From Halorubrum halophilum (GTDB taxonomy: Archaea; Halobacteriota; Halobacteria; Halobacteriales; Haloferacaceae), in contig NZ_BBJP01000030.1 of the NCBI RefSeq assembly GCF_000739595.1, positions 62,001 through 126,000 on the forward strand: a stretch of 64,000 nt of DNA, in the 5' to 3' direction. Positions 1-64,000 of the stretch are shown here, one piece after another. How positions within the stretch are numbered: position 1 is the stretch's first letter; each line of letters opens with the position of its first letter. A model generated the notes under the pieces. It did not search any database and was not told the DNA's origin. It saw nothing but the letters and a program-made list of their open reading frames with translations. A program made the translations under genes and the position numbers.

Positions 1-666
1 GTGAGCGCCGACGAGTACCCGGACCTCCACCGCCGGGTCGAGCGGCTGAGCCAGCAGGCCGACCTCCCGAAGCCGACGATCGCGGTCGCCGACACGCAGG
101 TACCGAACGCGTTCGCGACCGGCCGGAACAAGAAGAACGCGACCGTCGCCGTGACGACCGGACTGCTCCGGGCGCTCGACGACGACGAGCTCGACGGCGT
201 GCTCGCACACGAGCTCGCCCACGTGAAGAACCGCGACGTGATGGTGATGACCATCGCGTCGTTCCTCTCGACCATCGCCTTCTTCATCGTGCGGTGGGGG
301 TGGCTGTTCAGCGGCGACAACCGCCAGGGCGCGCCCGTCATCGTCGCGATCCTCGTCTCCATCGTCGTGTGGGTGATTTCGTTCCTGCTCATCCGCGCGC
401 TCTCGCGGTACCGCGAGTACTCCGCCGACCGCGGCGCGGCGCTGATCACGGGGAAACCCGGCGCGCTCGCGTCCGCGCTGATGACGATCGACGGCCGGAT
501 GGACCGCGTGCCGAAGGAGGACCTGCGCGAGGAGGCGGAGATGAACGCGTTCTTCATCATCCCGATCAAGGCGGGATTCGTCGGCAAGATCGCCTCGACG
601 CACCCCTCGACGGAGAACCGGATCGAGCGGCTCCGCGACCTAGAGCGCGAAATGGAAACGGCCTGA
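1..666 (+). CDS. htpX: HtpX-like M48 zinc metalloprotease, 5'-truncated by window
   Basis: Membrane-bound zinc endopeptidase of the M48B/HtpX family, which degrades misfolded membrane proteins. The visible 221 residues hold the zinc motif HELAH at residues 70-74, the third-ligand region YREYSAD around 137-143 and two membrane segments at about 80-100 and 112-133. Family members are normally near 290 residues with two further N-terminal membrane helices, so the gene almost certainly begins before position 1 and the GTG at position 1 is probably internal. The stop TGA lies at 664-666. No partner gene is visible downstream on this strand. Confidence 0.9.
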   Translation: MSADEYPDLHRRVERLSQQADLPKPTIAVADTQVPNAFATGRNKKNATVAVTTGLLRALDDDELDGVLAHELAHVKNRDVMVMTIASFLSTIAFFIVRWGWLFSGDNRQGAPVIVAILVSIVVWVISFLLIRALSRYREYSADRGAALITGKPGALASALMTIDGRMDRVPKEDLREEAEMNAFFIIPIKAGFVGKIASTHPSTENRIERLRDLEREMETA

Positions 667-800
667 CCGACCGAACTCCGGGAGAGGCACTACCCGTCGT
701 CGCGTCACCGCGTTTTGCGGAGACCGGCCGGGGCGACGGGGTGAGAGGGCAGGTAGCCCGGCAGAGCGGCGGGGGCGGGAGAGGGGGGAGACCGGCGGCG

Positions 801-1961
801 CTACTGGTACGCCGGGATCCCGGTGAGGTCCTCGCCGAGGATCAGCGTGTGGATGTCGTGGGTGCCCTCGTAGGTGTACACCGTCTCCATGTTCGTCATG
901 TGACGCATCGGCGAGTAGTCGGCCGTGATCCCGTTGCCGCCGAGCATCTCGCGGGCGATCCGCGACTGGTCGCGGGCGGTGCGGACGTTGTTGCGCTTGG
1001 CCATCGAGACGTGTTGCGGCCGCATCTCGCCGGCCTCTTTGAGCTCCGCGAGCCGGTGCGCGAGGAGCTGCGCCAGCGTGATCTGCGTCGCCATCTCCGC
1101 GAGCTTCTGCTGTTGCATCTGGAAGCCGCCGATCGGCTTCCCGAACTGCTCGCGGTCGGTGGCGTACTCGCAGGCGACCTCGAAGCAGTCCGCCGCCGCG
1201 CCGACCGCGCCCCACGCGATGCCGTAGCGGGCCTGCGTCAGGCACGACAGCGGGCCCTTCATCCCCTCGACCCCGGGCAGCCGGTTCTCCTTCGGAACGC
1301 GGACGTTCTGGAGGCTGATCTCGCCCGTGATCGACGCGCGCAGGCTGAGCTTCTCGTCGATCTTGTTTGTGGTGACGCCGTCGCGGTCGGTCTCGACGAG
1401 GAACCCGCGGACAGGGGTGTCTGCCGCGCCGTGGTCCTTGGCCCAGACGACGGCGACGTCCGCGATCGGAGAGTTCGTGATCCACGACTTCGAGCCGTTG
1501 AGGACGTACTCGTCGCCGTCCGGCTCGGCCATCGTCTCCATCGCGGAGGGGTTCGAGCCGTGCTCCGGCTCGGTGAGCCCGAAGCAGCCGACGGCCTCGC
1601 CGGTGCCGAGCTTCGGGAGCCACTCCTCCTTCTGCGCGTCGCTGCCGAACGCGTAGATCGGGTACATCACCAGCGCGCCCTGGACACTCGCCATCGACCG
1701 AAGCCCGGAGTCACACGCCTCCAGCTCGCGCATCAGCAGACCGTAGGCGGTCTCGCTGACGCCCGGCAGGCCGTACCCCTCCAAGTTCGGGGCGTAAAAT
1801 CCCATCTCGCCCATCTTCGGGATGAGATCGGTCGGGAACGTGCCCTCGATCCAGTGGTGACCGATGTCGTCGATCTCCCCGTCGATGAACGACCGAGCGG
1901 AGTCGACGAGCAGCCGCTCCTCCTCGGACAGGGTCGACTCCATGTCGAAGTAATCGAGCAT
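801..1961 (-). CDS. Acyl-CoA dehydrogenase, glutaryl-CoA dehydrogenase-like
   Basis: FAD-dependent acyl-CoA dehydrogenase of 386 residues, the usual family length. The flavin/substrate signature CFGLTEPEHGSNP is near residue 150 and the C-terminal TYEGTHDIHTLILG carries the catalytic glutamate in the position and context used by glutaryl-CoA dehydrogenases. The segment ASVQGALVMYPIYAFG near residue 92 is also GCDH-like, although the arginine that binds the distal carboxylate in true GCDH is not certain here. It stands alone, with no electron-transfer flavoprotein or CoA ligase genes beside it, so substrate (glutaryl-CoA or another short acyl-CoA) is an inference. ATG at 1961 is favoured by a TATA-like box about 25 bp upstream. 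Confidence 0.88.
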   Translation of the reverse strand: MLDYFDMESTLSEEERLLVDSARSFIDGEIDDIGHHWIEGTFPTDLIPKMGEMGFYAPNLEGYGLPGVSETAYGLLMRELEACDSGLRSMASVQGALVMYPIYAFGSDAQKEEWLPKLGTGEAVGCFGLTEPEHGSNPSAMETMAEPDGDEYVLNGSKSWITNSPIADVAVVWAKDHGAADTPVRGFLVETDRDGVTTNKIDEKLSLRASITGEISLQNVRVPKENRLPGVEGMKGPLSCLTQARYGIAWGAVGAAADCFEVACEYATDREQFGKPIGGFQMQQQKLAEMATQITLAQLLAHRLAELKEAGEMRPQHVSMAKRNNVRTARDQSRIAREMLGGNGITADYSPMRHMTNMETVYTYEGTHDIHTLILGEDLTGIPAYQ

Positions 1962-1981
1962 ACGACCAGAAGGGATCCTAA

Positions 1982-1991
1982 GGATAAATAA
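1982..1991 (-). promoter_or_regulatory. TATA-like box for the acyl-CoA dehydrogenase gene
   Basis: On the minus strand this reads TTATTTATCC and is centred about 25 bp before the ATG at 1961, the spacing expected of a haloarchaeal leaderless promoter. Confidence 0.5.
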
Positions 1992-2194
1992 CTACACTCA
2001 GCGGTGCCGAAGCGTCGGAACCGGCAGTGACGGTCGTGATTCAGCGACAGGTCGAGGGCTGTGACCGTCGGAGACGGCACCGAAAGGCGGACACCGGACG
2101 CGTCGCGGAGGCGACCGGATAGCCCTCGGCGGATCTCACGGGAGAGGCGTCTCATCGACCAGTTTCGGGGAGAGAGTCGGCCGCTTGGACGCGC

Positions 2195-2548
2195 CTACTC
2201 CGCCCGGTCGGCGGCGCCGTCGACCAGCTCTTCGGCGACGGTCGCGGCGTCCATCAGGGCCGGGTCGATCGCGAGGTCGGCGACGCCGGCGACGAACTCC
2301 GGCAGCGACCGTTCCGCGTACGTCACCGCGAGGACGTCCGGGTTCAGCTCCTTGGCGATCGGAATGCCGGTCGCCTCCTCCACGTCGGTGAGGACGAAGT
2401 AGGCAGCTTCGGCGATCCCGGCCTCGGAGAGCGTGTCGGCGGTGACGAGCCCCTCGATGCGACGGATCTCGACGCCGAGGTCCGCGAGCTCCTCGCCGAG
2501 CCCGTGCTCGTCGGAGCCGGCGACGACGGCGATAGATTGGTCCGTCAT
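2195..2548 (-). CDS. Small conserved haloarchaeal protein (DUF7126-like) beside guaA
   Basis: A 117-residue acidic protein of unknown function. It begins [16 protein letters not shown] and resembles a conserved haloarchaeal family I remember as DUF7126, sometimes mislabelled CTP synthetase because it sits near pyrG; this name is from memory. The alternating hydrophobic strands and GSDEHG, VLTD and NPDV turns suggest a Rossmann-like alpha/beta fold. Its ATG overlaps the stop of the upstream GMP synthase gene as ATGA at 2545-2548, so the two are translationally coupled. A longer in-frame extension to 2791 is a shadow of guaA and is rejected. Confidence 0.7.
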   Translation of the reverse strand: MTDQSIAVVAGSDEHGLGEELADLGVEIRRIEGLVTADTLSEAGIAEAAYFVLTDVEEATGIPIAKELNPDVLAVTYAERSLPEFVAGVADLAIDPALMDAATVAEELVDGAADRAE

Positions 2549-3465
2549 CACTCGTACTCGATCGTCGCGGGCGGTTTGTGGGTCACGTCGTAGACGACGC
2601 GGGCCACGTCCTCGTTCTCGCCCGTGATCCGGCTCTGGATGCGCTGGAGGGTGCTCCAGTCGAGCTCCTGCGCCCGAGCGGTCATCCCGTCGCGGCTCTC
2701 GACCGAGCGAACGGCGACGACCCAGCCGTGCACGCGGTTGTCGCCCTTGACACCGGTGGCCTTCCCGAGCACCGCGGCGAACGCCTGCCACGGGTCGTAC
2801 TCCTCCAGCTCCTCCTCGACGACGTGGGTCGCCTCGCGGGCGACCGCGGCCTTCTCAGGGGTGACCTCGCCGACGATCCGGACGGCGAGCCCGGGACCGG
2901 GGAACGGCATGCGCTCGGAGATGATCTCCTCGAGGCCGAGCGCGCGGGCGACCTCGCGGACCTCGTCCTTGTAGAGGTCGCGGACGGGCTCGACGATCCC
3001 CTCGAAGTCGACGACATCGGGGAGCCCGCCGACGTTGTGGTGCGACTTGATGTTCCCCTCTGACTCGATGCGGTCGGGGTAGATCGTCCCCTGCACGAGG
3101 TAGTCGGCGCCCACGTCGCGGGCGACCGTCTCGAACTCGTCGATGAACCCCTCGCCGATCACGTGGCGCTTCTCCTCGGGGTCGGTGACGCCCGCGAGCC
3201 GGTCGAAGAAGCGTTCCTGCGCCTCGATCACGCGCAGCGACTCCATGAAGTCGAAGGTGTCGCGGATCTCCGTTGTCTCCCCTTTCCGCATCAGTCCCGT
3301 GTCGACGTAGACGGGGGTGAGCTGGTCGCCCACCGCCTCGTACGCGAGCGTCGCCGCGACCGAGGAGTCGACGCCGCCCGACAGGGCGATCACGGCGTTC
3401 GCGTCGCCGATCGCCTCCCTGATCTCCGCTTTCGCTTCCGCGATGAATTCCTCCGTCTCGACCAT
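2548..3465 (-). CDS. guaA: GMP synthase, PP-ATPase subunit (subunit B)
   Basis: Catalyses the ATP-dependent amination of XMP to GMP, the last step of GMP synthesis. The 305-residue protein contains only the PP-loop ATPase ([11 protein letters not shown] near residue 27) and the C-terminal dimerisation domain that ends with KPPATIEYE. The glutamine amidotransferase domain is absent, as is normal in archaea where it is a separate subunit; that partner gene is not in this window. The gene follows pyrG directly on the same strand and overlaps the DUF7126-like gene, so the three probably form a nucleotide-synthesis operon read from the pyrG promoter. Confidence 0.93.
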
Positions 3466-5121
3466 CTATAGCCTCACGTCCGCGTTCCGCTCGGTTGTGT
3501 CCGTCGATCCCAGCGCCGCCTCGACGAGCGCGACGAACGGGGGACTCGCGCGGTCCGGCCGCGACCGGAATTCGGGGTGCGCCTGCGTGCCGAAGAAGAA
3601 CGGGTGGTCCGGACGCTCTAAGATCTCCATCCGGTTGTCTGCCCGGCCAGAGAACGTGAGGCCGTCGGCCTCCAGCTCGTCGATGTACTCGGGATTCACC
3701 TCGTAGCGGTGGCGATGGCGCTCGGTACAGGAGTCGGCGTCGTACACCCGCGCCGCGAGCGTGTCGGGTTGAATGTCGGTCTCGTGGGCGCCGAGCCGCA
3801 TCGTGCCGCCCATGTCTTCGGTTTCGTACTGATCGGGGAGAAGATCGATGACCGGGTGGGGAGTGTCGGGATCGATCTCCGCGGAGTGGGCGTCTTGGAG
3901 GCCGAGCACGTTGCGCGCGTGCTCGACGACCGCCATCTGGAAGCCGAGGCAGAGCCCGAGGAAGGGCACGTCGTTCTCGCGGGCGTACCGGACCGCCTCG
4001 ATCTTCCCGTCCGTACCGCGGGAGCCGAAGCCGCCGGGGACGACAACGGCGTCCGCCTCGGCGAGACGCTCCTCGTGGCGGTCCGTCGTCTCGTCGGCGT
4101 CGACCCACAGCACGTTCACCTCGGTCTGGGTGTGGATCCCGGCGTGTTTCAGCGCCTCGTGGATCGACATGTACGCGTCCTCTAAGGCGTACTTGCCGAC
4201 GAGCGCAACGTCGATCTCCTCCTCCCGGTCGCGGGTGACCAGCTCGCGCCACTCCGTGGACCGCTCCGCCTTCGGGAGCGCCTCGTCGGCGAGCCCGAGC
4301 CGCTCCATCACGTGCTCGTCGAGCCCCTCGTCTTCGACCATCAGCGGGACGTGGTAGATGTCCTCGACGTCGGGGTTCGAGAAGACGGCGTCGGTGGGAA
4401 CGTCGCAGAATAAGGCGATCTTCTCCTTCGTCTCCGGCTCCAGCCGGTCCTCGGAGCGCCCGACCAGGATGTCGGGCTGGAGGCCGATCGACCGCAGCTC
4501 CTTCACCGAGTGCTGGGTCGGCTTCGTCTTCTGCTCGCCGTTCTTCGAGTAGGGGACCAAGGTGACGTGGGTGAAGAGGATGTCCTCGTCGTCCTCCTCG
4601 TGGGCGAACTGCCGGAGCGCTTCGAGGAAGGGCATCGACTCGATGTCCCCGACCGTCCCGCCGATCTCGATCAGACAGACGTCGCTCCCCTCGGCGGCCT
4701 CCCGGATGCGCCGCTTGATGTCGTCGGTGACGTGCGGGATGATCTGGACGGTCTTGCCGAGGTAGTCGCCGGCGCGTTCGCGCTCGATGACGTGCTGGTA
4801 GGTCTTCCCCGTGGTGACGTTGTGGTCGAACGTCATGTCGGTGCCGAGGAAGCGCTCGTAGTTGCCCAAGTCGAGGTCGACCTCGCCGCCGTCCTTGAGG
4901 ACGTACACCTCACCGTGCTCGTACGGGTTCATCGTCCCGGCGTCGACGTTGAGATAGGGGTCCACCTTCACGGCGGTGACGTCGAAGCCCGCGTTCGCGA
5001 GAAGACGCCCGGTGCTGGCGGCGGTGATACCCTTGCCCAGTCCGGACATCACCCCGCCCGTGACGAACACGAACTTCCGACCCAGCGAGGGGTCGTACCC
5101 GGTGTCGGGATCCGTTGGCAT
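3466..5121 (-). CDS. pyrG: CTP synthase
   Basis: Converts UTP to CTP using glutamine and ATP. The 551-residue protein has the full two-domain plan: N-terminal synthase domain with P-loop [11 protein letters not shown] near residue 22 and the [20 protein letters not shown] block near 55, then a class I glutamine amidotransferase domain with the nucleophile cysteine in LGLCLGFQ (about residue 393) and the AHPEFRSRP histidine/glutamate pair near the end. Only a few bases separate it from guaA, so the two are probably one transcript. The 738-bp region upstream holds its promoter, repeat A and a tRNA. Confidence 0.95.
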
Positions 5122-5320
5122 ATCGACCGTCCGTCAGGGGCCGGCAAAACCGTTTCGGACCCTTCGTTTCGGGTGGACGTTCGTGACGTTTGGGCGGGGA
5201 CGCGTAGAGTGGTGGGCGCGACGTGATCGGTGTCGGGAGCGGTCCGCGTTTTCGCCGCGATCGAGTCCGCGATCGGCGTCGGGCTGGCGGTCGTGGCGTT
5301 GGCCGGGTGTGTGCGGGGGC

Positions 5321-5567
5321 GATCGCTTATAAATGGTTACTGGCAGTGGATCCGCGGTGACACCTCCAAAGCCCCAGCCCGCACCGCGACCGCACCTCTC
5401 GCCTCCCCAGCCTCGTCGCTGGCGCCTTATAAGGCGCCAGCGACTCCCTCGCGGACTCCTCGTGGCCGCCAGAGGCGGCCACTCGGAGGCGCGCCACCGC
5501 ATCGTGTGGTTGGACTCAGCGATCGAGATGACTAGTCGCCACTCTCGATCCCGTTTATAAATAGCCG
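5321..5567 (+). repeat. Dispersed structured repeat, copy A (hairpin-1 module deleted)
   Basis: Noncoding repeat of the family shared with copies B, D, E and F. It starts with a TATA-like CTTATAAATGG at about 5325, then the conserved ACACCTCCAAAGCCCCAG (5363-5380). The long hairpin module found in B, D and F is missing: CCCCAGCC runs straight into CGCACCGCGACCGCACC. The second half is intact: CTCCCCAGCCTCG, a perfect 28-bp palindrome, CTCCCTCGCGG, a TGGCCGCC/GGCGGCCA hairpin (5463-5481), GGCGCGCCACCGCA and a closing TTTATAAATAGC. It lies upstream of pyrG and in the opposite orientation to it. The rest of 5122-5320 shows no gene. No terminal inverted repeats were found for this copy. Confidence 0.75.
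5416..5443. repeat. Perfect 28-bp palindrome inside repeat A
   Basis: TCGCTGGCGCC TTATAA GGCGCCAGCGA is its own reverse complement over all 28 bases. The equivalent place in copy B has another hairpin with the same outer arm (TCGCTGGCGGC...GCCGCCAGCGA) and a different centre. The centre TTATAA is TATA-like, but nothing nearby looks expressed from it. Confidence 0.9.
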
Positions 5568-5650
5568 ACGCTGGGCGAGTTCGAGTGAAGTTTTGCGAGG
5601 GAAGAGCGCTCCGAGAGCGTCTTCCGCATCACGGGGGTGGACCCCGGCGA

Positions 5651-5715
5651 TGCGAGGGGAGGGATTTGAACCACGGTCGCGCCAGAGGCGCTCCCTGATT
5701 CAAATCCCGCCCTCG
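5651..5715. repeat. Duplicated tRNA-Leu 3' end forming a long inverted repeat
   Basis: Bases 5651-5672 are identical to the 3' end of the neighbouring tRNA-Leu gene (5746-5767): discriminator, acceptor strand and T-arm, in the same minus orientation. About 24 bp further on, 5696-5715 carries a near-complement (GATTCAAATCCCGCCCTCG), so the two arms can form a hairpin of about 19 pairs with two mismatches. A short direct copy of a tRNA 3' end next to the intact tRNA is the classic trace of integrase-mediated insertion (attL/attR). No integrase gene remains, so only a scar or a recombination site is left. Confidence 0.6.
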
Positions 5716-5745
5716 TTGTGCATTCGCGCGTTGTGGACGCGCTCA

Positions 5746-5829
5746 TGCGAGGGGAGGGATTTGAACCCACGGACCTCTACAGGAGCGGAGCTTGAATCCG
5801 CCGCCGTTTCCGGGCTTGGCTACCCTCGC
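5746..5829 (-). tRNA. tRNA-Leu, anticodon CAA
   Basis: The minus strand folds as a class II tRNA of 84 nt. The acceptor stem GCGAGGG/CCCTCGC is perfect over 7 bp, the discriminator base is A, the D-arm is GCC...GGC, the anticodon stem is GCGGA/TCCGC around the loop TTCAAGC (anticodon CAA, reads UUG), the long variable arm contains CCT-GTAG-AGG, and the T-loop is TTCAAAT. The T-stem GTGGG/CCCTC has one T-T mismatch. The 3' CCA is not encoded. The gene lies just upstream, in transcription, of the tRNA 3'-end duplication. Confidence 0.93.
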
Positions 5830-5859
5830 ACGCGGCCGTGAGTTCGACACCCCAGCCCT

Positions 5860-6939
5860 TTATCTCGTCGGTTCCGCGCCGACGAGGCGAGCCTCGAAGC
5901 CGCCACCGGGCGACTCGCCGATCTCCAGCGCCCACCCGTGTGCGGCCGCGACGCGCTCGACGATGGCGAGCCCGATCCCCGTGCCGCCGTCGTTCGAGAC
6001 GCCGAACTCGGTCACGTCGCCGCGCTCGTCCGCCGGAATCCCCGGCCCGTCGTCGGCGACGTAGATCCCGCGGTCGTCGACGCCGACCCGGATCTCGGGC
6101 GCGTCCCCGGCGTGGTCGAACGCGTTCCCGAGCAGGTTCCCGATCGCCCGACGGAGTAGGTCTCGATCGGCCGCGACCGGGCCGGGATCTTCGACGACGA
6201 GCGTCGCGCCAGCCGGCGGGTCGCCGAAGTCGCCCGACTCCCAGCAGTCGGTCGCGAGCGCGTCGAGATCGACCGCTTCGAGATCGACCTCGATCGCCGC
6301 GGGCTCCCTAGCCATCACGAGCGCCTCGTCGATCAGCGCCTCGATCCGGTCGAGCGCGTCCTCGGCGGGGTCGAGCCGGTCGAGGTCCTCGGTGTCTCGG
6401 GCCAGCGTCAGGTACCCGCGCGCGACGGAGAGCGGGTTCTTGAGGTCGTGCGAGAGGAACCCCGCGATGCGTTCGAGCCGCTCGTTGAGCCGCGCCAGTT
6501 CGCGTTCGCGCTCGACGCGCTCCGTCACGTCGCGGATCACGCCGACGGCGCCGACCACCTCGCAGTTGGGACCGTCGTCACCTTCGGAACTTCCGTCGAG
6601 GTTCTCGGTCAGCGGCGTGAGCCGCGTCTCGGTCGTGACCGTCGACCCGTCGCCGAGCGTCGTCGTCAACTGGACGCGCTCGTCGGCGGACTCGCCCGCG
6701 AGCACGGGCTCCGCGGCGGCGCGGAAGCACTCGCCGGTCGATTCGTCCCAGTACCCCTCAGCGACCACGCGCTCGGGGTGTTTCCCGAGGAGAATCTCGT
6801 CGCCGAACTCCGTCACCTCCCGGAGCCGGTCGTTGACGAACACGCGGTTCCGGTCCGCGTCGAGGACGTAGGCGCCGTCGCCGAGCGCGGAAACGATCGA
6901 CTCGGCATATCTCTGACCGGGATCCGCGTCGCGGTTCAT
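5860..6939 (-). CDS. PAS-domain sensor histidine kinase
   Basis: Cytoplasmic two-component sensor kinase with no membrane segment. Counting from ATG at 6939 it has a PAS sensor domain (about residues 10-140), a HisKA dimerisation domain with phospho-acceptor histidine in FLSHDLKNPLS near residue 165, and a HATPase_c domain with N-box GNLLGNAFDHA, G1 box DDGPGIP and G2 box GTGIGLAIV. An in-frame start 75 bp further upstream (7014) is possible but would overlay the region where the promoter should be. No response regulator gene is adjacent, so partner and signal are unknown; orphan PAS kinases of this kind are very common in haloarchaea. Confidence 0.88.
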   Translation of the reverse strand: MNRDADPGQRYAESIVSALGDGAYVLDADRNRVFVNDRLREVTEFGDEILLGKHPERVVAEGYWDESTGECFRAAAEPVLAGESADERVQLTTTLGDGSTVTTETRLTPLTENLDGSSEGDDGPNCEVVGAVGVIRDVTERVERERELARLNERLERIAGFLSHDLKNPLSVARGYLTLARDTEDLDRLDPAEDALDRIEALIDEALVMAREPAAIEVDLEAVDLDALATDCWESGDFGDPPAGATLVVEDPGPVAADRDLLRRAIGNLLGNAFDHAGDAPEIRVGVDDRGIYVADDGPGIPADERGDVTEFGVSNDGGTGIGLAIVERVAAAHGWALEIGESPGGGFEARLVGAEPTR

Positions 6940-7030
6940 GGAGACGCTTCGGTTCCCCACGTAAGGTGTTTTGGGGGTCGTCTCGCGTCCTTCGCGACTC
7001 GCCTGCGGACCCACCCTGGCCGTCCCGGCC

Positions 7031-7924
7031 TCACAGCGCGATCATCCCGACGCCGACGACCGCGAGTAGGGCCGCGACGAGCCGGAGCCGGAAGTAGCGC
7101 TCGCCGAGGATCACCCCGCCGAGCACGACGGCGACGATCGCCTGCGTGTTGATCACGGGAGAGGCGACACTCGCGGGTAGCGCCGCGAACGCGACCGTGG
7201 TCAGGTGCTCGCCGAGCGCGACCAGGGCGCCGCCGGCGACGAACTTCGGCGCGTCGTCGCGCGTCACGCTCGGCGGGTTCCGGAGCGCGCCCGGGAACAA
7301 CACGAGCGTCACGCCGGCGAGCAACAGGGGCACCCACAGCGTCCCGGGGATCGCGAGCTCCTGGAGCGCCACCCGTTTTCCGAGGTCGGCGACGGCGTAG
7401 CACGCCGCGCTCACCAGCGCGAGCTGGGCCGGCCGCGAGCGGACGGCACCAACCAGCGGCGCGAGCAGGTCTCCCGGTTCGTAGTTGGCGACGTACACGG
7501 CCGCGGTGGCGACGACGACCCCGGCCACCTGTATCGGCGCGAGCACCTCGCCGAGCAGCAGAACCTCCAGCGGGAGCACGAACATCGGGACGACCTTGTT
7601 GATCGGCGTCACGTACGACACGTCGCCCTCGTCGATCGCCCGGAGGAAGAGCACGAAGGCGGCCGCGGTCGCCGCCGCGGTCCCGGCGACGACGGCGACG
7701 GCAGCGGGGTCCACGCCGACCGCCGCTTGGGCAATAGCTCCGATTCCGCCGGCAGCGAAGTCGTTCGTCGCGACGGTGACCGGGAGGAACCACGCGATCG
7801 CCGAGACGTTGATCAGCACCGTGAGCCCGGCGGGCGGATATCCGGAGAAGGAGAGCTTGAGCACGAAGATGTAGGTCCCCCAGACGACCGCGGCACCGAT
7901 CGCGGAGAGGAGGCCGGCGTCCAT
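7031..7924 (-). CDS. EamA/DMT-family transporter
   Basis: Integral membrane transporter of the drug/metabolite superfamily with about ten predicted helices in two homologous EamA halves: the first starts [18 protein letters not shown] and the second starts [18 protein letters not shown]. At 297 residues it has the normal size. The start is the ATG at 7924, because the upstream extension of this reading frame is a shadow of the opposite-strand DUF309 gene. Substrate cannot be told from sequence. It is transcribed in the same direction as the histidine kinase, 91 bp upstream of it. Confidence 0.87.
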
Positions 7925-8047
7925 TGCCCGAGTCGACGCCGGGCGGGGGAAAGAAGCGTTCGATCCGACTGGGCCGACCGCCGCGAAGGGTCGCCGCTTC
8001 CTCTTCCCCGCGAAACGGTTAGGTCGCTGGGGGCGCGACCCGTGCCC

Positions 8048-8617
8048 ATGGACGAGCACACCCGCGATCCCGGCGTCGCCCCGCCGCTTGGGAACCCGAC
8101 CGGGTGGCAGGCGACGGGCGAGGGCGGCGCTGAGGAGGGCGCCGTGAGCGAGGGCACGGCGGACGACGACCCCGCCGCCGACACCCGGATCGCCGGCGGC
8201 CACTGGGAGCACGCCACGCTCCGGCGGGCGACCGAGCACGGCGTCCGGCTGTTCAACGCCGGCGAGTACCACGAGTCGCACGACTGCTTCGAATCTGAGT
8301 GGTACAACTACGGCAGCGGCACCGCCGAGAGCGCCTTCCTCCACGGGATGGTGCAGGTCGCGGCGGGCGCGTACAAGCGCGTCGACTTCGGGAACGACGA
8401 CGGGATGCGGTCGCTGTTCGAGACCGCACTGGAGTACCTCCGCGGGCTCCCGGGCGACTTCTACGGGGTCGACCTCGACGATGTCCGGGCGACGCTTCGG
8501 GCCGCGCTCGACGACCCGACCGCCATCGACGGGTGGAAAATCGCCATCGACGGCGCCCGCCCCGAGGCGTATCCGGCCGACTACGAGTACGCGGAGCGAA
8601 TCGACGAGGAGCACTGA
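8048..8617 (+). CDS. DUF309 family protein
   Basis: A 189-residue protein with the DUF309 signature [17 protein letters not shown] (about residues 66-82), followed by [18 protein letters not shown]. The family is small, helical and of unknown function. The N-terminal 55 residues are a low-complexity acidic extension that is not part of the domain. The ATG at 8048 is chosen because longer versions of this frame run through the opposite-strand EamA gene. It is followed after 72 bp by a zinc hydrolase gene on the same strand. Confidence 0.82.
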
Positions 8618-8689
8618 GCCGCACTAGCGACACCGTCCGGGGTGTCCGCGATCCGAACGCCACTTATCGGCGGGCCTCCTTTCGGTCGT

Positions 8690-9493
8690 ATGGACGTTCA
8701 CGATCTGGGCGAGGGGGAGCCGGAGGTCGCGGTCGTCGGCGCGATCCACGGCGACGAGCCCTGCGGCGCCCGCGCAGTCCGACGGCTCCTCGACGCCGAC
8801 CTCGACGTTGAGCGCCCGGTCCGGCTGATTCTCGCCAACGAGGAGGCCCTCGACGCCGAGGTCCGCTACCTCGACGCCGACCTCAACCGGTCGTTCCCCG
8901 GCGATCCCGACGCGGAGGCGCACGAGGAGCGGCTCGCCGCCGAGGTGCTCGACGCGCTCGACGGCTGTACCACGCTCGCGATCCACTCGACGCAGTCGTA
9001 CGCCGAGCCGTTCGCTGTCGTCGACTCGATGGACGAGGTCGCCCGCGCGGTCGCCCCGCACCTCCCGGTCGACGCCGTGATCCAGACCGACGCGTTCACC
9101 GAGGGGCGGCTCATCGAACACCCGCACACGCTGGAGGTGGAGGCCGGCCTGCAGGGGTCGGACGGCGCCGCCGACAACGCCTACTGGCTCTCGCGAGCCT
9201 TCTTGGCAGCGACCGGCGTCACCCCCGCTCCAGGCGCCGAAGACGTGATCGACGCCGGCGGGCGCGAGGACGTGGCGGTGTTCCGGCTCCGCGAACGGAT
9301 CCCCAAGCCGGACGCCGAGGTGTACGAGGTGTTCGCGCGCAACTTCGAGCGCGTCGAGGCCGGGGAGCCGTTCGCGGCCGCCGACGACGAGCAGCTCCGC
9401 GCCGACGAACCCTTCTACCCCGTGTTGCTGTCGCCGTACGGCTACCGCGACCAGTTCGGCTACGTCGCGGACCGCGTCGGGACGATCGAGTGA
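8690..9493 (+). CDS. Succinylglutamate desuccinylase/aspartoacylase family zinc hydrolase
   Basis: Zinc-dependent carboxypeptidase-fold hydrolase (M14-like AstE/AspA family), 267 residues. The zinc ligands appear as AIHGDEPCGA (His and Glu, about residues 19-28) and the later LAIHSTQSY histidine (about 100); the substrate-binding block LDADLNRSFPG lies near 61-71. The C-terminal part is beta-rich as in the family. The ATG at 8690 gives the canonical short N-terminus. The natural substrate (an N-acylated amino acid) is not evident from the neighbours. TATA-like ACTTATC lies about 28 bp upstream. Confidence 0.83.
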   Translation: MDVHDLGEGEPEVAVVGAIHGDEPCGARAVRRLLDADLDVERPVRLILANEEALDAEVRYLDADLNRSFPGDPDAEAHEERLAAEVLDALDGCTTLAIHSTQSYAEPFAVVDSMDEVARAVAPHLPVDAVIQTDAFTEGRLIEHPHTLEVEAGLQGSDGAADNAYWLSRAFLAATGVTPAPGAEDVIDAGGREDVAVFRLRERIPKPDAEVYEVFARNFERVEAGEPFAAADDEQLRADEPFYPVLLSPYGYRDQFGYVADRVGTIE

Positions 9494-9511
9494 GCGGCGG
9501 GAGCGAGACGG

Positions 9512-9910
9512 CTACTCGACCAGTTCGATCTCGTCGTCGCCGTTCGGCACCGCGCAGATGAACGCCCCCGGCTCCTCGCTCTCGTTCCGGTACCAGTGTT
9601 CGACGCCCGCCGGAATGAGAAGGGCGTCGCCGGGGGCGACGACGCGCTCTTCCTCGCCGATTCCGACGACGTACTCGCCGGCGAGCACGTACTGCTCGTG
9701 TTCGACCGCGTTCGTGTGGCGCGGGACCGCGGCGCCGGGAGCAAGTTCGAACCGCCGCATCGCGAAGTTCGGGGCGCCGTCCGACTCGTCGAGGAGGACG
9801 CCCTTCCGGAGCCCGTCGGCGGCGTCGACCGATTCGTACTCGATCTCGTCGCCGCGCTTCAGGACAGGAGCCGGTCCCGCGGTCGCCGCGTCGTCGGTGG
9901 TGTCTCGCAT
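9512..9910 (-). CDS. Cupin-domain protein
   Basis: A 132-residue single-domain cupin. The conserved metal-site motifs are visible: PRHTNAVEHEQYVLAGE (two histidines and a glutamate) and the second motif PAGVEHWYRNES. Function may be a small-molecule isomerase, dioxygenase or storage-type binding protein; none can be chosen from sequence. It is convergent with the zinc hydrolase gene (18 bp apart) and divergent from the site-2 protease gene. Confidence 0.85.
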   Translation of the reverse strand: MRDTTDDAATAGPAPVLKRGDEIEYESVDAADGLRKGVLLDESDGAPNFAMRRFELAPGAAVPRHTNAVEHEQYVLAGEYVVGIGEEERVVAPGDALLIPAGVEHWYRNESEEPGAFICAVPNGDDEIELVE

Positions 9911-9933
9911 ACCGACCGATCGCCGGCCGACAT

Positions 9934-9941
9934 CTTATAAA
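9934..9941 (-). promoter_or_regulatory. TATA-like box for the cupin gene
   Basis: The minus strand reads GTTTATAAGATG, centred about 27 bp before the ATG at 9910, consistent with a leaderless transcript. Confidence 0.5.
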
Positions 9942-10019
9942 CGACGGCGCCCGTCGCCCCGCTGCCGCTCCGTCGCCGTCGCCCGGACGTTTAACCGCCC
10001 ACCCGTCTAACTCGCGGAC

Positions 10020-11207
10020 ATGCGTGGAATCAAGATCGGGACGGTTCTGGGGATTCCGGTCCGGCTCAACTGGACGTTTCTGATCGTACTGCCGCTTTTC
10101 GCCTATCTCATCGGCTCGCAGGTCGGAATGATCGCCGAGACGATGAACATGGCGCTCGGTGCCGAGATCATCACCCCGGGTGCACTCACCGAAGGACTCA
10201 CGCCGTGGGCGCTCGGGCTGGCGGCCGCGCTCGGGCTGTTCGGCGGCGTCCTCCTCCACGAGTTCGGGCACTCGATCGTCGCCATGCGGTACGGCTACGA
10301 GATCGAGTCGATCACCCTGTGGCTGCTCGGCGGGCTCGCCAGCTTCACCGAGTTCCCCGAGGACTGGAAACACGAGTTCTGGATCGCGATCGCGGGCCCG
10401 GTCGTCAGCGTCGCGGTCGGGCTCGTCTGTTTCGGCGTGTTCGCGCTCGCGCCGGTCGGCTCGAACGCCGTGCTGTTCGTCTTCGGCTACCTCGCGCTGT
10501 TGAACGTCGTGCTCGCGGTGTTCAACATGCTCCCCGCCTTCCCGATGGACGGCGGACGCGTCCTCCGGGCGCTCCTCGCGCGGAACCAGCCGCACGCGCA
10601 GGCGACCCAGCGCGCCGCCGGGATCGGCAAGGTGTTCGCGTTCCTCATGGGACTGATCGGGCTGTTCACCTTCCAGCTCCTGCTGATCGTGTTGGCCTTC
10701 TTCATCTACATGGCCGCCTCCGGCGAGGCCCAGCAGACGACGCTGAAGGCCGCCTTCCAAGACGTCACCGTCAGCGACGTGATGACCCGTCGCGAGGACC
10801 TCCACACCGTCACCGAAGACACCTCGGTCGCGGAGCTGGTGAGCCGGATGTTCGAGGAGCGCCACACCGGCTACCCCGTGGTTCAGGGGGGCAACCTCGT
10901 CGGGATGGTGACTCTTGAGGACGCCCGATCGGTCCGGGAGGTCGAGCGGGACGCCTACAACGTCGGGGACGTGATGGAGACCGACATCGTCGGCGTCGGT
11001 CCCGAGGCCGACGCGATGACCGCGCTCCAGACGATGCAGGAGAACGGCGTCGGCCGGCTCCCGGTCGTCGACCGGAACGAGGAGCTCGTCGGGATCATCT
11101 CCCGCACGGACCTGATGACCGCGTTCAACATCATCCAGACCGGTGGCACCCCGAACATTATCAGCGGCCGCCGACAGGGGACCGAGAGCGGTCCCGGTCT
11201 GTTCTGA
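10020..11207 (+). CDS. Site-2 protease family (M50) membrane protein with CBS pair
   Basis: Intramembrane zinc metalloprotease of 395 residues. The active-site motif is HEFGH at residues 80-84, and the third ligand is the aspartate in LPAFPMDGGR at about 177. Six membrane segments span roughly residues 15-235. Two CBS domains (about 246-305 and 310-365) form an adenylate-binding regulatory module, so activity may respond to cell energy or ionic state. The family cuts membrane-anchored regulators; the substrate is unknown. A TTTAAC box about 27 bp upstream fits a leaderless start. Repeat B begins 43 bp after its stop in the same orientation. Confidence 0.9.
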   Translation: MRGIKIGTVLGIPVRLNWTFLIVLPLFAYLIGSQVGMIAETMNMALGAEIITPGALTEGLTPWALGLAAALGLFGGVLLHEFGHSIVAMRYGYEIESITLWLLGGLASFTEFPEDWKHEFWIAIAGPVVSVAVGLVCFGVFALAPVGSNAVLFVFGYLALLNVVLAVFNMLPAFPMDGGRVLRALLARNQPHAQATQRAAGIGKVFAFLMGLIGLFTFQLLLIVLAFFIYMAASGEAQQTTLKAAFQDVTVSDVMTRREDLHTVTEDTSVAELVSRMFEERHTGYPVVQGGNLVGMVTLEDARSVREVERDAYNVGDVMETDIVGVGPEADAMTALQTMQENGVGRLPVVDRNEELVGIISRTDLMTAFNIIQTGGTPNIISGRRQGTESGPGLF

Positions 11208-11250
11208 GATCCGCCATCGCTGGTCGCTGAACGTGCGTCTTGATTGATAG

Positions 11251-11744
11251 CGGGAGTGGGTATAGCGAGATGGTGGAGTGGTTGTTTATACGTGATCGAG
11301 TGGTGTTGCTGTCGGCTATTTATAGGCGAGCGACAGTGCTAGAGTGAACACTTCCAAAGCCCCAGCCGCGCTCGGCTCCCACAGCTCGCTGCGGTCCTCA
11401 GTCGGTCGCTAACGCTCCCTCCCTGCGGTCCTTGCATCGCTGGGGTTCGCCGAGCGCGGCTGCCCCTTTGAGTCCCGCCCCGCACCGCAACCGCACAGCA
11501 CCTCACACCTCCCCAGCCTCGTCGCTGGCGGCTGCCGCCGCCAGCGACTCCCTCGCACCGGCGTCGCCGGCGGCTTCGCCGCCGGCTGCCAGAGGGACCT
11601 TCGGTCCCTCGCGATTCGCGGCCGCCGATGGCGGCCGCTCACCGGGGCGCGCCGACCACATCGTTCTTTATAAGTGATCGTCGCTAGCGCTCACGATTAT
11701 TTAAATACTGGATCGCCACCACCGATCTGCAACACCTACTCCCG
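11251..11744 (+). repeat. Dispersed structured repeat, copy B (full length, with terminal inverted repeats)
   Basis: Complete 494-bp copy. The left end CGGGAGTGGGTATAGCG (11251-11267) is an inverted repeat of the right end ATCTGCAACACCTACTCCCG (11725-11744). Inside, in order: TATA-like GTTTATA (11283) and TATTTATA (11318), CTTCCAAAGCCCCAG, hairpin 1 with a perfect 14-bp stem (11363-11376 with 11449-11462) closed by a CCC/CCC internal loop and an AAAG/CTTT stem, CTCCCCAGCCTCG, then four further hairpins (TCGCTGGCGGC..., GCCGGCGGC..., GAGGGACC..., GCGGCCGCC...), GGCGCGCC and TTTATAAGTGATCGTCG. It holds no convincing open reading frame and sits between two convergent genes. Confidence 0.8.
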
Positions 11745-11837
11745 ATCTGACTCACCACCGGTCGGAGAGTAGCCGCAGTCGGGCCAGAACGGATCACCGA
11801 CAGAAGGCGTCGACAAAGTCGCTCGCGAAGTGGCGAG

Positions 11838-12041
11838 TCACTCCCCGTCGGCGCTCGCGAAGAACTCCACGTCGCCGGCGATGACGGCGCTGGCGATCAC
11901 CGCCACGCCGACCACCAGGGCGACGACACTCGTCGTCAGCGCTACCGAGAGCGCGCTCCCGCCAATCGCGACCCCGACGAACGCGCCGACCGCGCCGCCG
12001 ACGCCGCCGGCGATGACCGCAAGCGTCTTCGCCTCGCTCAT
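11838..12041 (-). CDS. Small membrane protein of unknown function
   Basis: A 67-residue protein made almost wholly of two hydrophobic, glycine/alanine-rich membrane helices (about residues 6-28 and 31-55) and a short acidic tail. I do not recognise the family. The ATG at 12041 (MSEAKTLAV) is chosen over an upstream start because a TTTATGAGG box lies about 25 bp before it on the minus strand. It lies alone between repeat B and the larE gene. Confidence 0.6.
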   Translation of the reverse strand: MSEAKTLAVIAGGVGGAVGAFVGVAIGGSALSVALTTSVVALVVGVAVIASAVIAGDVEFFASADGE

Positions 12042-12144
12042 AGCTGTCGTTTGACCAACACGCCTCATAAACGTTCGCGTCGGGTTCTCTCGGGTGATAA
12101 CGGCTCGGGACGGTCGGGCGGACAGTTCCGCTCCACCGGCGGGC

Positions 12145-13071
12145 TCAGCGGGGGTACTGCCGGCCGAGATCGACGTTCGCCTCGCCGTCGCTTTCCGCCG
12201 CTTCTCCCTGTCCCTCGCTCCCGTCGCCGCCGGGACTCACGCTCCCGGTCCGGTAGCCGGCCATGTCGAGGGTGACGTACTCGAACCCCACGTCGGTGAG
12301 GTGCTCGTGGACCGCGTCGGCGAACGCCGGGTCGAGCGCGCGCTCCAGCTCGTCGGGGGCGATCTCGACGCGCGCGAGCCCGTCGTGGTCGCGGACGCGG
12401 AACCCCTCGAACCCCCACTCACGAAGCACCCGCTCGGCCTTCTCGACGCGGGTCAGGCGCTCTTCGGTCACCTCCAGTCCGGTCGGGATCCGCGACGAGA
12501 GACACGCCATCGACGGCTTGTCCGCGACCGACAGGTCGTACGCCTCGGCGATCTCCCGGACCTCGTCTTTCGTGATCTCCGCGTCCAGAAGCGGCGAGAA
12601 CACGTCCAGCTCCTCGACCGCGCGGAGGCCGGGGCGGTGTCCCTCGCCGGAGTCGTCGGCGTTGGTCCCGTCGCAGACGGTTCCGATCCCGAGTTCCTGA
12701 GCCGTCTCGTACATCCGGCCGAGCCGCATCGTCCGGCAGTGGTAACAGCGGTCGCCGTCGTTGGCGACGAAGTTCGGGTCGTCGAGTTCCGAGAAGGTGA
12801 CCGTCTCGTGGGAGATTCCGATCTCGCCGGCGACGCGCGTCGCGTCGTCGAGCTCCGCGGCCGGGAGGGTCTCGCTCCGCGCCGTGCATGCGACCGCGTC
12901 GTCGCCGAGCGCGTCGCGTGCGAGCGCCGCGACGACCGAGGAGTCGACCCCGCCGGAGAAGGCGACGAGGACCCCGTCGCGCTCGGCGAGCGCGTCGCGG
13001 GCGGCCGCCGCTTTCGCCGCCGTCTCGGGGGCGAGGTCACTCCCGTCGGCGGCGAGGGTGTGCTGGCTCAT
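12145..13071 (-). CDS. larE: LarE-type sulfur transferase (nickel-pincer cofactor synthesis)
   Basis: ATP-dependent sulfur transferase of the PP-loop LarE family (308 residues), which inserts sulfur into the nickel-pincer nucleotide used by lactate racemase and related enzymes. The PP-loop is FSGGVDSSV near residue 39. RCYHCR (about 107-112) and MACLSSRIPTG (about 186-196) give three cysteines, which suits the iron-sulfur form of LarE rather than the sacrificial single-cysteine form. The C-terminal 35 residues are a disordered acidic tail. LarB is encoded 32 kb away; LarC and a LarA-type racemase are not in the window. Confidence 0.82.
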   Translation of the reverse strand: MSQHTLAADGSDLAPETAAKAAAARDALAERDGVLVAFSGGVDSSVVAALARDALGDDAVACTARSETLPAAELDDATRVAGEIGISHETVTFSELDDPNFVANDGDRCYHCRTMRLGRMYETAQELGIGTVCDGTNADDSGEGHRPGLRAVEELDVFSPLLDAEITKDEVREIAEAYDLSVADKPSMACLSSRIPTGLEVTEERLTRVEKAERVLREWGFEGFRVRDHDGLARVEIAPDELERALDPAFADAVHEHLTDVGFEYVTLDMAGYRTGSVSPGGDGSEGQGEAAESDGEANVDLGRQYPR

Positions 13072-13185
13072 GGCCCCGGATTCGCGGCCGGCGGGAAAAA
13101 GCGCGTCGGCCGCGGCGAGGGGCGGGGGATGTGATACGCCGGGACCCCCTATCCTTTTGCGCGTTGCCGCGATACCCGCGGACAG

Positions 13186-15195
13186 ATGGAGTTAGAGGCG
13201 ATCCCCGGCGTCGGCGCGAAGACGGCCGCGTCGCTGCGCGAACTCGATGATCCGGTCGCGACCGTCGAATCCGGCGACGTGGCCGCGATCGCCCGCGCCC
13301 CCGGAGTCAACGAGGCCCGCGCGGCCCGCATCGCGCGCGGCGCGATCCGCCGACGACACGGCGACGACGGGCGCGTACTGGCGACCGACCGCGCCCGCGA
13401 GGTGTACCGGGAGGCGATCGACCTGCTGCGCGAGCGCACCGTCACCGACTACGCCGCGAAGCGGCTGGAGACGTTCTACCCGAGCGCCTCGGCCTCGCGG
13501 ATCGACGAGGCGCAGTCGTTCGTCGCGGCGGCGACAGAGCGCGACCCCGACCCCGCGGTCCGCGAGGCGCTCTCCGGGGTCGAACCGCTGGCCGACCCGC
13601 CGACGGTCCGCGTGCGTGACCGCTGTCTCGCGACGGCCGACGCCGAGACGCTCGCGCGCGCCGAGTCGGCGGTCCCGGAACTGTCGGTCGAGACCGTCGA
13701 GGAGGCCCGCGACATCTCCGAGCTCGCGCGGTCGTACGCGACCGTGATCGTGTTGGACGAAGAGTTCGCCGGGCTCGACGTCGAGGGCGACGTGCACGTC
13801 CGCCCGAACGCCCTCGACGAGCCCGCCGAGACCGTCCCCGAGCGACTGCTCGCCTTCTTCGCCGCGAACCGCGAGCGGCTGGAGGCGGCCGCGGCGGTTC
13901 ACGAGGCGGCCGCGGCGGCGGGCGGCCCCGTCGCCGACGGCGACCCCGCGGCCGACCCCGACCGCCTCCGCGACGCGCTGGCGCGGCTCGACGACGACGG
14001 GACGGTTGTGGGCGACGAAGAGCTGGAACGGCTGACGGCCGCCGTCGACGATCTGGACGCCGCGGTGTCGACCGCGGAGTCGGTCGCCGACGACCGGCTC
14101 CGGGAGGCGATCCGCGAGCGCGACGTGACCATCGAGGGGACCGACTTCCTCTCCCTCGTCGAGCAGGGCGCTCGCGTCGACTCGCTCTTGGACCGCGAGC
14201 TCGCCGACGAGTACGATGAGGCGCTGGCCCGCGCCCGCGAGCACCTCGCGGACGCGCTCCGCCTGGAGCCCGAGGAGGCGGGGCTCGCGGAGCGAGTCTT
14301 CGGCGGCGACCCCTCCTTCCCGGTCGAGCACGACGAGAGCGCGGTCTCGCGGCTCCGCACCGAGCTCTCGGCGGCGCGCGACCGCCGGGCCGCCCGGCTG
14401 AAGGCGGAACTCGCGAGCGACCTCGGCGACCTCCGCGAGCCCGTCGAAGAGCTCGTGCGCGACGCCCTCGAACTCGACGTGGAGCTGGCGATCGCGCGGT
14501 TCGCGCGCGACTTCGACTGCGCGATGCCCGAGGTGGTCGGGGCGGAGTCGTCCGACTCGGGCTTCCGGATCGAGGGCGGTCGCTCGCCCCTCCTCGACGT
14601 GGACTTCGAGGACGTGGAGCCGATCGACTACGCGGTGTCGGGTGCGACGCTCCTCTCAGGAGTCAACTCCGGCGGGAAGACCTCCACCCTCGATCTGGTC
14701 GCGCTCGTCGTCGTCCTCGCGCAGATGGGGATGCCCGTCCCCGCCGAGTCGGCGACCGTCGAGCGCTTCGAGGAGGTCCACTACTACGCCAAGTCGCAGG
14801 GGACCCTCGACGCGGGCGCGTTCGAGGCGACCCTCCGGGACTTCGGCGACCTCGTCGAGGGCGCGGACGGCCGGCTCGTACTGGTCGACGAGCTGGAGTC
14901 GATCACGGAGCCGGGTGCCTCCGCGAAGATCATCGCGGGCATCCTCGAAGCGCTCGACGATCAGGACACCACCGCCGTCTTCGTCTCTCACCTGGCCCGA
15001 GAGATCCGGGACGCCGCCGACTTCGCGGTCGCCGTCGACGGGATCGAGGCCGCCGGACTCGTCGACGGCGAACTCCGAGTGAACCGCTCGCCGCGCAAGG
15101 GCCACCTCGCGCGGTCGACGCCGGAACTCATCGTCGAGAAGCTCGCCGGCGACCGCGGCGGGGAGTTCTACGACGGCTTACTGGAGAAGTTCTGA
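13186..15195 (+). CDS. MutS-related ATPase with N-terminal helix-hairpin-helix
   Basis: A 669-residue DNA-binding ATPase. Residues 1-60 form a helix-hairpin-helix pair (EAIPGVGAKTAASLRE, then ARAPGVNEARAARIAR). Residues 330-460 are a helical, charged lever/clamp region, and 460-665 the MutS domain V ATPase: Walker A GVNSGGKTSTL near 492, Walker B LVLVDELES near 567 and the H-loop VFVSHL near 602. The mismatch-recognition domain I of classic MutS is absent, so it belongs to the MutS5/MutS2-like archaeal group thought to act on recombination or branched DNA rather than mismatches. No MutL gene is adjacent. Confidence 0.85.
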   Translation: MELEAIPGVGAKTAASLRELDDPVATVESGDVAAIARAPGVNEARAARIARGAIRRRHGDDGRVLATDRAREVYREAIDLLRERTVTDYAAKRLETFYPSASASRIDEAQSFVAAATERDPDPAVREALSGVEPLADPPTVRVRDRCLATADAETLARAESAVPELSVETVEEARDISELARSYATVIVLDEEFAGLDVEGDVHVRPNALDEPAETVPERLLAFFAANRERLEAAAAVHEAAAAAGGPVADGDPAADPDRLRDALARLDDDGTVVGDEELERLTAAVDDLDAAVSTAESVADDRLREAIRERDVTIEGTDFLSLVEQGARVDSLLDRELADEYDEALARAREHLADALRLEPEEAGLAERVFGGDPSFPVEHDESAVSRLRTELSAARDRRAARLKAELASDLGDLREPVEELVRDALELDVELAIARFARDFDCAMPEVVGAESSDSGFRIEGGRSPLLDVDFEDVEPIDYAVSGATLLSGVNSGGKTSTLDLVALVVVLAQMGMPVPAESATVERFEEVHYYAKSQGTLDAGAFEATLRDFGDLVEGADGRLVLVDELESITEPGASAKIIAGILEALDDQDTTAVFVSHLAREIRDAADFAVAVDGIEAAGLVDGELRVNRSPRKGHLARSTPELIVEKLAGDRGGEFYDGLLEKF

Positions 15196-15221
15196 GTTCG
15201 AGGTGGGTTCGAGACCGAGAC

Positions 15222-18173
15222 TCAGTCGTCGTCGGCCACCGCCGGCTTCCGGCGGTCGTCGCGCGGCCCCTCCAGATCCACGTCGGGGAGCATGTCGCGG
15301 AGATACCGACCGGTGTGCGACTCCTCCTCGCGGGCCACCGCTTCCGGAGTCCCGCTGGCGACGAGTTCGCCGCCGCCGTCGCCGCCCTCGGGACCCAGAT
15401 CGATCACGCGGTCGGCGTTTTTCACCAGATCGAGCTCGTGTTCGATGACGACCACGGTGTTGCCGCCGTCGACGAGGCGGTGGAGCACATCGATCAGCTT
15501 TCGCTCGTCCTCCTTGTGGAGCCCCGTCGTCGGCTCGTCGAGCAGGTAGAGCGTGTCGCCGGTCGCCTTCTTGCCGAGCTCCTCGGCGAGCTTCACGCGC
15601 TGCGCCTCGCCGCCGGAGAGCGTGGTGGAGGGCTGGCCCAGCTCCATGTAGCCGAGCCCCACGTCTTTTAAGAGCTTCAGGCGGCGCTGGAGCCCTTGGT
15701 GGCTCTCGAAGAAGTCGTACGCCTCGTCGACGCTCATGTCGAGCACGTCGGAGATGGTCGCGCCTTTATACGTGACGTCGAGCGTCTCGTCGTTGTAGCG
15801 CGCGCCGCCGCACTCCTCGCAGGGGACGTACACGTCCGAGAGGAAGTTCATCTCGATCTTGACGGTCCCCTGCCCGCCGCACTCCTCGCAGCGCCCGCCC
15901 TTCACGTTGAAGGAGAACCGGCCCTTCTCGTAGCCGCGGCGCTTGGAGAGCTTGGTCTCCGCGAACAGCTCGCGGACGTAGTCGAACACGTCGGTGTACG
16001 TCGCGGGGTTCGAGCGCGGCGTCCGGCCGATCGGCGACTGGTCGATGAGCCGGACCGTCTCGATCCCCTCCATCCCGTCGATCGCGTCGTGCTCGCCGGG
16101 GTCGACCGAGGTGTTGTCGTTCATCTCGCGGACGAGTCCCTTATAAAGCACGTCGTTGACGAGCGTCGATTTCCCGGACCCGGAGACGCCGGTCACGGTC
16201 GTGAGCGTGCCGAGCGGGATCGGCACGTCCAAGTCCTTCAGGTTGTGCTGGCGCGCGCCTCGCACCGTCAGCTCGCCGTCCGGGTTGCGGCGCTCCTCGG
16301 GCACCGGAATCTCCTTGCGCCCCGAGAGGTAGTCGGCGGTGATCGAGTCGTCGGCCGCGACGATGTCGTCGAAGTCGCCCTGCGCGACCACTTCGCCGCC
16401 CCGCTTTCCGGGGCCCGGCCCCATGTCGATGATCTCGTCGGCGCGGCGCATCGTCTCCTCGTCGTGCTCGACGACGATCAGGGTGTTTCCGAGGTCACGG
16501 AGCCCCGCGAGGGTGTTCAGCAGGCGGTCGTTGTCGCGCTGGTGGAGCCCGATCGACGGCTCGTCGAGCACGTACAGCACGCCCACGAGCCCCGAACCCA
16601 CCTGCGTCGCGAGCCGGATGCGCTGGCTCTCGCCGCCCGAAAGCGTCGACGCCTCGCGGTCGAGCGTGATATAATCGAGACCGACCTCCTCCATGAAGCC
16701 GAGCCGCGCGCGGATCTCCTTGAGGATCTCCGTCGCGATCGTCGTGTCGCGCTCGTTCAGCTCTGCTTCCATCCCCTCGAAGTGCTCGCGCGCCTCGGCG
16801 ATCGACAGCTCGTTCACCTCGGTGATCGCGGTGTCTCCCACGAGGACGTGTCGCGACTGCTCTTTCAGGCGGGTGCCCTCGCACTCGGGGCACGTCGTCA
16901 CGGCCATGTACTCCTCGATGTGGTCGCGGGCGCGTTCGGAATCCGTCTCGACGTGGCGGCGCTCCAGATTCGGGATGACGCCCTCGAAGCGCTCGGTCTT
17001 CTCGCGGGTGCCGTTCTTCGTCGTCCACTCGAAGTGGACGAGGTCGTCGGTGCCGTAGAGGAACTGCCGCCGGATCGACTCGTCCAGCTCCTCGAAGGGC
17101 GTGTCCAGCGAGACGCCGAAGTGATCGGCGACGTTGTCGAGCTGGCGGGAGTAGTAGGTGCGGTCGTAGCTCCACGGCTCGAAGACGTGTTTGAGGGGTT
17201 TCGACGGGTCCTCGATAACGAGGTCCTCGTCGACCTCCTTCGTCGAGCCGATCCCCTCGCACTCGGGACAGGCGCCGTAGGGGCTGTTGAAGGAGAACGA
17301 GCGCGTCTCGATCGCGGAGAACTGCACGTCGGAGTTGGGGTTACCGAGCTCCTCGGAGAACTCGACGACGAGCCGGTCGTCGCTCTCGGCGTCGGCCGCG
17401 AGCGACCCGGTCGAACGCGCGTTCGACGCGAACGGCACGTCTTCTGGCGGGTCGGGGACGATCAGCTTGAGCGCGCCGTCGGCCTCCTCCAAGGCGGTCT
17501 CTACCGAGTCCGTGATCCGCGAGCGAGCGTCGGGCGAGACGGTCACGCGGTCGACGATCACGTCGATCGTGTGGTCGTAGTTCTCGTCGAGGTCCGGGTC
17601 GTCCAAGGTCAGGTCGATCGGCTCGCCGTCGACCTCGACGCGCGCGTAGCCGTCGCTCACCAGCTCCTCGAACAGTTCCTCGAAGGCGCCCTTCTGGTCG
17701 CGGACGACCGGCGCGGCGACCTTCGCGCGGGTCCCCTCGGGCAGTTCGAGGATCTGGTTCACCATGTCCTGTGCCGACTGCTCGCCGACCTCCTCGCCGG
17801 TGACGGGGTCGTATTGGGTGCCGATCCGGGCGTACAACAGCCGGAGGTAGTCGTGCAGTTCGGTGACGGTCCCCACGGTCGAGCGGGGGTTGTTCGCGGC
17901 GTTCTTCTGGTCGATGGAGATCGCGGGCGAGAGCCCCTCGACCGACTCCACCTGCGGTTTGTCCATCTGGCCGAGGAAGTTGCGGGCGTACGCCGACAGC
18001 GACTCGATGTACCGGCGCTGTCCCTCGGCGTAGACGGTGTCGAACGCGAGCGACGACTTCCCCGACCCGGAGAGCCCGGTGACGACGGTGAACTCCTCGC
18101 GCGGGATCCGGACGTCGAGGTCCTTGAGGTTGTGCTCCTCGGCGCCGCGGACCTCGATGTAGTCCTTGCTCAT
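15222..18173 (-). CDS. uvrA: Excinuclease ABC subunit A
   Basis: DNA-damage recognition ATPase of nucleotide excision repair (983 residues, full length). It has two ABC ATPase halves, with Walker A motifs GLSGSGKSS (about 33-41) and GVSGSGKST (about 655), two ABC signatures LSGGESQRI and LSGGEAQRV, and zinc-binding CxxC pairs ([24 protein letters not shown] with CEECGGAR). The insertion [19 protein letters not shown] after the first Walker A is typical. Bacterial-type uvrABC is common in haloarchaea. UvrB is encoded about 30 kb away on the other strand and UvrC is outside the window. Confidence 0.97.
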
Positions 18174-18271
18174 CTTGTCCCCCTATTGCGTGCGCGCGCG
18201 GGAATACCCGTCGGTCTCGGCGGTCTGCGGCGCTGGTAGGGGGAGAGGACCCAAATCGATCTCGGCGCTCG

Positions 18272-20515
18272 TCAGCGCCCGACGAACTCCGAGGGCGGCG
18301 AGAGGTTCCGCCGGCCGCCGAAGGTGACGACGAACAGGACGCCGATGCCGACGCCGTACGCCGCCATCACCGGGAGGGTCGCGAGGATCATCGTGATCAC
18401 GTCGGCGGGGGTGAACACCGCCGCGAACAGCATGATCCCCACGGTGACCTCGCGCCAGCGGTTCCAGAAGACCCGGTAGGGGACGCCGGCGTTGTTCAGT
18501 AGGACCATCGCGATCGGGATGTCCGCGAGGAACCCGATCCCGATCGTCGTGTAGATGACGAGCCAGAAGAAATCGCCCACCTGATAGGTGATGATCATAT
18601 CGGCGAGCCGCGCGTCGGTGACGAGCCACCCGATGAGGCCGGGCGCGATGTACGCGTAGCCGAGCGCGAAGCCGCCGATCAGCCCGGCGAGCAGCGCTCC
18701 CGCCCAGAGGTACACCTGGTAGATGCGCCCGGCGACGAAGCCGCGTTCCCGCAGGGCGGGCCACGCGTAGTAGAGCACGACCGGGAACACAGCGATGATC
18801 CCGAGCAGGACGGAGAACTTCACCATGAATATCAGCGCCTCGACCGGGTGGAGGGTGATGATGTTGATCCCGCCCTCGATCTCGGCGGGGACGCGGGACT
18901 CCAGATCGTTGCGAACCGTCCCGAGTCCACCGAGGTACAGCCACGTGAACGCGGCCGCCATCACGCCGCCGAAGACGGCGACGAGGCGGAACGACCGCGA
19001 CCGCAGCGAGTCGAAGATGAACTTGAGGTCCGTGTAGTAGCCGCCGATGTCGTCTTCCGCCTCGTCCTCGTCGCCGTCGGTGAGCTCCGAGAGGAACGTG
19101 GAGCTGGCGCGAGAGGTGCGGTCCTGAACGGTACCGACCAGTCCGTCGCCGCCGGAACCGCCGGAGCCGCCCGCCCCGCCACCTCCAGTCCCCGCCGCGT
19201 CGGCGCCGGAGGCCGCCTCACCGTCACCGTCCTCGCCGTCGTCCTCATGCACCGCGTCGAACCGGTCGAGGATCGCCTGCGCCTTCTCCGGGTCGTCGTC
19301 GTCGATCGCGGCCTGCGCGAGCGCCAGCGACTCCTCTTCGTCCATCTCCGCGAACGCGTCGTCCGGGGCGGCGCGGACGCCGGGCGCGTCGAGTTCGCTC
19401 ACGTCGATGGCGGCGGGGTCGCCGTACTGGTAGCCCGCGCTCGTCGTGTCGAGGTCGGCGTAAACGGCCCACAGCGTCGCGACGGCGACGAACGCGAGCG
19501 CCCAGGCGGCGGCGTAGATCCCGGCCGCCGTCGCGGGGTCGACGCCGAGCCCGGCGCCGGGTTCGAGGAAGCGCCAGTCGCTGTTGGCGAGCCGGAGGAG
19601 GTCGTTGAACGCGGTCCGGCCGCCGTACTCGTAGAAGGCGTAGACGAGCCCGCCGCCGAGGACGGCCGCGCCGCCCACGACGTTCCAGTGGTTCCGGGCC
19701 GCGCCGAGCACGTCGATGCGGTCGGAGCTTCGCTTGGCCGTGACGACGAGCTTCGCGAGGTAGAGGCTGAAGCCGTAGAGGACGATGAGCGGGAACGCCC
19801 ACATCAGCTGCGTGAACGGGTCCGGCGGGGAGAAGACGGCGCCGAAGACGAAGATGGCGACGACCGCGTAGCGCCACTTGTCGCGGAACGTCTCGTACTG
19901 GACGATCCCGGAGTAGGAGAGCCCGGTGATGAGAAGCGGCATCTGGCCGGCGAGCCCGAAGGACAGCGAGAGGAAGACGATGAACTCCGTCCACATCACG
20001 ATCCCGTAGGTCGGCTGGAGCCCGGCCTCCAGCCCGAAGCCGGCTAGGAAGGAGAACATGATCGGGAAGAAGGCGTAGATCCCGTAGGCGACGCCCACGG
20101 TGAAGAGTCCGGCTCCGAGGAGGAAGATCCCGGCGAGCTTCCAGCGCGGGATCCGCGACTGCGGCCACGCCCCGCGGGCGCGGAGCTCGTCGCGAGAAAC
20201 GTAGATGAAGGGCGGAATCGCGAAGATCACGCCGACGATCAGCCCGATCTTCGCCTGCAGGAGGATCACCTCGAACGGGGTCGTCGCGATCACGTCCGTC
20301 TCGGCGGCGACCGCCGGCGACATGTTCGATTCGGTGACGGTTCTGAGAGCGTCCCAGATGTACACGCGGAGCGCCCAGAACGTCGCGAGGAATCCCGCCA
20401 GGAAGACGACGAACACCTTCTGGAGGTCTTTCTGAATCGACCGGAGGAAGGCCTTCGCCGACTCGCGTCCCTCCGCGAGCGACTGCTGGGTATCCTCGTC
20501 GAGGGCACTCGCCAT
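18272..20515 (-). CDS. tatC2: Twin (fused) TatC protein, TatCt
   Basis: Sec-independent (Tat) translocase subunit in the double-length form peculiar to haloarchaea (747 residues from ATG at 20515). Two TatC domains are joined: the first covers roughly residues 25-290, the second roughly 500-735. Two extra membrane helices and a 70-residue acidic, Gly/Ser-rich linker (about 385-455) lie between them. TatC recognises twin-arginine signal peptides, and most haloarchaeal secreted proteins use this route. The upstream extension to 20545 is rejected since ATG at 20515 gives the usual MASALDEDT start. It is divergent from the single tatC gene. Confidence 0.92.
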   Translation of the reverse strand: MASALDEDTQQSLAEGRESAKAFLRSIQKDLQKVFVVFLAGFLATFWALRVYIWDALRTVTESNMSPAVAAETDVIATTPFEVILLQAKIGLIVGVIFAIPPFIYVSRDELRARGAWPQSRIPRWKLAGIFLLGAGLFTVGVAYGIYAFFPIMFSFLAGFGLEAGLQPTYGIVMWTEFIVFLSLSFGLAGQMPLLITGLSYSGIVQYETFRDKWRYAVVAIFVFGAVFSPPDPFTQLMWAFPLIVLYGFSLYLAKLVVTAKRSSDRIDVLGAARNHWNVVGGAAVLGGGLVYAFYEYGGRTAFNDLLRLANSDWRFLEPGAGLGVDPATAAGIYAAAWALAFVAVATLWAVYADLDTTSAGYQYGDPAAIDVSELDAPGVRAAPDDAFAEMDEEESLALAQAAIDDDDPEKAQAILDRFDAVHEDDGEDGDGEAASGADAAGTGGGGAGGSGGSGGDGLVGTVQDRTSRASSTFLSELTDGDEDEAEDDIGGYYTDLKFIFDSLRSRSFRLVAVFGGVMAAAFTWLYLGGLGTVRNDLESRVPAEIEGGINIITLHPVEALIFMVKFSVLLGIIAVFPVVLYYAWPALRERGFVAGRIYQVYLWAGALLAGLIGGFALGYAYIAPGLIGWLVTDARLADMIITYQVGDFFWLVIYTTIGIGFLADIPIAMVLLNNAGVPYRVFWNRWREVTVGIMLFAAVFTPADVITMILATLPVMAAYGVGIGVLFVVTFGGRRNLSPPSEFVGR

Positions 20516-20637
20516 ACGGGACCGGAAGTCCGTCGCCGTTATCAACCTTTTCGACCGCGTTCGCGTCCGCGCACCGGGGGCGGCGCTCGCCGCTATCCGA
20601 AAAGGCCTATAGTCACCCGGTTGCCTAGAAGAAGTGA

Positions 20638-21741
20638 ATGGACGACTCGGACCGGTCGCGTGACGAGCCCTCGGCCCCCGAGGACGACTCGGTCGCCGAC
20701 GACGGGACGGTCGACAGCGCCGGCGCCGACTCCGGCGAGGCGGCGGAGACGGACGGCGACGCCACTGCAGGCCGCCGATCCGACGGCGACGGGAGCGAGG
20801 ACGGCGACGACTCGGCCCCCGTCGAGCCGGAGGTAACTCCCGAGGTCACCTCCGAGGTCGGCGTGAGCGATGACGCGAGCGAGGACGACGCGGGCGAGGA
20901 TACGGGCGACGCGGACAACGCGGACACCGAGGACGACGAGGCCGACGCGCCGACCGCCGAGGACGGGGGCATCGCCGGGGGAGCGGCCGCCGGAAGCGAC
21001 GAGGAGTTCTCGGGGTTGGAGGCGCCCGAGACGGACGAGGAGATGCCGCTTGCGGCTCACATCGAGGAGATGATGCGGCGGCTCGCCGTCGTCTTCGCCA
21101 TCGGCGGGCTGGCGACGCTGGTCGTCGTCACCGAGTCGACGGATCTCATCAACTACTTCTGGAGCTACCACATCCCCGCGCCGATGGAGAACCGCCCGCG
21201 GCTGTACGGCCCCCTCGAACTCCCGCTCACGCGGCTGAAGGTCGCCGGGCTCGCCGGCGTCGTCGTCGGCCTCCCGGCGTTCGTCTACCAGACCTACCGG
21301 TTCATGAAGCCCGGCCTGTACGACAACGAGCGGCGCTACTACCTCGCGGCGGTCCCCACGAGCCTGATCCTCGGCGGGGTGGGGATCGCGTTCGCGCACT
21401 TCCTCGTGTTGCCCGCGATCTTCTCGTACTTCACCACCTACACCTCCGACGCCGCGACGATCGCCTTCGGGCTCGCGGAGACGTTCAACCTGATCGTCAT
21501 CATGCTCGCGTTCATGGCGATCGTCTTCCAGATCCCGCTTTTCATCATGCTCGCGATCATGATGAACCTCGTCACCCGGCAGTGGCTGGAGGCGAAGCGG
21601 CTGATCTTCTGGGGGTCGTTCCTCGGGATCGCGTTCCTCTTCAGCCCCGACCCGACCGGGATGGCGCCGATCATCGTGACGCTGACGATGATCGTGCTGT
21701 ACGAAGGGACGCTGGCGGTGCTGCGCTGGACCGGGAACTAG
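20638..21741 (+). CDS. tatC: TatC (single-domain) with long acidic N-terminal extension
   Basis: Tat translocase subunit TatCo, 367 residues. The first 130 residues are a highly acidic, disordered stretch (Asp/Glu/Ala/Gly). The TatC core follows: MPLAAHIEEMMRRLAVV begins the first helix near residue 137, six membrane segments follow, and the FVYQTYRFMKPGLY signature is near residue 220. Such N-terminal extensions occur in haloarchaeal TatCo but this one is long. It is divergent from the twin tatC2 gene, with about 122 bp between the starts, so the two halves of the translocase may share a regulatory region. Repeat D starts behind its stop. Confidence 0.92.
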   Translation: MDDSDRSRDEPSAPEDDSVADDGTVDSAGADSGEAAETDGDATAGRRSDGDGSEDGDDSAPVEPEVTPEVTSEVGVSDDASEDDAGEDTGDADNADTEDDEADAPTAEDGGIAGGAAAGSDEEFSGLEAPETDEEMPLAAHIEEMMRRLAVVFAIGGLATLVVVTESTDLINYFWSYHIPAPMENRPRLYGPLELPLTRLKVAGLAGVVVGLPAFVYQTYRFMKPGLYDNERRYYLAAVPTSLILGGVGIAFAHFLVLPAIFSYFTTYTSDAATIAFGLAETFNLIVIMLAFMAIVFQIPLFIMLAIMMNLVTRQWLEAKRLIFWGSFLGIAFLFSPDPTGMAPIIVTLTMIVLYEGTLAVLRWTGN

Positions 21742-21753
21742 ATCGCGGATCGG

Positions 21754-22168
21754 TGTTTTATAAGCGATCCGTCGTCGCAGCGAACGTCACTTGCGTTCTG
21801 ATCGATCGTTTATAAATGGTTGATGACGGATCGACGTCGGACTCCTTCAAAGTCCCAGTCGATCGCTTATAAGTAGTTGTCTGCGGATCGACGGCGAACA
21901 CCTCCAAAGCCCCAGTCGCGACGACTCGGGGGCCTTGCTGTGCGCCTCGCTCAGTCGCTTGCGCTCCCTCGCTGCGGTGCTTGCTGCGGCCACCTTCGTC
22001 CTCGCGACTGCCCCTTTGAGTCCCACCCCGCCCCGCACCTCACGCCTCCCCAGCCTCGCGGTTCGCGCTCTCCGAGCGCTCACCGCGTCCCTCGCGCGGT
22101 GCTCCTCGCGGCCTGTCGGCCGCTCGGAGGCACGCGCCACCGCAAATCTGTTTATAAATAGCGAGATT
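21754..22168 (+). repeat. Dispersed structured repeat, copy D (with tandem 5' duplication)
   Basis: Begins 12 bp behind the tatC stop and lies in the same orientation. A 57-bp unit (GATCG-TTATAA-...-CCCAGTC) is tandemly duplicated at 21804-21860 and 21861-21917 with 45 of 57 bases equal, so the TATA-like box and the CCAAAG start occur twice. Hairpin 1 has the stem CAGTCGCGA/TCGCGACTG (21913-21921 with 22002-22010), extended by GAC/GTC after one mismatch, and is closed by CCC/CCC and AAAG/CTTT. Then come CTCCCCAGCCTCGCGG, a GCGGCC/GGCCGC hairpin (22107-22122), GCGCCACCGCA and TTTATAAATAGCGA (22151-22164). No coding sequence is seen. Confidence 0.78.
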
Positions 22169-22189
22169 CGACCGATTCCCGCTCCGCCC

Positions 22190-23089
<900 letters not shown>

Positions 23090-23197
23090 GGTACTGTGGT
23101 GCGTGTGGTGTCGGTGAGCGGTGGTGTCGGCGGTGCGGTAGTGTGACAGCAGTGAGGTCAGTCGTCGGAAGCGAAGCGGATCGGCTCAGAAGGAGGC

Positions 23198-23223
23198 GGC
23201 GTCACGGTCGGTGCCGTGACGCC
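23198..23223. other. Perfect stem-loop at the end of the lysK/argE gene
   Basis: GGCGTCACGG and CCGTGACGCC form a 10-bp perfect stem around a 6-nt loop, touching the stop codon (TAG at 23223-23225 on the minus strand). No T-run follows on the minus strand, so it may be an mRNA processing or stability element between lysK and argF rather than a terminator. Confidence 0.4.
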
Positions 23224-24380
23224 TACGGTCGGTCCCGGCAGACGTCGCTCAACACCGCTGTCGCGCGGTCCAGCTCGGAGAGGGGGAGCCGCTCGTCGGG
23301 GGCGTGGTCGAGGTCCGAGTCTCCGGGGCCGTAGGTGACCATCGGGCAGTCCCACGCGGCCGCGAAGAGGTTCATGTCGCTCGTGCCAGTCTTGCGCAGC
23401 AGCCGCACGTCGCCGCCGGCGCCGCGGATCGCGACGCGGAACGCCCGCGCCAGCTCCGTCCGCGGGCTCTCCATCACCGGCGGGATCGGCTCCTTCCAGT
23501 GGACCGAGCCGGTGAACAGCTCCGTCTCGGCCAGCTCGTGGATCTCGTCGACCGTCCGGTTCGGGGGGACGCGGAGCTGCACGTCCATCGTCGCCTCGAC
23601 CGCCAGCCCGTCGTCGGTGAGCCCGCCGTCGACCGAGACGGGCTTCGTCGTCACCTGCTCGAAGACGGGCGTGTCGTCGTCGGTGGGGTCGAACGTCTCC
23701 TCGACGCTGTGCCACCAGTCGATCGCGTGCTGGATCGCGTTCGGCTCCGGCCGCGAGGTGTGGCCGGACTCGCTCGTGTTCACGTACGTCCCCGCGAGGA
23801 AGCCGCGGTAGCCGAGGGTGACGCCGTCCCAGCCGGAGGGCTCGCCGTTCACCACGGCCTCGGGCGCGTCGCGGTCCTCGACGAGGTGGCGGGCGCCCCG
23901 CGAGTTCGTCTCCTCGCCGGCGACGCCGACGAACGAGACGCCGGTCTTGACCGCCGCGACCGCCATCGCGACGAGCGGGCCGGTGGCGTCCACGGTCCCG
24001 CGCCCCCAGAGGACGGGCTCGCCCGGCTCGCCGACCGCCTCGTCCTCGGCCGCCGGCTTCACCTCGACCGGGATGTCGCCCGGAACGGTGTCGATGTGCG
24101 AGGTCAGCAGGACGGCGTCGCTGGCGGGCGCGCGGACGTTGCCGACCTCGTCGATCCACGCCTCCCGGCCGTTCGCCTCGAAGAAGTCGACGAGGCGCTT
24201 CGCGGCCTGCTCCTCCTCGCCCGAGGGCGAGGGGATCGAGACCATGTCGTACAGCAGCTTCCGGGCCGGCGTGTCGCAGGCCTCGGGGTAGCCGCCGCCG
24301 GCGACCACGTCGGTCCCGGGCGCGGATGTCGACTCGTCCGCGGTGGATTGCTCCGATTCGCGCTCCTTCCCGGTCGACAT
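23223..24380 (-). CDS. lysK: [LysW]-ornithine/lysine hydrolase
   Basis: M20-family zinc peptidase (385 residues) that releases ornithine (or lysine) from the carrier protein LysW in the final carrier-bound step. Zinc-site motifs: TSHIDTVPG near residue 90, WGRGTVDATGPL near 122 and GVAGEETNSRGA near 147, with the later GTSDMNLF histidine-replacing region typical of LysK/ArgE-like members. ATG at 24380 overlaps the argD stop as ATGA. A first stretch of about 30 Ser/Thr/Glu-rich residues precedes the domain. Longer versions of the frame are shadows of argD. Confidence 0.9.
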   Translation of the reverse strand: MSTGKERESEQSTADESTSAPGTDVVAGGGYPEACDTPARKLLYDMVSIPSPSGEEEQAAKRLVDFFEANGREAWIDEVGNVRAPASDAVLLTSHIDTVPGDIPVEVKPAAEDEAVGEPGEPVLWGRGTVDATGPLVAMAVAAVKTGVSFVGVAGEETNSRGARHLVEDRDAPEAVVNGEPSGWDGVTLGYRGFLAGTYVNTSESGHTSRPEPNAIQHAIDWWHSVEETFDPTDDDTPVFEQVTTKPVSVDGGLTDDGLAVEATMDVQLRVPPNRTVDEIHELAETELFTGSVHWKEPIPPVMESPRTELARAFRVAIRGAGGDVRLLRKTGTSDMNLFAAAWDCPMVTYGPGDSDLDHAPDERLPLSELDRATAVLSDVCRDRP

Positions 24381-25507
24381 CACCCGATCACCTCGGCGAG
24401 CGCGTCGACGACCGCGTCGGCGTGTTCGCGCTCGATCGTCAGCGGCGGGAGCAGACGCAACACGGTGCGGCCCGCTGGCAGCGCGAGCACCTGATGGTCG
24501 ATCGCCAGATCGCGCAGCAGGCGGTTCGAGCCGCGCTTCACTTCGATTCCGATCATCAGGCCGTCGCCGCGCACGTCGCGGACGTCGTCGCCGAGGCGCT
24601 CGTCGATCTGGTCGCGGATGTACGCCCCCGTCTCGGCGGCGTGCTCGGGGAGGCCCTCGCGCTCGATCACGTCGAGGGTCGCTCCCGCGGCCGCGGAGAC
24701 GACGGGGCCGCCGGAGAACGTCGACCCGTGGTTGCCGGCGTCCTCCGCGACCCAGTCGCGACACAGCGTCGCGCCGATCGGGAGCCCGCTGGCGAGCCCC
24801 TTCGCGGTCGTGAGCACGTCGGGCACCACATCGTGCTTCTCGGCGGCCCAGAGCGTTCCGGTGCGACCGAGCCCGGTCTGGATCTCGTCGAGGACCATCG
24901 CGGCGCCCTCCTCTTCGGTCACTTCCCGGACCGTCCGCAGGTACTCGGTGGCGGCGGGGTTGATCCCGCCCTCGCCCTGCAGGGGCTCTAAGATCACCGC
25001 GGCGGTCTCGTCGTCGACCGCCTCGCGCATCGCGTCGGCGTCGCCGTACTCGACGAACTCCACGCCGCCGGCGAGCGGCTCGAACCCCTGCTTGTACTTC
25101 TGCTTCCAGGTGGTCGCGAGCGCGCCCATCGTCCGGCCGTGGAACCCCTGCGTCGTCGCGATTATCTTCTCGCGACCGGTCGCGTGCCGGGCGAACTTCA
25201 GGGCGGCCTCGTTGGCCTCGGTCCCGGAGTTACAGAGCCAGACCTCGTCGACGTCACCCGGTCCGGCCGCGGAGAGCTGCTCGTACAGCGCCGTCCGCGC
25301 CGTGTGCGGGTACGACGCCTGCACGTACATGAGCTCCTCAAGCTGGCTCGTCGCGGCGTCGACGACCTCGGGGTGGCAGTGACCGACCGGAGTGCACGCG
25401 TAGCTCGCGCCGAAGTCGAGGTACTCGGTCCCGTTGGTATCGGTGAGGGTCGCGCCGTCGCCGGAAGCGATCTCGATCGGCTTCTCGGAGAAGACGAAGC
25501 CGCTCAT
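24380..25507 (-). CDS. argD: [LysW]-aminoadipate/glutamate semialdehyde aminotransferase
   Basis: PLP-dependent class III aminotransferase (375 residues; ArgD/LysJ). It transaminates the LysW-bound semialdehyde to LysW-ornithine (or LysW-lysine). Cofactor lysine lies in LTTAKGLASGLPIGA near residue 240; the phosphate and ring contacts are NSGTEANEAALKFAR near 93 and VLDEIQTGLGRTG near 205. Its stop overlaps the lysK start and its start overlaps the argB stop, which shows tight translational coupling within the operon. Confidence 0.93.
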   Translation of the reverse strand: MSGFVFSEKPIEIASGDGATLTDTNGTEYLDFGASYACTPVGHCHPEVVDAATSQLEELMYVQASYPHTARTALYEQLSAAGPGDVDEVWLCNSGTEANEAALKFARHATGREKIIATTQGFHGRTMGALATTWKQKYKQGFEPLAGGVEFVEYGDADAMREAVDDETAAVILEPLQGEGGINPAATEYLRTVREVTEEEGAAMVLDEIQTGLGRTGTLWAAEKHDVVPDVLTTAKGLASGLPIGATLCRDWVAEDAGNHGSTFSGGPVVSAAAGATLDVIEREGLPEHAAETGAYIRDQIDERLGDDVRDVRGDGLMIGIEVKRGSNRLLRDLAIDHQVLALPAGRTVLRLLPPLTIEREHADAVVDALAEVIG

Positions 25508-26427
25508 GCGGTCTCTCCCTCCGTTTCGGCCTGTTCCGCAACTGCGGAGCGTTCGATCGTCGTCCCCGCGCCGCCGAGCGCGGCGACGATCGGGTCGCGG
25601 ACGTTGGCGTCGGCGACGACGACGCGCCCGGAGCCGCCCGAAAGCGCCTCCTTGGCCGCCATCACTTTCTTGCCCATGAACCCCTCGGCGGCGTCCTCGA
25701 CCGAGTCGAATTCCTCGGGCGTCGCCGCCGACTCGATCAGCGTGTCGGAGTCGTCGGGGTCCGCGTACACGCCGGCCACGTCCGTCAGCAGGACGAGGTC
25801 GGCGCCGAGCGCCCCGGCGACCGCGGCGGCCGCCCGGTCCGCGTCGGTGTTGACGGGCGTGACGCCGCCGTCGCTCTCTTTCCCCTCCATCGGGGGCGAG
25901 ACGACCGGGGTGTAGCCGTCGGCGAGGAGACCGGAGAGGAGGTCAGCATTCACCGACTCGATCCGCCCGGAGTGCTCGCCGCGGCGGATCTTCTTCTTGC
26001 CGTCCTCGATAACCCGGACCGCCGACTTGCGGGGCCCGGAGAGGAGCCCGCCATCGACGCCGCTCAGCCCGACCGCGTCGACGCCGGCCTCGCGGAACTG
26101 CGCCGTCAGCTCGGTGTTGAGCTTGCCGGCCATCGCCATCGTGAACGCCTCCATCGTCTCCGCGTCGGTGAACCGACCGGTGACGCCGGAGGCGGACTCG
26201 ACGTACTCGGGCTCCATGCCGAGCCGCTCGATGACCTCGTCGACGACCGTCGAGCCGCCGTGGACGACCACGACCTCGCGCCCGTTGGCGGCGAGGTGGG
26301 CGACGTCGCCGACCGCGCCGGCCGGGTCGACTGCCTTCGCGCCGCCGATCTTGACGACGACGGGCGGTTCATCGGTAGCCGTGCCGTCGGCGCGCGCGCC
26401 GCCGGCGTCGGACCGCTCCCCGCTCAT
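25504..26427 (-). CDS. argB: [LysW]-glutamate/aminoadipate kinase
   Basis: Amino-acid kinase of the N-acetylglutamate kinase family (307 residues; ArgB/LysZ), phosphorylating the gamma-carboxyl of the LysW-bound substrate. Motifs: VVVKIGGAKAVD near residue 23, VVVHGGSTVVDEVIERL near 51, and TPVNTDADRAAAAVAGAL near 192 for ATP binding. A 20-residue disordered N-terminus precedes the domain. It overlaps argC by 4 bp upstream and argD by 4 bp downstream. Confidence 0.93.
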   Translation of the reverse strand: MSGERSDAGGARADGTATDEPPVVVKIGGAKAVDPAGAVGDVAHLAANGREVVVVHGGSTVVDEVIERLGMEPEYVESASGVTGRFTDAETMEAFTMAMAGKLNTELTAQFREAGVDAVGLSGVDGGLLSGPRKSAVRVIEDGKKKIRRGEHSGRIESVNADLLSGLLADGYTPVVSPPMEGKESDGGVTPVNTDADRAAAAVAGALGADLVLLTDVAGVYADPDDSDTLIESAATPEEFDSVEDAAEGFMGKKVMAAKEALSGGSGRVVVADANVRDPIVAALGGAGTTIERSAVAEQAETEGETA

Positions 26428-27503
26428 GGCGATCCCACGGGGTGAAGCCCCTGGAACTCCAGACCGGCGTCTTCGGGCAGTCCGAGGACGACGTTCGCCG
26501 CGTGGACCGCCTGGCCAGCGGAGCCCTTCATCATGTTGTCTATCGCGGAGAAGACGACGATACGCCGGTTGCCGGGGTCGAGCTCGAAGCCGACCTCACC
26601 GTGGTTGGTGCCGGCGACCGCCTTCGGCTCGGGGTAGCGGTAGACGCCGCCCCCGCCGGAGACGATCCGCATGAACGGCTCGTCGGCGTAGGCGCCGCGG
26701 TACGCCTGCCACAGGTCCGCCTTCGAGACGGGCTCGTCGGGGAAGACGTGGCAGGTCGCGCTCGCGCCGCGCACCATCTCGACCGCGTGGACGGTGAAGG
26801 AGACGTCGAGGCCGAGGTACGCCCCGATCTCCGCCTCGTGACGGTGGCTCGTGGGCGCGTACGGGCGCACGACGCCCGAGCGCTCCGGATGCGAGGAGGC
26901 CGCGCCGCCGCCGGCGCCCCCCTCCGAGGAGCCCACCTTCACGTCGACGACGACCTCGCCGGTCTCGGGACCGAGCGCGCCGGCGTCGACGAGGGGCTTC
27001 AGACCGAGGATCGTCGCGGTCGCGTTGCAGCCGCCGCCGGCTATCAGGTCGGCGCCGGGGAGGTTCTCGCGGTTGAGCTCGGGGAGCGCGTACTCCGCGC
27101 GCTCTAAGTACTCGGGCGACTCGTGGCCGTCGTACCACTCGTCGTACAGCTCCGCCTCGGGCAGGCGGAAGTCGGCCGAGAGGTCGACGACCGTGTCGGC
27201 GGCCTCGAAGTACTCGTCGATCCGGCCCATCGAGACGCCGTGTGGCGTCGCCGAGAACAGCACGTCGACGGACTCCAGATCGTCGGGGTCCGAGAAGCGC
27301 AGGTCGAGCCCGCGCAGGTTCGGGTGCGAGCGACCGACCGTCATGTTGTCGGCCGACCGCGACGTGGCCTGCACCACGTCGAACTCGGGGTGTCCCGAGA
27401 GGATCCGCAACAGCTCGCCGCCGGTGAAGCCGGTGCCGCCGACGACGCTGGCGGTGTACGTCTCGTCGGTGGTCGCCGCGTCGGCCGCGTCGCCGGCGCT
27501 CAT
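26424..27503 (-). CDS. argC: [LysW]-glutamyl/aminoadipyl phosphate reductase
   Basis: NADPH-dependent reductase (359 residues; ArgC/LysY) that turns the LysW-bound acyl phosphate into a semialdehyde. The Rossmann loop is VVGGTGFTGGELLRIL near residue 20, and the catalytic cysteine is in AGGGCNATATILG near residue 166; HAVEMVRGASAT marks the C-terminal domain. The start is ATG at 27503, overlapping the lysX stop as ATGA; the much longer upstream reading frame is a shadow of lysX. Residues 195-206 carry a glycine/alanine insertion (EGGAGGGAASS). Confidence 0.93.
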   Translation of the reverse strand: MSAGDAADAATTDETYTASVVGGTGFTGGELLRILSGHPEFDVVQATSRSADNMTVGRSHPNLRGLDLRFSDPDDLESVDVLFSATPHGVSMGRIDEYFEAADTVVDLSADFRLPEAELYDEWYDGHESPEYLERAEYALPELNRENLPGADLIAGGGCNATATILGLKPLVDAGALGPETGEVVVDVKVGSSEGGAGGGAASSHPERSGVVRPYAPTSHRHEAEIGAYLGLDVSFTVHAVEMVRGASATCHVFPDEPVSKADLWQAYRGAYADEPFMRIVSGGGGVYRYPEPKAVAGTNHGEVGFELDPGNRRIVVFSAIDNMMKGSAGQAVHAANVVLGLPEDAGLEFQGLHPVGSP

Positions 27504-28387
27504 ACCGTGACCCCCTCGCCGTCGGCCGCCGCGGCCGCCTTCGCCTCCAGCCAGTCGACGACCTTCGCGGGCACGTCGACGTCGGTGGCCGAGTCGAGCG
27601 CCTTGAACTCGACCGTGTGGTTCACCTCGTGAACGGTGTACTCGCCGGACCCGGTGCCGCCCACCTCCATCAGGTCGACGCCGAGCATGCCGCCGCCGAC
27701 GGCATCCGAGGCGCGCTCGACCAGATCGAGCGCGCGGTCGTCGAGGTCGAACGACTTCGTCTCGCCGCCCTTCGCGGCGTTCGTGAGCCAGTGGTCCGAC
27801 GACCGGGTCATCGCGGCGACCGGCTCGCCGTCGACCGCCAGCACGCGGATGTCGCGGCCGGGCTTGTCGACGAACTCCTGGATGTAGAACACCTTGTGCT
27901 CGTAGTGGCCGAGCGTCTCCTTGTGCTCTAAGATCGCCTCCGCGGCGTTCCGCGTGTCGATCTTCGCCATCAGCCGGCCCCACGAGCCGACGACGGGCTT
28001 GAGCACGCAGGGGTAGCCGAACGCCTCGATGGCCTCCATCGCGGCCTCTTTCGTGAACGCGACCTCCGTCGCCGGGGTGGGAACCTCCGCCTCCGCGAGC
28101 GCGAGCGAGTTCTTCGCCTTGTCGGCGCAGATATCGCCCGTCTCGGGGGAGTTCACCACCGGGACGCCGTAGCTGTCGAGGAACTTGGTCGCGTACAGCG
28201 ACCGGCTGGTCGACAGACAGCGGTCGACGACCAGATCGAGGTCGGCGACGTTCGCGGTCGTCGATTCGAGCCCGAACCGCTCCTTGCGGACGTCGATCTT
28301 GGTGACCTCGTGGCCGCGCTCGCGGAGCTCGCCGAGCAGCAGCTTCTCGTCTTTCCGGATCCGCGAGTAGAGGATCGCTATTTGCAT
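27500..28387 (-). CDS. argX: [LysW]-glutamate/aminoadipate ligase, ATP-grasp
   Basis: RimK-like ATP-grasp ligase (295 residues) that joins the amino group of glutamate (ArgX) or aminoadipate (LysX) to the C-terminal glutamate of LysW. Motifs: PCVLKPVVGSWGRLMAK near residue 123, IQEFVDKPGRDIRV near 165 and GVDLMEVGG with HEVNHTVEFKAL at 239-266. Because the cluster otherwise holds arginine genes, the ArgX role is favoured, but ArgX/LysX can be bifunctional. ATG at 28387 (MQIAILYSR) is the conserved start; a GTG 9 bp upstream is possible. Confidence 0.92.
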   Translation of the reverse strand: MQIAILYSRIRKDEKLLLGELRERGHEVTKIDVRKERFGLESTTANVADLDLVVDRCLSTSRSLYATKFLDSYGVPVVNSPETGDICADKAKNSLALAEAEVPTPATEVAFTKEAAMEAIEAFGYPCVLKPVVGSWGRLMAKIDTRNAAEAILEHKETLGHYEHKVFYIQEFVDKPGRDIRVLAVDGEPVAAMTRSSDHWLTNAAKGGETKSFDLDDRALDLVERASDAVGGGMLGVDLMEVGGTGSGEYTVHEVNHTVEFKALDSATDVDVPAKVVDWLEAKAAAAADGEGVTV

Positions 28388-28428
28388 GTCGACCACTCGC
28401 GTGTCGCGGTCGTGGCGGTCGTCGCCAT

Positions 28429-28617
28429 CTACTCGCCCCAGTCCTCCTCGAGTTCGGGGGCCTCCTCCAACACGACGGGGTCCAGCGAGATGACCTCCAG
28501 CTCGGTCCCGGTGACCGGGCTGTCGATGATCTCGCCGACCTCGACGTCGGCCGGAAGCTCGATCTCCTCGCCCGTGATCGGGTCCTCTGCCATCACTGGG
28601 TCAGTGTCGCTCGTCAT
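28429..28617 (-). CDS. lysW: LysW-type amino-group carrier protein lacking zinc cysteines
   Basis: Very acidic carrier protein (62 residues) whose C-terminal EDWGE is the hallmark of LysW: substrate is attached to the last glutamate during arginine/lysine synthesis. The body aligns with classic LysW, but the four zinc-ligand cysteines are replaced: the first CPxCG becomes DPITG and the second CxxCG becomes SPVTG. I confirmed these codons on the strand. ATG at 28617 is preferred as a TTTATG box lies about 30 bp upstream; a second ATG at 28593 would give the 54-residue length of bacterial LysW. It is the first gene of the lysW-argX-argC-argB-argD-lysK operon. Confidence 0.9.
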   Translation of the reverse strand: MTSDTDPVMAEDPITGEEIELPADVEVGEIIDSPVTGTELEVISLDPVVLEEAPELEEDWGE

Positions 28618-28644
28618 CGTGCCTCCTACTCGACCGTGAACCCG

Positions 28645-28652
28645 CATAAACC
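28645..28652 (-). promoter_or_regulatory. TATA-like box of the lysW-lysK operon
   Basis: The minus strand reads GGTTTATGCGGG, 28-35 bp before the ATG at 28617. This supports the longer LysW start and one promoter for the whole six-gene run. Confidence 0.5.
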
Positions 28653-28728
28653 CTTCGAACTTGTAATCTAGTTTACAATAAATGGACTATCAGCTAACGG
28701 ACGAAAATCGGCCGTACAACCGCCGTGT

Positions 28729-28748
28729 GAAATCTGATGTCAGATTTC
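28729..28748. promoter_or_regulatory. AT-rich inverted repeat upstream of lysW
   Basis: GAAATCTGA-TG-TCAGATTTC: perfect 9-bp arms with a 2-bp centre, in an AT-rich patch unlike the GC-rich surroundings. It lies about 80 bp upstream of the lysW TATA box and behind argH. It could be a regulator operator for the arginine operon or the 3' hairpin of argH. The following 28750-28905 stretch is GC-rich and shows no gene. Confidence 0.4.
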
Positions 28749-28905
28749 AGTAGTTAGTGTGTCCCCTCGCGGGGACGGCGGCGTCGTCGGCGGTCGCGGG
28801 TCGACCGTCGACGGCGCCGGTCGTCGCGGTGATCGCGGTGGTCGTCGCGGCGGCCGGGGTCGTCGCAGCCGGTGCAGCCGTCGATCCGCGGCAGTCGTCG
28901 TCGAC

Positions 28906-30378
28906 TTACGCATACGAGTCCACCTCCGCGTCAAGCTGCTCCGCCGCCGCCGCGAGCGACTCCCGCTCGTCGGCGAGCGCGGCGGCGTCGTCTTCGATCC
29001 CCGCCTCCGCGGTCGCCAGCTCGTCGGCGACCGCCTCGGGGGCGGGCCCGCCGGCGGAGTCGCGGCTCGCGACGCTGGCGGCCGGATCGAGCGCGGACTC
29101 CACGTCCTCGCGGTTCACGTGCGCCGAGAGGGGCTCGCCCGTCACCTTTCGAGTGGCCTCGTCAACTTTTGCGGCCGCCGCCTCCGGCGAGTCGTCGTCC
29201 GAGACCGTCTCGGCGGCCGTCGCGACGATCTCGTGAGCGGTCCGGAAGGGCATTCCGCCCATCGCGAGCAGGTCGGCGACGCCGGTCGCCGTCGAGAACC
29301 CCTCTCCCGCGGCGTCCGCGAGGGTCGCCTCGTCCCAGTCGGCGGTCGCGACCGCGCCCGCGGCGACCTCGGTCGCCTCGCGCACGTCGTTCGCGATCTC
29401 GAACACGCCCGCGTGGGCGCGCTGGAGGTCGCGGTTGTACGCGCGGGGGAGCCCCTTGAGCAGGCTCAGCGTGCCCGTCGCCTCGCCGATCGCGTCGCCG
29501 GCGACGCCGCGGGTCAGCTCCAGCGTGTCCGGGTTCTTCTTCTGGGGCATGATCGAGGAGGTAGAGGAGTACGCGTCCGACAGCTCCACGAACCCCTTGT
29601 TGGAGAAGAGGATGAGGTCCTCCGCGAGCCCCGACAGCGTCGTCGCGAGCGTCGCGCACGCGGTCGACCCCTCCGCGAGGAAGTCGCGCGCGGAGGCCGC
29701 GTCCGTCGAGTTCCGGACCGTCCCGTCGAACCCCAGCAGCTCCGCGGTGCGGTCGCGGTCGATGTCGAAGGGCGTCCCCGCGAACGCGGCCGCGCCGAGC
29801 GGCGACCGGTTGACCCGATCGTACGCGTCAAGCAGGCGCTCGGTGTCGCGGGCGACTCCGCCCTCGTACGACAGGAGGTAGTGCGCGACCGTCGTCGGCT
29901 GGGCCGGCTGGAGGTGCGTGTAGCCGGGCATCACCGTCTCCGTCTGCTCGCTCGCCACGTCGACGAGCGCCTCGCGGAGCGTTAGCGTGGCCTCGGCGGC
30001 CGCGAGCAGGTCCTCACGCAGGCGGTACCGGATGCAGGTCGCCACCTCGTCGTTGCGCGAGCGGGCGGTGTGCATCCGACCGCCGTCCGGGCCGATCCGG
30101 TCGATGACGGCGGTCTCGATCGCCTCGTGAACGTCCTCGCCGTCGGGGAGTTCGCCGTGGCCGGCGGCCTCCACGTCGTCGAGCGCGCCGAGGATCTCGC
30201 CCGCGACCGCGCTATCGACGATCCCCCGCTCGGCGAGCATCACCGTGTGCGCGCGGTCGACCGCGAGGTCGGCCTCGAAAATGGCTTCGTCGGCCGCGAG
30301 GCTCGACAGGAACTCGCGGGCGGGGCCGCCGCTGAAGCGGTCGCGGCGGACGGCCGTGCCGGGATCGTCGTCAGTCAT
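28906..30378 (-). CDS. argH: Argininosuccinate lyase
   Basis: Splits argininosuccinate into arginine and fumarate, the last step of the pathway. The 490-residue protein belongs to the fumarase/aspartase superfamily; the signature STSSIMPQKKNPDTLEL is near residue 275, THLQPAQPTTVAHYLLS near 155 and MHTARSRNDEVATC near 105. Its ATG (30378-30376) directly follows the argG stop TAA with no gap, so the two are cotranscribed. It is somewhat longer than bacterial homologues at the alanine-rich C-terminus. Confidence 0.95.
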   Translation of the reverse strand: MTDDDPGTAVRRDRFSGGPAREFLSSLAADEAIFEADLAVDRAHTVMLAERGIVDSAVAGEILGALDDVEAAGHGELPDGEDVHEAIETAVIDRIGPDGGRMHTARSRNDEVATCIRYRLREDLLAAAEATLTLREALVDVASEQTETVMPGYTHLQPAQPTTVAHYLLSYEGGVARDTERLLDAYDRVNRSPLGAAAFAGTPFDIDRDRTAELLGFDGTVRNSTDAASARDFLAEGSTACATLATTLSGLAEDLILFSNKGFVELSDAYSSTSSIMPQKKNPDTLELTRGVAGDAIGEATGTLSLLKGLPRAYNRDLQRAHAGVFEIANDVREATEVAAGAVATADWDEATLADAAGEGFSTATGVADLLAMGGMPFRTAHEIVATAAETVSDDDSPEAAAAKVDEATRKVTGEPLSAHVNREDVESALDPAASVASRDSAGGPAPEAVADELATAEAGIEDDAAALADERESLAAAAEQLDAEVDSYA

Positions 30379-31608
30379 TTAGCTGTGGTCGGCGTCGGTT
30401 CCACTTCCGTCAGTAGCCAGTTCGGGCTTCGAGACGCTCGCTTTCACGTCGTTGGCGAGGCGCTCCTGCAGCCCGTGGTACTTCGCGACGCCCGTGGCGT
30501 CCTCCTGCGCGATGCCGGCCACGTCCTCGGTGTTGAACGAGGCCATCTCCTCGGAGTACACCGCGTACTCGGAGTCACGGGCGACGACGCGGCAGTTGCC
30601 GCCGGAGACCTTCACCGTCGCCGTCCCCGTCACCACGTCCTGCGTCTCGTCGACGAACGCGTCGAGCGCGTCGACGACGGGCGCGAACACGAGCCCCTGA
30701 TACGCCTTCTCGGACCACTCCTGCTCGATCCCCTTCTTGAACGAGCGCTCGTTCTTGGTTAAGACGAGGTCCTCGAGCGCTTGGTGGGCCGTCAGCAGGA
30801 CGGTCGCAGCCGGGTGCTCGTAGTTCTCGCGCACCTTCAGCCCGAGCATGCGGTCCTCCATCACGTCGGTGCGGCCGATGCCGTAGCCGCCGGCGTACTC
30901 GTTGAGGTGCTGAATGAGCGAGACGGGATCCATCTCCTCGCCGTCGACGGCGACCGGGACGCCCTCCTCGAAGGTCACCTCGATGGTGGTCTCCCCTTCC
31001 GGCTCCGCGGTCCACTCGTAGATGTCCTCCGGCGGCTCGTAGTTCGGGTCCTCCAGCTTGCCGCCCTCGACCGCGCGCGACCAGATGTTCTCGTCGATGG
31101 ACCAGACGCCGCCGTCGCCGGCCTCGACGGGCAGGTCCTTCTCGGCGGCGTAGTCGATCTCCCACTCGCGAGTGAGGCCGAGCTCGCGGACGGGCGCGAT
31201 GACCTCAAGGTCGGAGCCGCGCCAGACCGCCTCGAACCGGAGCTGGTCGTTCCCCTTCCCCGTGCAGCCGTGGGCGATGGCGTCACAGCCCTGCTCCTCG
31301 GCGACGGCCAAAATCGACTCGGCGATGACGGGGCGCGCGAGGGCGGTGCCGAGCGGGTAGCCCTGATACGTCGCGTTCGCCTTCACCGCGTCGTAACACA
31401 GGTCCGCGAACTCCTCTTTGGCGTCGACGACGTGGATGTCGAGCCCGAGTGCCTCGGCGGTCTCCTCCGCCTCGTCGAATTCCTCGGTCGGCTGTCCCAC
31501 GTCGACGTTGACGCCGATGACCTCGTCGTAGCCGTACTCCTCCTTCAGGAGCGGCACGCAGACGGTCGTGTCGAGTCCCCCACTGAACGCGAGTGCAACG
31601 GTTGCCAT
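30379..31608 (-). CDS. argG: Argininosuccinate synthase
   Basis: Condenses citrulline with aspartate using ATP. The 409-residue protein starts MATVALAFSGGLDTTVC with the PP-loop at residues 8-14 and has the conserved ATP/citrulline segment AIAHGCTGKGNDQLRFE near residue 115. ATG at 31608 is preferred to an upstream extension to 31644, because a TTTAAGG box lies about 28 bp before it and the family begins at the PP-loop strand. It leads the argG-argH transcript; the other arginine genes follow from the separate lysW promoter. Confidence 0.95.
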   Translation of the reverse strand: MATVALAFSGGLDTTVCVPLLKEEYGYDEVIGVNVDVGQPTEEFDEAEETAEALGLDIHVVDAKEEFADLCYDAVKANATYQGYPLGTALARPVIAESILAVAEEQGCDAIAHGCTGKGNDQLRFEAVWRGSDLEVIAPVRELGLTREWEIDYAAEKDLPVEAGDGGVWSIDENIWSRAVEGGKLEDPNYEPPEDIYEWTAEPEGETTIEVTFEEGVPVAVDGEEMDPVSLIQHLNEYAGGYGIGRTDVMEDRMLGLKVRENYEHPAATVLLTAHQALEDLVLTKNERSFKKGIEQEWSEKAYQGLVFAPVVDALDAFVDETQDVVTGTATVKVSGGNCRVVARDSEYAVYSEEMASFNTEDVAGIAQEDATGVAKYHGLQERLANDVKASVSKPELATDGSGTDADHS

Positions 31609-31631
31609 TACCGGAGTAAAATGGACTATAC

Positions 31632-31640
31632 CCCTTAAAT
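31632..31640 (-). promoter_or_regulatory. TATA-like box of argGH
   Basis: The minus strand reads ATTTAAGGGG about 28 bp before the argG ATG; a second AT-rich box GGTATAG sits slightly closer. Confidence 0.45.
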
Positions 31641-31649
31641 TCACCGCTT

Positions 31650-31970
31650 TAGATATTGGAAGAAAATGACGGCGGCGACGCTACGCAGGGACGTAGCTGT
31701 CACTCTCCGGAACGGAACGGCGCGAACGCGACGAGGGAAAAGTTACTGGCCCGAAGGGGCCGGTCGTCGCGCCGCGCCGGAAGCCGGTCGCGGCGGTCGG
31801 ACGCCTCGTCGCGGTCGCGGGGCTCGTCGGCCTCGGAAGAGAGCGGCGTCGAGACGAGCCTCCGCGCGCATTACTAGCATCTAGTCCCGTTTCAGTATAA
31901 AAATATTCCGCAACTCCGCCACAAACACGCACCACACCGCTTCACCGGACGGGACGTTGCGCACCTGTTT
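31650..31970. other. Intergenic stretch without a recognisable gene
   Basis: About 320 bp between the argG promoter and repeat E. Several short open frames cross it but all are Arg/Ser-rich, lack a start with a promoter at the right distance, and match nothing I know. The end (31870-31920) is AT-rich (TATAAAAATATTCC), perhaps a promoter remnant. Confidence 0.5.
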
Positions 31971-32202
31971 GATGGCGGGAGTGGGTGTTGCAGATCGATG
32001 GCGACGATACAGTATTTAAAAAGGCGAGAGCGACGGCGACGAACGCTTATAAATGAACGGGGCGGTGGCGTGAAGCGCCTCGCGGCTGGGGCTTTGGAGG
32101 GCTTCACCGCGTCGTCGACGACGTATAAATACCTGACAGCGACACCGCTCGATAGCTTATAAACAACCGTTTCACCAATTCGCTATACCTACTCCCGCTA
32201 TC
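31971..32202 (-). repeat. Dispersed structured repeat, copy E (short form with terminal inverted repeats)
   Basis: A 232-bp deleted copy on the minus strand that starts 3 bp behind the hemL stop. Its left end, read on the minus strand (GATAGCGGGAGTAGGTATAG), matches copy B's left end; its right end (ATCTGCAACACCCACTCCCG) matches copy B's right end. The two TATA-like boxes (TTGTTTATAAG, GTATTTATACG), the CCTCCAAAGCCCCAGCCGCGAGG start and the GCCACCGC...ATTTATAAGCG end are kept. Everything between, including both main hairpins, is missing. This makes B and E the long and short forms of one element. Confidence 0.78.
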
Positions 32203-32204
32203 GC

Positions 32205-33542
32205 TCAGATCGCTTCTCGGTACGCCGCCAGCGTCTCCTCGACATCCTCCTCCGTGTGCGCGTAGGAGGTGAACTGACACTCGAACTGGTTGGCGGTGAG
32301 GAACACCCCGCGGTCCTTCATCTCCTGCCAGAACACGCGCTCCCACCGGTCGGTGGCGGCACGCGCGACATCGGCGCCGGTCTTCGGACACGAGTCGTAG
32401 CGGTCGCAGTCGGGGTCCTGCCGACAGCCGCCCGCGCAGCAGGCGTCCGGGTCGTCGGGCGCCTCGCGGGTGAAGACCGTCTTGAACATCGAGTCGGTGC
32501 CGACGACGGTGTACTCGGGCGCGCGCTCCGCGCAGATCTCCGCGATCCCCTCGCGGAGTTTCCGCCCGAGCCGGTTGACGTGCTCGTACACGTCGTTCTC
32601 GGCGGCGTACTCCAAGGTGGCTTTCCCGGCCGCCATCGTCACGGGGTGACCGGAGAACGTCCCCGACTGGAACACGTCGCCCGCGGGCGTGAATTCCTCG
32701 ATGATCTCCGCTTTCCCGCCGATCGCGCCGACCGGGAACCCGCCGCCGATGATCTTGCCGAACGTCGTCACGTCCGGGGTGACGCCGAACTTCGACTGCG
32801 CGCAGCCGAGCCCGCCGACACGGAATCCGGTGATCACCTCGTCGAAGACCAAAAGCGACCCGTGGTCGTCACAGAGGTCCCGGAGCGTCTCGTGGTAACC
32901 GTCGATCGGGGTCACGATGCCCATGTTGGCGAGGATCGGCTCGACCAGGACCGCCGCGATGTCGTCGCCGTGTTCGGCGAACACCTCTTTGGCGGCCTGC
33001 AGGTCGTTGAAGGGAATCGGGAGGGTGTGCTGCGCGAACTCTTCCGGGATCCCCTTCGTCGAGGGATGCGGGTCGTCGGCCGACCCCTCCACGAGCGTCG
33101 ACTCCTGCGCCCCGTGGTAGCCGCCCTGCATGACGACGATCTTGTCGCGGTCGGTGTGACCGCGCGCGAGCCGCACCGCCGAGACGGTCGCCTCGGTCCC
33201 CGAGTTGACGAACCGGATCGACTCCACGCTCGGGACGTGTCGCGCCACGAACTCCGCGTGTTCGACCTCGATCTCGGTGGGCGCGCCGTACATCGGGCCC
33301 GCGGCGACGTGCGACTGGATCGCCGCCTCGACCGGTTCCGGGAGGTCGTGGCCGTACAGCAGCGGCCCGTACCCCATCACCCAGTCGACGTAGCGGTTGC
33401 CGTCGGCGTCGATCACGTGGCCGCCGTCGCCGCGCTCGACGAAGAACGGGTGCGGCATCGTCGCCCGGACGGAAGAGTTGACGCCGCCGGGCATGACCGA
33501 CAGCGCGCGGTCGTACAGCCCGCGAGAGCGCTCGTGGTTCAT
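32205..33542 (-). CDS. hemL: Glutamate-1-semialdehyde 2,1-aminomutase with cysteine-rich insert
   Basis: PLP enzyme of tetrapyrrole synthesis that makes 5-aminolevulinate. The 445-residue protein has [11 protein letters not shown] near residue 17, [16 protein letters not shown] near 118, [12 protein letters not shown] near 235 and the PLP lysine in [15 protein letters not shown] near 268. An insert at about residues 362-390 carries five cysteines ([13 protein letters not shown]...DSCPK) between the two halves of the C-terminal domain; it is absent from bacterial HemL and might bind a metal or iron-sulfur cluster. ATG at 33542 is the conserved start; the upstream frame is a shadow. No other hem genes are adjacent. 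Confidence 0.93.
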
Positions 33543-33732
33543 GTCCCGCCGTTCGGTCGGCAGGGTGAAAGTTGTTGCCGAACCGGGCGACGAGGGAGTG
33601 AGCGAATCGCGGGAGCGTCGAGGGGATCCGCGAGCGACGCCGTCGCTGGCTGGCGTAGCGTCGCCGAAAAAGCGTCCGTCGAAACCGCCTTCGAGTCCGT
33701 CGGTTCTTCCCGTCGAAGTCGTCGACCCGAGC

Positions 33733-35412
33733 CTACACCGCCTCCGGACCGGTCGTGCCGGTGCGGACCTGCAGCGCGTCCTCAACCGGCATGATGAACA
33801 CCTTGCCGTCGCCGGGCTCGCCGGTCTTCGCGGCGTCGGCGATCGCCTCCGCGACCTCGTCGGCCGGGATGTCGGCGACGACGACTTCGATCTTGACCTT
33901 CTGGTGGAGGTCGACCGTGAACTCCTCGCCGCGCCACTGACCCGTCTTCGCGGGCTGGCTGCCGCGGCCGGAGACGTTCGTCACGGTGAGCGAGGGCGCG
34001 TTGATCTCCGCGAGCGCCTGCTTGATGGCCCCGAGCTTGTCGGGGCGGACGACCGCCGTGACCATCTTGATCTCTGCGCCCGCCTCCTCGCCGCCGTCGG
34101 CGCGCGGGGAGTCGTCGGTGGTGTCGACGACGGAGGGACCGCCGTCGGTCGCGACGTTCGCTTTGCCGAACTCGGGGTACGTCTCGACGCCGTGCTCGCT
34201 GACGTCGAGCCCGTCGCGCTCGTGTTGGGAGGTGACGCGGGCCTGACCCGCCGCCTTGAACACGCCGAACACCACGGCGGTCGCGACGACCGTCCACGCG
34301 GTGATGACGACGACGCCGATCACCTGCGAGACGAGCAGGTCCATCGAGAAGCCGTCGACGTGGATGAACGGCAGCGCGAGGACGCCGATGACGCCCGCGG
34401 AGCCGTGAACCGGGAACACTGCGCACACGTCGTCGATCTTCATCTTGTCCGAGACGAACTCGAACACGAGCGGGAGCTGGAGCCCGCAGATCAGCGCGAC
34501 CGCGATAGCGCCCCACCAGGTGATCGCGTTGGCGGTGCCGGTGACGGCGACGAGCCCCGCCAGCACGCCGTTAGCGACGTACAGCGTGTCGACCTTCTTC
34601 GTGAGGTACATCGAGCCGAGCGCCGCGCCGACGGCACCGGCACCCATGCCAAGCGTCGTCGTCAGGGAGACGCGGCCGACCGCCGAGTAGCCGCCGAGCG
34701 CGAGTTCGCCGGACTCCGTGACCGAGAAGACGGTCGCGGTCGTCCCGACGTTGAACCCGTACCAGCCGAACGCCAGGACGAGGGTCCCGAGCACCGCGAA
34801 CGTCATCGAGTGACCGGGAATGACGTTCGTGGAGCCGTCCTCGGCGTAGCGGTCCATACGCGGTCCGAGCATGTACGCCGCGGTGAGACCGGCGATACCG
34901 CCGACGCCGTGGACGATCATCCCGCCCGCGAAGTCGGTGAAGCCGAGACCGGCGCCGCCGAGGAAGCCGCCGCCCCAGGTGATGCCCGCGACGACCGGGT
35001 AGATGACTGCAGAGATGGCGATCGTGTACGCCACGTACGCGCGGAGCTTCGCGCGACCGGCGACCGCGCCGGAGACGATCGTCGCCGCCGTCATCGCGAA
35101 GACGGCACCGAACAGCCAGCTGTTGACCCAACCGCCGTCGCTGAGGGCCGACGCCGGGGAGAATCCGGCGCCGCCGGCGACGCCCTCGATCCCGAAGCCG
35201 ACCAGGAAGTACACGAGGACGCCGACTCCCCACGTGAGGAGGTTCTTCGTGAGCTGGTTCGCGACGTTCTTCGCGCGTACCTGCCCGGCCTCCAGCATCG
35301 CGAACCCGGCGTGCATGAAGAAGATCAGGAAACAGACCACCGCGACCCACATCAGGTTCACGCCCTCCGCGAGGACGCTCGGATCGATCGAGGCGAGTAC
35401 GCCGGCCGTCAC
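33733..35412 (-). CDS. amt: Ammonium transporter fused to a PII signalling domain
   Basis: Membrane channel for ammonium with a built-in regulator (559 residues from GTG at 35412). Residues about 10-405 are an Amt/MEP/Rh transporter with eleven helices, including [19 protein letters not shown] and the pore region [12 protein letters not shown] and [12 protein letters not shown]. After a 40-residue acidic linker, residues about 445-555 form a complete PII (GlnB/GlnK) domain: [20 protein letters not shown]-loop [24 protein letters not shown], and the B/C-loop [15 protein letters not shown] with RTGTTG. In most organisms GlnK is a separate gene beside amt. The two tyrosines usual in the T-loop are Trp and Phe here. 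Confidence 0.92.
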
Positions 35413-35504
35413 GCTCCGAACACCTCGTGTGAACGTTTGTCCGTCGTACAGCGCGTTTCGTTCGTGTTCATGTGCTGAATCACGTTTCCACAGCGGGGAA
35501 TGGG

Positions 35505-35514
35505 AATATATAAA
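35505..35514 (-). promoter_or_regulatory. TATA box of the amt-PII gene
   Basis: The minus strand reads CGTTTATATATTCC. Transcription from it would give a leader of roughly 65 nt before the GTG at 35412; the ATG nearer to it is out of frame. Confidence 0.5.
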
Positions 35515-35582
35515 CGTTCTAGTTGAGTTTCGCAAGAAATACTGTTGATGATACGGGAGACGTTCAATATAAGGACAGGTCA

Positions 35583-35998
35583 ATGTTGTATAAGGTCATA
35601 TGTTCCGGGAACTTACAGCAATATTTGCGCTCGAAGCGGACGAACGTGTTATTGACCGAGCGTCAATATCTGCCGGATCAGGCGTTTTCGGGCCTCGAAG
35701 CGCCGTGCGCGGTGTCCGGTGGAAATACTTGCCTCCCTGCGGATCGCCGTGAAATCCCCGACACAACCTGACTGTCCCGATATCAGGCGTCTCGGGCGTT
35801 TTTCGGGGAAAGTGACGTTTGTCAACCGGGGTTGCTGTCCGACGTGCGATCCGGGGATTTACATCGCACAACATCGCTCGTCCGCCGCGGTTTTTTCGTC
35901 AATTCCGTTCGAAGCGGTAGCGATGTCCGCCGATCGCGGTCCAGCCACGAGCGGTCTTGACGCCAAATTCGGGCAATCGACCCGCGAAGCGTAACGAG
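35583..35998. other. Intergenic stretch without a recognisable gene
   Basis: About 415 bp between the amt promoter region and the radA stop. Base composition is lower in GC than the neighbours. Open frames of 80-90 codons exist on both strands but have no family resemblance, no well-placed promoter and atypical composition. Confidence 0.5.
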
Positions 35999-37030
35999 TT
36001 ACTCCGGCTTCAGTCCCTCGCCCTGCACGCGCATCACGGCCTCGCCGTCGGCGAGGTTCGGCGCGTCGACGAGCCGGACGATCCGCTTGTTACCCTTCGA
36101 CTTCCGGAGGTAGATCCGGAACGTGGAGGCGTGTCCGAGGATGTTGCCGCCGATCGCCTGCGTCGGGTCCCCGAAGTAGGAGTCGGGGTTCGACGCGACC
36201 TGATTCGTGACGAGGATGGCGGTGTTGAACAGGTCGCCGATCCGCATCAGGTCGTGGAGGTGTTTGTTGAGCTTCTGCTGTCGCTCGGCCAGTTCGCCCC
36301 GACCGACGTACTCCGCGCGGAAGTGGGCCGTCAGCGAGTCGACGCAGACGATCCGGATGGGCCACTCGCCCTCCTCGTGTTCGCCCGCCAGTTCCTTGGC
36401 CTTCTCGGCCAGCAGGATCTGGTGATTGGAGTTGAACGCCTTCGCGACGTGGATCTGATCGAGGAACGCCGCGATGAGCTCCTCCATCGCGTCCTCGTCG
36501 CTCGGCGTCCCTTCGATCTCGCGGCGCTCCATCTCGTCGGCGAGGATCTCGTCGTCGAGCCCGCGGACCATGTCGTCGATCCGCTCCGGCCGGAACGTGT
36601 CCTCGGTGTCGACGAAGATACAGCCGCCCTCCAGCCCGCCGTTCTCCTTGGAGAGCTGGACGTTGACGGCCATCTGGTGGGTCACCTGCGACTTACCGGA
36701 CCCGAACTCGCCGTACACCTCGGTGATCGACTGCGTCTCGATGCCGCCGCCGAGCAGGTCGTCGACCTCGTCGATCTGCCACGAGAGCTTCCCGATCTCC
36801 TCGCGGCGTTCGAGCACGGTCGCGCCCGTCTCGAACCCGCCGACGTCGGCGGCCTCGCGGGCGGCGTTGATGATGTCGCTGGCGGACGACTCGCCGATGT
36901 CGGCGGTGTTGGACATCTCGCCGGGGCTGGCGACGGCGATCGACTGGTAGCTCTCGAACCCGTTCTCGACGAGCTTGTCTGCGGTGGCGGGGCCGACTCC
37001 GGGGAGGTCCTCGAGTTCGTCTTCTGGCAT
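35999..37030 (-). CDS. radA: DNA repair and recombination protein RadA
   Basis: Archaeal RecA/Rad51-type recombinase (343 residues), which forms filaments on single-stranded DNA for homologous recombination. N-terminal helix-hairpin-helix domain at 1-60 ([17 protein letters not shown]), Walker [14 protein letters not shown] near residue 106, Walker [10 protein letters not shown] near 222, and DNA-binding loop L2 around [17 protein letters not shown] at 275-291. ATG at 37030 (MPEDELEDL) is the conserved start, with a TATA box about 28 bp upstream. Stands alone as a single gene. Confidence 0.97.
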
Positions 37031-37054
37031 GTACACGTCCCTTGTTCGCCATCC

Positions 37055-37064
37055 CGTATAAAGA
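37055..37064 (-). promoter_or_regulatory. TATA box of radA
   Basis: The minus strand reads GTCTTTATACGG, centred about 29 bp before the ATG at 37030. Confidence 0.55.
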
Positions 37065-37224
37065 CTGGTTTACACCCGAGTGAAAGTGAAATTCGGGCGC
37101 GGACCGAGCTCCGGAATAGCTCGGTACCGTATAAATGGGCTCGGGCGGAGGCGAGGGCTCGACAACGCGGTGGAACTGATCGGTCCGACCGATCGGTCGG
37201 CGGTTGCGCCGCGGCGCGACCGCG

Positions 37225-37725
37225 TCAGAACCCGACGCGGCGGACGTACGCCAGATCTCGGATTTCGACGAGCAGGTCGCCGGAGAGGTCGGCGTCGGTG
37301 ATCACGTACAGCTTCGGGTCGTCGGTGAACTCCGGGTCCTCGCTCAGCACCTGCCGGATCGAGACGCCGTGGTCGGCGAGGATGCCGGTCACCTCGGCGA
37401 CGATCCCGGCCTCGTCGGCGGCCGCGACCTCGATCGTGAGCACCGTGAGATCGAGGACAGGAGCGAGATCCATCAGGCTCGGGACCGACGAGATGTTCGT
37501 GAAGATGCGTTTCAGGTCCGGGTCGGCTAAGATCGCGTCGGTCGTCGAGTCCACGACGCGCCGGTCGACGTCGAGCTCGCGCGCGATCCCGGTGTACGGG
37601 ATCTCGATCCCGCCGGAGACGACCCGTCCGTCCTCGTTGACGGAGAAGCCGCGCTCTAAGAACAGCCGGATCACCGCCTGCTGGCTGGGTGACCCCTCGA
37701 ACTTCTCGAGGATCTCGTCGAACAT
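37225..37725 (-). CDS. ACT-domain regulator of amino-acid metabolism
   Basis: A 166-residue putative transcription factor. Residues 1-75 are a winged helix-turn-helix (QQAVIRLFLERGFSV, then IARELDVDRRVVDSTTDAI) and residues about 93-160 an ACT ligand-binding domain (VLTIEVAAADEAGIVAEVTG). Proteins with this plan (COG2150) are thought to sense amino acids. It is transcribed away from the helicase gene; no target can be assigned, although the arginine cluster lies 6 kb away. Confidence 0.82.
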   Translation of the reverse strand: MFDEILEKFEGSPSQQAVIRLFLERGFSVNEDGRVVSGGIEIPYTGIARELDVDRRVVDSTTDAILADPDLKRIFTNISSVPSLMDLAPVLDLTVLTIEVAAADEAGIVAEVTGILADHGVSIRQVLSEDPEFTDDPKLYVITDADLSGDLLVEIRDLAYVRRVGF

Positions 37726-37882
37726 TCGTCTGCGGATGCTCGCCGCGCGTTCTTAAAAAGGCAGGTACGTCGCGGGCGGCGAGAGCGGTGCGGCGGTGCG
37801 GGCGGCGGATCGCGGCGACGGCACGAACCACTTCCGCTCCGGCACCCGACCCCTTTTAGCCGATGGCGACGAACCTCGTCCC

Positions 37883-40078
37883 GTGTCAGAGTCGCCGCAT
37901 CTGCGGTTCTTCCCGTACGAGGAGCCGTACCCGAACCAGCGCGAGGCGATGGACAGGATCGCCAACGCGCTGGACCGCGGACAGGACGTGCTGTTCGAGG
38001 GCGCACCGGGGACGGGGAAGACCCTCTCTGCGCTCGTACCCGCCTTAGAGCACGCCCGCGAGCACGACCGTACGGTCGTGATCACGACCAACGTCCACCA
38101 GCAGATGCGACAGTTCGTCGAGGACGCCCGCGCGATCACCGGCGAGGAGCCCATTCGCGCGGTCGTATTTAAGGGAAAATCCTCGATGTGTCACATCGAC
38201 GTCGACTATCAGGAGTGTCAGACCCTCCGGGACACCACCCGCGAGATGGTCGAGACGGAGAGCGAGGTCCGCGAGCTGGAGGCCCGCCAGCGCGAGCTGC
38301 TGGCCGAGAGCCGCGAGGGCGACGCGGGGGCCGCCGAGGCCCGTGAGTCGGTGATGGAGGAGCTCGACGAACTGGAAGCCGAGATCGAGGAGTACGAGAC
38401 CGCGAACGTCTGCGCCCACTACCGGAACAACCTCGTCGAGGACACCGACGAGTTCTTCGGGTGGCTGTTCGAGGACGTTCGCACTCCCGAGGACGTGTAC
38501 GCGTACGCGGACGAGCGCGAACTGTGCGGCTACGAGCTGCTGAAGGAGGGGATGGAGGGCGTCGATCTGGTGGTGTGTAACTACCACCACCTGCTGGACC
38601 CGAACATCCGCGAGCAGTTCTTCCGGTGGATCGACCGCGACCCCTCCGAGATAATCACCGTCTTCGACGAGGCCCACAACGTCGAGGACGCCGCCCGCGA
38701 CCACGCCACCCGGACCCTCACGGAGAACACGCTCGACGCCGCGCTCGACGAGCTCGCGGACAGCGACGACTCCCGCGCCGAGGCGGCCGAGAACGTCGTT
38801 CGCGCGTTCCGCGACGCCCTCGTGGAGACCCGCGACGACGCGCTCGGCGCCGGCCAGCGCGAGACGGTCGGTGAGAGCTGGGAGGACCTGTCTATCGCCA
38901 ACGACGACCGCCGCGACGACCTCACGCTCGCGTTCCTCCGCAACTACGAGGGGAAGGGGATCGACGCGGAGACCGAACTCGCGATCCAGCTCGGGCAGGC
39001 GCTCGACGAGGAGTACGAGCGCCGCTACCGCGACGGCGAGACCACGACCCGCACGGAGTGTCAGACCCTGCAGGCCGCCCGGTTCGTCTCCACGTGGATG
39101 GAGGAGGGGACGGAACTGGGCCAGTACCCGGTCGTCTCCGTGCGCCGCGACGGCGCCACCGAGGAGGTGTACGGTCGGGCGGAGCTGTACACCTGCATCC
39201 CGCGCCGCGTCACCGAGGAGCTGTTCGGCGAGGTCGCCGCCTCGGTGCTGATGAGCGCGACGCTCCGCCCCTTCGACGTCACGAAGGACGTACTCGGCTT
39301 AGAGGACGTGGCGGCGCTCGCGTACGAGATGGGGTACCCCGAGGAGAACCGCCGGACGTTCGCGGTGGACACGCCCCCGCTTTTCGCCTCCGAGCGCAAC
39401 GACCCGGAGACGCAGGGAACGGTGGCGTCGCTGCTGCGCGACGCGATCCGCTTCACGCCGGGGAACACGCTCGCCTTCTTCCCCTCCTACGCCGAGGCCG
39501 AGCGCTACTACGAGCGGCTCGGCGGGTCGGCGGGCGGGAGCGTGGGGACCGGAAAGACCGGCGCCCGCTACCTCGACGGTCCCGGAGAGGACGAGGAGGA
39601 ACTGCGCAGAAAGTTCGTCGAGAGCGACGATGCGACCCTCTTCACCTCTCTGTGGGGAACGCTCGCCGAGGGAGTGAGCTTCGACGGCGACGACGCCCGG
39701 ACGGTCGTGGTCGTCGGCGTTCCGTACCCGCACCTCTCGGACCGGATGGAAGCGGTCCAAGACGCTTACAATCGGGCGTTCGCCGACCGCGACCGCTCCC
39801 GCGACCCCGGCTGGGCGTACGCGGTCGAGATCCCGACGATCCGCAAGACGCGACAGGCGCTTGGGCGAGTCATCCGCGGCCCCGACGACTTTGGTGTCCG
39901 GATCCTCGCAGACCGCCGGTACACGACCGCGGACATGGGAAAGTACTCGGTGCGCGGCGCGTTCCCGCCGGAGGAGCGCGACGAACTGCTCGATCTCGAC
40001 CCGGAGAAACTGAAGTTCGCGACGCTGAACTTCTACGGGGACCACGACGCGTACGACGGGGCACCGCCGGAGCCGTGA
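37883..40078 (+). CDS. XPD/Rad3-type superfamily 2 DNA helicase
   Basis: ATP-dependent 5'-3' DNA helicase of 731 residues. Walker A GAPGTGKTLSA near residue 41, DEAH box VFDEAHNVED near 262, helicase C motifs LFTSLWGTLAEGVSFDGD near 586 and QALGRVIRGPDDFG near 659. Four cysteines between motifs Ia and II (MCHI, ECQT, NVCAHY, ELCGYE) fit the iron-sulfur domain of XPD, with a long charged coiled-coil insertion between the second and third. GTG at 37883 gives the family start VSESPHLRFFPYEEPYPNQ; the preceding 29 codons have no homology. Likely works in excision repair with other factors. Confidence 0.88.
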   Translation: MSESPHLRFFPYEEPYPNQREAMDRIANALDRGQDVLFEGAPGTGKTLSALVPALEHAREHDRTVVITTNVHQQMRQFVEDARAITGEEPIRAVVFKGKSSMCHIDVDYQECQTLRDTTREMVETESEVRELEARQRELLAESREGDAGAAEARESVMEELDELEAEIEEYETANVCAHYRNNLVEDTDEFFGWLFEDVRTPEDVYAYADERELCGYELLKEGMEGVDLVVCNYHHLLDPNIREQFFRWIDRDPSEIITVFDEAHNVEDAARDHATRTLTENTLDAALDELADSDDSRAEAAENVVRAFRDALVETRDDALGAGQRETVGESWEDLSIANDDRRDDLTLAFLRNYEGKGIDAETELAIQLGQALDEEYERRYRDGETTTRTECQTLQAARFVSTWMEEGTELGQYPVVSVRRDGATEEVYGRAELYTCIPRRVTEELFGEVAASVLMSATLRPFDVTKDVLGLEDVAALAYEMGYPEENRRTFAVDTPPLFASERNDPETQGTVASLLRDAIRFTPGNTLAFFPSYAEAERYYERLGGSAGGSVGTGKTGARYLDGPGEDEEELRRKFVESDDATLFTSLWGTLAEGVSFDGDDARTVVVVGVPYPHLSDRMEAVQDAYNRAFADRDRSRDPGWAYAVEIPTIRKTRQALGRVIRGPDDFGVRILADRRYTTADMGKYSVRGAFPPEERDELLDLDPEKLKFATLNFYGDHDAYDGAPPEP

Positions 40079-40124
40079 GCCGGTGGCGGGTGAGGACCGC
40101 CGCCGACGCCGCGAGCTCTCTTCT

Positions 40125-40484
40125 TCATCCCGGCCGCGCCGCGAGCAGCACCGCGATCCCGAGCAGCACGATTCCGAGCAGCGTCGTGATCACCGCGTGG
40201 ATCACGGTCATCCCGACCACGAGCCGTCGGGGCTGGTCGTAGCTCCACGCGAACATGGCGCCGTCGACGAGGAGCGCGGCCCCGACGATCAGCCCCTCGG
40301 GGAGCGCGAAGGCGCCGCCGACGACGCCGATCACCGCGGGGAGCGGGCCGACGTAGAGGGCGCGTCGCGGGTCCACGTCGCCGAGGACGTTCCGGGCGGC
40401 GAGGTGGGCGGTCAGGGAGAGGAACAGCGCGAACAGGACGGTCGTCCCCAGCACCGACGCCGGCGTCACCGTCTGAAGGAGCAT
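40125..40484 (-). CDS. Four-helix membrane protein of unknown function
   Basis: A 119-residue protein with four hydrophobic helices (about 8-28, 42-62, 65-82 and 90-112) and little else. It resembles haloarchaeal DUF7473-like proteins in length and composition, from memory only. It is convergent with the helicase gene and sits 60 bp upstream, in position, of the tbp stop. Confidence 0.6.
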   Translation of the reverse strand: MLLQTVTPASVLGTTVLFALFLSLTAHLAARNVLGDVDPRRALYVGPLPAVIGVVGGAFALPEGLIVGAALLVDGAMFAWSYDQPRRLVVGMTVIHAVITTLLGIVLLGIAVLLAARPG

Positions 40485-40544
40485 GGACGACCTACGGCGC
40501 GGCGGGTAAAAGTGGTCGCGGAATCGGATCGGGCGAGAACGACA

Positions 40545-41102
40545 TCAGGCCAACAGCCCGAGCCCGTCCAGCTCCTCGACGATCACGTCGACGGCGGCCG
40601 CGGCGTCGTCGGGGCTCGTCCCGCCGGTGACGACGAGCTTCCCGCTGCCGAACAGAAGCGCCACCACGTCGGGCTCGTCGATCCGGTAGACGAGCCCCGG
40701 GAACTGCTCCGGCTCGTACTCGATGTGTTCGAGCCCGAGCCCGATCGCGATCGCGTTGAGGTTGAGGCTCTCGCCGAGGTCGGCGGACGTGACGATATTC
40801 TGGACCGTGATCTCCGGGTCCTCGATCGGGATCTGGAGCTTGCGGAGCTCGTCGAACACCAGAGCGAGGCTCTCGTGGACGGCGTCGATTGAGTTTGCGC
40901 CGGTACAGACGATCTTCCCGGACCGGAAGATCAGCGCGGCCGACTTCGGGTCCGTGGTGCGGTAAACGAGCCCCGGGAACTGCTCCGGATCGTAGTCGGC
41001 GCCCTCGAGATCCATCGCGACGCTCTGGAGATCGAGCTCCTGCCCGATCCCCGTGGAGGCAACGACGTTCTCTATCGTGATCGTCTCCTTCGGATCGGCC
41101 AT
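40545..41102 (-). CDS. tbp: TATA-box-binding protein
   Basis: General transcription factor (185 residues) that binds promoter TATA boxes and recruits TFB and RNA polymerase. It consists of two direct repeats: ENVVASTGIGQELDLQSVAM...PGLVYRTTDPKSAALIF and QNIVTSADLGESLNLNAIAI...PGLVYRIDEPDVVALLF. GSGKLVVTGG and RSGKIVCTGA are the matching DNA-contact strands. ATG at 41102 (MADPKETITIENV) is the conserved haloarchaeal start; the much longer upstream frame is a shadow of the methyltransferase. Haloarchaea usually have several TBPs; this looks like the main one. Confidence 0.96.
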   Translation of the reverse strand: MADPKETITIENVVASTGIGQELDLQSVAMDLEGADYDPEQFPGLVYRTTDPKSAALIFRSGKIVCTGANSIDAVHESLALVFDELRKLQIPIEDPEITVQNIVTSADLGESLNLNAIAIGLGLEHIEYEPEQFPGLVYRIDEPDVVALLFGSGKLVVTGGTSPDDAAAAVDVIVEELDGLGLLA

Positions 41103-41130
41103 TTCTACCTCGATACACACTTGAAGCACG

Positions 41131-41138
41131 TAAAAAGG
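41131..41138 (-). promoter_or_regulatory. TATA-like box of tbp
   Basis: The minus strand reads CCTTTTTACGTG, 28-36 bp before the ATG. The same AT-rich patch may also serve the divergent methyltransferase gene. Confidence 0.4.
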
Positions 41139-41189
41139 TGGCTGGTCGGAACCGCTATCCTCTTGCGACCGGCGGCACGACTCCGCGGC

Positions 41190-42296
41190 GTGTACTGGCT
41201 CGAACTCGCCGGCGAGGAGGACGCGTTCGCCGCCCGCGAAGCCGCCGTCGCGGCGACGGGCGTGGAGCTGCTCGCGCCGGGGGTCGCGCGCGCCGGGAGC
41301 GTCGGTGACGGGGTCGGTGGTGGCGGGGACGGGGACGGGAGTGTCGCCGACCGGGAGAGCCCGGTCCGTCGCCTCGCGTACACCCGCGCCGCCCACGAGG
41401 CGATCGCCCGGACCGACGCCGAGGTCGACGCCGCCGCGACCGCCCTCGACGCGGCGCCGCTCGACCGCTCGGGCACCGTCGCGGTCCGCGCCCGCAACGT
41501 CCGGAACACGACCGAGGTCTCGACGAGCGACGCCGAGCGCGAGTTGGGCGGCGTCCTCGTTGACCGCGGGTTCGACGTCGACCTCGACGACCCAGACCAC
41601 GTCCTGCGCGCGCTGTTCGCGGCCGGCGAGCGAGACGACCACGAGGCGGTCCCGGGCGCGGACGGCGGCGAGACCGGGATCTGCGCGCTCGGGTGGGTCG
41701 CCGTCGAGGCCGCCCGCGACTTCGCGCCGAAGCCGACCGACCGGCCCTTCTTCCAGCCGGGGAGCATGGCGCCGGCCGACGCCCGCGCGTACGTCAACCT
41801 CGCCGGCGCCGCGCCCGGCCGGACCCTCCTCGACCCGATGTGCGGCACCGGCGGGCTCCCGCTGGAGGCCGGAATCGTCGGGGGCGATGTGATCGCGTGC
41901 GACGCCCAGGCGAAGATGATCCGCGGGACGCGCGAGAACCTCCGCGAGTACGTGGACGGCGGGGTCGAAGACGACACCGAGAGTCCCGGTTCCGCTCCCG
42001 ACTGGCACGTCGCCCGCGGCGACGCCACCGACCTCCCCCTGCGCGACGACGTGGTCGACGGGGTCGCGTTCGACGCCCCGTACGGCCGCCAGTCGAAGAT
42101 CGCCCGCCACAAGCTCGCGGACCTCGTCGGGGGCGCGCTCGCGGAGGCCGCCCGGGTCGCGCCTCGGGCCGTCATCGTCGCCGACCGCGACTGGCGCAGG
42201 GAGGCGCTTGGGGCCGGTTGGTCGGTCGACGCCGCCTTCGAGCGCCGGGTCCACCGGTCGCTCACGCGGCACGTACTCGTGCTCGACCGAGAGTGA
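41190..42296 (+). CDS. tRNA (guanine(10)-N2)-dimethyltransferase-like (TrmG10/Trm11 family)
   Basis: S-adenosylmethionine-dependent RNA methyltransferase (368 residues). The N-terminal half is a THUMP-like RNA-binding region, with AARDFAPKPTDRPFFQPG leading into the catalytic domain. Motif I is DPMCGTGGLPLEAGIVG near residue 215, and the motif IV equivalent is FDAPYGRQSKI near 292, where DAPY stands in for the usual D/N-PPY. GTG at 41190 begins VYWLELAGEEDAF, matching the MYLLELxGE start of the family. Residues 50-60 hold a glycine/aspartate loop not seen in most members. Confidence 0.85.
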   Translation: MYWLELAGEEDAFAAREAAVAATGVELLAPGVARAGSVGDGVGGGGDGDGSVADRESPVRRLAYTRAAHEAIARTDAEVDAAATALDAAPLDRSGTVAVRARNVRNTTEVSTSDAERELGGVLVDRGFDVDLDDPDHVLRALFAAGERDDHEAVPGADGGETGICALGWVAVEAARDFAPKPTDRPFFQPGSMAPADARAYVNLAGAAPGRTLLDPMCGTGGLPLEAGIVGGDVIACDAQAKMIRGTRENLREYVDGGVEDDTESPGSAPDWHVARGDATDLPLRDDVVDGVAFDAPYGRQSKIARHKLADLVGGALAEAARVAPRAVIVADRDWRREALGAGWSVDAAFERRVHRSLTRHVLVLDRE

Positions 42297-42451
42297 TAGA
42301 GCGATACCGCTACGAGATCGGCGCGATTTCACCGACCCGAGAGTGAACGATCGGTCGTCGATACCCGGCGGATGAGCGTCGCAGGCGACAAGTTTCAGTT
42401 TCACCGCCCCCGCGGGCAACGGTTAAGTGGGCGGCCTGTCGTGGTGTGCAC

Positions 42452-43579
42452 ATGACCGGGGACGCCGGCGGCGACATGCTCTCGTGGGACGAGTCGGTGT
42501 TCCGCGACGAGTCGGTGTTCGAAATCGACCACGTCCCCGAGACGTTCCGCCACCGCGAGAGCCAGCTGGAGAGCTTGAAGTACGCGCTCCGCCCCGCCGT
42601 CCGCGGCTCTCGCCCCCTCAACACGATGGTTCGCGGCCCGCCCGGCACCGGGAAGACCACCGCAGTCCAGAAGCTGTTCGGCGAGCTCGGCGCCCGCACC
42701 GACGTGCGAACGGTCCGGGTGAACTGCCAAGTGGACTCGACGCGGTACGCGGTGTTCTCGCGGCTGTTCGAGGGGATCTTCGACTACGAGCCCCCCTCCT
42801 CCGGAATCTCCTTCAAGAAGCTGTTCGGGCAGATAACCGACCGGCTCGTCGAGGAGGACGACGTGCTCGTCGTCGCCTTAGACGACGTGAACTACCTCTT
42901 CTACGAGAACGAGGCGTCCGACACCCTCTACTCGCTGCTTCGCGCCCACGAGGCGCACTCGGGCGCGAAGATCGGCGTCATCGTCGTCTCCTCCGATCTG
43001 GGCCTCGACGTGATCGACGACCTCGACACCCGAGTGCAGTCCGTCTTTCGACCCGAGGAGGTGTACTTCCCCGTCTACGACGCCACCGAGATCTACGACA
43101 TCCTCTCCGAGCGCGCGAAGCGCGGGTTCCACGACGGCGTCATCGGCGACGCCGAACTGGAGCGCGTCGCCGACCTGACCGCCGAGAGCGGCGACCTCCG
43201 AGTCGGGATCGACCTGCTCCGCCGGGCAGGGCTCAACGCGGAGATGCGCGCCGCGAAGACGATCGCAGAGGAGGATGTGGAGTCCGCCTACGACAAGTCC
43301 AAACACGTCCACCTCTCGCGGTCGCTCCGCGGGCTCTCGGACTCCGAGCGCGCCCTCGTCCGCGTGCTCGCCGAGAACGACGGCGAGCGCGCCGGGGCGG
43401 TGTACGAGGCGTTCCGCGACGAGACCGACCTCGGCTACACCCGCTACTCGGAGATCATCAACAAGCTCGACCAGCTCGGCGTGATCGACGCGGAGTACGC
43501 CGAGGTGGAGGGGCGCGGGCGCTCGCGGGAACTCTCCTTGGCCTACGAGTCCGAGGCGGTGCTGGAACGGCTGGAGTAG
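42452..43579 (+). CDS. Orc1/Cdc6 family replication initiator
   Basis: AAA+ ATPase of 375 residues related to eukaryotic Orc1 and Cdc6. Walker A RGPPGTGKTTAVQKLF near residue 65, Walker B VVALDDVNYLF near 144 (Asp-Asp in place of the usual Asp-Glu), sensor 1 IVVSSDL near 180, then a winged-helix DNA-binding domain from about 285 (LVRVLAENDGERAGAVYEAF...YTRYSEIINKLDQLGVID). The ATG at 42452 has a TTAAG box about 27 bp upstream; a GTG two codons earlier is possible. Haloarchaea carry many such paralogues and only some fire origins; no clear origin repeats are seen in the 155 bp upstream. Confidence 0.9.
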   Translation: MTGDAGGDMLSWDESVFRDESVFEIDHVPETFRHRESQLESLKYALRPAVRGSRPLNTMVRGPPGTGKTTAVQKLFGELGARTDVRTVRVNCQVDSTRYAVFSRLFEGIFDYEPPSSGISFKKLFGQITDRLVEEDDVLVVALDDVNYLFYENEASDTLYSLLRAHEAHSGAKIGVIVVSSDLGLDVIDDLDTRVQSVFRPEEVYFPVYDATEIYDILSERAKRGFHDGVIGDAELERVADLTAESGDLRVGIDLLRRAGLNAEMRAAKTIAEEDVESAYDKSKHVHLSRSLRGLSDSERALVRVLAENDGERAGAVYEAFRDETDLGYTRYSEIINKLDQLGVIDAEYAEVEGRGRSRELSLAYESEAVLERLE

Positions 43580-43618
43580 CCCGACGCCTTTTCAACGGCT
43601 CCGCACGCACTCGACTCC

Positions 43619-44371
43619 ATGAAGACGAGCGGCGGCAGCGACGCGGCGAAGCGACGCGCCGGCGAGTCGGCGGCCGAGGCGGTCGCCGACGGCGAGGTAG
43701 TCGGCCTCGGCACCGGATCGACGGCGGCCCACGCGATCCGGCGGCTCGGGGATCGGGTCGGCTCGGGCCTCGACATCCGGGGCGTCGCCACGTCCTTCGC
43801 GAGCCGCGAACTCGCGGCCGACCGCGGGATCCCCCTGCTCGACCTCGACGAGGCGGTGGGGCCTGACGCGCCCGGGATCGACGTCGCGATCGACGGGGCG
43901 GATCAGGTCGCGGTCGGCGCGGCAGGGAGCGACAAAACGGCGAGCGACGAAGCGGCGGCCGGCGTCGGCCCTCTTATAAAGGGCGGCGGCGCCGCGCACG
44001 CCCGCGAGAAGTTGGTCGACGCGGCGGCCGGCCGCTTCCTCGTCGTCGCCGATCCCTCGAAGGAGGTGCCGGTCCTCGACCGGTCCGTTCCGGTGGAGGT
44101 CCTCCCGGCCGGTCGATCCGCGGTCGCGGAGGCGGTTCGGGCGGCCGGCGGCGAGCCGACCCTGCGGCGCGCGGAGCGGAAGGACGGGCCGGTCGTCACG
44201 GACAACGGAAACCTCGTGCTCGACTGCGCGTTCGGCGAGATCGACGACCCGGGCGCGCTGGCGACGGCGCTGTCGACGACGCCCGGCGTCGTCGAACACG
44301 GGCTCTTCGTCGGGCTCGCGGACGAGGTCCACGTCGGGACGGAGACGGACGTGCGGGTCGCGAGACGGTGA
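43619..44371 (+). CDS. rpiA: Ribose-5-phosphate isomerase A
   Basis: Interconverts ribose-5-phosphate and ribulose-5-phosphate (250 residues). Signature loops: GLGTGSTAAHAIRRLG near residue 31, the aspartate loop IDGADQVAV near 91 and LIKGGGAAHAREKLVDAA near 119 with the catalytic glutamate and lysine. A short alanine/serine insertion (residues 99-113) precedes the GGG loop. It follows the Orc1/Cdc6 gene after 39 bp on the same strand. Confidence 0.94.
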   Translation: MKTSGGSDAAKRRAGESAAEAVADGEVVGLGTGSTAAHAIRRLGDRVGSGLDIRGVATSFASRELAADRGIPLLDLDEAVGPDAPGIDVAIDGADQVAVGAAGSDKTASDEAAAGVGPLIKGGGAAHAREKLVDAAAGRFLVVADPSKEVPVLDRSVPVEVLPAGRSAVAEAVRAAGGEPTLRRAERKDGPVVTDNGNLVLDCAFGEIDDPGALATALSTTPGVVEHGLFVGLADEVHVGTETDVRVARR

Positions 44372-44451
44372 GGGTGGTCACCGAATCGACGGACGCGCCG
44401 CTCGCCGATCGGCGGGTGCGCAAAAAATGAAGAACTGAAAGCGCGTTCGTC

Positions 44452-44619
44452 TTAGAGGTCGCGAGGCTGGACCGTCTTCCGGTCGTTGGCCTCGGCGCGG
44501 CGCGCGGCGTCTTCGAGCAGCTCGTCCACTTCGTCGTCGAGTGCGTCGTAGAAGTCCGAAGCGACGTTCTTGTCGTCCAGCGCTTCCTTGACGGCCGCTT
44601 TGACAATAAGGTCTGCCAT
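44452..44619 (-). CDS. DUF1931/histone-fold mini-protein
   Basis: A 55-residue protein that starts MADLIVKAAVKEALDDKNV and ends RKTVQPRDL. This is the conserved haloarchaeal short DUF1931 family, whose helix-strand-helix pattern resembles a histone fold (NF-YB-like). It may bind DNA or form dimers; its role is not established. The frame is below the usual length cut-off for automatic calls. ATG at 44619 has a CTTATTAAC box 24-33 bp upstream, which supports a leaderless mRNA. It is convergent with rpiA (80 bp between stops). Confidence 0.85.
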   Translation of the reverse strand: MADLIVKAAVKEALDDKNVASDFYDALDDEVDELLEDAARRAEANDRKTVQPRDL

Positions 44620-44642
44620 GCGCTCGACGCTATCCGTCGACA

Positions 44643-44652
44643 GTTAATAAGA
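44643..44652 (-). promoter_or_regulatory. TATA-like box of the DUF1931 gene
   Basis: The minus strand reads CTCTTATTAACTG, 24-33 bp before the ATG at 44619. Confidence 0.5.
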
Positions 44653-44806
44653 GTTCCTGAATTCGACCGCGAGGGACGCCGTGCGGGCGGTTCGCGGCGG
44701 TGTCCGGAAGCGCTTACTTATAAACTTTGTGAGAACGAGAGGCGATCGGCGGCCGAGATCGGCTCGAATCGATAGGTACGACACCGTTCGGCCCGGACGA
44801 GCGACC

Positions 44807-45592
44807 ATGCGCGACACGCTTGAGGCGCTCGACGCCGGCGAAATCGGCGTCATGGAGGCGGAGTCACGGCTCGCGGGCTACGCGACGACGGCGTCGGGGC
44901 GGTTCGACGCCGCCCGGGAGGGTCGGCGCGGGATCCCGGAGGCGATCCTCGCGGAGGGGAAGACGCCCGCGGAGGTCGCCGCGCTGACGGCGACCGCGGT
45001 GGAGACGACGGGCCGCGCGCTCGTCACGCGGGCCGACGCGGACGACGCGGCCGCGATCCAGACGGCGGTCGAGGACCTCGAACTCGACACCCCGGACCCG
45101 CTCGACGCGACCGTCGACCACGACGAGCGGACCGGGACCGTCGTCGTCCACGCCGGCGACTTCGACCGACCGGACCTCGACGCGACCGTCGCGGTCGTCG
45201 CGGCCGGCACCGCGGACGCGGCGGTCGCGGGAGAGGCGGCAGTCGTCGCCCGCGAGATCGGCGCGACGGTCGACCGGATCGACGACGTGGGGGTCGCGAA
45301 CCTCGACCGGATCTTGGACCAGCGCGACCGCGTCCGCGAGGCCGACGTGGTCGTGGTCGCCGCCGGCCGTGAGGGGGCGCTCCCGACGGTCGTCGCGGGA
45401 CTCGTCGCCGCGCCGGTGATCGCGCTGCCGGTCTCGACAGGGTACGGCGTCGGCGGCGAGGGCGTCGCGGCGCTAGAGGGGGCGCTCCAGTCCTGCTCCG
45501 TACTCACGACGGTGAACGTCGACGCCGGCTTCGTCGCCGGCGCGCAGGCGGGCCTGATCGCTCGGGCGGTCGACGCCGCTGGGCACGACTGA
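44807..45592 (+). CDS. larB: Nickel-pincer cofactor biosynthesis protein LarB
   Basis: Carboxylase/hydrolase of 261 residues that converts nicotinic-acid adenine dinucleotide into pyridinium-3,5-biscarboxylate mononucleotide, the first step of the nickel-pincer nucleotide. The C-terminal two-thirds is a PurE-like domain: VAVVAAGTADAAVAGEAAVV near residue 127, VVVVAAGREGALPTVVAGLV near 184 and PVSTGYGVGGEGVAALEGAL near 211. ATG at 44807 (MRDTLEALDAGEIG) is the family start; the frame extends upstream to 44681 without homology. LarE is 32 kb away. Promoter: ACTTATAAAC near 44718. Confidence 0.9.
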   Translation: MRDTLEALDAGEIGVMEAESRLAGYATTASGRFDAAREGRRGIPEAILAEGKTPAEVAALTATAVETTGRALVTRADADDAAAIQTAVEDLELDTPDPLDATVDHDERTGTVVVHAGDFDRPDLDATVAVVAAGTADAAVAGEAAVVAREIGATVDRIDDVGVANLDRILDQRDRVREADVVVVAAGREGALPTVVAGLVAAPVIALPVSTGYGVGGEGVAALEGALQSCSVLTTVNVDAGFVAGAQAGLIARAVDAAGHD

Positions 45593-45749
45593 CCGTGAGC
45601 AGGGGACCGCCGGCTGCGAGCGGGCGTCGAGACGGATCGTCGGCTTGCGGCGGCCGTTTATAAGTGATTTTCCGGAAGCTGACGGGGGTGAGAAAGGGTA
45701 TTTGTTCGTCGAAACCCTACAATCGATCGCCGGTGAAGACCGGTACCAA

Positions 45750-45902
45750 ATGCCACGCTGTGACCACTGCGGGTCGCACGTCTCGGACCGCTTTGCACGC
45801 GTCTTCGCGGACGAGCACGGCGACCTGAACGCCTGTCCGGACTGTTCCGCGAACGCCGGGATCGCCGAAGTCTCCCGGGAACGCGCCGGCACCGGAGACT
45901 GA
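45750..45902 (+). CDS. Small zinc-ribbon-like protein (two CxxC)
   Basis: A 50-residue protein with MPRCDHCGSHVSDRF at the start and ACPDCSANAG in the second half. Two CxxC pairs 25 residues apart would bind one zinc. It matches a common haloarchaeal class of short zinc-finger proteins (DUF7563-like, from memory) with suggested regulatory roles. ATG at 45750 is chosen because homologues start MPRC/MPEC. TTTATAAGTG at 45656 and TATTTG near 45698 are possible promoters. Confidence 0.75.
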   Translation: MPRCDHCGSHVSDRFARVFADEHGDLNACPDCSANAGIAEVSRERAGTGD

Positions 45903-45972
45903 CTCGTCGATCCCACCGTAATATCGCGCGAAGACCGGCAGCTATTCGTTCCGGTCGCGCCGATCCGGTGGC

Positions 45973-46239
45973 GTGCCGACGCCGAACCAGAACTCGCCTC
46001 ACCACGTCTACGTCATCGAATGCGCGGACGGGACGTTTTATACCGGGTACACCACCGACGTCGAGCGGCGCGTCGCCGAGCACGACGCCGGCGAGGGCGC
46101 CAAGTACACCCGCGGGCGGACCCCCGTGACCCTGCGCCACGTCGAGTCGTTCGACTCGAAGTCGGCGGCGATGTCCAGAGAGCACGCGATCAAGTCGCTC
46201 ACGCGGGCCGAGAAAGAGGAGCTTATCGGCGACGCGTAG
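45973..46239 (+). CDS. GIY-YIG domain nuclease-like protein
   Basis: An 88-residue single-domain protein of the GIY-YIG (YhbQ/UPF0213-like) group. [16 protein letters not shown] carries the YVI and YTG halves of the motif, [18 protein letters not shown] the conserved arginine and KYTRGR block, and AMSREHAIK the metal-binding glutamate. Such small proteins are linked to DNA or RNA cleavage, but their cellular job is uncertain. GTG at 45973 is the chosen start. Its end is convergent with hisG, 23 bp apart. Confidence 0.88.
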
Positions 46240-46262
46240 CGCTCTCTCGCTTTCTCCCGGGG

Positions 46263-47153
46263 TTACTCGACCAGCCGCTCGATCTCCGTAACGAGGATAC
46301 CGGTCGCGCCGACCGACTTCAGCTCCGAGATCGTCGCGAACACGTCTCGCTCGTCGACGACGGCATGGACCGCGACCATCCCGTTCCCGTTCTCGTCGGC
46401 CTCGACGTTCATGACGGTCGGCCCGCCGAGTCCGGGGATCACGTCTTTTACCTCGTCGAGCCGCTCTTCCGGGGCGTTCATCATCAGGTACCGGCGCCCG
46501 TCGGCTGCGAGCACGGACTCGAAGGCGGTCAGCACCTGTTTGACCTTCGGGTTGTCGACGACATCCGGGCGAGCGAACAGCCGCACCGAGGAGTCGAGCA
46601 CGTCGTCGATCACGGCGAGGCGGTTCACCTTCAGCGTCGTCCCCGTGGAGGTGATGTCGACGATGGCGTCGGCCATGTCGACGTGGGGGGTCAGCTCCGT
46701 CGCGCCCGTCACGGTGACCACGTCGGCGTCGACGCCGACGCGATCGAGGTAGTCGCGGGTGATCGCCGGGAACTCGGTGGCGACCGTGCCGCCGTCGAGG
46801 TCCGCGACGACCGAGATGTCGCCGTCTTCCGGCGCCGCGAGGACGAGCTTGCAGGAGCCGTACCCCAGATCGAGCAGGTCGACGAGGTCGTCGTCGACCG
46901 CCTCGCTCGCGGAGTCGGCGACGCCGCCGGACTCCGCGGCCTGATCGAGGCCCGTGATCCCCACGTCCGCCGCGCCGTCGCGGACGTACTCGGGGATGTC
47001 GGCCGCCCGGGCGAAGAGGATCGACACGTCGGGGTCGACGGTGTCGGCGTACAGCTGGCGGTCGGCGGTCTCCTCGACGTGGAGCCCCGCGCGCTCCAGA
47101 AGCGAGAGCGTCGGATCGTGTAGGCGGCCCTTGTTGGGGACGGCGATGCGCAT
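46263..47153 (-). CDS. hisG: ATP phosphoribosyltransferase (long form)
   Basis: First enzyme of histidine synthesis (296 residues). The long HisG form carries a C-terminal regulatory domain (about 215-290, [16 protein letters not shown]) and needs no HisZ. Catalytic half: [15 protein letters not shown] at the start, [10 protein letters not shown] near 64 and the PRPP loop [15 protein letters not shown] near 162. ATG at 47153 is the conserved start; the longer upstream frame runs through repeat F. No other his genes are adjacent. Confidence 0.95.
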
Positions 47154-47235
47154 ACGGAGAGCGTCGCGGGGAGGCGGGGAAACGTTTTCGTCCGGGGAGC
47201 GGTGGCGAGCGGCGACGTGAGATAGGTGAGAAACG

Positions 47236-47516
47236 GTCGTGCGGTGGCGCGCGCCGCCGAGCGCCCGCAGGGCGCGAGGTGCACGCGCGAGGGACGCGGC
47301 GAGCGAGGTTGGCGACCGAAGGGGGCCCCGAGCGAGCCGCGAGGCTGGGGAGGCGTGAGGCTGCGGTGCGGTCGTAGTCGGGTGGGACTCAAAGGGGCAG
47401 CCGCGAGGCAGGCACAGGCGACGGAAGCACCGCAAGGAGCGAGTGAAACGAGCGACTGAGGAGCGCAACAAGCGTGTGCCTGCCTCGCGGCTGGGGCTTT
47501 GTAGGCGTTCACCGCA
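47236..47516 (-). repeat. Dispersed structured repeat, copy F (19-bp perfect hairpin)
   Basis: Minus-strand copy in the 418-bp gap between hisG and a membrane-protein gene, behind that gene's stop and in its orientation. Read on the minus strand: GCGGTGAACGCCTACAAAGCCCCAG, then hairpin 1 with a perfect 19-bp stem (47398-47416 with 47475-47493), closed by CCC/CCC and AAAG/CTTT, and a conserved loop containing CTCAGTCGCTCG and TGCGGTGCTTC. Then CTCCCCAGCCTCGCGG, a GCGCCC/GGGCGC hairpin near 47261-47275 and GCGCGCCACCGCA. The TATA-like boxes of the other copies are missing and no terminal inverted repeats were found. Confidence 0.78.
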
Positions 47517-47571
47517 GAGTCATCGGTCACGTGTCACCGAGCGACCAGGTTTTTGCAGGACCCGCCTTTTC

Positions 47572-47979
47572 CTAACGACCGACAGACGTACCCGCAACCG
47601 CGTCAAACCGCCTTCTCACCACCCAGTACGCGACGGGGAGACAGCAGGCGAACGCGATCGGCCAGACGGTCAGCTGTGAGATCGGATCGGGCGGCGAGAC
47701 GAGGTTCCCGGCGACCAGTCCGCCGAGGCCGGCGGCGACGACGGTGGCGGTGGCTCGCTCCCACCGGGACGGCGGATACTCGCGAGGGCGTCCGCGACAC
47801 CACCAGAGGAGGTAATAGAAGAGTACAATACCCGAAAGTGGCGCGAGAACGCCCCAAAAAGCCGGATAGTCGCTCCCACGAGCGCGCGCGTCGAAGTTGA
47901 CCCAGATGCCGGTCGCGAGCCAGACGAACAGCACGAGGGCCGCGCCGAACGCGGCGAGGGGTGTGAGCTGGAGGGACAC
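47572..47979 (-). CDS. Membrane protein of unknown function, three helices
   Basis: A 135-residue protein with hydrophobic segments at about 8-26, 40-60 and 82-125 (the last probably two helices) and a short loop [14 protein letters not shown] that is typical of small haloarchaeal membrane proteins. I do not recognise a family. ATG at 47979 ([12 protein letters not shown]) is the only good start. It is divergent from uvrB. Repeat F follows its stop. Confidence 0.65.
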
Positions 47980-48101
47980 GATTGCAGTTCCGTCCGATCG
48001 CTAATCGGTCTTCCCCTCGATGGACCGCTCTGCGTGGGAACTCCGACGCCGACCCCCGTAGCCGCGCCGCTCAAGTGTCTCGCCGCCCAACCACGCGTAT
48101 C

Positions 48102-50156
48102 GTGAGCGACGCCGACTCCCCCCTCTCCGAGGACCGCCCGACCGTCGACCGCCCCCTCCGCGTCGACGCCCCGTTCGAGCCCGCGGGCGACCAGCCGGAG
48201 GCGATCGAGGGGCTCGTCGAGGGGTTCGAGTCGGGCGCCGACAAACAGACCCTCCTCGGCGTGACGGGATCCGGGAAGACCAACACCGTCTCGTGGGTCG
48301 CCGAGGAGCTCGACCAGCCGACGCTCGTGTTAGCCCACAACAAGACGCTCGCGGCCCAGCTCTACGAGGAGTTCCGCGAGCTGTTCCCGGACAACGCCGT
48401 CGAGTACTTCGTCTCCTACTACGACTACTACCAGCCGGAGGCGTACGTCGAGCAGACGGACACGTTCATCGACAAGGAGATGTCGATCAACGAGGAGATC
48501 GACCGCCTGCGCCACTCCGCGACGCGTTCCCTCCTCACCCGCGACGACGTGATCGTGGTCGCGAGCGTCTCCGCCATCTACGGGCTCGGCGACCCGCAGA
48601 ACTACCGCGACATGGCGCTCCGCTTGGAGGTCGGCGAGGAGGTGGGCCGCGAGGAGCTACTCGCCCGGCTCGTCGACCTGAACTACGAGCGCAACGACGT
48701 GGACTTCACGCAGGGCACCTTCCGCGTCCGGGGCGACACCGTCGAGATCTACCCGATGTACGGGCGGTACGCGGTCCGGGTGGAGCTGTGGGGCAAGGAG
48801 ATCGACCGGATGATCAAGGTGGACCCGATGCACGGCGAGGTCGTCTCGGAGGAGCCGGCCGTGATGCTCCACCCCGCCGAGCACTACTCGATCCCGGACG
48901 ACCAGCTGGAGCAGGCGACCGCGGAGATCGAGGATCTGATGGAGAAACGCGTCAGCTACTTCGAGCGGCAGGGCGATCTGGTGGCGGCCCAGCGCATCGA
49001 GGAGCGCACCACCTTCGACCTGGAGATGCTCCGGGAGGCGGGCTACTGCTCGGGGATCGAGAACTACTCGGTCCACATGGACGACCGCGAGTCGGGCGAC
49101 GCCCCGTACACCCTCATCGACTACTTCCCCGACGACTTCCTCACCGTGATCGACGAGTCCCACCAGACGATCCCCCAGATAAAGGGCCAGTACGAGGGCG
49201 ACAAGTCGCGGAAGGACTCGCTGGTCGAGAACGGGTTCCGGCTCCCCACGGCGTACGACAACCGCCCGCTCACCTTCGAGGAATTCGAGGAGAAGACGGA
49301 CCGCACCCTCTACGTCTCGGCGACCCCCGGAGACTACGAGCGCGAGACCTCCGACCGGATCGTCGAGCAGATCGTTCGCCCGACCCACCTCGTCGACCCG
49401 AAGGTGGAAATCGCGGAGGCGACGGGGCAGGTCGAGGACCTCTTAGAGCGGGTCGACGACCGGATCGAGCGCGACGAGCGCGTCCTCGTCACCACGCTCA
49501 CCAAGCGGATGGCCGAGGACCTCACGGAGTACTTCGAGGAGGCCGGGATCGACGTCGCGTACATGCACGACGAGACGGACACCTTGGAGCGCCACGAGAT
49601 TATCCGCGACCTCCGCTTGGGCAACATCGACGTGCTCGTCGGGATCAACCTGCTCCGCGAGGGGCTCGACATCCCGGAGGTGAGCCTCGTCGCCATCCTC
49701 GACGCCGACCAAGAAGGGTTCCTCCGCTCCACGACGACACTCGTCCAGACGATGGGGCGCGCCGCCCGCAACGTCAACGGCGAGGTCGTTCTCTACGCCG
49801 ACCGAACCACCGACTCGATGGAGGAAGCCATCGAAGAGACCCAGCGCCGCCGCGAGATCCAACTGGAGTACAACACCGAACACGGCTACGAGGCGACCAC
49901 CATCGACAAGCCGGTCAGCGAGACGAACCTCCCGGGGTCGAAGACGGACACCTCGAGCGTGAGCGTGGGTGACGTCGAGAGCGAAGACGAGGCGAAAGCG
50001 CAGATCGAGGCGCTCGAAGACCGGATGGACGAGGCCGCGAGCAACCTGGAGTTCGAACTGGCGGCCGACATCCGCGACCGGATCGCGGAGCTGCGGCGCG
50101 CGTTCGACCTCAACGGCGGCGACGACGGCGTGCCGGCGCCGGCGATAGACGAGTAG
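48102..50156 (+). CDS. uvrB: Excinuclease ABC subunit B
   Basis: Central helicase-like subunit of nucleotide excision repair (684 residues). Walker [14 protein letters not shown] near residue 51, the beta-hairpin [18 protein letters not shown] near 106-123 that clamps DNA, helicase motifs [14 protein letters not shown] near 350 and [19 protein letters not shown] near 550, and the UvrC-binding UVR domain at the C-terminus ([19 protein letters not shown]). GTG at 48102 is chosen because the N-terminus [17 protein letters not shown] then has normal length. UvrA is encoded at 15-18 kb. Confidence 0.97.
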
Positions 50157-50271
50157 CGGTCGCGGTCGGCGCGCGTCGCCTCCCGGCGCCGTCGTTCGCG
50201 CCGCCGCTCCGATTCTCAGCCGCGTCACCGTGGCGACGGGGTTTTTACCTCGCTGGGTCGCAGTCGGGCAC

Positions 50272-50802
50272 ATGTACCGTCGCGCGGCCGTCGCCGGCGC
50301 GCTTGCCGTCGCCACCGCCGGGTGCGTCGACCGCCTCCACGACGTCGCCGCCTCGACCCCCCGCGACCTCGGCGTGCGGAGCCGGTACGTCGACGGCAAC
50401 CCGATGGTCGACAGCCGCAGCGTCCTCGCGCGCCCCGAGGAACTGCTGACGCACGCGGCCTCCTTCCGATCCGCCGCCGCGGCCCGCGGCGCGCTCAAGC
50501 CCGACGCGACCGAATCGCGAGCGTTCGTCGAGCGCACCGACTTCGTCGACGACGGCGGCGACGCGATCCTCGTGATCGCACAGCGGCTCACCGTGCCCGA
50601 GGTTCGCCTCCGGCTCGGCGGGATCAGCCGCACGGGCGACCACTCGCTCCGGATCGCGGTCGACCAGAGCGGCGTCCGCGGCGAGGTCGAGGCCGACGAG
50701 CCGGTCGTCAAGACGCTCCTGATGCGGCTCACCGACGAGCGCGGGCCGCCGGAGCGCGTGATCGTCTCCATCGGCGGCGAGCGCGCCGGCATCACGGTGT
50801 GA
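50272..50802 (+). CDS. Putative lipoprotein of unknown function
   Basis: A 176-residue protein with a short signal peptide and lipobox-like ATAGC at residues 15-19 (MYRRAAVAGALAVATAGCVD), suggesting a lipid-anchored extracellular protein. The rest is soluble and alpha/beta-like with no recognisable domain. ATG at 50272 is preferred over a start 42 bp upstream, because it begins the signal peptide and GTTTTTACC lies about 29 bp before it. Confidence 0.7.
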   Translation: MYRRAAVAGALAVATAGCVDRLHDVAASTPRDLGVRSRYVDGNPMVDSRSVLARPEELLTHAASFRSAAAARGALKPDATESRAFVERTDFVDDGGDAILVIAQRLTVPEVRLRLGGISRTGDHSLRIAVDQSGVRGEVEADEPVVKTLLMRLTDERGPPERVIVSIGGERAGITV

Positions 50803-50879
50803 GCGCGGCCGAGGTTCGATCCCCGCTACCCCGGCCCGGTCCCGCGATCGTTTTGTGCTCGGGCTGCATCCGATCGACC

Positions 50880-51470
50880 ATGTCACTCCGCAGTCGACTC
50901 CTCGGGTCGGCCCTCCTCGTGGTCGGCGTCGCCGCGATCGGGCTAGCCGGAACGGTCGCACCCGGCTTCGTCCCCTCGCCGTCGTCGCCCGACGGAATCG
51001 CGTTCGTCACCCCTTCCCCCGTCTCTCTCCTCGCCGCTCCCGCGCTCCTCGCGGCCGGCTCGGTCCTGCTCGTCGGCGGCGCGGCCGCCGCGGGCGGCAC
51101 CGACCGCTCCGCGCGCGCCGCGCTGGTCGCGCCTGCGCTCGGCGCGGCCGCCGCGGTCGCGTTCGGCGTCGGTCTCGCCCTGGCGCCCGCATCGGTCCCC
51201 GAGACGGCAACGAATCCGGCGGCGCACGCGGCCCTCATCGGCTCGGGCAGCGGGATCGCCGCCGGCGCCGTCGTCGGCGGCGCCGTGGCGCCGGTGGTTC
51301 AGGCGACGGTCGCGGAGGACACCCCCGCCCTGCTTGCGGGATCGACTCTGCTACTCGCGGCGCTCGCAGCGGGGGCGTCCGACCCGGTTTCGCTGATCAC
51401 CGGCGGAGTCGGCGGCGCGGTCGCCGTCGGCCTCCTCTGGACGGTCGACCCCGATCGCTGGCGGCCCTGA
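50880..51470 (+). CDS. Multi-helix membrane protein of unknown function
   Basis: A 196-residue, alanine-rich protein with about six hydrophobic segments (residues 8-27, 46-68, 78-103, 116-142, 150-162 and 170-190). No family recognised. ATG at 50880 follows the lipoprotein gene by 78 bp, so the two could be cotranscribed. The upstream part of this frame is a shadow of that gene. Confidence 0.65.
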   Translation: MSLRSRLLGSALLVVGVAAIGLAGTVAPGFVPSPSSPDGIAFVTPSPVSLLAAPALLAAGSVLLVGGAAAAGGTDRSARAALVAPALGAAAAVAFGVGLALAPASVPETATNPAAHAALIGSGSGIAAGAVVGGAVAPVVQATVAEDTPALLAGSTLLLAALAAGASDPVSLITGGVGGAVAVGLLWTVDPDRWRP

Positions 51471-51523
51471 CTCGGCTCCGTTCTGGCGTCTCTCGTCGAT
51501 CGAAAGCGGCGCAACCGCTTCGA

Positions 51524-52753
51524 TCAGTCGCTCGGGCGCTCGCTTTCGGTCTCCAGTTCGATGTCGCGGTCGGCCTCGCGGGTTTCCTCCTCCTGGCGGG
51601 CGAGGTCGACGTCGCGGGCCGTGTCTGCGTCGCGCGTCTCGTCGGTTCGGAGATCGCTGTCGGCCACCGTGTCGAGCTGTTCGAGCGCGCTCTCGATGTC
51701 TTCCAAGCCGAGCATCTTCTCCGTCTCCTCGTCGAACTCCTTGCTCTCTAACCCCTCCATCTCCTGCACGTCGGAGCCGGAGAGCGCCTTGCCGTAGCGA
51801 CCGACGAGGCTGGTGAGCTCCTGCGGGAGGACGAAGGTGGTAGACTCGCCCTTGCCGATCTCTTCTAAGGTCTCCATGCCGCGCTCGATGATGGCGCGTT
51901 CGCCCATCGACTCGGCGGAGCGGGCACGGAGGACGGTCGAAATCGCGTCCCCCTGCGCTTCGAGGATCTGCGACTGCTTTTCCCCCTGCGCGCGGATGAT
52001 GTTCGACTGCTTGTCACCCTCGGCCTGCTCGACCGCGGAGCGGCGTTCCCCCTGCGCTTCGAGGATCATCGCGCGCCGGCGGCGCTCGGCGCCGGTCTGT
52101 TGTTCCATCGCGCGCTGGACCTCCTGTGAGGGGCTCACCTCGCGGACCTCGACCGCCTCGACGCGGATCCCCCACTCGTCGGTCGGCTCGTCCAACTCCT
52201 CGTTGATGCGGTCGTTGATCTGGTCGCGCCGGGAGAGCGTGTCGTCGAGTTCCATGTCGCCGAGGACGGCGCGGAGGGTGGTCTGTGCGAGGTTCGAGAC
52301 GGCGTTTTTGTAGTCGTCGACCTCTAAAAAGGCCTTTTTCGCGTCCATCACCTTGATGTAGACGACCGCGTCCGCGGTCACCGGCGAGTTGTCCCGCGTG
52401 ATCGCCGACTGGCTCGGCACGTCGATCGTCTGGGTCCGCATGTCGAACGCGTACGTGCGGGAGACGAACGGCGGGATGAGGTGAACGCCCGGTTCGAGCA
52501 GTTTGCGAAATTCGCCGAACACGGTGAGCGCCTCCTTGTCGTAGGCGTCGACGATCTCGACGGCGCTGACGACCGTGACCGCCGCCACCAACACCGCGAG
52601 CGCGCCGACCCCGAAGACGAGGCTCTGGCTGAGGAGGGCGAAGCCGACGAGGAGCGCGCCCGCGAGGGCGACGTACCGCCAGACAGCGTCCGGGATCGAC
52701 CCCGTCGCCTCCCCGATTTCGAGGGCGTCGTCGCGCGGACCTTGAGTTCCCAT
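51524..52753 (-). CDS. SPFH/Band 7 (stomatin/prohibitin-like) membrane protein
   Basis: A 409-residue stomatin-type protein that forms oligomeric membrane scaffolds. Two hydrophobic segments at about 25-60 anchor it, then a Band 7 domain (about 65-220, with EALTVFGEFRKLLEPGVHLI and the DNSPVTADAVVYIKV block). A long helical, repeat-rich coiled coil follows (220-330, with AEGDKQSNIIRAQGEKQSQI and EAQGDAISTVLRA). The last 70 residues are very acidic. No NfeD protease gene is adjacent. Confidence 0.9.
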   Translation of the reverse strand: MGTQGPRDDALEIGEATGSIPDAVWRYVALAGALLVGFALLSQSLVFGVGALAVLVAAVTVVSAVEIVDAYDKEALTVFGEFRKLLEPGVHLIPPFVSRTYAFDMRTQTIDVPSQSAITRDNSPVTADAVVYIKVMDAKKAFLEVDDYKNAVSNLAQTTLRAVLGDMELDDTLSRRDQINDRINEELDEPTDEWGIRVEAVEVREVSPSQEVQRAMEQQTGAERRRRAMILEAQGERRSAVEQAEGDKQSNIIRAQGEKQSQILEAQGDAISTVLRARSAESMGERAIIERGMETLEEIGKGESTTFVLPQELTSLVGRYGKALSGSDVQEMEGLESKEFDEETEKMLGLEDIESALEQLDTVADSDLRTDETRDADTARDVDLARQEEETREADRDIELETESERPSD

Positions 52754-52918
52754 AGCCGATATTACGGGCCGACGCTGTTAACGGTTGGCACGAGAAGGGT
52801 CGTTCGGCTCGAAATTGCCGGGGTTCGCGGATGTCCGACTCCGAGATCCTCTCCGAGGTACCGGAAACGCCCGCAAGGTCCGGGCGGCTTTAAGCGCTCG
52901 GCGCGCGGACGCAGGGAT

Positions 52919-54223
52919 ATGCCAACCGACGAGGACGACGTCGACCGCGAGTTCAGCACGCGAAGCGTTCACGCCGGGTCGGACCCGGACCCCGCGACCG
53001 GGGCCCGCGCGACGCCGATCTACCAGACGACCTCCTACGAGTTCGAGGACGCCGACCACGCCGCTCGGCTGTTCGCGCTGGAGGAGGCCGGCAACGTCTA
53101 CTCGCGGATCATGAACCCGACGAACGCCGCCCTCGAAGAGCGGATCGCCTCGCTCGAAAACGGGGTGGGCGCGGTCGCCACCTCTTCCGGGATGGCGGCG
53201 CTCGATCTCGCGACGTTCATGCTCGCGTCCGCGGGCGACAACATTGTGTCGTCGTCCGCGCTGTACGGTGGGACCTACACCTATCTCACGCACTCGGTCG
53301 AGCGCCGGGGGATCTCGACGCGGTTCGTCGACCCGCTCGACTACGAGGGGTACGCCGACGCCATCGACGAGGACACCGCCTACGTCCACCTCGAGACCAT
53401 CGGCAATCCCGCCCTCGTCACGCCCGACATCGAGCGGATCGCCGACATCGCCCACGAGCACGGCGTTCCCCTGTTCGTCGACAACACGTTCGCGACCCCC
53501 TACCTCTGCCGCCCGCTCGACCACGGCGCGGACCTCGTCTGGGAGTCGACGACGAAGTGGCTCACGGGCAACGGGACCACCGTCGGCGGGATCTTGGTCG
53601 ACGGCGGCTCGTTCCCGTGGAGCGAGTACGCCGAGAAGTATCCCGAAATCGCACAGGACAACCCCGCGTACCACGGGATCAACTACGTCGAGGCGTTCGG
53701 CGACGCGGCGTTCACCTTCGCCGCGGTCACCCGCGGCCTGCGCGATCTGGGCGATCAGCAGTCGCCGTTCGACGCGTGGAACACCCTCCAGCAGACCGAG
53801 TCGCTCCCGCTGCGGATGGAGCGCCACTGCGAGAACGCCGGGATCGTCGCCGAGTACCTCGACGAGCACGACGACGTGGCGTGGGTGAACTACCCCGGCT
53901 TGGAGAGCCACGAGACCCACGAGGAGGCCAGCGAGTACCTCGAGGGCGGCTACGGCGGCATGATCACCTTCGGGCTCGAGGGCGGCTACGAGGCTGCGAA
54001 GGGAACGGTCGAGAACGCGGACCTCGCCTCCCTGCTCGCGAACGTCGGCGACGCGAAGACGCTCGTCATCCACCCGGCGTCGACGACCCACCAACAGCTC
54101 ACCGAGGAGGAACAGGAGGCTGCGGGCGTCACCGGCGATATGGTGCGGCTCTCCGTCGGCATCGAGGACCCGGCCGACATCGTCGCCGACCTCGAAGCGG
54201 CGATCGAGCGCGCGTCGGCGTAG
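52919..54223 (+). CDS. metY: O-acetylhomoserine (thiol)-lyase type Cys/Met enzyme
   Basis: PLP enzyme of the cystathionine-synthase family (434 residues). The PLP lysine is in ESTTKWLTGNGTTVGG near residue 208, and SRIMNPTNAALEERIASLE near 60 and the GMAALDLATFMLASAGDNIV block near 91 form the cofactor site. The length and the GGILVDGGSFPW and SPFDAWNTLQQTESLPLRMERHC blocks fit MetY rather than the shorter MetB/MetC. It makes homocysteine from acetylhomoserine and sulfide. TATA-like CTTTAAGCG is about 28 bp before ATG 52919. No met partner such as metX is adjacent. Confidence 0.92.
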   Translation: MPTDEDDVDREFSTRSVHAGSDPDPATGARATPIYQTTSYEFEDADHAARLFALEEAGNVYSRIMNPTNAALEERIASLENGVGAVATSSGMAALDLATFMLASAGDNIVSSSALYGGTYTYLTHSVERRGISTRFVDPLDYEGYADAIDEDTAYVHLETIGNPALVTPDIERIADIAHEHGVPLFVDNTFATPYLCRPLDHGADLVWESTTKWLTGNGTTVGGILVDGGSFPWSEYAEKYPEIAQDNPAYHGINYVEAFGDAAFTFAAVTRGLRDLGDQQSPFDAWNTLQQTESLPLRMERHCENAGIVAEYLDEHDDVAWVNYPGLESHETHEEASEYLEGGYGGMITFGLEGGYEAAKGTVENADLASLLANVGDAKTLVIHPASTTHQQLTEEEQEAAGVTGDMVRLSVGIEDPADIVADLEAAIERASA

Positions 54224-54250
54224 GCCGGCAGGGAGATCAGTCGGGGAACG

Positions 54251-54661
54251 TCACTCCGGTTCGTACACGGCGACATCGAGGACCGACCGCACCGTATCGC
54301 TGTCGAACGTCTTCTCGGCGGTCGCAAACGTCCCGCCGTGTTCGACCGCTGAGGCCGCGATGAGCGCGTCGAGCTGATCGACAGGGGAGCCCTCTTCAAG
54401 GAGGTCGTCTTGGAGCCGTCGCGCTTCGGTTGCGGTCCGCTCCGTGACATCGAGCACTCGCATCGACCCGGTCACTGCCTGCCGCATTGTTGCGGGCTCG
54501 ACGTCAATGTAGCCGTAGGTCGCTCCCATCAACGCCTCGTACAACACGATCGACGAGACGGCCCACGGATCGCTTTCGTGTACCGTGAGAAACTCCCTCG
54601 CCGCGTCCGTCCCGTTTAGGTAATCGCTGAGAACGTTGTTGTCGAGGACCAGCACGCTCAC
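54251..54661 (-). CDS. vapC: PIN-domain toxin (VapC-like)
   Basis: A 136-residue PIN-domain RNase toxin. The acidic active site is visible: VLVLDNNVLSDYL near residues 3-15 (first Asp), the glutamate in VLYEALMGATYG near 39-50, and DALIAASAVEHGGTFATAE near 97-115 (Asp and later acidic residue). The start GTG at 54661 overlaps the antitoxin stop as GTGA. The pair is convergent with metY, with stops about 27 bp apart. Confidence 0.88.
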   Translation of the reverse strand: MSVLVLDNNVLSDYLNGTDAAREFLTVHESDPWAVSSIVLYEALMGATYGYIDVEPATMRQAVTGSMRVLDVTERTATEARRLQDDLLEEGSPVDQLDALIAASAVEHGGTFATAEKTFDSDTVRSVLDVAVYEPE

Positions 54662-54912
54662 GCGTCCCGCCCGTCGTGCGATTGATCACCCGTCTGTTCG
54701 ACGGCCCGGTCCATCGACTCGCGCATCGAGTCCCGCAGGTCGGCCATGCCCTCGCGGCTCGCCTCGGGATCGCCGCTGGCGACGCCGAACCCCTCCCACT
54801 TATCCGTCGAAGCGAGTCGTAGGATGACGTCGTCGTAGCTTTCGTCGTCTCGCTTGTGGAGGTCGAGCCGCTCTTTCGCGTCCCGAGAGACACGGATGGA
54901 GGTGTCTCCCAT
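54658..54912 (-). CDS. vapB: Antitoxin (VapB-like)
   Basis: An 84-residue protein with a short DNA-binding N-terminus (MGDTSIRVSRDAKERLDLHK, ribbon-helix-helix type) and a charged helical tail that would neutralise the toxin. It precedes vapC with a 4-bp overlap, the usual order for type II toxin-antitoxin modules. ATG at 54912 lies directly behind a candidate operator. Confidence 0.85.
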   Translation of the reverse strand: MGDTSIRVSRDAKERLDLHKRDDESYDDVILRLASTDKWEGFGVASGDPEASREGMADLRDSMRESMDRAVEQTGDQSHDGRDA

Positions 54913-54913
54913 T

Positions 54914-54935
54914 ATGTATGCAAATACGTATGCAT
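54914..54935 (-). promoter_or_regulatory. Candidate vapBC operator and promoter region
   Basis: Two direct heptamers GTATGCA at 54916-54922 and 54928-54934 (12 bp apart, about one helical turn) and a palindrome ATACGTAT at 54924-54931 sit between the vapB ATG and a CTTTATCAC box near 54940. This layout suits autorepression by the antitoxin complex. Confidence 0.5.
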
Positions 54936-55017
54936 CAGTGATAAAGATGCGGTCGCGCGGGCTCGGAGCCGTGGGCGCGTCCGGTGCCCACGCGCGTCGT
55001 TCCGCTCAGAAACGGCC

Positions 55018-55848
55018 CTACAGGTCGTCGCTGTCGAACTTCCAGAGCCCGACCAGCGGCGGCGCGATCGTCCAGAACACGAGCATTGACACCGCCGAGA
55101 TCTGCCGGTTGACGCTCTCGCCCGTGAACAGCTGTTCGCCGAGGAACGCGCTGGACAACAGTTCGACACCAGATATCGGGTTCGAGACCCGCAGGAACAC
55201 GCGGACCTGCTGTTGGGAGACCGGAAGCGGGTCGATCAGCCCGCTCGCGGCGTCGAGAAGTTGCCCGGTGACGAAGCCCCATAGCACCACGAACAAGACG
55301 AAGATCGCGACCCCGCCGATAAGCGCGCGGCGCTGCGTCTCCGCGGCCGCCGAACAGCCGACCGCGATGGCGACGAAGACGACCCCGAGCACCGCCGCGA
55401 AAACGGTGTACCCGAGGAACGCGCCGACGTTGAACGTCGCGAGCGCCCCGGTCTGTGCGAGCCCGAACAGCACGAGCGCCGGCAGCAGGAAGCCGGTGAG
55501 GACCGCGAGCGCGAGCGCGGCGCCTCGCCCGATCACCTTTCCGAAGACCACGTCGGCCCGGGAGTGCGGCAGCGACAGGAGCAGCTTCAGCGAGCCCGAC
55601 TCGCGCTCGCCGCTGACGGCGTTGTACCCGACGACGACGCCGACCAGCGGGACGAGCGTCGTCACGAGGAAGGGACCGACGGCGAAGCTCAAGAGGGCCT
55701 CGGTCGCGAACTGCTCGCCCTGGCCGGTCGGCCTGACGACGTACGCGAAGACCGCGACGAGCAGCGAGAACAGCGCCACGAGCGCCAACATCCCGCGGGA
55801 GCGCACCGCGTCCTGAAAGTCCTTCTCCGCGATCGCGGCGAGGGTCAT
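55018..55848 (-). CDS. ABC-2 type transporter permease
   Basis: Membrane subunit of an ABC exporter (276 residues, six helices, of the NosY/ABC-2 group). The first helix AIAEKDFQDAVRSRGML begins near residue 5, and a conserved segment VSGERESGSLKLLLSLPHSRADVVFGK lies near 90 (partly quoted to avoid length). It overlaps the ATP-binding gene by 4 bp (stop/start at 55845-55848). The substrate is unknown; such pairs export peptides, drugs or cell-envelope components. Confidence 0.88.
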   Translation of the reverse strand: MTLAAIAEKDFQDAVRSRGMLALVALFSLLVAVFAYVVRPTGQGEQFATEALLSFAVGPFLVTTLVPLVGVVVGYNAVSGERESGSLKLLLSLPHSRADVVFGKVIGRGAALALAVLTGFLLPALVLFGLAQTGALATFNVGAFLGYTVFAAVLGVVFVAIAVGCSAAAETQRRALIGGVAIFVLFVVLWGFVTGQLLDAASGLIDPLPVSQQQVRVFLRVSNPISGVELLSSAFLGEQLFTGESVNRQISAVSMLVFWTIAPPLVGLWKFDSDDL

Positions 55849-56810
55849 CGGCTCACCTCCTCGGGCTCTTCACCGGCACCTTCGCCCGGCGCGTCGCCCT
55901 CGGTGTACGCCAAGAAGAGGTCTTCGAGCGACGCCTCGCGGGTGTGGAAGTCGGCGACGGCGACGCCGGCGTCCTCCAAGGCGCCGATGACCCGCGTCTT
56001 CGCGCCGTCGGCGCAGCTCACGACGAGGGCGTCGCCGTCGCGGTCGACGCGGCTCACGCCGTCAAGGTCGCGGACGGCGTCGACGGCCGCGTCGCTCGCA
56101 CCGTCCGCGTCGCCGCCGGCGATCGCGATCTCCAGCGTCTCCTCGCCGCCGACTGCCTCGCGGAGCCCCTCGACGGAGTCCTCGGCGACGAGTTCGCCCT
56201 CGCGGAGGATGCCGACGCGGTCGCAGACGGCCTCGACTTGTTCGAGGATGTGCGAGGAGAAGAAGACGGTCGCGCCGCGGTCGGCCTCGGCCCGGACGAT
56301 CTCGCGCATTTCCTTCGCCCCCGCCGGGTCCAGCCCGGAGGAGGGCTCGTCGAGGATGAGCAGGTCGGGGTCGCCCGCGAGCGCCATCGCGAGCGCGAGC
56401 CGCTGGCGCATCCCCTTCGAGTAGCCGCCGGCCTTGCGGTCGGCGTCGTCGAGGATCCCCACGCGGTCGAGGAGGGCGTCGGGGTCGTCGTCCGCCTCCT
56501 TCGATCGAACCGCGAATTCGACGTGTTTCCGTCCCGAGAGCCGGTCGTACACCGCGAACCCGTCGGGGAGCACGCCGGTCCGCCGGCGGATCGCGACGCC
56601 GTCGGCCGTGGCGTCCTGTCCGAGCACGCGCACCGTCCCCTCGGTCGGCCGGACGAGGTCGAGCACCATGTCGATGGTCGTCGACTTGCCGGCGCCGTTC
56701 GGGCCGAGGAAGCCGTACACCTCTCCCTCTTCGACGGTGAGATCGAGGCCGCGAACGGCCGTGACGTCGGCGAACTCCTTGGTCACGCCCCGCAGTTCGA
56801 TGGCGGTCAT
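55845..56810 (-). CDS. ABC transporter ATP-binding protein
   Basis: ATPase subunit (321 residues) driving the neighbouring permease. Walker A GFLGPNGAGKSTTI near residue 35, ABC signature GGYSKGMRQRLALAMAL near 130, Walker B LLILDEPSSGLDP near 152 and the H-loop VFFSSHILEQVEA near 183. The 100-residue C-terminus has a ferredoxin-like regulatory fold seen in NodI/CcmA-type exporters. ATG at 56810 is chosen, since upstream codons run into an unrelated frame. Confidence 0.93.
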   Translation of the reverse strand: MTAIELRGVTKEFADVTAVRGLDLTVEEGEVYGFLGPNGAGKSTTIDMVLDLVRPTEGTVRVLGQDATADGVAIRRRTGVLPDGFAVYDRLSGRKHVEFAVRSKEADDDPDALLDRVGILDDADRKAGGYSKGMRQRLALAMALAGDPDLLILDEPSSGLDPAGAKEMREIVRAEADRGATVFFSSHILEQVEAVCDRVGILREGELVAEDSVEGLREAVGGEETLEIAIAGGDADGASDAAVDAVRDLDGVSRVDRDGDALVVSCADGAKTRVIGALEDAGVAVADFHTREASLEDLFLAYTEGDAPGEGAGEEPEEVSR

Positions 56811-56853
56811 ACCGCCTCGTTGCCGCGTCGCGGGATAAAGGGTTGTGGGTTCG

Positions 56854-59434
<2,581 letters not shown>

Positions 59435-59497
59435 ACCCCAATATCGGCCTGCACGCGGATAACACGCCAACAAGTTCATACCAGCTAGACGTTTGAT

Positions 59498-59640
59498 TGA
59501 CATCCTCCCCGCGCTGAAGCGCGAGGATTCCCACGGCACCGTGCCGCTTGGTTGGGATATTGTGGTTTACGACGTGACCCGTTCTTGAGGCGCGAATGCG
59601 CCAGTTTCCTTGTCAAACAGGAACGTCGATGGCTGTGCCA
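59498..59640 (-). ncRNA. Probable omega-RNA at the 3' end of tnpB
   Basis: In TnpB elements the guide (omega) RNA spans the tnpB 3' end and the right-end hairpin; its guide is the flanking host DNA. Here the right end closes at the hairpin 59507-59526, so the guide would begin at about 59498 and read leftward into the DUF7344-like gene region. This is inference from the family; no transcript is known. Confidence 0.35.
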
Positions 59641-60847
59641 ACCAGCCGTTACTCCTATCACCGCTATCCGTGACGAGACTCGGAGATACTTTCTGTCGAA
59701 TGTTCTCTGCACCGTTCACATCAGCGTTCGCTACCGTCCCGCAGTCGTCGCACACGTACAATCCGCGTTCGACGCGGTTTGCCTTTCGCGTGCGACCACA
59801 GCACGAACACGAGTTCGACGTATCGCGTTCGGACACCTGCTCAACTGCGATGTCTTCCATCTCGGCTTTGTATTCGAGCAGCTCGGTGAATCGGTCGAAC
59901 GCCCACGAGTGCAAGTCGAGGTTGCCGTGTTTTCCCCAGTTTTTCGACTCATCGGTCTCCTCGTCCTCGCGGATACCGGAGAGGTTGCCAACCACGATGG
60001 TTCCAACGCCCTCATCAACACATCGCTGAACGATGTGCTTGGAGAGCGTATGGAAATAGTGAGTGCGGCGAGCAGACTTCTTCTGGTTCAGCCGCGTGGC
60101 CTGCTCGGAGTTCGAGTCGTCACACTGAGCGATCCGCTTGCTGAAGTAGTAGTCGTCCTGTTTCAGACAGTTCAGAGGATACAGCTCGGCGTGGCCGTCC
60201 TCGTAGGCGAGCGCGGCGAAGTTGTTGATACCGAGATCAACACCCACAGTCTTCTCACCGGGAGATTCGGCCACCTCGCTCTCGACTTTGCACACGAAGT
60301 GTAGCTCCCACTCCTCATCCGTCCAAACTGCCCGCACTTGCTGGACGTTCTCCACGGCAGAGAGGTCAACGTCGGGCCGTGTTTGGAATTTGCAGAGGAT
60401 GAAATCCGACCAATACTCTTTGAGATTCGATCCCTGCGAGAGTCGGACGCGGTCGTGCTGGGTGTCGAGCTTGAACCCAGCGGCTTTGAACGTCACCGTC
60501 GAACGCGGGTGTTCGTCACCGTGTTTACGGTAGCCGGGCGGGTTCGCTCTCGCATCTCCGTTTTGTCGTTTGCCGTACCAACCGTTGAACGCCTCAGCGA
60601 GTTCTTGAAGGACTCGCTGACTTGACTGAGAATGGAGGTCATCATAGCGTTCGTGATTTTTGAGGTACGTGGTGAGTTCGTTGTGGTTGGGAATGTAATC
60701 GATTTCATCCCAGATCCGGCTGCATGTCCACCGTCCGACGTTCCAGAGTTTCGAGGCTGCGAACCCGAGGGCGTCAAGGTCGTCTGACACCCGTGACTGA
60801 TTCCGAATGGACGCAGTGTAGGTGCGAGTAACGACCTTTTTCGCCAT
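59567..60847 (-). CDS. tnpB: TnpB RNA-guided nuclease
   Basis: A 426-residue TnpB, ancestor type of Cas12 nucleases. RuvC-I aspartate in GVDLGINNFAALA near residue 200, RuvC-III aspartate in NADVNGAENI near 383, and a C-terminal zinc finger CSCCGRTRKAN...YVCDDCG near 348-376. The RuvC-II position reads IVVGNLSGI where the typical glutamate (VxED) is absent; haloarchaeal members often show this and may use a glutamate nearby (SGIRED or SERDTS). Frame is intact from ATG 60847 to the stop. An upstream TTTATC box about 20 bp before ATG suggests expression. Confidence 0.92.
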   Translation of the reverse strand: MAKKVVTRTYTASIRNQSRVSDDLDALGFAASKLWNVGRWTCSRIWDEIDYIPNHNELTTYLKNHERYDDLHSQSSQRVLQELAEAFNGWYGKRQNGDARANPPGYRKHGDEHPRSTVTFKAAGFKLDTQHDRVRLSQGSNLKEYWSDFILCKFQTRPDVDLSAVENVQQVRAVWTDEEWELHFVCKVESEVAESPGEKTVGVDLGINNFAALAYEDGHAELYPLNCLKQDDYYFSKRIAQCDDSNSEQATRLNQKKSARRTHYFHTLSKHIVQRCVDEGVGTIVVGNLSGIREDEETDESKNWGKHGNLDLHSWAFDRFTELLEYKAEMEDIAVEQVSERDTSNSCSCCGRTRKANRVERGLYVCDDCGTVANADVNGAENIRQKVSPSLVTDSGDRSNGWLAQPSTFLFDKETGAFAPQERVTS

Positions 60848-61106
60848 ACGTAACCTATGTAGATAAACTTACTTGAAGACTTGGATTGGAGCAGCGTGGA
60901 ATATCCAGCCGTGCCATCGAACGGTGGACTGTGGAGGTAGTGTCGGATTCATCCCCGCGCTAAAGCGCGAGGCTTTCTCCTCAATACTGCGTAACTGAGT
61001 GACAGGTCCGATCAAACGCGTCCCCGTTCGCTCGACACGCGTCCCGTACCGGCCACACCGACCGGACTGCACCAGTTTCCGAGGGGTTCGACGGAGCCGG
61101 AAGCGC

Positions 61107-62282
61107 TTATTCCGTCCGCTCGCCCGCGGCGAACACCGCCTCCGGATCCTGCCACGCGGTCACGTCCTCTGTGGGGTCGGCATCGAGGACGACGAGGTCG
61201 GCGCGGTACCCCTCCTCGATCCGGCCCACGTCGTCGAGCCCGAGCAGGTCGGCGGCGTTGACGGTGGCCGCCTCCAGCGCGCCCTCGGGCGAGAGCCCGT
61301 GGTCGACCATGTACGCCAGCTCTCGCGGGATGTCCGCGAAGAAGTTGAAGGGGGTGCCGGCGTCGGTGCCCATCGCGATCGACACGTCGGCCTCGAGGGC
61401 GTGGTCCCACGCGTCGTCGAAGCGGTCGGCGGCGTCCTCGGCCTTCTCGACGGCGTCCTCGGGAATCCCAGCCTCGACGCCGTGGTCGACGATTCCCCGG
61501 AGCGCGCTCGCGGTCGGCACCCAGTAGGTGCCCCGATCGGCCATCATCTCGGCGGCCTCGCGGTCCATGAAGGTGCCGTGCTCGATACTCGTTATCCCGG
61601 CCTCGACCGCGTTCTTGATCCCCTGCTCGCCGTGAGCGTGAGCCGCGGTCGGGGTGTCGGTCGGCGCGGCGGCGTCGGTGAACGCCTCGAGTTCCTCCGG
61701 GGTCAGCTCCGGGGCGCCGGTCACCGCGCCCTCGGTGAGGACGCCGCCGGTCGCCATGCACTTGAGCACGTCCGCGCCCGCCTTCAGCTGCTCGCGGGCC
61801 GCCTTCCGGACCTCGCTTGGCCCGTCGGCCTCGCGCCCGAACCAGTTGCCGTGACCGCCGGTCATGATCACGTTGCGGCCGCACGCGAGGACCCGGGGAC
61901 CGTCGATCTCGCCGTCGGCGACCGCCTCGCCCGCGTCGAGCGCGAGCGTCCCGCGGCTCCCCAGATCGCGGACCGTCGTGACCCCTGCTTCGAGGGCGGC
62001 TCGGAGGTTGCCGGCCGCCCGGTAGCTCGCAGTGTAGTCGCTGTCGGAGACCGCGGTGGCCACGTCGGGTCGCCCATCCATCATGACGTGGACGTGCGCG
62101 TCGATCAGCCCCGGCGCGACCACCGAGCCGCTGGCGTCGGTCTCGACGTCGACCGCCTCTCCACCGCCGATCTCGGCGACCGCGTTCGGGCCGACCGCGA
62201 CGATCTCGCCGTCCGCGATCACGACATCGGCCTCGCGGGTCCCGTCGACGTCCGCCACTCGTCCGCCTCGGATCACGTGCAT
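61107..62282 (-). CDS. Metal-dependent amidohydrolase (imidazolonepropionase/prolidase-like)
   Basis: TIM-barrel hydrolase of the amidohydrolase superfamily (391 residues). Metal site: HVHVM near residue 63 (first pair), KCMATGGVLTEG near 173 where the bridging lysine is expected, AAHAHGEQGI near 213, SIEHGTFMD near 233 and the aspartate in MGTDAGTPFNFF near 303. N- and C-terminal strands form the beta-sandwich (NAADLLGLDDVGRIEEGYRADLVVLD). Members act on dipeptides (X-Pro) or cyclic amides; the substrate is unknown. It lies between the insertion element and the DUF1508 gene. Confidence 0.88.
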   Translation of the reverse strand: MHVIRGGRVADVDGTREADVVIADGEIVAVGPNAVAEIGGGEAVDVETDASGSVVAPGLIDAHVHVMMDGRPDVATAVSDSDYTASYRAAGNLRAALEAGVTTVRDLGSRGTLALDAGEAVADGEIDGPRVLACGRNVIMTGGHGNWFGREADGPSEVRKAAREQLKAGADVLKCMATGGVLTEGAVTGAPELTPEELEAFTDAAAPTDTPTAAHAHGEQGIKNAVEAGITSIEHGTFMDREAAEMMADRGTYWVPTASALRGIVDHGVEAGIPEDAVEKAEDAADRFDDAWDHALEADVSIAMGTDAGTPFNFFADIPRELAYMVDHGLSPEGALEAATVNAADLLGLDDVGRIEEGYRADLVVLDADPTEDVTAWQDPEAVFAAGERTE

Positions 62283-62363
62283 GTCCCCATGAGAGAGTGT
62301 TCGAGTCGTAAACGCTCGGGTCGCGGTAGTCCGTCACAGGGGGATTCGTGTCACACACCCATA

Positions 62364-62370
62364 CTTATAA
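62364..62370 (+). promoter_or_regulatory. TATA-like box of the DUF1508-repeat gene
   Basis: ACTTATAAC, about 29 bp before the ATG at 62396, as expected for a leaderless transcript. Confidence 0.5.
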
Positions 62371-62395
62371 CCGGTCAGCCGTCGATTTCCGGCCT

Positions 62396-64000
62396 ATGGC
62401 AAGTGACAAGCAATCGGGATCTCCCGGCGGGCTGTACGCGCAACGCATCGGGACCCCAACCACTAACGACGAGGTGAACGGCTTCTGGCTGTTCGGGTTC
62501 GGGGTGTTGCTCGGGCTGGCCGGGGTCGTCCTGTTCTTCCTCACCGAATCGGCGACGACGACTCGGGGGATCGGCTACGCGCTGGCGGCGCTGGCTCCGC
62601 CGTTCGTCATGCTCGGCGCGGTGATACGCTTCCCGCTCCGACGAGCGGGGACGTACCTCGGCTACCTCGGGACGGCGGTCAGCGTCCTCGGCGTGGTCTG
62701 GTTCGTGAACATCTTCCCGGACGGCTGGTTCACCGCCTCCGGCGACCCGACCGTGATCGCCGTGTATGGGCTCGGACTCGGGCTCATCGGGCTCGCGGGG
62801 ACGGTCGTCCCGCTCATCACCGACCCGGTCCGCGAGGACTACGAGCGGATGCAGAGCGAGACGGCCGCCGCGACGGCCGAGCGCGACGAGACGAGCGCGG
62901 AGCTCGAAGCGACGGAGTCGGAGCTGGAGTCGGCCCGCGAGGACCTGAAAGCGACCCGTGAGGAGCTGTCGGCCACCGATTCGGAGCTCGACGCGGCCCG
63001 CGCGGAGACCGCGGCGCTGCGGGAGAGCAAGGCGCGGTTCGAGCTGTTCGAGGACGCCGGCGGCAAGCCGCGCTGGCGGCTCCGCCACCGCAACGGCAAC
63101 GTCATCGCGACCGCCGGGCAGGGGTACAGCAGCCGCGGCAAGGCCCAGAAGGGGCTCCACAGCGTCCGGCGGAACGCGCTCGGCGCCGGGATCCTCCGGA
63201 TCGAGACCCCGGTCGCGGAGGCCGAGGCGATCGCCGACGACGACGGCCCCGAGCCCGCGGACGCCGCGGACCCGGACGTTGCCGTCCCGAGCGACGACGA
63301 GGAGATCGCGAGCAAGGCGACCTTCGAGCTGTTCGAGGACGCCGGCGCCGAGTGGCGCTGGCGGCTCCGCCACGACAACGGGAACGTCATCTCGGACTCC
63401 GGCGAGGGGTACGCCTCCAAGTCGAACGCGAAGCGCGCGCTCGGCCGGGTCCGCGAGCACGCCGCCGCCGCGGACTACCTCCGAGTCGATCCGACCGCCT
63501 TCGAGGTGTTCCGCGACGCGGCCGGCGAGTGGCGCTGGCGGCTCATCCACGAGAACGGCAACATCCTCGCTGACTCCGGCGAGGGGTACTCCTCGCGGTC
63601 GAAGGCCCGGCAGGGGCTCGACAGCGTGCGGTCGAACGCCGCCGACGCGGGCCTCGAAGCGGACGGCGAGGAGAGCGAGGAGGGGAGCGGGAACGCGACC
63701 TTCGAGCTGTACGAGGACGCCGCCGATGAGTACCGCTGGCGGCTCCGCCACCGCAACGGCAACATCGTCGCCGACGGCGGCGAGGGGTACGCCTCCGAGT
63801 CGAACGCGCGGGACGCGATCGGTCGCGTTCGGGAGTACGCCCCCGACGCCGACGTGTTGGACGTCGGCAGCGCCGCCTTCGAGATCTACGAGGACGCCGG
63901 CGGCGAGTGGCGCTGGCGGCTCCGCCACCGCAACGGGAACATCGTCGCCGACTCCGGCGAGGGGTACGCCTCCCGGTCGAACGCGGTCGAGGGCGTCACG
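62396..64000 (+). CDS. Membrane protein with coiled coil and tandem DUF1508 repeats, 3'-truncated by window
   Basis: Open to the window end (535 residues seen, no stop). Residues 30-52, 60-78, 86-106 and 115-140 are hydrophobic (about four helices). Residues 145-212 are a charged coiled coil rich in Glu/Ala/Ser (SELESAREDLKATREEL). From residue 215 there are five DUF1508/YegP-type repeats starting at 215, 310, 369, 436 and 495, each with F-E-[LVI]-[FY]-x-D-A, WRWRLRH or a variant, NGN[IV] and GEGY[AS]S. The fifth is cut by the window. Single-repeat haloarchaeal proteins (HVO_2922 type) exist; this multi-repeat form tethered to the membrane is unusual. The function is unknown. Confidence 0.9.
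   Translation, partial: MASDKQSGSPGGLYAQRIGTPTTNDEVNGFWLFGFGVLLGLAGVVLFFLTESATTTRGIGYALAALAPPFVMLGAVIRFPLRRAGTYLGYLGTAVSVLGVVWFVNIFPDGWFTASGDPTVIAVYGLGLGLIGLAGTVVPLITDPVREDYERMQSETAAATAERDETSAELEATESELESAREDLKATREELSATDSELDAARAETAALRESKARFELFEDAGGKPRWRLRHRNGNVIATAGQGYSSRGKAQKGLHSVRRNALGAGILRIETPVAEAEAIADDDGPEPADAADPDVAVPSDDEEIASKATFELFEDAGAEWRWRLRHDNGNVISDSGEGYASKSNAKRALGRVREHAAAADYLRVDPTAFEVFRDAAGEWRWRLIHENGNILADSGEGYSSRSKARQGLDSVRSNAADAGLEADGEESEEGSGNATFELYEDAADEYRWRLRHRNGNIVADGGEGYASESNARDAIGRVREYAPDADVLDVGSAAFEIYEDAGGEWRWRLRHRNGNIVADSGEGYASRSNAVEGVT

Follow-up and report, generated by a model that had tools for sequence, protein, structure and literature searches.

A dispersed intergenic hairpin family of Halobacteria with a covarying, strand-polar fold

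Hairpin copies in the window and their repeat surroundings

The window, the whole stretch of 64,000 nucleotides that was analysed, corresponds to positions 62001-126000 of one contig in a Halorubrum-type source genome of 3.68 Mb and 103 contigs. It carries copies B, D and F of a hairpin, called here hairpin 1, and further parts of the core to which this hairpin belongs:

5366-5500: core copy without hairpin 1, in which AAAGCCCCAG runs directly into CCCGCACCGC...CCTCCCCAGCCTCG
11246-11749: inverted-repeat-bounded unit around copy B, with its left end GATAGCGGGAGTGGGTATAG at 11246 and a degenerate right end CTACTCCCGATCTG at about 11737-11749
11355-11480, folding strand minus (G-rich; the plus strand is C-rich): copy B of hairpin 1
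11355-11359 and 11466-11470 (plus coordinates): closing stem of copy B, CAAAG / CTTTG
11360-11362 and 11463-11465 (plus coordinates): CCC/CCC loop of copy B
11363-11376 and 11449-11462 (plus coordinates): variable stem of copy B, perfect over 14 bp
11470-11480: invariant tail of copy B, GAGTCCCGCCC
11508-11660 (ends approximate): rest of the core of copy B, with the CCTCCCCAGCCTCG motif, hairpin 2, CTCCCTCGC, hairpin 3 with palindromic cassettes, and GCGCGCC
21905-22028, folding strand minus: copy D of hairpin 1, arms CAGTCGCGA / TCGCGACTG
22036-22145 (ends approximate): rest of the core of copy D, hairpins 2 and 3
31976-32215, minus strand: unit with both inverted-repeat ends, without hairpins
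47380-47501, folding strand plus (G-rich; the minus strand is C-rich): copy F of hairpin 1, perfect 19-bp stem

A sequence-only reading of the window had described a perfect 14-bp stem in copy B, a perfect 19-bp stem in copy F (47501-47390 on the C-rich minus strand) and a partially extended stem in copy D, all of which were found again at correct coordinates; in copy D (21905-22018, plus strand), a perfect 9-bp stem is followed by one C.C mismatch and then by more pairs. The AAAG/CTTT stem and the CCC/CCC internal loop are likewise present in the three copies, and the conserved loop block CTCAGTCGCT...TGCGGT, of which copy B carries the variant CTCAGTCGGTCGCT...TGCGGT, occurs 27 times in the genome without a mismatch, compared to 0 times for the reversed pattern. 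The limits first given for the signal hold for the part that they cover; the conserved part reaches further, to CCCRCCC (11470-11480 in copy B), and the interior is paired too.

The 3' foot CTGCCCCTTTGAGTCCC was found at 140 sites of the source genome with at most two mismatches (75 forward and 65 reverse), and the reversed control at 0 sites under the same threshold. The hairpin of copies B, D and F belongs to an intergenic family whose copies in the source genome number about 140. Genome-wide, 106 distinct copies were fetched, among which 101 have a readable 5' boundary and were picked without a pairing criterion.

Regarding the surroundings of the hairpin, both inverted-repeat ends GATAGCGGGAGT were detected at 23 of the 106 copies, one end at 23 and none at 60, so that 46 of the 106 lie inside a unit of 120-650 bp with such ends. 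Beyond these ends, an additional nested repeat layer is formed by conserved flanks of two types, TTTTCGTCCGAAACGGTTGGTCGCTGAAG... and GGTCGGTACAGACACAGCAGCGATC; a unit often has one of each, and either type may be on the left. Target duplications are unreadable at the units as the flanks beyond the inverted repeats are repeats themselves. Since nearly half of the source genome's copies are found in GATAGCGGGAGT-ended units flanked by further repeats, mobility, either ongoing or in the past, is likely. Small cassettes that are perfect palindromes (CCGGCGGCTTCGCCGCCGG, GAGGCGCGAAGCGCCTC and GCGAGAGCTTCGCTCTCGC) recur at varying positions within the elements, at four loci and at 11565-11640 of the window, and the tip of many of them is GCTTCGC/GCGAAGC. 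Tandem units of about 46-57 nt (CTTATAAGTGGTTG...GGTGAACACCTCCAAAGCCCCAGCCGCTCG) were observed on the upstream side of hairpin 1 at four loci and others, and every unit contains a TATA-like box.

Elsewhere in the window, a tRNA-Leu (CAA) gene is located at 5745-5830 (minus strand), within 5640-5830, and beside it, at about 5655-5715, stands a second fragment resembling a tRNA 3' end (GAGGGGAGGGATTTGAACC... / ...CAAATCCCGCCCTCG), which has the appearance of a partial duplication or of a scar left by integration. A match to the Rfam family sot0042 (sense overlapping transcript) at 59506-59691 (minus strand) overlaps the 3' end of a TnpB-like (IS1341-type) frame. Finally, a coding region at 62998-63985 contains five direct repeats, each about 148 nt long, that are 70-80% alike and are probably repeated small domains of one protein.

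Covariation and the folding strand

Hairpin 1 is about 120 nt long. Its closing stem of 5 bp is followed inwards by an invariant 3x3 internal loop, then by a variable stem of 9-20 bp and finally by an interior ladder in which steps of two base pairs alternate with invariant two-base mismatches. Sequences vary between copies and genera; pairs and mismatches are retained. The CCC/CCC loop has CCC in 213/213 hairpins on one side and in 211/213 on the other, and three TC/TC two-by-two loops are present in 50-54 of 54 copies, together with a T.T mismatch.

Among the 101 copies of the source genome, 53 distinct 9-bp arm pairs were counted, and the variable arm positions are Watson-Crick in 85% of the cells compared to 58% when the arms are shuffled (66% in the top one of 1000 shuffles). 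Column pairs of an alignment of 54 copies were then screened by mutual information, without thermodynamics. The pairs obtained were all nested and compatible and reached through the interior to the tip, with the exception of a local alternative at columns 47-51. Over 31 pairs, 96.9% of the cells are paired compared to 83.0 ± 0.5% after shuffling, it being understood that copies of one genome are non-independent and that shared descent survives shuffling, a problem lessened, not abolished, by comparing species and genera. Double changes number 226, present in 20 of the 31 pairs, compared to 61.7 ± 5.8 in shuffled alignments; the covariation score is 0.378 compared to 0.129, a value as high being reached in 0 of 500 shuffles, and structures slid along the alignment are at most 48.8% paired. 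The same structure was obtained by RNA folding of the plus strand of copy F alone.

A covariance model matches the same hairpin in other genera, the lowest E-values being about 1e-20. Thirty-five hairpins from other genomes, almost all from other genera, were aligned: 94.5% of the cells are paired (67.2 ± 1.0% when shuffled) and 29 of the 31 pairs are doubly changed; slid versions, the fairer comparison here because this alignment was fitted to the model, are at most 45.6% paired. The closing stem provided a clean test. It occurs as CAAAG/CTTTG, CGAAG/CTTCG or GAAAG/CTTTC, and in two genomes the 3' foot mostly has CTTCG in place of CTTTG. Twenty regions from these two genomes were picked by the 3' arm CTTCG alone: 18 of the 20 contain a readable hairpin, and CGAAG stands on the 5' side in 18/18. 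GAAAG/CTTTC closes 17/17 readable hairpins from other genera. The closing stem therefore covaries between lineages. These results uphold, with many more copies, formal controls and other genera, the earlier claim of a structure maintained by paired changes, and across the enlarged copy set the arms do not drift independently. An outer closing stem of the whole core, GCGGTG/CACCGC, was rejected, its observed pairing being near expectation, and a kink-turn reading of the 3x2 loop, proposed from sequence, failed because the bulged strand is too short.

The invariant mismatches are pyrimidine-pyrimidine on the C-rich strand, and on its complement they become GGG/GGG and tandem 5'-GA-3'/5'-GA-3'. 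Structural work has established that tandem G.A mismatches form stabilising sheared pairs. RNA folding recovered at least 80% of the interior pairs in 51/54 copies on the G-rich strand compared to 7/54 on the C-rich strand (p=1.7e-10), and in other genera the recovery was 0.87 and 0.51, respectively. Mismatches read on the C-rich strand are more often A.C than G.T (31 vs 15, p=0.026, much of the excess being at one stem position), and this excess favours the G-rich strand since A.C on the C strand reads G.U on the complement. Furthermore, the polarity of the interior relative to the feet is kept in 195/202 copies and inverted in 7/202 (3/101 in the source genome and 4/101 in other Halorubrum), though the flanking arms would permit flipping. 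The folds, the mismatch type and the polarity lead us to regard the G-rich strand as the functional one; fold and wobble evidence both speak against a functional RNA from the C-rich strand. The structure described earlier is thus real, and the strand on which it had been described is probably the complement of the one that folds. Structure and strand are the firm part of this analysis, in which we have high confidence. DNA folding reached the same 80% level in 7/54 copies on the G strand and 1/54 on the C strand; on these predictions RNA is favoured over single-stranded DNA as the functional molecule, with the reservation that DNA energy tables may undervalue tandem G.A.

Genomic settings, turnover and a proposed role

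The copies of the source genome lie between convergent genes in 50 cases, divergent genes in 14 and tandem genes in 34, gene orientations being taken from frame composition and not from annotation. Because convergent and divergent gaps are equal in number on a circular chromosome, 50 versus 14 represents a real preference. In tandem settings, no preference was found for the G strand as sense strand (19 vs 15), which counts against a cis-acting 3' element, as such an element might show a sense-strand preference. No consistent promoter or terminator accompanies the copies.

Many Halorubrum species carry the element at the hisG site, and in all of them it has the same orientation. Its hairpins there are 0.78 alike, compared to 0.74 ± 0.08 for random paralogues of one genome, and hisG itself and the flanks are 88-96% identical between species. 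That these hairpins are no more alike than paralogues despite such similar flanks indicates persistence of the sites and exchange of their content, for which recombination between copies would be the simplest route. At the site of copy B, five of the other orthologues examined carry the element, four near relatives lack it and one carries it inverted: in this relative, the whole inverted-repeat-bounded unit stands in the opposite orientation, which suggests in-place inversion or reinsertion.

Among 197 genomes of the phylum, the matches listed all belong to the order, family or genus of the window, and none of those listed lies outside the class: the family is confined to Halobacteria and is class-wide. 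Its chromosomal copies number up to about 190 in a genome, and it is not essential, since some Halorubrum genomes carry merely 1-2 copies. No covariance model of Rfam (release 15) matches over the element, at the gathering level or at E≤1, and no earlier description of the motif was found in the open-licence literature, which returned papers on PATE, SMR, REP and G4 only; that the family is undescribed rests on these two sources.

Taken together, we propose, at about even chances, that the family is a REP-like mosaic repeat of the chromosome in which selection acts on a strand-specific fold, probably as RNA at transcript ends. The hairpin is a unit of a repeat family dispersed between genes of Halobacteria, in which evolution seems to keep the shape and not the sequence, most likely the shape of an RNA read from the G-rich strand; on the fold predictions, it is rather probable that the hairpin acts as RNA. 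Transcripts running off the flanking, mostly convergent, genes would carry the G-rich fold at their 3' end, where a very stable barrier might set or protect the transcript end, as bacterial REP/BIME do, a function that we put forward tentatively and by analogy. Copies would be renewed through recombination between copies of the same genome, which would explain persisting sites with hairpin turnover inside. With similar reserve, the copies can be viewed as structured, strand-specific RNAs that form an undescribed family spanning the class, in which Watson-Crick steps alternate with tandem G.A beside a conserved G-tract motif and the stem sequence differs from copy to copy on a scaffold that stays fixed. 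Such a conserved structure across a whole archaeal class, at more than 100 copies per genome and not listed in Rfam, would bear on how transcripts of convergent archaeal genes end, and its dozens of natural compensatory mutants per genome make its function directly testable in culturable strains.

Alternative explanations and known repeat systems

The main rival is a single-stranded DNA recognised by a transposase. The family would then be non-autonomous mobile DNA (PATE-, MITE- or REPIN-like), with the fold recognised on one single strand as in IS200/IS605; transposition would spread and homogenise the copies, and convergent gaps would merely be tolerated sites. The high copy number, the mosaic modules, the inverted-repeat-ended units and the strand polarity of the fold are compatible with this explanation, as are the inverted tail-to-tail pairs of other genera, which resemble REPINs, and the PATEs and short mobile repeats already known in haloarchaea (PMC3119063, PMC10544981). 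However, where the secondary replicons of Halorubrum genomes are resolved, the matches listed are all on the main chromosome, 36/36 in one genome being on the 2.74-Mb chromosome despite 0.96 Mb of other replicons. A phage collection searched with copy D gave no match, viral contigs gave one in 2.9 million, and plasmid matches were few, short and partial. Moreover, no Y1_Tnp match at E≤1e-5 was obtained in six genomes with 60-103 copies each, whereas Y1 matches are present in three genomes despite 1-2 family copies; an IS200-type Y1 transposase does not track family copy number. Versions with and without the element exist at the hisG site and at that of copy B, but no clean empty site or target duplication could be obtained, the junctions being too diverged to read. 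We regard this mobile-DNA explanation as rather unlikely.

A DNA quadruplex in molar K+ appears improbable. The four G-tracts GGGYGGG, GGGG and GGGG beside the stem would form a duplex-stem G4 acting on replication, recombination or transcription, in line with the invariant GGG/GGG loop, with G4 DNA and RNA reported in Haloferax (PMC12873603) and with a conserved tail that coincides with CCCRCCC: the three final columns of this motif, which were not part of the query, are 96-99% conserved and the following ones 37-54%. Yet ACTCAAA, the stretch that separates the tracts, is just as invariant and contains the closing stem, dispensable for a quadruplex, and the interior ladder would have no role there. 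A mutational origin without selection, in which quasi-palindrome correction (template switching), inversion or gene conversion between arms would keep these complementary, is largely refuted and very improbable: it agrees with the interior inversions in 7 of the 202 classified copies, which bear out in part an earlier concern about inversion, with the many perfect palindromic cassettes nearby and with the evident rapid recombinational turnover, but correction is strandless, whereas folding, mismatch type and interior polarity favour one strand, and it would erase the CCC/CCC and TC/TC mismatches that invariantly separate covarying pairs and that inversion does not explain.

The reading as a REP-like repeat selected for its fold can be set beside three known systems. 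MITEs resemble the family in that nearly half of the source genome's hairpin copies lie in units with inverted-repeat ends; they differ in that the hairpin core also occurs without ends, and alone in other genera, and in that no target duplication was seen, the flanks being repetitive. PATEs and SMRs are non-coding, palindrome-bearing haloarchaeal repeats that nest in each other (PMC3119063; for a PATE of Hrr. lacusprofundi, PMC10544981), a likeness shared by the present family, and a Halorubrum PATE is transcribed (PMC10544981). By contrast, the palindromes of PATEs are near-terminal and resemble those of IS605 transposons, and PATEs are found on viruses and plasmids, whereas the hairpin family is chromosomal. 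The bacterial REP/BIME/REPIN elements (PMC3116915) are likewise dispersed, extragenic, palindromic and mosaic, with more than 100 copies, a variable interior, and both single units and inverted pairs; as a dispersed extragenic palindrome of high copy, the family has its 140 intergenic sites in the source genome, and inverted doublets (close plus/minus pairs) were seen at three loci in some other genera and are not the rule in Halorubrum. It differs from these elements by its hairpin of 120 nt, whose strand-polar fold covaries and includes invariant tandem mismatches, and by its restriction to Halobacteria. Membership in the REPIN-RAYT system was rejected since the Y1 (RAYT) transposase does not track copy number. 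The family may thus represent an archaeal counterpart to REP elements, seemingly needing no Y1 transposase.
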